DNA of 27,963 nucleotides, from positions 1 through 27,963 of IMG/VR virus record IMGVR_UViG_3300038461_000190; one strand, given 5' to 3'. Every line of letters starts with the position of its first letter. Position 1 is the stretch's first letter. This DNA comes from a virus. A program made the position numbers and the translations under genes. The notes beneath the pieces were generated by a model that had not been told where the DNA came from, did no database searches, and worked only from the letters and a program-made list of their open reading frames with translations. Shown in pieces: positions 1-27,963 of the stretch.

Positions 1-1753
1 TACTTGAAATATTAAGTGCATAAAAATTATTAAGATTCCAATTACCAGTATTCCCAGATAATTGATAATCATTCATTAAATTCAGATCAGTACATAGTGT
101 TGTACCAGTAAGCCAACCACTTAAATCACCATATAAATTAGAACAAATGTTTACATTAAGAATAGAAACTTTTGATATATCTAATTTTGATAAATCACAA
201 TAAAAATTATAATTATCATACATATAGAAAGTACTAATTGCATTATCAATAATTAAATTTGATAAATTACCAGTTATTCCACTTATATTACTAATATCCA
301 ATTGATTCATATTTTTTGTGTGAAAAACTCCCGAAGTTTTACCTGAAAAATATGGAGTGCCACTAAAAGTAAATGTAACACCAGAATTAGAACCAACATT
401 TAAATCATATAATGTATTGGGAATTGTCATATTAATAATATCACCACCAAGAAAATTACTATCTAGTATTAAATTTTGAAGTTCAGGTGCAAATGTTATT
501 AATGAAATATCGCCAGTTAAATTTGCATTACTAAATATAATTGTAGTTGCACTTAAAGGCATTACAAACGTATCAATATCTCCATGTAATTTTCCCTTTC
601 CATAATAAAAATAAAACAATATTGCTTGTAATTTATAATTAAACTTAAAATCATTTATATCTTGGTCAACATTATTCAACGCATAATAATTTAATGAAAT
701 AAGTGATGTATTACCTGTATAATTTATTGGTAGTGAAGTTATACCAGTAGTAAAATATATTGAAATTGTTTGAATTGTATTTGGAAATTTCCAACCAGAA
801 AGATTACCAGATAATTTTGAACTAGTTGGATAATTATATTGACTACCATATAATGTCAAATTATTAAGCTGAGTGTTATTAAAATCCCAATTACTTATAT
901 CACCATCAAAATATTGATTATATAATATTAATGATGTTAAGCCAGTATTAAATGTCCAGCCACTTGGATTACCAATAAAATTTGTTGAATTCCAATTATA
1001 TAAAGAAATCCATGTCAAATTAGACATATCTAAAGTTGTTGCATCACAACCCATTGAATAACATTGTGATATATCAAGATATTTTAAATTAGTATTGTTT
1101 GTTATAATTGTATTAAGGTCACCACCCAAATATTCTAAATAATCTAATATTAATTTATTTAAATGTGTAAATCCATTATTAAGACTTCCTGTAAATTGTG
1201 TACTAACTAATTCCAAATCACTAACATTATTAAAATTTCTAATAGTATTAATATCACCAGTTAATGTAGCATCAGCAATATGAACCATATCAATATTTGC
1301 GGGAAATTCAGTATTACTTATATCCTGATTAAATGTTGAATAATTATAATAATTATTACTAGATGAATTCATTATAAACGACCTTAAATTAGGAAATTGA
1401 TTCATTAAACTAATTAAATCTCCTTTATATAAAAAGCCATTAAAATAAGACGAATTATAAAATTCAACTTTTGTAAGAGAATTTAAATCACCAGAAAAAT
1501 AAAATTTTTTATAACTTGTTTCGTTGGTTGGACTAAAACCAATTCCATAAATACCATCGTAACCATAATTATATTTTGTTGTACCAGAAGGTGTTTGATA
1601 ATATACATTAAATGGATTTGCTGATGTTACACCACTAAGTGTAAAATTTAATACATTATAATAAGGGGAATCAAGTTGAACATACGAATTAACTATTTGC
1701 GCCTTAAATATATTACCGCTATTACCTAATATTCTACCATCATTGATTATCAT
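1..1753 (-). CDS. Leucine-rich-repeat adhesin or fibre protein, C-terminus beyond the window
   Basis: An open minus-strand frame runs from ATG at 1753 to the window edge without a stop, giving at least 584 residues. It begins MIINDGRILGNSG. From about residue 85 the protein is a string of degenerate repeats of roughly 22-30 residues, rich in Leu, Ile and Asn. About fourteen copies of a G-[DNS]-[IL]-type step occur (SGDLNS, TGDINT, GGDLNT, DGDISN, SGNLSG, HGDIDT), each near a strand such as LTSLILYN or LNNLTLYG. This is the look of an extracellular leucine-rich-repeat or BspA-like solenoid. The start lies 8 bases after the stop of the 615-residue fibre gene, so the two are probably co-transcribed. 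I see no signal peptide, which fits a virion component. Few cysteines are present, unlike the neighbours. A receptor-binding role is inferred from context only. Confidence 0.75.
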   Translation of the reverse strand, partial: MIINDGRILGNSGNIFKAQIVNSYVQLDSPYYNVLNFTLSGVTSANPFNVYYQTPSGTTKYNYGYDGIYGIGFSPTNETSYKKFYFSGDLNSLTKVEFYNSSYFNGFLYKGDLISLMNQFPNLRSFIMNSSSNNYYNYSTFNQDISNTEFPANIDMVHIADATLTGDINTIRNFNNVSDLELVSTQFTGSLNNGFTHLNKLILDYLEYLGGDLNTIITNNTNLKYLDISQCYSMGCDATTLDMSNLTWISLYNWNSTNFIGNPSGWTFNTGLTSLILYNQYFDGDISNWDFNNTQLNNLTLYGSQYNYPTSSKLSGNLSGWKFPNTIQTISIYFTTGITSLPINYTGNTSLISLNYYALNNVDQDINDFKFNYKLQAILFYFYYGKGKLHGDIDTFVMPLSATTIIFSNANLTGDISLITFAPELQNLILDSNFLGGDIINMTIPNTLYDLNVGSNSGVTFTFSGTPYFSGKTSGVFHTKNMNQLDISNISGITGNLSNLIIDNAISTFYMYDNYNFYCDLSKLDISKVSILNVNICSNLYGDLSGWLTGTTLCTDLNLMNDYQLSGNTGNWNLNNFYALNISS

Positions 1754-1761
1754 ATATGTAC

Positions 1762-3609
1762 TTAATAAATAAATCCTTCAACTAATAAATGAGCACATAA
1801 ATTACATGCACTTGTCGAACCGCTTCCTACTCTAAAATAAAGAATTGAACCACAGCTTTCAGGGACACCTTTTGTATTTAAAGTCATTTCATATGTTTCA
1901 TTTGTCAATACATCACTTATTTGTTGCAAATTCGCTAAATTATTATTTGAACAATTGCCAATATAACATTCATTATTTCCAATACTTACAGAAAAGCATG
2001 TTGGAGTTGCATCATTTAATATAATCAATTTAGCACGATTAAACAATGCGGCTTTACCTGATGGTATTGTAAATATTGGTGTATCGCCAACACATTTTAA
2101 ATTAATATTAGAAATTTGAATATAATTTGGCATTGTAACACATGTACCAACATCAACTTGCATTATTATTTGAGTAGAATAAGCAAATTTTTGTCCTGCA
2201 TATGTTAAACCACTTATTGAACTTACCCATTCCTCAATTATTGGATATCCATGTACAACTGATGTGCCAGAATCCCATATTAATGCGGTTTTAGCTGTAT
2301 TACAGCTCGTAATACCAGTTATTGCTAATTGACCATTAATGATTATACATTTGGTACTAAAATCACCATAAATAAGTGGATTAGTTACACTTCCAATATA
2401 AAGTTGATTTGACACAGTAGTTAATGCTCCACCTGCACCTGTACCAATAAGTATATTGTTACAACCACTTGTAATATTTGAACCAGCATAACAACCTAAT
2501 GCAACATTATTACAACCAGTAGAAATACATGATAATGAATTATGACCAACTGCTATGTTATCATTACCTGTTATTGGTGTTGCTGGACTACCTGCCATTG
2601 AAGCACAACCCATTGCAATATTAAAACAACCAGTAGTAAGACAAATCATTACAGTTGTACCTAAACCAATATTATAAGAACCAGTATTTGGGTTATTCGA
2701 TAATACGGCACTACCAATACCTATGTTGTTAGTACCAGTAGAAAGATAGTACATGATATTATTACCAACACCAACGTTTTTAACAGCATTACTTGTTGCA
2801 GGACCTGCTGCAACACCAATATATACAGATGGGGTTGAAGCACCTTTTGTTTTAAGTATTGTACTACCAGATTGTTGATAACCATCCCTTGTGTTTAATG
2901 AAGCACCACCACAAATATTAAGTGTATGTGCTCCAGTTATTGAAGTATTTCCAGTTAAAACACCACCTAAACCAATATTTTTACCGCTAACACTTAAACC
3001 ATTTGTACTACCAGTAATTGTGCCACCACCAGTATTACCAGTTACCCAACCAGCATTAACAAGTGATAAACATTGATAATTTACACTATAATCTGCGCAA
3101 TACTGCATACCCTTAAATCCAGAATCATTACCAAAAATCGTAATTCCTGTTGGAATTATAGTTATGGTACTTATTGAACCATTTTTTGCGCCAAGAGTTA
3201 AATAATTTTCATAAGAAACAGTATCACATCTATTTAAGTCAATTCTACCGCCAAAAAAGTTCGCAGGATTACCAGCACCAATAGAAAATATTGTGTTATT
3301 TGGTAAAGTTATTGCAGTACTACCAGAATTTAATCTACCACCAAGACAAACATTTTTACTAGTTATTCCAAGACCATTAGTACCACCAGTAATTGTACCA
3401 CCACCTGTTGGATTTTGCCATGTTGTGCCACCAGTAATGTCTGAAGTTAATACTTTACCAACACCTGCATTTGCTAATATAGATAATGTCGTACCACTTG
3501 CAAGTTCAAGTGCACCAAAAATATTTGTACAACCACTTAAATTCAAGATTTCACCTGAACACTGTATGATTTTATCACTATTTAAATTAATTTTTGTATT
3601 AAATCCCAT
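1762..3609 (-). CDS. Tail-fibre-like protein with YadA-head-type repeats, 615 aa
   Basis: Probable virion fibre or adhesin. The N-terminal half carries two copies of a trunk module, GTITGGTNGLGITSKNVCLGG near residue 75 and a diverged copy near residue 200, and the YCADYSVNY..LSLVNAGWV segment found in neighbouring fibres. Residues about 270-400 are short Gly/Asn repeats (NIGIGSAVL, NIAMGCASM, NIAVGHNSL, NVALGCYAG) of the kind seen in YadA-like head domains of trimeric adhesins. A linker similar to one in the 2431-residue protein follows (NPLIYGDFSTKC, compare NPLIYGDFSAKC). The C-terminal 170 residues are unlike the rest and could be a receptor-binding tip. I count 24 cysteines. The start is MGFNTKIN; no Shine-Dalgarno sequence is visible. 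A promoter-like motif lies 23-37 bases upstream. The exact virion location is unknown. Confidence 0.72.
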   Translation of the reverse strand: MGFNTKINLNSDKIIQCSGEILNLSGCTNIFGALELASGTTLSILANAGVGKVLTSDITGGTTWQNPTGGGTITGGTNGLGITSKNVCLGGRLNSGSTAITLPNNTIFSIGAGNPANFFGGRIDLNRCDTVSYENYLTLGAKNGSISTITIIPTGITIFGNDSGFKGMQYCADYSVNYQCLSLVNAGWVTGNTGGGTITGSTNGLSVSGKNIGLGGVLTGNTSITGAHTLNICGGASLNTRDGYQQSGSTILKTKGASTPSVYIGVAAGPATSNAVKNVGVGNNIMYYLSTGTNNIGIGSAVLSNNPNTGSYNIGLGTTVMICLTTGCFNIAMGCASMAGSPATPITGNDNIAVGHNSLSCISTGCNNVALGCYAGSNITSGCNNILIGTGAGGALTTVSNQLYIGSVTNPLIYGDFSTKCIIINGQLAITGITSCNTAKTALIWDSGTSVVHGYPIIEEWVSSISGLTYAGQKFAYSTQIIMQVDVGTCVTMPNYIQISNINLKCVGDTPIFTIPSGKAALFNRAKLIILNDATPTCFSVSIGNNECYIGNCSNNNLANLQQISDVLTNETYEMTLNTKGVPESCGSILYFRVGSGSTSACNLCAHLLVEGFIY

Positions 3610-3631
3610 TTTTCTATTTTTAATTATTGTT

Positions 3632-3646
3632 ATTAAATATAAATAC
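3632..3646 (-). promoter_or_regulatory. Recurrent GTATTTATAT promoter-like motif
   Basis: The coding strand reads GTATTTATATTTAAT in the gap between two fibre genes, about 23-37 bases before the start of the 615-residue gene. It is one of six intergenic copies of the same motif. Transcription start and function are inferred. Confidence 0.45.
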
Positions 3647-3677
3647 TCAAATTAGTATCAATACTTTTAAATTTTTA

Positions 3678-5951
3678 TTAATATAAAACATTCACAACAC
3701 CACCAGCATCTTTATAAACTAATTTGTTTGAGGTTGTTGAAAAATATATGCTATTGTTTGGCATTCCAGCATCTGTACAATTTGCAGGAGTTATTAAACC
3801 ACCTGTCGGATTTTGCCATGAAGCAGTACCATCAGCAGCCGATGTTAAAACACATCCTGCTGCAGCACCTGTTGTTAATTTAATAACTGGTGCAGTAACA
3901 GTACCAGTAAATATTGGATTGCATATTGGTGCAAATTTTGTATTAACATATCCACAATCAACCAATGAACGTGCAATGTAATTTGCAGAATAATCAGCAA
4001 CATATTGAATGCCCTGAAAAGTTGCACAACCATGAACAGTTAATGAATTAGGCATTATACACATTTCAACACTACACGTAGCATTAACAGCAGCAAGACA
4101 AACAGATGGTGTTACACTACTCCAAGTAGTCATTGCAAATTTACTTGCTATTGGGTCTGCAGAAAATGCCTGCATTTGAGTTCCGCAAGCAGTAAAAGTA
4201 TTTAAACAAGCAGTTCCTGCCATATTATACATTGCAATATTACTAGCTGTTGCACATAAATAATTATTTATATTACCCAATTTTTCATAATCAGGCGTTA
4301 AGTCAACATAATTACAAGTAGATGAATTTTTTGATGTTAACGTTATTTCTCCACAATTTATAATGCAACCACAAAACGATGTTACGGGATTATATGTACA
4401 TGTGGTAAATAAGCCACTGCAAACAGTTGTTTTATTAGTACAACCATTAGTTGAACATAAATTTAACCCATTAGTAGCACCTGTTGCAGTTAATGTTATA
4501 AGCGATGTTATAGTACCGCCAAGACAAACGTTTTTATTGTTATATAAACATATACCATTAGTAGCACCAGTAACAGCAACGCTGAGACCACCAGTACCGC
4601 CACTTGAAATGCCTGTACTTAATTTACCTGTTGAATCAATATAAACTACACAACTTTCAGTTGTTTTTACTGGTAATCCACATAATTGAATTCTTCCATT
4701 TGCACCACCACAAATACCTAAACCACTTTTTAATACAATATCACCACCTATTTTTGGGGTTGCATTTAATGTATTTTGTGCACAACCAGCAACAATACAA
4801 AGATGACCACCATTACCCAAACATGCAGTATTATAACCATTACCACCAAGAATACATAATGGTGTTGCATCTGGTAATGTTGAATTACCACCATATGCAC
4901 ATATTTTACCAGATTGTGGTAATGTTAATGTCAATGAATTAAATGTTAAAGTATTAACAGAAGGACCGGCAGGACCCATACTTACCGTTGGTGCTAGAAT
5001 ATTAAATATTCCATTTCCTTTTGTAAGTATTTGAATACCAACATCAGTAGTTGTTCCAGCTACACAAATAATACTTGTTGAAACTCCCGCTTGTGTCGGA
5101 CTTCCTAATATTGTGTAGTTATAAGTACCAGTTTTAGCTGCAAGATATATGTTTTTGCCGTCAACAGCTTTAATAAATAAATCACTATTATTACATAACG
5201 TATTACCTGTAAGTGTAAATGTTGACCCCGAAATATTATTACCTCCTGAAATATATATTGGTATATGTGCTGCAATACCACCAATAATTGTAGTACTACC
5301 AGTACCAACAATACCTTTACTTAAATTACCACTTGCGTCAATATAAACAGCACACGTTTCTGTAGATTTTACTGGTAAATTAGGTGTTTGAACTCTACCA
5401 ATAGAACTACCAGCACCTGCACATATCACAACATTTCCACCAACAGCACCTGTTCCTGCACCACCACAAAGATATAATATTTTTCCCACACAGCCAGATG
5501 ATACACAACTACCAGCAACTATACTTAAATTACAATATGTTCCTGAACATAAAGAAATACCATTAGAAAAAATACAATTACTTAATGTCCCTAAAAATGC
5601 ACCATTTGTTGCAACTAAACCAATTGTATTACAACGACCAATAATTTTCTGTTTAAATATGTGTATGTTCGTTGCACCACTATCTAAAATTGAACCATTA
5701 ATAATATTATTACAAGTACTATTGAATTTTGGTATATAATCAGTTGCACCACTAATTATAGTTCCGCCAGCACCACATATTGTAATTGTTGTATCTCCAG
5801 TAATTATTGATAAACTACCTCCAGCAACAGATATTGTTTTAAATTGTAATGTGTTACCTGTAATGTTTTTACATTTAAAAATGCATGAACCATTACCAAT
5901 ATTAATACCATTTGTAGAATTGCCAAGTAAATCTATATTTGATCTATTCAT
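3678..5951 (-). CDS. Cysteine-rich tail-fibre-like protein, 757 aa
   Basis: Probable fibre or adhesin. The first 60 residues (MNRSNIDLLGNSTNG..CIFKCKN..LQFKTISV) match the N-terminus of the 648-residue fibre protein, suggesting the same attachment role. The middle repeats a unit ending in LPVKSTETCAVYIDASG near residue 195 and LPVKTTESCVVYIDSTG near residue 425. A TGATNGICLYNNKNVCLGG trunk module follows, and near residue 650 the YVADYSANYIARSLVDCGYVN segment. The end (TASWQNPTGG..YKDAGGVVNVLY) resembles the closing segment of many phage fibres. I count about 44 cysteines, near 6 per cent, mostly at small-residue positions of Gly/Ser/Thr-rich beta repeats (LYLCGGAG, VVICAGAG). It is the first gene after a terminator and promoter motif. 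Start ATG at 5951 is preceded by CGAAAAAAA with no Shine-Dalgarno sequence. Confidence 0.72.
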   Translation of the reverse strand: MNRSNIDLLGNSTNGINIGNGSCIFKCKNITGNTLQFKTISVAGGSLSIITGDTTITICGAGGTIISGATDYIPKFNSTCNNIINGSILDSGATNIHIFKQKIIGRCNTIGLVATNGAFLGTLSNCIFSNGISLCSGTYCNLSIVAGSCVSSGCVGKILYLCGGAGTGAVGGNVVICAGAGSSIGRVQTPNLPVKSTETCAVYIDASGNLSKGIVGTGSTTIIGGIAAHIPIYISGGNNISGSTFTLTGNTLCNNSDLFIKAVDGKNIYLAAKTGTYNYTILGSPTQAGVSTSIICVAGTTTDVGIQILTKGNGIFNILAPTVSMGPAGPSVNTLTFNSLTLTLPQSGKICAYGGNSTLPDATPLCILGGNGYNTACLGNGGHLCIVAGCAQNTLNATPKIGGDIVLKSGLGICGGANGRIQLCGLPVKTTESCVVYIDSTGKLSTGISSGGTGGLSVAVTGATNGICLYNNKNVCLGGTITSLITLTATGATNGLNLCSTNGCTNKTTVCSGLFTTCTYNPVTSFCGCIINCGEITLTSKNSSTCNYVDLTPDYEKLGNINNYLCATASNIAMYNMAGTACLNTFTACGTQMQAFSADPIASKFAMTTWSSVTPSVCLAAVNATCSVEMCIMPNSLTVHGCATFQGIQYVADYSANYIARSLVDCGYVNTKFAPICNPIFTGTVTAPVIKLTTGAAAGCVLTSAADGTASWQNPTGGLITPANCTDAGMPNNSIYFSTTSNKLVYKDAGGVVNVLY

Positions 5952-5960
5952 TTTTTTTCG

Positions 5961-5974
5961 TTTAATATAAATAC
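5961..5974 (-). promoter_or_regulatory. Recurrent GTATTTATAT promoter-like motif
   Basis: The coding strand reads GTATTTATATTAAA ten bases before the ATG of the 757-residue fibre gene and downstream of the terminator at 6046-6071. This is the expected place for a new promoter. If the motif is a -10-like element, the transcript leader is very short. Function is inferred. Confidence 0.5.
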
Positions 5975-6045
5975 TAAAATTAAACTAAATAGTAAGTCAT
6001 ATTCAATATTCTTATTTAGAAATATTTGACAAATCATATTTAAAT

Positions 6046-6071
6046 AAAAAACCCACCGAATTATCAGTGGG
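6046..6071 (-). terminator. Intrinsic terminator after the glycosyltransferase gene
   Basis: On the minus strand an 8-bp stem (CCCACTGA with TCGGTGGG, one G-T wobble) closes a TAAT loop and is followed by six T residues. It lies about 70 bases after the stop of the glycosyltransferase gene and before the next promoter motif. This is a textbook rho-independent form. Confidence 0.8.
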
Positions 6072-6141
6072 CTAAAAAATAAAAAAATGACTACTATTAA
6101 AAAATAAAAACTACTATTTATTTTACTTTCAAATTCATTAT

Positions 6142-7080
6142 TTATGTAAAGTTCATTTTTGTCACGTCAACAACTGGTTGTTTATTTACGGCTTCAATAA
6201 TCTTATTAATATCAAACAGATTTACAGTGTCATAAGGAAATTGTTGCACCATTCCGGATATATCATCCTGCAAGTACGTAAATTTGTCAAGATTATTTAT
6301 AACATTTGCATTTGGCAATATATTTATGTTTTCTGGATAACCAAATACTTTGGGTGAATTGCCGATCCAAAGAACCGTACTTGGCAAGTCTAATGCAGCA
6401 GCAACATGCATGGCAAAACTATCGATAAAAAGTCTCTTTGTACTGAGAGGAAATACTGCATAAAGTTCTCTGAAAGGTAAGGTCAAGGGTTCAACTCCTT
6501 GTAATATTGGCTGTTCAGGAGACTTAATATGTAAAATTCTGTAACTCTTATTAAAAAAATTTACTAATTTTTGAGCTATCTCTATTGGTATATCTCTATA
6601 CCAAGATTTTTTCGAATACTGTTGATTGCTTCCTCCGTTTGTTTGAAGAAGCATAATAGGACGATTATCTGGCTTTATTTTATCTCTTGCAATTTCTAAT
6701 TCTCTGGGGTTTAAATAAATTTTGGGTTTATAACCATCATAAGGCACATTAAACATTTTACACCAAGTCTCAGTTAAATGTTCTTTTCTAAGAATATGGT
6801 TTGTTTCATTATATGGATCATGCTTCATTATAATAGTATCTTCTTTAAGATAGTCTTCTTTGAAATATTGAGGTATCTGTCCTTGCAAGAAAAATCTAAA
6901 AACATCGGGATTATAAAAAAATGCGCCATCCCATGTACATATCACAACTATCTTATAATCAGGGTATGCTTTTTTTATTGCACGAATAAATGCTGTTGCT
7001 GCGATATTTTTACCATGACCTCCAGAAATTTCAGCGATAATAAACCTATCGTTGTCAGTTTTTTTACTATCTACTATCAT
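6142..7080 (-). CDS. GT9-like (heptosyltransferase-type) glycosyltransferase, 312 aa
   Basis: The layout is GT-B-like. The N-terminal segment, residues about 16-47 (AEISGGHGKNIAATAFIRAI..AYPDYKIVVI), resembles the glycine-rich first loop of glycosyltransferase family 9, where G-[DK]-.. precedes TP.IRALKK.YP. The C-terminal segment near residues 216-235 (LFIDSFAMHVAAALDLPS) matches the nucleotide-sugar-binding DSG.MH.AAAL..P motif, with SF in place of SG. Family members transfer sugars such as heptose to lipopolysaccharide. The gene sits between fibre genes and is 29 bases downstream of a GIY-YIG nuclease gene, with a terminator after it. It might glycosylate virion fibres or alter the host surface; the substrate cannot be told from sequence. 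It has no signal peptide and is probably cytoplasmic. Length fits the family. Confidence 0.72.
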   Translation of the reverse strand: MIVDSKKTDNDRFIIAEISGGHGKNIAATAFIRAIKKAYPDYKIVVICTWDGAFFYNPDVFRFFLQGQIPQYFKEDYLKEDTIIMKHDPYNETNHILRKEHLTETWCKMFNVPYDGYKPKIYLNPRELEIARDKIKPDNRPIMLLQTNGGSNQQYSKKSWYRDIPIEIAQKLVNFFNKSYRILHIKSPEQPILQGVEPLTLPFRELYAVFPLSTKRLFIDSFAMHVAAALDLPSTVLWIGNSPKVFGYPENINILPNANVINNLDKFTYLQDDISGMVQQFPYDTVNLFDINKIIEAVNKQPVVDVTKMNFT

Positions 7081-7109
7081 TGTTTTAATTTAAATTATTT
7101 ATATTATTT

Positions 7110-8054
7110 TTAATTATCATATACAAATCTATAATTTCCTGCTCTTGATGTATGCCCCTTTAAATTTTTACAAATGGACGTTTCATCAATATTTAAATCT
7201 TTTGAACCTGCTCTAATTGAGTCATATTCTCCTATATATTTTTTATTTAAATCATAAACCAATATTTTTCGAGAGAATCTTCTACCATCATATTTCATTA
7301 TTTCTATTGGAATCTTATCTTTATAAAACCACAAATAATCACCCGCTTGATCATAACCATTTAATCTTAAACATTTATTAATTAGTTTTGATTTAATACC
7401 AGTAATTCTTTCAGCATCATTTTGACCCAAAAATTCGTTTAAAAAAATGCCATCCAAGCTATATTGTACTATTGGTATCATTCTTTTTACATCGTATGGT
7501 TTTTTTATTGATATTACTTTTCTTTTTATTATAATTTTATTTGGTTCATTGGTTGATAACCAATAGTAACCTTTGCACGATAATGATTTTTTTTGATCTA
7601 ATACTTTACAAATACTGGTTGCTAGTCTACCTACGGCAATTGCTGCTTCGGTTATTGATTCATATTTATTAATAAAATTTAAATTTTTATCGTATTGATA
7701 AACAACTCTTTTTGTTTTTGAAAGGGGCGGATTTTTTCCGCCTTCAGTTAAATTAGTTAATCTAATTCCTTCATCTCGATATTTTTTTATATAATAAATT
7801 TCCAGTCTTTCATGTTCAAACATATTTTGTTCCTGATTAAAAACATATTCACATTCATCAATTGCATTTATTAATGGTTTTAACCCAGCATTTGTTATTT
7901 TTTCAATAACCCATTTTTTATATTTATTATCCTTTAAATTATAACTATAAAGGTGTTCATATAATCTCTTTTTTAAATTATATGTATAACCAATATAAAA
8001 GACTTCATTATTTAATGGATTTATTAATGTGTATATATAGACTTTCTTAATCAC
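7110..8054 (-). CDS. GIY-YIG homing endonuclease with NUMOD1 repeats, 314 aa
   Basis: Putative free-standing homing endonuclease. The N-terminal GIY-YIG domain shows YIYTL at residues 6-10 and YIG at 20-22, the conserved Arg within NLKKRLYEHL (R30), a Glu in the EHERLEIYYIKKY helix near residue 80-85, and the closing LTNLTEGGKNP near residue 100. The rest holds three NUMOD1-like DNA-binding segments near residues 117-152, 192-230 and 267-312 (for example VYQYDKNLNFINKYESITEAA). The start codon is GTG at 8052-8054, giving a protein beginning MIKKVYIYT. A promoter-like motif lies 23-35 bases upstream. The product would cut a specific DNA site and promote its own spread; the target is unknown. 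The downstream glycosyltransferase gene may have arrived with it. Confidence 0.88.
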   Translation of the reverse strand: MIKKVYIYTLINPLNNEVFYIGYTYNLKKRLYEHLYSYNLKDNKYKKWVIEKITNAGLKPLINAIDECEYVFNQEQNMFEHERLEIYYIKKYRDEGIRLTNLTEGGKNPPLSKTKRVVYQYDKNLNFINKYESITEAAIAVGRLATSICKVLDQKKSLSCKGYYWLSTNEPNKIIIKRKVISIKKPYDVKRMIPIVQYSLDGIFLNEFLGQNDAERITGIKSKLINKCLRLNGYDQAGDYLWFYKDKIPIEIMKYDGRRFSRKILVYDLNKKYIGEYDSIRAGSKDLNIDETSICKNLKGHTSRAGNYRFVYDN

Positions 8055-8076
8055 TCTTTTTATAATTTTTTATATT

Positions 8077-8089
8077 TTTTTATAAATAC
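8077..8089 (-). promoter_or_regulatory. GTATTTATA promoter-like motif
   Basis: The coding strand reads GTATTTATAAAAA upstream of the GTG start of the GIY-YIG gene and just after a terminator. It keeps the GTATTTATA core of the recurrent motif but lacks the following TTAAA. Confidence 0.4.
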
Positions 8090-8120
8090 GAAGATAAACA
8101 TGAAAAACTCGATTTACAAG

Positions 8121-8153
8121 AAAAAAAAATGGAAAATTTCACTTTTCCATTTT
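8121..8153 (-). terminator. Intrinsic terminator ending the main fibre operon
   Basis: On the minus strand AAAATGGAAAA pairs perfectly with TTTTCCATTTT across a 6-base loop (GTGAAA), giving an 11-bp stem that runs straight into a T tract. It lies about 45 bases after the stop of the 492-residue fibre gene. Confidence 0.75.
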
Positions 8154-8155
8154 GT

Positions 8156-8197
8156 ATCGTTTGAATCCGCACAGGGGAGACTCGAAATCCTTCACCA
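8156..8197 (-). other. tRNA 3'-end-like fragment
   Basis: Between the stop of the 492-residue gene and the terminator, the minus strand contains GGATTTCGAGTCTCCCC, which resembles a tRNA T arm (TTCGAGT loop, GGA/TCC stem), followed by CTGTGCGGA, which could be an acceptor strand. The base pair closing the loop is a T-C mismatch, and no D arm or anticodon arm is present because the coding region lies immediately upstream. It may be a tRNA remnant, a recombination scar or chance. Confidence 0.25.
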
Positions 8198-9676
8198 TTA
8201 ATTAACAAATGTCATTGTAAACCACCTATCCAATATTATGTCATACATCACTTCAAGTGCGCCTGAATCTGTATTAATTAATGCTTGTGTTGCGACATTA
8301 TCATCAATATTTTTGGTATTTCCATCAATTATAATGTTATATGTTGAAGCATTATAACTAGCGTCTTTAATTTTGAATGTCTGACCATCAATTGGTAGTA
8401 AAGGTAAAATAATTGTTGTTGTTCCTGTATGATTAACTAAAATTACAAATGTACTACTAGTGGTTAACGTTGTATCACCTGTAACTATTGTTTTAGAATA
8501 AATATTATTCTTACCACCAGTACTGCCACTTGCTGTTAGTATATATCCAGCATATGGTAATATCCAACCTGCATTTGGTGTTGTCATAACAACTACTGAT
8601 TTAACAATATGACTAAGTGTAATTGGTTTAGTTGTTGTTAATAAACCTGCAGTAATATCACTAAGAAAATATGTAGTACTTGCACTAAGAGTAGTTAATC
8701 CACTAAAATAACCACTTTGTGTTAATTCAAACGTATCACCAGTAACTTTAGTTATAAGTCCAAGAACTTCACCATTATATAAACCATTTGCAATAGCTTT
8801 ATTGTATGTGCCACCACTCCAACCAACAACATCATTAACAATAAAACCATGTCCTGCTTGTGTAATACTTTTTGTAATTCTTTCACCACTTCCACCATTA
8901 TTTGTACTTCCGCTTGATATTATTATCTTAGGATATGGTAACACCCAACCACTAGTTGAAGAATCTGCCACAATGACTGTTTTATAAATATTTCCAATTA
9001 TTGTTGGTTCTACAGATGTTAATAATCCTGCAGTAATATCACTCAAAAAATATGTGGTATTTATTGTCAAACCAGTTAATCCACTAACATAACCAGCTTG
9101 TGTTAATTCAAATATATTTGCATTAATAACTTTACTTACAAGTCCTATGATTTCTCCATCGTATGTACCGTCAGCAATAGCTTTATTATATGTGCCACCA
9201 CTCCAACCAATTACATTACCTATTGTAAAAGTATGACCACTTTGAATGATTATTTTGCTAACTTTTTCATTTATTAGATTTACATATCCTTTATCTACAA
9301 GAGAGCGATCAGTAAATAAAGCTGAATAATTGCCTCCATATTCAATACTTGCAGTATTTCCACTACCACTAACTATTGTTGTTGGAATAGTCAAAGTACC
9401 ACCTAATACAATATTATCTCCAATAGTAGTTAAGCCATTTGCTCCATTAATAGCATTTGCAGTTTTTAAAATCAAGTCAATGTCTGCAGTACCATTTTTA
9501 TACCAAAACTCATTACCTAATATATTAACTGTTAAACCAGTATATCTCTGTGATTGAACGATTGCTGTATTTGTAGCACCAGTTGAAGTATATGGTTGAT
9601 TTAATGAATTCAAATATTTAGAATCAATTGGAGCACCAATGCCGATTTTAAAATTATTATTAAATGTTATTGCCAT
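8198..9676 (-). CDS. Tail-fibre-like protein with duplicated HGF/WSGGTYNK module, 492 aa, cysteine-free
   Basis: Probable fibre protein. The N-terminal 70 residues (MAITFNNNFKIGIGAP..STGATNTAI..GLTVNILG.EFWYKNG) are paralogous to the start of the 563-residue fibre protein. A TNGLTTIG-like trunk motif and YGGNYSALFTDRSLVDKGYV follow. Residues about 141-255 and 268-384 are two copies of one module with shared landmarks GWSGGTYNKAIA, FELTQ.GY.SGLT and TTYFLSDITAGLLT. A third relative lies in the 563-residue protein. The C-terminal 100 residues (TTTIILPLLPIDGQTFKIKD..NTDSGALEVMYD..RWFTM) match the end of that same paralogue. There are no cysteines at all, in contrast to its neighbours. It is the last gene before the terminator at 8121-8153. 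Confidence 0.75.
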   Translation of the reverse strand: MAITFNNNFKIGIGAPIDSKYLNSLNQPYTSTGATNTAIVQSQRYTGLTVNILGNEFWYKNGTADIDLILKTANAINGANGLTTIGDNIVLGGTLTIPTTIVSGSGNTASIEYGGNYSALFTDRSLVDKGYVNLINEKVSKIIIQSGHTFTIGNVIGWSGGTYNKAIADGTYDGEIIGLVSKVINANIFELTQAGYVSGLTGLTINTTYFLSDITAGLLTSVEPTIIGNIYKTVIVADSSTSGWVLPYPKIIISSGSTNNGGSGERITKSITQAGHGFIVNDVVGWSGGTYNKAIANGLYNGEVLGLITKVTGDTFELTQSGYFSGLTTLSASTTYFLSDITAGLLTTTKPITLSHIVKSVVVMTTPNAGWILPYAGYILTASGSTGGKNNIYSKTIVTGDTTLTTSSTFVILVNHTGTTTIILPLLPIDGQTFKIKDASYNASTYNIIIDGNTKNIDDNVATQALINTDSGALEVMYDIILDRWFTMTFVN

Positions 9677-9699
9677 TTTATATTTTATTAAGTTTTATT

Positions 9700-11646
9700 T
9701 TAAGTTAATGCCATTGGTATTACTACTGATGTTTGAGCATTTGATACATAAACATTATATGATTTACCCGCCCAACATGCACTTGTAAGACTAACCACAT
9801 TAGGAGCAGGAAATAAATTACATGCTGGATTAATGCCACCACCAATTACACCATTATTTGTAGGAGCAGAAGGTGTACACCAGCAAACTTTAGATACTGT
9901 TGCTGGAACTGCAAACCACAAATAATCATTACTACCACTATTAAATGTAATACTAATACTTCCCGAACTATTTGCAAGTACCTTTGTTCCACCAGTAACA
10001 TTAATACCACTACCTATCGGACGATTACATCCTGCGCCACCTGCACAAGTGCATATACCCCAATAATAAGGCAAGTATGCTATTGTGGTATATGCAACTG
10101 AACCAAAACAAGTACCACATGTATTTCTTGCACAACCACACCATGATTGTTGCTGACCACAAGTAGTAGCATTATATAGTGTTATTCCTGCTGATTGTGG
10201 TGATGATATAGAACAACCACTTGCAATATTACTTCCAAGCGTAACATCTCTAATGGATAAACTAGTCGCACAAATATTACCAGCATTAGTAAATCCAAAA
10301 CTAAAAGATTTACTACCGCTTATTTGACAACCAACTTCAATTGTTGCAGAAATGCCAGTAGTACTAAAACTACTAAATGTTGGTGCTATATATGGTGCAA
10401 GTATTTCTTCAAGTATTTTGTCTAAACCGCAACCAGTTAATGAACTGCCAGCAATTAAACCACCAACAGTACATGTAGAAGGACTTGTCAAACTATATGT
10501 CGTACACCCACTTGTTTTATCATCTACGTATTTTTTATCAACTATTTGAGTACTACCAGTAAATGTTGGATGTAGATAATATTTCATGTTAGCACCGCAT
10601 ACACATATATTATTACTAATTAAATTTAAATTACCTGAACCTGAATTAATACTTGTTCCTGTTGGTTTGGTAAAAATATAGTTATTTGTTCCACCAAGAC
10701 ATACTGTTGATCCTGTTGGGTCACTTATAATATTTCTACCAATAGCTCCAAGGATTATTTTAGATGAACCAGTAATAGCTATTGGTGATATTATTGTACC
10801 ACCGAGATTGATATTTCTACCAATAGTTGTTAAACCATTAGTTGCTCCAGTTAATACATTTATTAATGTACCTGTTGAAATATCAACACTTATTGTACTA
10901 CCACTAATATTTATACTATTTCCTGCAATAAATATTGAACCACTAAAATAACTAAATATCATTGGTGTAATATTAGGAATTATGGGGTTATTAGTTACCA
11001 ATACCCAAAGAGTGTTTTTATTTGTATTACCGCTGATAACTGGTATTAATGAACCTTGAACCGTTTCACCACTAACATTAAAATCTGCAACACGACTCCA
11101 ACTACCAGTATTTGCGCTATAAATACCATTTGTTTGATCACTTAATTGATCTTTAACCAAAACTCTCATACCAGTGGTTGTAAGAATACCATCAATGGTT
11201 GTTAAACCACTTAAAATAATATTACCAACTGTTGCGACTTCTACTGCTAATTTCGGACTAAGACCCAATGCAATAGTATCAGCGTATTTTTTATCAATTA
11301 TTTCCGTATCATTAGTAAATAATGGATGTGTACTATATTTTAATTTACCACCAGTGGCATTAATTAATGTTGCTCCAGTGAATATACCGCCTAATACAAT
11401 ATTCTTTCCAAATACCATTAAGCCATTAGTTCCACCAGTAATTGTACCATTACCACCACTAGTTGAACCGCTTATAGTAATTGTAGTACTACCACTAATA
11501 ATTGATAAACTACTACCAGTTACTGAAATACTTTTAAATTGTAAATTATTTCCATTGGTTTTACATTTAAAAACTCCAGCACCTGTACCAAGATTTTGAC
11601 CAGTTGTAGTGTTACCAACTAATTTTATATTTGATCTATCTTCCAT
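9700..11646 (-). CDS. Tail-fibre-like protein with shared C-terminal tip domain, 648 aa
   Basis: Probable fibre protein. The N-terminus (MEDRSNIKLVGNTTTGQNLG..VFKCK..NNLQFKSISV) is paralogous to the 757-residue fibre. The trunk holds TNGLMVFGKNIVLGG and TNGLTTIGRNINLGG modules and two DKKY segments. A segment near residue 130-240 (GLSPKLAVEVATVGN..TTTGMRVLVKDQLSDQTNGIY) resembles a fibre domain common in phages. From about residue 385 the protein matches the 386-residue fibre: VGGLIAGSSLTGCGLDKILEEILAP, then RPIGSGINVTGGTKVLANSSG, SNDYLWFAVP, NNGVIGGG, LFP and YNVYVSN. The shared region is probably a receptor-binding tip. Cysteines concentrate in this half (QSWCGCARNTCGTCFG). A promoter-like motif precedes the gene. 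Confidence 0.75.
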   Translation of the reverse strand: MEDRSNIKLVGNTTTGQNLGTGAGVFKCKTNGNNLQFKSISVTGSSLSIISGSTTITISGSTSGGNGTITGGTNGLMVFGKNIVLGGIFTGATLINATGGKLKYSTHPLFTNDTEIIDKKYADTIALGLSPKLAVEVATVGNIILSGLTTIDGILTTTGMRVLVKDQLSDQTNGIYSANTGSWSRVADFNVSGETVQGSLIPVISGNTNKNTLWVLVTNNPIIPNITPMIFSYFSGSIFIAGNSINISGSTISVDISTGTLINVLTGATNGLTTIGRNINLGGTIISPIAITGSSKIILGAIGRNIISDPTGSTVCLGGTNNYIFTKPTGTSINSGSGNLNLISNNICVCGANMKYYLHPTFTGSTQIVDKKYVDDKTSGCTTYSLTSPSTCTVGGLIAGSSLTGCGLDKILEEILAPYIAPTFSSFSTTGISATIEVGCQISGSKSFSFGFTNAGNICATSLSIRDVTLGSNIASGCSISSPQSAGITLYNATTCGQQQSWCGCARNTCGTCFGSVAYTTIAYLPYYWGICTCAGGAGCNRPIGSGINVTGGTKVLANSSGSISITFNSGSNDYLWFAVPATVSKVCWCTPSAPTNNGVIGGGINPACNLFPAPNVVSLTSACWAGKSYNVYVSNAQTSVVIPMALT

Positions 11647-11660
11647 TATTTTTTATATCT

Positions 11661-11673
11661 TTTATATAAATAC
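11661..11673 (-). promoter_or_regulatory. Recurrent GTATTTATAT promoter-like motif inside the fibre operon
   Basis: The coding strand reads GTATTTATATAAA in the 40-base gap between the 2431- and 648-residue fibre genes, 15-27 bases before the ATG. It could let the downstream fibre genes be expressed independently. I see no terminator in the gap. Confidence 0.45.
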
Positions 11674-11686
11674 TAATATTTTCTTA

Positions 11687-14600
11687 TTATTTATTTTCTA
11701 AATGCCCAACACCGCTTTTTAATATTTCAACATCAACTTTTAATTCAGTTATTAATTTTTGTTGATTATTTATCTTTTCTTCTTGTTCTTGTATAGCTTT
11801 TGTTAACATTGCTATAACACCCCCGTCATAAATACCCCAAGTCTTGCCATCTTTTGGTGTATTCACTACTTCTTCACCCAATACTTTATTTACTTCTTGT
11901 GCGAAGAAACCTAGTTGTCTCACACATGTATCAAAGCCAGACTTTTCATTCCAATAATAATACCTTGGAGTTAATTGCATTATTTTAGGTAAAGCACAAT
12001 CAATTAAACCATCCGATATTTTTAGATTCATATCAGATGAAATTCCTATTACTCCTGCATTAGAGCATACTGTTCCTGAACCAAGTGCACTAATAGTTAA
12101 AACTCCTGCAGATGATATTGACATTCTACAAGTATTGTTTGCATAAAAATTTATCGGACCGTTTTCTCTGTTTATAATATATCCTGTATGTGTAGCAAAA
12201 GCGAAATCAAATCCATCGGTTGAAGTTATACCATTATCTGTAAGTTTTAATGTAACTGAAGTACCATGCAGATGAAGTTTTCCTGCTGGTACAGTTGTTC
12301 CTATAGCAACAAAGCCTCCATTGGGATTTAGAGATAATGCAAGATAACAACTAGCATCAGTTGAAATACTTTCTATCTGTCTTAAAGCAGGAATTATTCT
12401 AATCAGTGAATTAGTAGTATTTATTGCAGAATCACTTGATTTAATCCAAAGTTGTCTGTTATTAGTCCTGTTAACTCCTATATTTAGTTCTATTCCACCT
12501 GTTGATGTATTTCCAGCCATATAATACTCTTGACCAGACAATAAAATTGTAGGTGTTTGATAAGTCAGTCCTGCAACATTTAATTTTCCAAGGGGTGTTG
12601 TACCAATGCCCACATTACCACCTGTTGGTTGTAATATAACTGTACTTCCAGTAACTACAGCATTTGATGTACCATTAAGAGTTAAAGTTGATGTAGTACC
12701 AACACCACCATATACAATAGGTGTTGTTATTCTATTAAGAAAAGTTGGACTATCTAATGGTGCATAACTACCATCTGCAGTTATTACTAGTCCTCTGAAT
12801 ATTTGAAATAATGCTTTACTACCACTTTGTAATATAACCATTAATGGTTTACTTACTTGTCCTGCTGTTGTTGGTTCTGTTACAGTTAATGTACCACCTG
12901 ATGTTGGTGATAAAAACATTACTGTTCCTGCTGTTTGTACGGGTACTCCGGTTTCAATTACACCTTGAGTTACAAAAGTGAAAATGTTTGCACTGGTAAC
13001 AACAGTTACAATACCAACTACTTCAGAATTAGCACTAGTATTACCAGTTGCTTTTACATAAGTATTTGCACCACTGGATTTAATAACATTACCAACACTA
13101 AATCCGTGTGAAGCCTGAGTTACAGTATATTTAGTTTGTTGTGCATTAGCTGTTGAACCTGTGTTTAAATAATAAGCTGGTAAATTATTATCAAGTTTTA
13201 AACTATTACCTGCTGTTGTTGCACATATTGCTGTACCTCCCGATAATAAGAATGACTGAGGTACACAGCCACATAATGCCTTAGAACTAATTGCACAAGT
13301 TGCACAAATAGCTGTTGAACCTGTATTAAGATAATATGCAGGTAATTTAGCACCTAAACATAATGCATTGCCAGCAATTGTCGCACAAGTAGACAAAGCA
13401 ATAGTACTACCTGTATTAAGATAATATGCAGGTAAGTGACCACCTAAACAAGCTGAATTAGCTACCGATAAATTAGCTTCAGCATGACCGTTTACACAAA
13501 CACTATTACAAACAGATAGTGCTGCCTCAGTATGACCATTCAAACATAAAGCATTGCCAGCAGTTGTCGCACATATAGCAGTACCGCCAGATAAAAGAAA
13601 TGAAGTTGGTACACAACCACAAAGATTTTTAGCACCAATTGCACAAGTAGCACAAATAGCCGTTGAACCTGTATTAAGATAATATGCAGGTAATTTTGCA
13701 TTAAAGCATTTAGTATCACAAGCACAGCCACTTGTTGAAAGATATGTATTTGCTAATGCTCCACCTAAACATGCACTATTAGCAACGCTTAAATTAGCTT
13801 CAGCATGACCGTTTACACAAACACTATTACAAACTGATAAAGCTGCTTCAGTATGACCATTTAAACATAATGAATTTTTTGCAGTACCACCAGAAAGTAA
13901 ATATCCTGCAGGTAAAACTCCCCCTAAACATAATGCATTGCCTGCTGTTGTTGAACATACGGCAGTGCCACCACTTAATAAATAGTAAGCTGGCAAATGA
14001 CCTCCCAGACAAGCTGAATTGGCAACACTCAAATTAGCTTCCAAATGTCCATTTACACAAACTGAGTTATTTACACTTAAATTATCCTCAGTATGTCCAT
14101 TTAAACACAAAGCATTACCTGCAGTTGTTGAACATACAGCAGTACCACCAACAGCTAAAAAACAACTTGGTGAACAGCCACAAAAAATAGTAGTACCTGT
14201 GTTAAGATAATAAGCAGGTAATTTAGTGCCTAAACATAAAGCATTACCTGCAGTAGTACTACAAGTTGATAAAGCAATAGTACTACCAGTATTGAGATAA
14301 TATGCTGGTAATTTATTGTTTAATTTAGCTGAATCACAAGCACATGCTGTTGCCCCTAAAAAGCAACTTGGTATACAACTACAAAGAGCTAACGAATTTA
14401 TTGATGTGCTGCCCGTATTGAGATAATATGTTGGTAATTTATTATTTAACTTTGCTGAATCACTTGCACATGTAATGGTACTACCAGTATTAAGATAGTA
14501 AGCTGGCAATTTACCACCTAAACAAGCTGAATTTGCTACACTTAAATTACCTTCTGTATGACTATTAAGACATAAAGCATTACCAGCAGTTGTTGCGCAT

Positions 14601-17600
14601 AAAGCAGTTGAACCAGTATTAAGATAATATGCAGGTAACTTATTATTTAATTTTGCTGAATCTACTGCACAAGCATTAACACCAAGAAAACATGAAGGAG
14701 TACAATTAGCCACAGTACTTGCATTTCCAGCACAAACTGCACATAAAGCTGTACCACCACTTAATAAATATCCTGCAGGTAAAACTCCGCCTAATTTAGC
14801 TGAATCACAAGCACATGCTGCAGTGCTACCAGTTGTTAAATAATATGAAGGTAGATGATTTCCTAATTTTGCTGAATCACTTGCACAAGCCGTTGCTCCT
14901 AAAAAGCAACTTGGTATACAGCTACAAAGAGCTAAAGCATTAATACTTGTAGAACCTGTGTTAAGATAGTAGACTGGTAATTTGTTATTTAGTTTAGCTG
15001 AATCACTTGCACAAGTAATTGTACTACCCGTATTAAGATAATATGCGGGTAAATGACTTCCTAAGCATGCACTATTAGCAACACTTAAATTAGCTTCAGT
15101 ATGACTGTTCAAACATAAAGCATTACCTGCTGTTACTGCACAACAAGCAGTTGCTGTTGCCCCTAAAAAACAACTTGGTACACAACTACATAATGCTAAT
15201 GAATTAATTGTAGTACCACCAGAAAGTAAATATCCTGCTGGTAAAACTCCATTTAAACAAGATGAATCATTTGATTTTAAACTACCTGCAGTACCAGTCA
15301 AACCAGCACCACTGCCTTTAAAACATGTTGTTGCACAAACAATAGGTGCACACGTACAAGTAGTAAATGATGGTGATGCTAATGGAGCATAAGTGTTAGC
15401 TAAAGCACCACCTAAACATAAACTGTTTTTGGCAGTACCACCTGATAAAAGATAACCTGCAGGTAAGACCCCACCTAAACAAGCTGAATTTGCAACACTT
15501 AATGCTGATTCTGCATGACCGTTTACACAAACTGAGTTACAAACTGATAAAGCAGCCTCAGTATGTCCATTTAAACATGATGAATTTTTTGCCGTACCAC
15601 CTGATAAAAGATAACCTGCTGGTAATACATTACCAAGTTTTAAACTATTTCCTGCAGTAGTTGCACAAATAGCAGTACCACCACTGGCAAGTTTTCCATT
15701 TAATTCACTTTGTAAGTCTAAATTATGAGAATAGAGCCATACATCACTATCATTATCATAAGTCTTGGTATTATTATCATCACCTAAAGTCAAAGTATCA
15801 TTACCACTATCAATAGTCAGATTAGTGTTAAGACTATTTATAACTATATTTGAGTTATTGTAATTGAAAACTGAATTGCTGTTACCATCGTGAATAACTA
15901 TATTGGTATTTGAATTACCGTATAGTATTGTATCATTACCACTGCCAAGCAAAATGCCTGAGTTATCATTACCCCACGTTATATTACTATTATAATTATT
16001 TATAATTAAATATTGATTATTCTTGCCAAGCAATATATTATTATTATAATTATTTATAATAAGATTATTATTACCTTGTGATATAATACTGTTATTTTCT
16101 ACTCCATAAGTTATCGTATGATTCTCTGAAGCAAAAGTCATAAAATAGTTATTGTAATCAAACTTCAGATTGTATGTCTGTGCTGAAGCATTTTCAACAA
16201 AAATAATTGAATTGTAATATAGTCCTGTTGTTGTAAAATCTATATTACCTAATACAACATTAACAAACCAATCACTTCTTTCAGCACCACTTGAATCTGA
16301 GAATGTATAGAAATCTTTATGTACTGAAGCATTTACTGGAAAACTATAACTACCAATTATCACATCATTACTTTGCCAAGATAAATAATCATTGTCATTT
16401 ATTAGTGATGAAAAATTCTCTGTAAGTATGTCTGGTGTACTTGTACTGCCACTGATAGCTTTATTGCAGACATATAAATAATGATTATATATTATTTGAT
16501 CACCAACATTATATGTACCTGCACTTACCCAAGCAGTGTAACCACTTAATTGAAATTTCCATCTTCTGAAAATAATATGTTTGTAGTCATAATTTGTCTC
16601 AATATTACTTATCATATTTTTACGATAAGTTATTTTTCCTTTTCTCGGTGTTGTGCCATCTTCAGAAAGATTATCTCTAACATTATAATACATCAAATCT
16701 TGTGGATATAATGTACTTGTGACAATATTTGCTAATTCATTGGTTGATAATGCCTGTACATTTAATGGTACAATACCACCATAATGTAAATCAGGAAGTA
16801 CTGTTGTACCATCAAATATATTGTGAATTGACTGATAATCAGTGATAATATAAAATTGTGCCTTGATAAGATTATTAGCATTTATTAAAGTAATCAAATC
16901 ATTGTATGTAATTGGTATTGCAATATTTAATTTATTATCAAATGCTAATTGTAAATCAGTTTGACCACTAAGTACACCAGTAATCGATCCCCAAGTACCT
17001 CCACCTGCTGATGTTCCTGATAAAATAGTACCGTCAGACTTAATATAAGCAATAGCTGTTTCAGTGGTTTTACCTACTATTGATGTTAATTTTATTGATG
17101 AACTTGTGGTATTACCAGTTATAATTAAATTACCGTTAATTTTTAAACATTTAGCACTAAAATCACCATAAATAAGTGGATTAATAGTACCACTGTTTGC
17201 AATATAAAGTTTATTTGATGTGGTTTCACTATAACCTGCACAAAGACCAATAAATGTATTGCTATTACCAGTAACATTATTAAAACCTGCACATAAACCA
17301 AAACCAATATTATTATTACCACCAATATTATTATAAAATGTACTAAAACCGTTGGCAATATTGTTGCATCCCGTAGTATTATGTAAAAGTGCTTGTACAC
17401 CGTTGGCAATATTGTTGCATCCCGTAGTATTAAAAACAAGTGCACTATTACCGTTGGCGATATTAGTATTACCACAAGTATTACTAAAAAGTGCTTGATA
17501 ACCATTAGCAATATTATCACAACCACAAGTGTTAGAATAAAGTGCTTGATAACCATTAGCAATATTATCACAACCACAAGTGTTAGAATAAAGTGCTTGA

Positions 17601-18982
17601 TAACCATTAGCAATATTATCACAACCTGTGGTATTTTTACAAAGTGCACGATAACCAATAGCCGTATTATTAGTTCCTGTTCCTGTCGAATTACCAGCCT
17701 GACAACCAATATTAATATTACTTAAAGATTTTCTACTAATATCGAATATTGTTTGACCACTAATCTGATAACCACAATTTGAATTTAGTTTAGCACCACC
17801 ACAAATATTGAGTGTATATGCACCAGTAAGTGAGGTATTTCCAGTTAATACACCACCTAATTTAATTATATTATTTGTTATACTTAAACCATTTGTTGCA
17901 CCAGTTACTCCAACGGATTTATTTGTAAAACAATCAGGTGTACATCCACATAATGCAAGTGAATTTATTGATGTACTACCTGTATTAAGGTAATATGCGG
18001 GTAATTTATTATTTAATTTAGCTGAATCATTAACACAGATAATTGTAGTACCAGTATTAAGATAATAAGCTGGTAAATGACCACCTAATTTCAAACTATC
18101 AGAAGCTGTAGCTGTAGCACCTAAAAAACAACTTGGTATACAACCACATAATGCAAGTGAATTTATTACAGTACTGCCAGTATTAAGATAATAACTTGCA
18201 CTTTTATTATTCAATTTAGCACTATCGCTTGCACAAGCATTAATACCCAAATATGTTAATGGTGCTGTAATGCCAATATATGTATTAAATCCATCTATGG
18301 TTTCATAAGTATTAGGTGCTGTTGTACCAGTGAAATCATCAAACGTTATTGTATTTACTTTATCATTAAGAGCATTTTGTAAATCAGTTTGACCACTAAG
18401 TACACCTGTAATTGTACCCCAAGTACCTCCACCACCAGTACCGCCAGATACAAGACAAACTTTTTTTGTTATATTATTCCAAGCAAGTATATTTCCAGAA
18501 CCTTGTGGTGTAAACCAAATAGCTAAATTAGGCACTACAACTGTATTACAATATGTTGCTGCACTTAAAATAATATTATTACCACCCAATATTATTGAAC
18601 CAGTGTTTCCAGATGAAACATAATTATTATTACCACCAATAATTGCAGAATCAATTGATAATGCTTGATTATTTATTCCAAATGTTAAACTCGGTAATAA
18701 TTTATTATATATTAAATGTGTTGCTCCAGTAATTCCTGAAATATCTCTATAAATTATTTGTTGATTTGAACCAATATTACTAATAATAGCAGTTTTTCCA
18801 GTAACATAAGCAGCATCCACAACCGAACGTGCAGTATAATTATTGTGTTGATCAGTTGAATATTTAAATCTGCCTGAACTACCAATTGTGGTAAAACCAG
18901 ATAATGTTAATGTTTGACCAGATAATTGATTAAATCCAGCATTAGCTAAACTTTGTAATGTTTTAAATATTTTTGGTGGCAT
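11687..18982 (-). CDS. Giant cysteine-rich tail fibre with S74 intramolecular chaperone, 2431 aa
   Basis: The largest gene here. Approximate residue order: 1-425, N-terminal and trunk modules including NYTARSVVDAAYVTGKT and WGTITGVLSGQTDLQNAL; 427-600, YadA-head-type 17-residue repeats (NIANGYQALYSNTCGCD); 675-1090, an ITDYQSIHNI-containing domain passing into an Asn-rich solenoid (NNNLIINNYNNNILLG); 1094-1948, a long array of DSAKLNNKLPAYYLNTGST- and LNGHTEANLSVANSACLGG-type repeats; 1949-2068, a QASHGFSVGNV module; then 2315-2431, a peptidase S74/endosialidase chaperone domain. The S74 segment has S2316-D-M-N-L-K2321, matching the Ser/Lys dyad for self-cleavage, GFFAQEV and a C-terminal coiled coil. 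The family trimerises fibres and then cuts itself off. Cysteine reaches about 8 per cent in a sampled part of the array. It is probably a long trimeric side fibre. Confidence 0.85.
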   Translation of the reverse strand: MPPKIFKTLQSLANAGFNQLSGQTLTLSGFTTIGSSGRFKYSTDQHNNYTARSVVDAAYVTGKTAIISNIGSNQQIIYRDISGITGATHLIYNKLLPSLTFGINNQALSIDSAIIGGNNNYVSSGNTGSIILGGNNIILSAATYCNTVVVPNLAIWFTPQGSGNILAWNNITKKVCLVSGGTGGGGTWGTITGVLSGQTDLQNALNDKVNTITFDDFTGTTAPNTYETIDGFNTYIGITAPLTYLGINACASDSAKLNNKSASYYLNTGSTVINSLALCGCIPSCFLGATATASDSLKLGGHLPAYYLNTGTTIICVNDSAKLNNKLPAYYLNTGSTSINSLALCGCTPDCFTNKSVGVTGATNGLSITNNIIKLGGVLTGNTSLTGAYTLNICGGAKLNSNCGYQISGQTIFDISRKSLSNINIGCQAGNSTGTGTNNTAIGYRALCKNTTGCDNIANGYQALYSNTCGCDNIANGYQALYSNTCGCDNIANGYQALFSNTCGNTNIANGNSALVFNTTGCNNIANGVQALLHNTTGCNNIANGFSTFYNNIGGNNNIGFGLCAGFNNVTGNSNTFIGLCAGYSETTSNKLYIANSGTINPLIYGDFSAKCLKINGNLIITGNTTSSSIKLTSIVGKTTETAIAYIKSDGTILSGTSAGGGTWGSITGVLSGQTDLQLAFDNKLNIAIPITYNDLITLINANNLIKAQFYIITDYQSIHNIFDGTTVLPDLHYGGIVPLNVQALSTNELANIVTSTLYPQDLMYYNVRDNLSEDGTTPRKGKITYRKNMISNIETNYDYKHIIFRRWKFQLSGYTAWVSAGTYNVGDQIIYNHYLYVCNKAISGSTSTPDILTENFSSLINDNDYLSWQSNDVIIGSYSFPVNASVHKDFYTFSDSSGAERSDWFVNVVLGNIDFTTTGLYYNSIIFVENASAQTYNLKFDYNNYFMTFASENHTITYGVENNSIISQGNNNLIINNYNNNILLGKNNQYLIINNYNSNITWGNDNSGILLGSGNDTILYGNSNTNIVIHDGNSNSVFNYNNSNIVINSLNTNLTIDSGNDTLTLGDDNNTKTYDNDSDVWLYSHNLDLQSELNGKLASGGTAICATTAGNSLKLGNVLPAGYLLSGGTAKNSSCLNGHTEAALSVCNSVCVNGHAESALSVANSACLGGVLPAGYLLSGGTAKNSLCLGGALANTYAPLASPSFTTCTCAPIVCATTCFKGSGAGLTGTAGSLKSNDSSCLNGVLPAGYLLSGGTTINSLALCSCVPSCFLGATATACCAVTAGNALCLNSHTEANLSVANSACLGSHLPAYYLNTGSTITCASDSAKLNNKLPVYYLNTGSTSINALALCSCIPSCFLGATACASDSAKLGNHLPSYYLTTGSTAACACDSAKLGGVLPAGYLLSGGTALCAVCAGNASTVANCTPSCFLGVNACAVDSAKLNNKLPAYYLNTGSTALCATTAGNALCLNSHTEGNLSVANSACLGGKLPAYYLNTGSTITCASDSAKLNNKLPTYYLNTGSTSINSLALCSCIPSCFLGATACACDSAKLNNKLPAYYLNTGSTIALSTCSTTAGNALCLGTKLPAYYLNTGTTIFCGCSPSCFLAVGGTAVCSTTAGNALCLNGHTEDNLSVNNSVCVNGHLEANLSVANSACLGGHLPAYYLLSGGTAVCSTTAGNALCLGGVLPAGYLLSGGTAKNSLCLNGHTEAALSVCNSVCVNGHAEANLSVANSACLGGALANTYLSTSGCACDTKCFNAKLPAYYLNTGSTAICATCAIGAKNLCGCVPTSFLLSGGTAICATTAGNALCLNGHTEAALSVCNSVCVNGHAEANLSVANSACLGGHLPAYYLNTGSTIALSTCATIAGNALCLGAKLPAYYLNTGSTAICATCAISSKALCGCVPQSFLLSGGTAICATTAGNSLKLDNNLPAYYLNTGSTANAQQTKYTVTQASHGFSVGNVIKSSGANTYVKATGNTSANSEVVGIVTVVTSANIFTFVTQGVIETGVPVQTAGTVMFLSPTSGGTLTVTEPTTAGQVSKPLMVILQSGSKALFQIFRGLVITADGSYAPLDSPTFLNRITTPIVYGGVGTTSTLTLNGTSNAVVTGSTVILQPTGGNVGIGTTPLGKLNVAGLTYQTPTILLSGQEYYMAGNTSTGGIELNIGVNRTNNRQLWIKSSDSAINTTNSLIRIIPALRQIESISTDASCYLALSLNPNGGFVAIGTTVPAGKLHLHGTSVTLKLTDNGITSTDGFDFAFATHTGYIINRENGPINFYANNTCRMSISSAGVLTISALGSGTVCSNAGVIGISSDMNLKISDGLIDCALPKIMQLTPRYYYWNEKSGFDTCVRQLGFFAQEVNKVLGEEVVNTPKDGKTWGIYDGGVIAMLTKAIQEQEEKINNQQKLITELKVDVEILKSGVGHLENK
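13140..15700 (-). repeat. Coding repeat array of the giant fibre (about 850 residues)
   Basis: About 2.5 kb of imperfect repeats encode two interleaved unit types: one around [KL].LPA[YG]YL[LN][TS]G[GS]T and one around LNGHTEA.LSV.NSACLGG, with LALCSCIPSCFLGATA as a recurring third element. The unit of roughly 25-30 residues occurs dozens of times with local near-identity, such as the AYYLNTGST segments. Similar DSAxLGGxLPxYYL repeats are known in phage and prophage fibres. Recombination between copies would change fibre length. Confidence 0.85.
17491..17626 (-). repeat. 51-bp tandem repeats encoding 17-residue adhesin repeats
   Basis: A 51-base unit starting GTGCTTGATAACC on the plus strand occurs identically at 17491-17541 and 17542-17592, and again over its first 34 bases from 17593. 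A second 51-base-spaced pair (GTTGGCAATATTG) starts at 17351 and 17402. Each unit encodes 17 residues of the NIANGYQALYSNT type. Near-identity at DNA level points to recent duplication. Confidence 0.85.
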
Positions 18983-19001
18983 ATTATCATTTTATTTAAT
19001 A

Positions 19002-20693
19002 TTAAACAGGTACTGGTGTATCAATAAATGCAAATACGCTCCATCTATTACCGTTAAAAATATAAGATAATGAACCTGAATCACTATTAATTTGTGATTG
19101 AACCTGACCATTCGTTAACGGACCTGCAATAGTTATTGGAGCACCCGATGCACAACAACTAATATCGGCAATTACAGCTACCATACCTGTAGGTGGAGAT
19201 AAAGGTAAGATAATAAGCGTACCACAACATGCACCCACATAAAAATCAAATGATGTCATTTGATATGTTGAAGTTGTTGGAAGACAAGCACTTCGAATAA
19301 GCGGTCCACCCACCGAGCTGCCACTTGATACTGTAACACCAGCATATGGTAATACCCATGCACTTGTATTTGAATCAGCGATAATAACCGCTTTACTAAT
19401 ATGACTATCTGTTGTTGGTTCTACAGATGTTAATAATCCTGCAGTAATATCACTCAAAAAATAAGTAGTATTCGTTGTTAATCCAGTTAATCCAGTAACA
19501 TAACCTGCCTGAGTAAGATCAAACACATCTGGACTTATTATCTTATTTATAATACCAATAACTTCACCATTATATGTACCATCAGCAATTGATTTATTAT
19601 ATGTTCCACCACTCCAACCAATTACTTCATTTGTAGCAAATCCATGTGAAAATTGAGTTATTCTTTTTGTAATCCTTTCTCCAGAAATTGAATTTCTATT
19701 ATCCACATATCTTTTATCAACAAGTGAACGTGAACTATATGTAGCCGAATAATCTCCACCATATTCTATACCTGTTCGACCAGTAACATTACGTCCATCA
19801 GTTATTGTGGTAATGCCTGTTAATGTACCTCCAAGTTTAATTGTGTTTCCAATTCTCGTAAGACCATTAGTTGCATTAGCACTTGTACCAGATAAATAAA
19901 TAAATGCTTCATTATAACTTACACCAATTGTATCGGGTGTTTTTGTTATAATACTCCTAAACTCAAGAACTCTACCTACCTTTTCTGCAAAGGTTGGTGC
20001 ACCAATAGTAATTGTAATACCAGTAGTTAAACTACCCAAAATAAGACTACTAAAAATTACACTTGAACCATTATTAGGTGCAGTACCAGTTATCCACGAT
20101 GTTTGAATATATGAAATTGATGGTGGATAATATACTACACCGTTTTGAAATGTACCAATTTGTTCACTAATATTACCATCAATTAAAATCCAGCCAAGTT
20201 GATTTCCACTACCAATATATTCATTCCAAATCCATGATTTAACAAGACTTGTTGTTTTTACATAACCTCTTTTGGGAATCCCATCTGTTGATATGCCTAT
20301 AGTAATTATACCATTTATATCTCTATAATAATTATTATATAATGAATAATATAAACCATTATATGAATTATCAAGCACGTAATCTATTGGTAAAATTTGT
20401 ACACCAGTAAAACCACTAAAAAATCCAATATTTGTTGCACCTGTGACAAAATCTCCACTCGGAATTACAGTATCATATTTCTTTTCAATTAAATTAATGT
20501 TATTAACACCATCTTTATACCAATATTCAGTTCCTAATATATTTACTGTTAAACCAGCGTATCTTAAAGGAACTGGAATTGCAATATTTGTTGCGCCTGT
20601 TGAAACATATGCAGTATTTCCTGTGCTCAAATATCTTGATTCACTTGGTTTACCAGCATTAATTTTAGTATTGTCATTTAATATTATTGCCAT
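19002..20693 (-). CDS. Tail-fibre-like protein, 563 aa
   Basis: Probable fibre protein. Residues 1-70 (MAIILNDNTKINAGKP..STGATNIAI..GLTVNILGTEYWYKDG) are paralogous to the start of the 492-residue fibre. The middle (about 80-290) is a largely unique region with Tyr-rich and beta-rich sequence (VLDNSYNGLYYSLYNNYY). A TNGLTRIGNTIKLGG trunk motif and YGGDYSATYSSRSLVDKRYVD follow. Residues 337-460 are one copy of the HGF/GWSGGTYNK module, and residues 461-563 form the same C-terminal domain as the 492-residue protein (LIILPLSPPTG..SDSGSLSYIFNGNRWSVF). All five cysteines lie in the last 100 residues, including two CC pairs. It sits 19 bases before the giant fibre gene and 12 bases after the 386-residue gene, so co-transcription is likely. 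Confidence 0.75.
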   Translation of the reverse strand: MAIILNDNTKINAGKPSESRYLSTGNTAYVSTGATNIAIPVPLRYAGLTVNILGTEYWYKDGVNNINLIEKKYDTVIPSGDFVTGATNIGFFSGFTGVQILPIDYVLDNSYNGLYYSLYNNYYRDINGIITIGISTDGIPKRGYVKTTSLVKSWIWNEYIGSGNQLGWILIDGNISEQIGTFQNGVVYYPPSISYIQTSWITGTAPNNGSSVIFSSLILGSLTTGITITIGAPTFAEKVGRVLEFRSIITKTPDTIGVSYNEAFIYLSGTSANATNGLTRIGNTIKLGGTLTGITTITDGRNVTGRTGIEYGGDYSATYSSRSLVDKRYVDNRNSISGERITKRITQFSHGFATNEVIGWSGGTYNKSIADGTYNGEVIGIINKIISPDVFDLTQAGYVTGLTGLTTNTTYFLSDITAGLLTSVEPTTDSHISKAVIIADSNTSAWVLPYAGVTVSSGSSVGGPLIRSACLPTTSTYQMTSFDFYVGACCGTLIILPLSPPTGMVAVIADISCCASGAPITIAGPLTNGQVQSQINSDSGSLSYIFNGNRWSVFAFIDTPVPV

Positions 20694-20705
20694 TTTTTAT
20701 ATTTT

Positions 20706-21866
20706 TTAACTATTTCTTAATTCCATTAATGAATTTGCAGCACTTTGATAATTACTTATATATACTTTATATGTGTGTGGTGAACCACCTATTACTACAT
20801 TAGTCCATAATCCACATGCAACATTAACTGAATTATAATTTGGAAATAAATTACCACCAGCAGATACTGCACCCCCAATTGCACCATTATTAAGTGCATT
20901 TACATACCAACATGTTTTTGATGTAGACTCAGAAGGTATAGCAAAAAATATGTAATCGTCAGAAGTACTATTAAAATTAATTGAAACAGTACCAGTACTG
21001 TCTGCAACTACTTTACTTCCAGCAATAACTAATGCACATGTTGCTGTTGGTCTATTGCTGCCAGCAGGTGCACCACCACTTGCTACTTTACCATAAAAAT
21101 ACGGATATAAACCACAAACAATAACAGATACTGGAGTTGTTGTACCAGAAACTAATGGTGAGCTGAAATTAACCCCTGAACTGTTTTTAGGTTGAACACC
21201 TGCACAATATGAAACCGAACCATATGCACATCTTACTCCTGCAACAACATAATATGTAGGTATTGAATACGTACAAGTTAACACGTTAACAGCAACAGGA
21301 CAAATAGCAGTACCACCACTAAAATTAAGATAATTATGTGATATTGCACCACAACTTCTAAATGGTGAAGCACTTGTATATTGTGGATTTATCGAACCTT
21401 TATTTAATACAGTAGTACCAACAGCATTTATTATTGTACCAACTTCATATGAACTTGATAATGATGAAATAGTAAATGTATTTGAAGGTGCAGTTAATGT
21501 AGGATTTAATGTTGGAACTAATAATTGCTGGATAATATATGATAAAGTACATCCCGAAAGAGTATCACCAGCATTAATACCACCTAATGTAATTGCTGCA
21601 GGTGATTTACATGTTATAGGATATATCGGGTCACCACCAGCACCAGATGGTAGTAATTTAATTTTACCAGCACCATCATATGTAAGTACATCACCAACAT
21701 GTGATACTGCTTGATCTGCAGTAATTATTATATTACTACCATTACCATCTGACAAAGTTAAACCACTTATGGTTGCAATTTGAGTTTGACCAGAAAGAGT
21801 TAATATTGAATCGGGCAGTTGTTTAAATTGGATCGAACTAAGGTCCGGACGTGAGAAGAAGGTCAT
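20706..21866 (-). CDS. Tail-fibre-like protein with shared tip domain, 386 aa
   Basis: Probable fibre or fibre-tip protein. The first 80 residues (MTFFSRPDLSSIQFKQLPDSILTLSGQTQIATISGLTLSDG) form a short N-terminal module with a VLTYDGAGKIKLLPSG segment. From about residue 83 to the end it parallels the C-terminal half of the 648-residue fibre: LGGINAGDTLSGCTLSYIIQQLL, EVGTIIN, RPTATCALVIAGSKVVADSTG, DDYIFFAIP, NNGAIGGA, LFP, YKVYISN. Two genes in one cluster therefore carry the same probable receptor-binding domain. I count 11 cysteines, all after residue 80. The gene follows a homing-endonuclease gene by 13 bases and precedes the 563-residue gene by 12. No Shine-Dalgarno sequence is seen. 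Confidence 0.72.
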   Translation of the reverse strand: MTFFSRPDLSSIQFKQLPDSILTLSGQTQIATISGLTLSDGNGSNIIITADQAVSHVGDVLTYDGAGKIKLLPSGAGGDPIYPITCKSPAAITLGGINAGDTLSGCTLSYIIQQLLVPTLNPTLTAPSNTFTISSLSSSYEVGTIINAVGTTVLNKGSINPQYTSASPFRSCGAISHNYLNFSGGTAICPVAVNVLTCTYSIPTYYVVAGVRCAYGSVSYCAGVQPKNSSGVNFSSPLVSGTTTPVSVIVCGLYPYFYGKVASGGAPAGSNRPTATCALVIAGSKVVADSTGTVSINFNSTSDDYIFFAIPSESTSKTCWYVNALNNGAIGGAVSAGGNLFPNYNSVNVACGLWTNVVIGGSPHTYKVYISNYQSAANSLMELRNS

Positions 21867-21879
21867 AACTATTTAATTT

Positions 21880-22968
21880 TTAAGTAATTATATTATTTTT
21901 TAATATTTCCGAAAGATTTTTTCTCTCAGTGTAAGGAATTCGCAATAAATTAATGTTATTGTTTATTGCATAATCTGTTTTTAATTTATCATTGGTTTGT
22001 CTTAATTCAAAACCTCTTTTACCACCCAAATAAGCAACTTCTCTAAAATGGGGTTCACCGTCATATTCAATAAGCATATTATATTTAGGTAAATAAAAAT
22101 CATATCTTAGTGGCAGTACATTTTTGCAACCAATAAATGATTTTTGAACTTCGAAACTAATAACATTTTGAGTTAGCCAATTGGCAATAAATAATTCGCC
22201 TTTTGATTTGGTTTTACATTTAGAACAACCTCTACCATTTAAATGCCCACATGGTTTTTGTTCAAAAATTCCATGTTCACGACAAATTATTTTTATTTTT
22301 ATTGAATTATATATATAATCAACCAAACTATAGTCATATATATTGCCGTGAACTTTTTGTGCTTTTTCAATAAATTGTGATGTAGTATGAGTAATTTTTT
22401 CAATGCTACATTGAGGACAAGATTGACCCGATAAATGAGAATTTGGTTTCATTTCAAAAATACCATGTTTTTTACAAATTATTTTAACCTTTGTTATTGA
22501 ATTAATATAATCAACTAACGAATAATCATAAATATCTCCATGTGTGTTATTTGCTTTTTCAATAAATTCATCATGATTTGATTTAACTCCACCATTACAC
22601 TTAGGACAACCGTCACCAGATAAATGTCTTTTAGGTCTTTGTTTGAAAACACCATGTTCTTTACATATAAATTTTACTTTAGATTTATTGTCAACATATT
22701 CAACTAACGAATAATCATATTTATCACCATGCTTTTGCTTTGCAGTATCAATAAATCTAGCATTATTACTTTTTCCTCTGCCCATACAAATAGGACAATT
22801 TTGACCAGCAAGATGATTTGAAGCATTTTGTTGAAATAATCCATGCTCTTTACATATAATATCTACCATTGTCCTATTATTAATATAATCAACTTTAGAA
22901 TAATCATATCTATCACCATGCACGAATTCTGCTTTTAATATAAATTCATATGTTGATAATCCTTTCAT
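21880..22968 (-). CDS. Putative homing endonuclease: four DUF723-like repeats plus VSR/EDxHD-type nuclease, 362 aa
   Basis: Four tandem repeats of about 63 residues occupy residues 6-67, 69-131, 132-195 and 196-258. Each has the pattern HG..YDYS.V.Y, then C..HG.F.......HL.G..C..C, the Cys/His spacing of a zinc-binding DNA-recognition unit (DUF723-like). Residues about 259-362 form a nuclease-like domain with GELFIANWL, LRYDFYLPKYNMLIEYDGEPHF and a basic C-terminus. This is like the very-short-patch-repair/EDxHD fold found in phage homing enzymes such as I-Bth0305I. I infer a free-standing, site-specific DNA endonuclease that spreads itself between phages. It is the first gene of the main fibre operon, behind a promoter motif and a leader hairpin. 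An alternative is a host-takeover nuclease. The fold assignment is from motif memory, not a search. Confidence 0.78.
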   Translation of the reverse strand: MKGLSTYEFILKAEFVHGDRYDYSKVDYINNRTMVDIICKEHGLFQQNASNHLAGQNCPICMGRGKSNNARFIDTAKQKHGDKYDYSLVEYVDNKSKVKFICKEHGVFKQRPKRHLSGDGCPKCNGGVKSNHDEFIEKANNTHGDIYDYSLVDYINSITKVKIICKKHGIFEMKPNSHLSGQSCPQCSIEKITHTTSQFIEKAQKVHGNIYDYSLVDYIYNSIKIKIICREHGIFEQKPCGHLNGRGCSKCKTKSKGELFIANWLTQNVISFEVQKSFIGCKNVLPLRYDFYLPKYNMLIEYDGEPHFREVAYLGGKRGFELRQTNDKLKTDYAINNNINLLRIPYTERKNLSEILKNNIIT

Positions 22969-23007
22969 AATTTCGTATCTATATGACCGTACCCCTAATT
23001 AGCAATT

Positions 23008-23025
23008 CCGAAGTTTTCGCTTCGG
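23008..23025 (-). promoter_or_regulatory. Leader hairpin upstream of the main fibre operon
   Basis: CCGAAG-CGAAAA-CTTCGG forms a perfect 6-bp GC-containing stem just downstream of the promoter motif and about 40 bases before the ATG at 22968. No T tract follows on the minus strand, so it is not a terminator in that direction. It may protect the 5' end of the mRNA. On the plus strand it is followed by TTTTA. Confidence 0.5.
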
Positions 23026-23030
23026 TTTTA

Positions 23031-23044
23031 TTTAATATAAATAC
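23031..23044 (-). promoter_or_regulatory. Recurrent GTATTTATAT promoter-like motif for the main fibre operon
   Basis: The coding strand reads GTATTTATATTAAA, identical over 14 bases to the copy at 5961-5974. It lies immediately downstream of the terminator at 23076-23112 and 63-76 bases before the nuclease start codon. Confidence 0.55.
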
Positions 23045-23075
23045 AAAAGTTTCTAATTAAAAACATATAAAAATA

Positions 23076-23112
23076 AAAAACCCCGTAAGAATAATTTCTC
23101 ACGGGGTTTTAA
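23076..23112 (-). terminator. Bidirectional intrinsic terminator after the tRNA/RNA block
   Basis: A 6-bp CCCCGT/ACGGGG stem is extended by AGAA/TTCT pairs after one mismatch and flanked by A and T tracts on both sides. Minus-strand transcripts from the tRNA region would end here, just before the next promoter motif. The form is typical of rho-independent termination in either direction. Confidence 0.85.
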
Positions 23113-23116
23113 AAAC

Positions 23117-23250
23117 CGATACCCTGAAGTTTGTGTTACCACAGGGACGACAGGGAATAAGATTTATAGATTTTAATTATATTAAACATTTAGTCAATCT
23201 TTCGATTGTGCAGTAATTACCACGTGCAGGTAGTTTAATTTTAATTACTT
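23117..23250 (-). ncRNA. Candidate structured RNA between the tRNA and terminator
   Basis: This 134-base tract has no convincing ORF. On the minus strand it contains CAATC-GAAA-GATTG (23195-23208) and TGTG-GTAA-CACA (23132-23143), two perfect hairpins with GNRA tetraloops. The second sits inside a CCCTG/CAGGG stem (23151-23155 with 23122-23126), and a second CCCTG at 23142-23146 offers an alternative pairing. A CTGCAC direct repeat lies nearer the tRNA. The tract directly precedes a strong terminator. I do not recognise the RNA. It could be a trailer of the tRNA precursor, a stand-alone small RNA, or a decayed second tRNA. Confidence 0.4.
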
Positions 23251-23322
23251 AGCGGGAGGTGGATTCGAACACACCGACCTCTTGATTATGAGCCAAGCGA
23301 GTTACCACTGCTCTACCCCGCA
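23251..23322 (-). tRNA. tRNA-Met (CAT anticodon), initiator-like, with a bulged T stem
   Basis: On the minus strand the cloverleaf reads TGCGGGG acceptor, TA, D arm GAGC-AGTGGTAA-CTC, anticodon arm CTTGG-CTCATAA-TCAAG with CAT at plus positions 23288-23290, variable AGGTC, a T arm with TTCGAAT loop, then TCCCGCT. Position 1 (T) and position 72 (T) do not pair, and the D stem has A11-T24. Both are hallmarks of bacterial initiator tRNA, and the sequence strongly resembles plastid and bacterial fMet tRNAs. The three G-C pairs usual in the initiator anticodon stem are not present. CCA is not encoded. The T stem GGTG/CACC has one extra T on the 5' side, which is unusual and may impair function. 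Confidence 0.85.
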
Positions 23323-23352
23323 ATATATTTTAAATTTATTTTAGTTGTTTTT

Positions 23353-23362
23353 ATTTAAATAC
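23353..23362 (-). promoter_or_regulatory. Promoter-like motif upstream of the tRNA
   Basis: The coding strand reads GTATTTAAAT followed by AAAAAC, about 30-40 bases before the tRNA. It is a variant of the recurrent GTATTTATAT motif with one substitution. Confidence 0.35.
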
Positions 23363-23371
23363 TCTACAAAG

Positions 23372-23394
23372 GTAAATAAAGTTTTATTATTTAC
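23372..23394 (-). terminator. AT-only hairpin after the helicase gene, possible weak terminator
   Basis: A perfect 8-bp inverted repeat (GTAAATAA with TTATTTAC, 7-base loop) lies 20 bases after the helicase stop. The minus strand continues CTTTG rather than a long T run, so termination would be weak. It could also be a processing site ahead of the tRNA. Confidence 0.35.
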
Positions 23395-23413
23395 AACTTT
23401 TTTTAAAAATATT

Positions 23414-26400
23414 TTATTTTTTTCCTGTAAAATTTTGATGCATTTCAAAATTTCGTAATTTCTTAATCATGTCCACATGCTCAATTGGTGGAGCATCGGG
23501 GTCAATAAGTAATTCATTTTTTTCAATCTCTTTTCTTTGCTCTTTTGTTATAATTTTTACTGGAATTGTTTCTTTTGGTTGAGGAATATCTTCAATTTTT
23601 ACTTCGATTTCATTTGTAGCCGTTGTAAAAGTTTTTCCACTCCAATCCAATAAATCAGGTTTTTGATTTAATTTAATTAATGTCTGTAATCCATTTGGTG
23701 GTGACAATGATTGTACAGGAACAATATAATTTATACCCTCACTTAATCCCCCATTTGTTCCCTCAATTTTTAAGGTTTCGTCAATTTCAAATATATCGTC
23801 TTTTTTTACACCCTCACTTGCACCATCATTTACACCTTCACTTGCACCATCACTTTTATTTAATGTTTTTTGTGCAAAGTCTACAATCTCTTTTAATTCT
23901 TCAGTGCTTAAATCAGTTTTGATTGTTTCAATATGCATATTTACAATAGGTACATTTTCACTCTTGACTAATTTTTCAAATTGTTTTAAATCAACAGGGT
24001 CATCCAATTTTATTTCATCATTAATACTTGGGTCGCTTAATCTACCCATAAGACTTCCTTCACTATGTTTATTAATTTGAGCATGCAAATTCAAATCAGA
24101 CGATCTTTTCAGTATTTCTGCAGTGTCATTAATTCTATTAACATCATCTTCAGTTTGTTTTCTCAATGTTGTTTTTACAGGATATCTCTTATCTTCAATA
24201 ATAATTTGCATTGTATCATTGTTAAAAATACAATCTGTAAATGTTTGTCCATCTTGTGCAAACCTTGCCTTTATAATACGTATGCTTGCAAGATTAGCTT
24301 CTTTTTGATCTGGAGTTTTGGCAACACTCATAAAGAAATGTGCTTTTTGCACCCTTTTTATATTACCACCAGTTTGATATGCTTCAACGTATTCTGCGTT
24401 AAAACCACTGCGATTGGTTTGTATTGCAGTCCAAGCAGGTATATCAAAATCTGCAGCCAGTGCTTCAAATGATTTTATAATTACAAATTCTGCTTCATTT
24501 CTGTCAGGTGTCTTTTTATGTGATTCAAGATTGTCAAGGTAGTCAAGAACCAATATATCAAATTTAATACCAAATTTCTTTTGATAACCAATCATCCAAT
24601 TGCGAATGTCCATCATAGTGGTATTTTCTTGACTAAACCTTTTTATAATAAGATTACCTTTGCCAGACATTTCAGTGGCTTTCTCATGTATAATTCTATT
24701 AACTCTTATATTTTCAAATTCATCATCCAATTTACTTAATGCAGAATTTGCCCATATTGTAAAATGTTTGCGCTGAATTTGTTCTTTAGTGTCTTCGAAT
24801 ATAATATGACAAACATTTTTGCATCCATCATATGCCGTATTTGCAATTTTAGTTAAAAGGGTAGTATTATGAGTTAATATATAATCATCTGTGACATATA
24901 AATGGTCTTTATTTTCAACATAAATACATTGTGCTTCTTCGTCATGTGAATATGTTATTGATGATATATATTTATCATATTTATATTTATCTCTATATAT
25001 AACACGATCTTGTTTTCTTTTTAAAAGAAATGGTTTTATTTCATTATTTGAAAATGATATTGTTAAAATATATGACCTTTTACCTAATTTGATTTCACCC
25101 TTATATTTATATTTTGGTAATTTTTCACGCACACTACAGAATCCACCTAATGATAATACTAATTCTCTAAAATTTAATGCCAATTCTTTTGATGTTGTAG
25201 TGTATTGCATTCTTCCTCGTTTTGAAGCATAACCATCTGTATCCATTAATCCTTGTAATAATGCAATTCTATCTTCAATAGAGGAATATAAATATGGTTT
25301 AGGAATAAATTTTTTGTCCGAAGTAACATTAATTTTTAAATCCTTTAGTTGTTGATATAGATTATTTTTTTTGCCTTTTATGCCTGTTATTGAATATGAT
25401 ATGGTATTTGATACTTGTTTAAGTGTTATATCATCATATCGCTCATTAATAATATTGTTAATGAGATTAAGAATGTCATGATCAGTTGAAGTAAACCTTA
25501 TTGAATTTTGTGTTAAACCGCCATCACCAATTAATGCGCCTAATAAATATGGGTCAACCGCCAGTTCCTTTTTATTAAATTGAATTGGTTGAACAATTGG
25601 TATTCTATAATTTAGTTTTTTACGAGTTTTATTGTAAATAATATAATTCTTTAGTAATTCTGCTGTTGTAATTGGATTATATGAAAAATCAGGTATTTTT
25701 ATGTGTTTTGGCTTACCATTAATATTATGTGTAGTATTTGCGGTGCGTTGATTTAGGGTATTAACTGCCCATAAATGTTCTTCATCACAAAATGCTGTTG
25801 TTTGATCATTAAATTCTATTTTATATATTGGTCTCTTACCTTGTGGATAAACACCTAAAACTTTTGTAGATTTTCCATCACCACCTATAACCAAATCATT
25901 TAATTTAACATCACCCATTTTAATCCAACCTTCAGGAGTTAATAAATTAGCTGATAATGGTAAACTTTTTCCTACCCCGCTAGGTGTGAGAATTACACCA
26001 ATTTCTTGTTTACCCAAGCCACCGCCAGTAAGGGTATCAATTACTCCCACGCCAGTTGGTATTGTCTGACGAAATTCTTTTCTTAATGCATGTTCAATAT
26101 TATCAAATACACTTATACCATAATCTTCATCATCACCAATATGTTGAATCTTTTGAAATTTTTCTTCTATTGAAGCGATTGTAGTTTTTTTTCTAATGTC
26201 ACCATTTTTAGTTGAAGTAATGATGAATTCACCTGTTTTTCTATATTCTTGTTGCTTAATAAATGCAGAAGTTTCCCTTCTTACTACATCACCTTCATAT
26301 AAAATCTGTTTATTTATAACCCTTTCATTCCACAGTTCAATCTTTTTTAGTACAGCAAATAAAGATTCTTCTTCAATGATATTATTTGGAGTTTTATATG

Positions 26401-26638
26401 TATTAATTGCTTGTCGTATACTTTGATTTTGAAGATTTGGGACTTTTTCGTTTGCTTTGAAATATTCAAGAATTATAATAAAAAGTCTTTTAAGATATGG
26501 ATCATCAAAATACTCAATAGCTAAATGTGGAATTGTTTTTTCGGCAAACTCTGGTTCGACCAGTAACTGCCACATTAAACGTTGTTGAAATTCAGGACCT
26601 AAATAAGCACTTAGGGTATGTTCGGTATTTTCAGTCAT
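23414..26638 (-). CDS. dnaB: DnaB/gp41-like replicative helicase containing an intein, 1074 aa precursor
   Basis: The host protein is a RecA-fold hexameric helicase that unwinds DNA at the replication fork. The Walker A motif is interrupted: TPSGVGK at 218-224, then an intein (225-591), then TTLL at 592. Splicing restores GVGKT. Walker B is FDILVLDY at 693-700, and IQTNRSG at 739-745 matches the DnaB motif after it. The N-terminal 190 residues resemble the DnaB N-domain layout (YFDDPYLKRLFIIILEYF). The spliced protein would have 707 residues. This is long because of a C-terminal tail after about residue 820 with DGASEGV repeats and Pro/Glu-rich sequence, which may contact other replication proteins. 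The leader has a stem-loop and a small ORF. A RadA-like ATPase is a less likely alternative. Confidence 0.9.
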   Translation of the reverse strand: MTENTEHTLSAYLGPEFQQRLMWQLLVEPEFAEKTIPHLAIEYFDDPYLKRLFIIILEYFKANEKVPNLQNQSIRQAINTYKTPNNIIEEESLFAVLKKIELWNERVINKQILYEGDVVRRETSAFIKQQEYRKTGEFIITSTKNGDIRKKTTIASIEEKFQKIQHIGDDEDYGISVFDNIEHALRKEFRQTIPTGVGVIDTLTGGGLGKQEIGVILTPSGVGKSLPLSANLLTPEGWIKMGDVKLNDLVIGGDGKSTKVLGVYPQGKRPIYKIEFNDQTTAFCDEEHLWAVNTLNQRTANTTHNINGKPKHIKIPDFSYNPITTAELLKNYIIYNKTRKKLNYRIPIVQPIQFNKKELAVDPYLLGALIGDGGLTQNSIRFTSTDHDILNLINNIINERYDDITLKQVSNTISYSITGIKGKKNNLYQQLKDLKINVTSDKKFIPKPYLYSSIEDRIALLQGLMDTDGYASKRGRMQYTTTSKELALNFRELVLSLGGFCSVREKLPKYKYKGEIKLGKRSYILTISFSNNEIKPFLLKRKQDRVIYRDKYKYDKYISSITYSHDEEAQCIYVENKDHLYVTDDYILTHNTTLLTKIANTAYDGCKNVCHIIFEDTKEQIQRKHFTIWANSALSKLDDEFENIRVNRIIHEKATEMSGKGNLIIKRFSQENTTMMDIRNWMIGYQKKFGIKFDILVLDYLDNLESHKKTPDRNEAEFVIIKSFEALAADFDIPAWTAIQTNRSGFNAEYVEAYQTGGNIKRVQKAHFFMSVAKTPDQKEANLASIRIIKARFAQDGQTFTDCIFNNDTMQIIIEDKRYPVKTTLRKQTEDDVNRINDTAEILKRSSDLNLHAQINKHSEGSLMGRLSDPSINDEIKLDDPVDLKQFEKLVKSENVPIVNMHIETIKTDLSTEELKEIVDFAQKTLNKSDGASEGVNDGASEGVKKDDIFEIDETLKIEGTNGGLSEGINYIVPVQSLSPPNGLQTLIKLNQKPDLLDWSGKTFTTATNEIEVKIEDIPQPKETIPVKIITKEQRKEIEKNELLIDPDAPPIEHVDMIKKLRNFEMHQNFTGKK
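23807..23851 (-). repeat. DGASEGV repeat in the helicase tail
   Basis: Residues 930-936 and 938-944 of the helicase precursor are identical DGASEGV units separated by one Asn (24-base period), with a related GGLSEGI further on. The tract is probably a flexible linker. Confidence 0.7.
24866..25966 (-). mobile_element. Intein with LAGLIDADG endonuclease in the helicase P-loop
   Basis: Residues 225-591 of the precursor, 367 residues. The intein begins with Ser (SLPLSANLLTPEGW, block A), has CDEEHLW as the block B-like segment with its His, two dodecapeptide endonuclease motifs (LLGALIGDG near 365-373 and LLQGLMDTDG near 460-469), a block F segment (HLYVTDD) and ends THN, followed by extein Thr592. 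All catalytic positions for class 1 protein splicing are visible: Ser1, block B His, penultimate His, final Asn and Thr+1. The flanking extein joins to GVGKTTLL. Endonuclease motifs look intact, with an acidic residue at the end of each, so the element may still be mobile. Insertion at the GK|T of a P-loop is a known intein hotspot. Confidence 0.92.
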
Positions 26639-26686
26639 TTATATATTAGGTATTAAAAGGAAGGCAGTTGCTGGAGAGAAAAACAT
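26639..26686 (-). CDS. Possible 15-codon leader ORF abutting the helicase start
   Basis: An ATG at 26684-26686 opens a frame encoding MFFSPATAFLLIPNI, whose TAA stop directly precedes the helicase ATG. The arrangement would allow translational coupling. Its start lies inside the loop of the stem at 26663-26741 and it reads through the left arm. It is short and may be chance. Confidence 0.25.
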   Translation of the reverse strand: MFFSPATAFLLIPNI

Positions 26687-26741
26687 GAAACACTAATTAA
26701 CCAACAATGGAAACAAAAACAAGGAATTTCCAACAACCGCC
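26663..26741 (-). promoter_or_regulatory. Long stem-loop in the helicase leader
   Basis: On the minus strand GGCGGTTGTTGG (26741-26730) pairs over all 12 positions with CCAGCAACTGCC (26674-26663), including two G-T wobbles, and closes a 55-base pyrimidine-rich loop. The loop contains a GGAAATTCC palindrome and the start of the 15-codon ORF. The wobble pairs argue for RNA rather than a DNA-binding palindrome. A role in controlling the helicase mRNA is inferred. Confidence 0.45.
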
Positions 26742-26756
26742 TATATTATTTATGAC

Positions 26757-27395
26757 TTAATTACGTCTAAGCCGTCTGAGCATTTCTTCCCTTTTTATAG
26801 GAGAAAGTTCTCTAATTTGATTAATCGACATTCCTTTAATGTTAATCAAGTCGTAATCATCCCACATGTTCTTAACATCAGTATGTAAAATTTTACTTTT
26901 TATTAAATTTGCAATATCACATACTTCGTCAACTATTTCAGTTGACCAGCGTGCTATTGGATTAAAACCATCAACATAAAATGTTCTTTCAACAATAGGT
27001 TTATTGTTGATATAAAAACCAATTTTACATTCAACGCCTCTGATTGTTTTTTCTTCGATTTGCTGAACTATTGGTTGCGGATTATAATACATCCCTTCTC
27101 TCATCTTTTTCGGATACATATTAACCATTTTCTGGTAATATCCATAATAGTCATATAGAACAGGTTCTAATTCGTTTTCTAATTGACTACCACCTACACC
27201 AATGGCAGTTGTGTAATTTCTACGGGAAAGTGCTTTTTGCAGTCTGGTAATTGCCCTTGGCAATATCTCCCTAATATCAATTGAATATCTCGTGAAAGGA
27301 TTAAACTGATCGGCATCAAATACTTTTTCGCATAACATAACATCCTGTTGGGTTAGTGAAAACCTAAACATGTTACTATGATCTTTTTCGTTCAT
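26757..27395 (-). CDS. Hypothetical protein with internal duplication, 212 aa
   Basis: I do not recognise this protein. It is soluble, with no membrane segment or signal peptide, and has a basic C-terminus (REEMLRRLRRN). Two segments look like diverged copies: FDADQFNPFTRYSIDIREILPRA near residues 26-48 and FYVDGFNPIARWSTEIVDEVCD near residues 138-159. Both share F.[AV]D.FNP..R[YW]S.[DE]I followed by a helix. The gene lies between a 5'-3' exonuclease gene and the replicative helicase gene, so a role in replication or recombination is possible but not shown. Upstream, TATATTTG at 27428-27435 matches the Bacteroidota -7 promoter consensus. The start at 27395 follows an A-rich leader. Confidence 0.65.
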   Translation of the reverse strand: MNEKDHSNMFRFSLTQQDVMLCEKVFDADQFNPFTRYSIDIREILPRAITRLQKALSRRNYTTAIGVGGSQLENELEPVLYDYYGYYQKMVNMYPKKMREGMYYNPQPIVQQIEEKTIRGVECKIGFYINNKPIVERTFYVDGFNPIARWSTEIVDEVCDIANLIKSKILHTDVKNMWDDYDLINIKGMSINQIRELSPIKREEMLRRLRRN

Positions 27396-27427
27396 TTTTG
27401 ATTTTTTTTAATTGTTAATAACTATTA

Positions 27428-27435
27428 CAAATATA
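27428..27435 (-). promoter_or_regulatory. Possible Bacteroidota-type -7 element
   Basis: TATATTTG on the minus strand fits the TAnnTTTG consensus of Bacteroidota housekeeping promoters, 33 bases before the start of the 212-residue gene. I see no TTTG at the expected -33 spacing, so the call is weak. It would suit an early gene read by host polymerase. Confidence 0.3.
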
Positions 27436-27442
27436 AGTTGAA

Positions 27443-27460
27443 ACTTCCGTAAGTGGAAGT
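27443..27460 (-). terminator. Possible weak terminator after the exonuclease gene
   Basis: ACTTCC-ACTTAC-GGAAGT forms a 6-bp stem beginning five bases after the exonuclease stop, followed by TTCAACTT on the minus strand. The T tract is poor. Confidence 0.35.
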
Positions 27461-27464
27461 GTTT

Positions 27465-27963
27465 TTATAAATTTTTCCGTTTGTTCTTTCTTTCCTCTAT
27501 AATCAATTGTTTTTCAGCAGAAACCACAGTGTAAAATGGTTCAATATAATTTACATATGTGCTGCCATATGCCATTAAAAACTGATCTTTATTTATTAAC
27601 GGCAGCAAGTTTACACTACCTCTATCTTTTTCAGTTAAACACATATCTAAACCTCTTAGTGCTTGGATTGCTTCTACTGTAAGCATTGGGTCTCTTAAAT
27701 TTACTAACTGAAAGTTTGTTTTTAATCTTTCGATGTTCTTGTATATATTTTCAAGTGCTTTAAGCGGTTTCATTTTATTTAAACCTCTTTTTTTGTTTAT
27801 TTCCTCTGCTTTTTGACATATTTCTTTTACAGTCATATATCTAAATTTTAATTCAGGAAAATGTTCTAAGAGAGTTTTTTCTTTAACACCACCAACACCA
27901 GCAACGTTATCAGAATCATCACCACATATTATTTTTAATGTAAGTGCATTTAGATAATGATGA
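27465..27963 (-). CDS. FEN/T4 RNase H-type 5'-3' exonuclease, C-terminal part
   Basis: The open frame extends without a stop past the window edge at 27963, upstream of the internal Met at 27836, so the gene is truncated on its 5' side and 165 residues are visible. The first visible stretch reads HHYLNALTLKIICGDDSDN, followed by VAGVGGVKEKTLLEHFP. This is the conserved GD.SDN..GV.G...KT helix-three-turn-helix motif of the flap endonuclease family, which binds the duplex behind the cut. LKTNFQLVNLRDP further on matches the usual core strand near the family's C-terminus. Such enzymes remove RNA primers from lagging-strand fragments (T4 rnh). The neighbouring replicative helicase gene supports this. 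The metal-binding N-terminal domain is outside the window and cannot be checked. Confidence 0.82.
   Translation of the reverse strand, partial: HHYLNALTLKIICGDDSDNVAGVGGVKEKTLLEHFPELKFRYMTVKEICQKAEEINKKRGLNKMKPLKALENIYKNIERLKTNFQLVNLRDPMLTVEAIQALRGLDMCLTEKDRGSVNLLPLINKDQFLMAYGSTYVNYIEPFYTVVSAEKQLIIEERKNKRKNL

Follow-up and report, generated by a model that had tools for sequence, protein, structure and literature searches.

Evidence for a class 3 intein carrying a LAGLIDADG endonuclease at the P-loop of a phage DnaB-like helicase

The DNA considered here (the window) is an IMG/VR virus fragment of 27,963 bases, on the minus strand of which a single open gene (23414..26638) encodes a 1074-aa precursor that combines a DnaB-like replicative helicase with an intein. 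The helicase matches phrog_19 (DnaB-like helicase) at E 1.1e-40 and, in a genome search, PF03796 (DnaB_C) at 29.8 bits and E 4.2e-9, against a cut-off of 27 bits; the unspliced precursor scores 26.6 bits, slightly below that cut-off. Residues 1–224 form the N-extein (25967..26638, minus strand), which ends ...ILTPSGVGK and thus carries the Walker A motif through its Lys. The intein itself (367 aa, residues 225–591; 24866..25966, minus strand) is in frame and stop-free, and was recognized by comparison with other alleles, by a match to PF14528, by its signature residues and by a structural model as a class 3 Hint domain with a LAGLIDADG endonuclease. The C-extein (23414..24865, minus strand, stop codon included) begins TTLLTKIAN, and its first residue, Thr+1, is the Walker A Thr, which doubles as the second splicing nucleophile. 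The precursor therefore reads ...LTPSGVGK / SLPLSANLLTPEGW...VTDDYILTHN / TTLLTKIAN..., with the intein separating the Lys of Walker A from its Thr (GVGK/TT). Removal of the insert, whose GC content is 0.265 (helicase, 0.309), restores Walker A in a RecA-like core, as befits a DnaB-like phage replicative helicase. Directly downstream of the helicase gene is a gene for tRNA-Met (CAT; 23249-23323, minus strand).

Intein-free alleles in related phages, which the sequence-only reading had advised looking for, are abundant: the P-loop is unbroken in 57 of 68 IMG/VR orthologues of the helicase, where exactly 0 residues separate the two sides of the insert junction, and several of these 57 (such as L002 and L003) are 94% identical to the N-extein. 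Inteins of 358–366 aa occupy the same codon in 11 contigs (5 distinct, besides that of the window). Because the empty alleles run gap-free across the site and the other inteins share the same codon, both splice junctions are established; an intein at 24866-25966 splitting the helicase Walker A motif at GK/T, as had been read from the letters, proves base-exact. The occurrence of such an insert is far beyond chance. Its relatives are encoded in 742 phage records, and although a search of IMG/VR with the single window protein gave none, a search with an alignment gave hundreds; the exact window allele was found in one contig only, and the nearest other intein is 66% identical. The extein sequence is matched by 2733 phage records, in which the nearest helicases are less than 30% identical to that of the window, while a search of genome contigs for relatives of the helicase found none. 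Many of the contigs carrying relatives are of 140–350 kb.

To what splicing class does the intein belong? Class 3 inteins are defined by a WCT set of residues (PMC3196547), and all three are present: Trp66 at B:12, Cys347 at F:4 and Thr365 at G:5. Block B (DEEHLW; 25769..25786, minus strand) contains Asp61 and His64 (B:10) as well as Trp66, so that it has DxxH in place of TxxH, a form described for class 3 inteins (PMC6195587). Block G (24866..24874, minus strand) supplies Thr365, His366 and Asn367. In an alignment of 83 non-identical intein relatives from phage records and IMG/VR, His64, Trp66, Cys347, His366 and Asn367 were each conserved in 83/83, and Thr365 in 82/83. The situation at position 1 (Ser1; 25964..25966, minus strand) is very different: Ala is found in 55 relatives, Ser in 8, Cys and Gly in 4 each, Glu in 3, Asp, Phe and Pro in 2 each, and Leu, Met and Val once each, which leaves 71/83 (including those with Asp, Glu and Pro) with no nucleophile there. 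Given WCT, DxxH and the variability of position 1 across these 83 relatives, we assign the intein to class 3. In that class, it is the Cys of block F that attacks at the N-terminal splice junction (PMC3196547, PMC5050341, PMC6195587, PMC7891396), and Cys347 (24926..24928, minus strand) is accordingly the predicted initiating nucleophile. Ser1 is compatible with a definition of the class worded as 'no Cys1' (PMC7891396), but conflicts with the strict wording of 'no N-terminal nucleophile'.

The sequence-only reading had listed Ser1, the penultimate His, Asn and Thr+1 as the splice-site residues. All four are indeed there, but Ser1 is not among the conserved catalytic residues, and Cys347, which is, had been overlooked. 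Likewise, the careful alignment in which a loss of catalytic residues might have come to light shows five invariant positions (His64, Trp66, Cys347, His366 and Asn367) and an unconserved Ser1. The mechanism implied by that reading was that of class 1, with Ser1 as first nucleophile and, it would follow, only coincidental WCT residues. The presence of Ser1, and of Ser or Cys in 8/83 and 4/83 relatives, respectively, is what such a mechanism would call for; however, the 71 relatives with no position-1 nucleophile share the fold, type of site and signature, the block F Cys, block B Trp and DxxH are class 3 features (PMC3196547, PMC6195587), and the closest solved splicing domains are of class 3 (see below). 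Moreover, nature has provided a pair of inteins, one with Ser1 (L097) and one with Ala1 (L100), that are identical at 344/357 positions (96%). We therefore consider class 1 splicing highly improbable for this intein. With position 1 so variable, and a Ser1/Ala1 pair so similar, Ser1 is probably incidental, and the earlier remark that Ser is less common than Cys at position 1 is beside the point if Cys347 is the initiator. A minor residual class 1 route alongside class 3 splicing is possible, as Ser1 could be a nucleophile.

The fold predicted by AlphaFold2 is consistent with this assignment. With a 50-sequence alignment, the intein was modelled at a mean pLDDT of 94.3 and a pTM of 0.91 (pLDDT was 33 without an alignment), as a Hint splicing domain with a two-motif LAGLIDADG endonuclease, resembling PI-SceI. 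The whole chain matches PI-SceI (1vde) with Z 27.6 over 339 residues, and the LAGLIDADG part matches the folds of PI-SceI and I-DmoI. The architecture is thus shared with PI-SceI, which is, however, a class 1 intein of the yeast V-ATPase, only 17% identical to the window intein, and has an extra DNA-recognition region. The nearest solved Hint domains are both of class 3, and rank above every other mini-intein among the matches listed: Mycobacterium smegmatis DnaBi1 (6bs8; Z 19.4, rmsd 1.6 Å over 123 residues, 32% identity) and M. chimaera DnaB1 (6rix/6riy; for 6rix, Z 19.2, 34% identity). They have the WCT and DxxH residues in common with the window intein, likewise split a DnaB-family helicase at its P-loop, share the Hint fold (rmsd 1.6–2.0 Å over 123–128 residues, 32–34% identity) and have the Cys and Tyr of the zinc site discussed below. 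Unlike the 367-aa window intein with its LAGLIDADG domain, they are mini-inteins with no endonuclease (for DnaBi1, PMC6195587); DnaBi1 also has Ser+1, against Thr+1 in the window, and possesses Cys48, which the window intein, with its Ser1, lacks. A further intein of a phage DnaB-like helicase, gp41-1 (6qaz), shares the Hint fold (Z 17.7), but is a split class 1 intein at another site and has no endonuclease; it lacks the Trp and Cys of WCT unless these are engineered (PMC7664689).

Taking all this together, we think it very probable that GK/T of this phage DnaB-like helicase is occupied by a full-length class 3 intein in which a LAGLIDADG homing endonuclease is embedded. The type is already known, and the window adds a further example. 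By analogy with characterized members of the family, splicing would begin after translation with an attack on the Lys–Ser1 peptide bond by Cys347 (rather than by Ser1, which would be dispensable as a nucleophile), helped by His64 and Thr365. The N-extein would pass to Cys347 as a branched thioester and then to Thr+1, and cyclization of Asn367, assisted by His366, would follow, to leave joined exteins reading ...SGVGKTTLL..., with Walker A restored.

The endonuclease domain, which matches Pfam LAGLIDADG_3 (PF14528) at E 5.7e-12, has the two expected motifs, LLGALIGDG (residues 141–149; 25520..25546, minus strand) and LQGLMDTDG (residues 237–245; 25232..25258, minus strand), each with an Asp at the catalytic position (Asp148 and Asp244). 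The description of the element as an apparently intact LAGLIDADG intein is thus upheld by both motifs, both Asp residues and the open frame, and since both Asp residues are kept, it is plausible that the endonuclease is active. If it behaves like others of its family, it would cleave the empty GKT site of helicase genes that lack the intein, and repair of the cut would copy the intein in and keep it moving between phages. Might the endonuclease instead be already inactive, in an intein that is decaying and retains splicing because the helicase is essential? Decay does occur in this intein family, as some relatives are short of a catalytic Asp (D148N in 4/83, D244 altered in 3/83). The window copy, in contrast, has both residues, its frame is open, and its LAGLIDADG domain is modelled with confidence as complete, so we regard its decay as improbable.

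Comparison of helicase and intein phylogenies provides evidence of past mobility. The helicases of the window and L008 are sisters (support 100), but their inteins share no more than 47% identity, and a pairing of the two is rejected by the intein data (AU p 1.8e-70). By intein, the window groups instead with L086 (66% identity) and L087 (62%), a grouping rejected by the helicase data (AU p 1.7e-5). Helicase and intein sequences thus have different histories, the latter having been mobile in evolution, and two intein lineages (of SLPLS/AQPLS type and of ALPNSHKV type) have entered one site in close relatives. Class 3 GK/T inteins are also found in terminases, SNF2-type helicases, PhoH and primases of many phages, in agreement with a survey of inteins at 'classic' GK/T P-loop sites (PMC5050341). 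These phage inteins, of which IMG/VR and phage records contain hundreds, resemble that of the window in their Lys/Thr insertion, LAGLIDADG domain and WCT residues, with identities of up to 66% in the same helicase (L086) and of 39% for the best annotated match in the phage collection; they differ from it in that most have Ala1, and many reside in unrelated NTPases. The terminase and primase names attached to the best phage-family matches reflect shared inteins, and were rejected as an indication of shared host proteins. Viral contigs (IMG/VR loci L086–L165) provide class 3 P-loop inteins in very large numbers, and residue 1 of these may be Ala, Ser, Cys, Gly, Asp, Glu, Phe, Pro or others.

Some trace of repeated homing might be sought in the codons flanking the site. 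Synonymous differences between related helicase pairs were corrected for amino-acid type and evaluated by column permutation. The 14 codons at the insertion site showed an observed/expected ratio of 1.43 (permutation p 5e-5, 23 independent pairs), and the 12-codon bin 217–228 a ratio of 1.42, compared with 1.04 and 1.07 in the bins of Walker B and motif H4; the excess was also seen in pairs of empty alleles (1.27, p 5e-4). The region of excess comprises helicase codons 217–232 (24842-24865 and 25967-25990 of the window), and the protein around GK/T is highly conserved despite it. In a control, the gp41 helicase family of cyanophages, two P-loop bins gave 0.91 and 0.88 (ratios only, with no permutation p), and a second intein-bearing clade provided weak replication (1.18, p 0.011; empty–empty pairs 1.09, p 0.14). 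A tentative interpretation, which we put forward as a possibility with the balance somewhat against it, is that recurrent homing into the P-loop leaves a footprint of codon turnover in intein-bearing and intein-free phages, through co-conversion of flanks or through selection of cleavage-resistant codons. In a passage of a haloarchaeal intein study, in vitro tolerance of single synonymous changes by such endonucleases is cited (PMC3024317), which counts against the cleavage-resistance version. The excess is suggestive only, and serves as a lead, because the analysis was devised after the dip had been seen and the pairs share ancestry. Recent co-conversion of the window allele, considered because of the DNA divergence between the window and L002 near the site, was set aside as non-specific, since divergence is also present there between two alleles that are both empty (L002 and L003). 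This helicase family is well sampled: at a single site, 57 alleles are empty and 11 are occupied, and two intein lineages compete. It offers a system in which homing, co-conversion and target-site evolution are measurable in natural phage populations.

What are the consequences for the helicase? With the Lys and Thr of Walker A 367 residues apart, it is sound to expect from the known family that the precursor would be unable to bind ATP before splicing, and a passage on a RadA P-loop precedent (PMC6195587) can be cited in support of such a block. Splicing may be coupled to the conditions for replication. For one class 3 P-loop intein, that of M. smegmatis DnaB, zinc and redox control have been published: it is reversibly inhibited by zinc via Cys118, Val119 and Tyr128 (PMC7360933), and by oxidants, when Cys118 joins Cys48 (PMC6195587). 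By sequence alignment, Cys347 and Tyr357 of the window intein are at mycobacterial zinc positions, but the redox partner Cys48 is replaced by Ile47; from this, sensitivity to zinc can fairly be predicted for the window intein, whereas the same redox switch is not predicted. Cys60, which adjoins DxxH and is kept in 66/83 relatives, could be an alternative thiol partner. These likenesses are the basis for supposing that the intein is regulatory, with splicing withheld under zinc, oxidation or other stress so that helicase and replication await permissive conditions. Against this, the Cys48 partner is absent; the sporadic distribution of the intein and the strong conflict between trees fit a mobile parasite, and the helicase evidently does not need the intein, as 57/68 orthologues are without one. 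The P-loop position can also be explained selfishly, as a conserved homing target, and the evolutionary evidence is stronger for this explanation. Regulation and selfish mobility are compatible rather than exclusive; we nevertheless judge a regulatory role unlikely, and since most orthologues manage without an intein, selfish maintenance is the default.

Finally, we draw attention to further putative mobile elements, and to repeats, in the window and its relatives. In L008 (2107-6895; also in L009), the helicase gene is additionally fractured at TNR/SGF: the N-half of a split intein, with Cys1, has its stop after 4590, an endonuclease-like free-standing ORF with SLENYILRYGE repeats occupies 4612-5862, and the C-half ends THN, before SGFNAEY. 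This helicase thus combines a split intein with a class 3 intein at its P-loop, in an arrangement like that of a 'fractured gene'. In the window, a putative free-standing homing endonuclease gene lies just downstream of the helicase (21880-22968, minus strand; phrog_559, E 4.5e-93), its product combining repeated zinc-finger-like units of DUF4379 type with a C-terminal nuclease-like part. A GIY-YIG endonuclease ORF with NUMOD1 repeats and a GTG start (7110-8054, minus strand), situated between structural genes, is possibly another free-standing homing gene. Between these two ORFs, 11687-18982 (minus strand) encodes a 2431-aa tail-fibre-like protein that is unusually Cys-rich, contains many near-repeats (e.g. 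CASDSAKLNNKLPAYYLNTGST) and ends in a Peptidase_S74 chaperone; related repeats are present in neighbouring ORFs.
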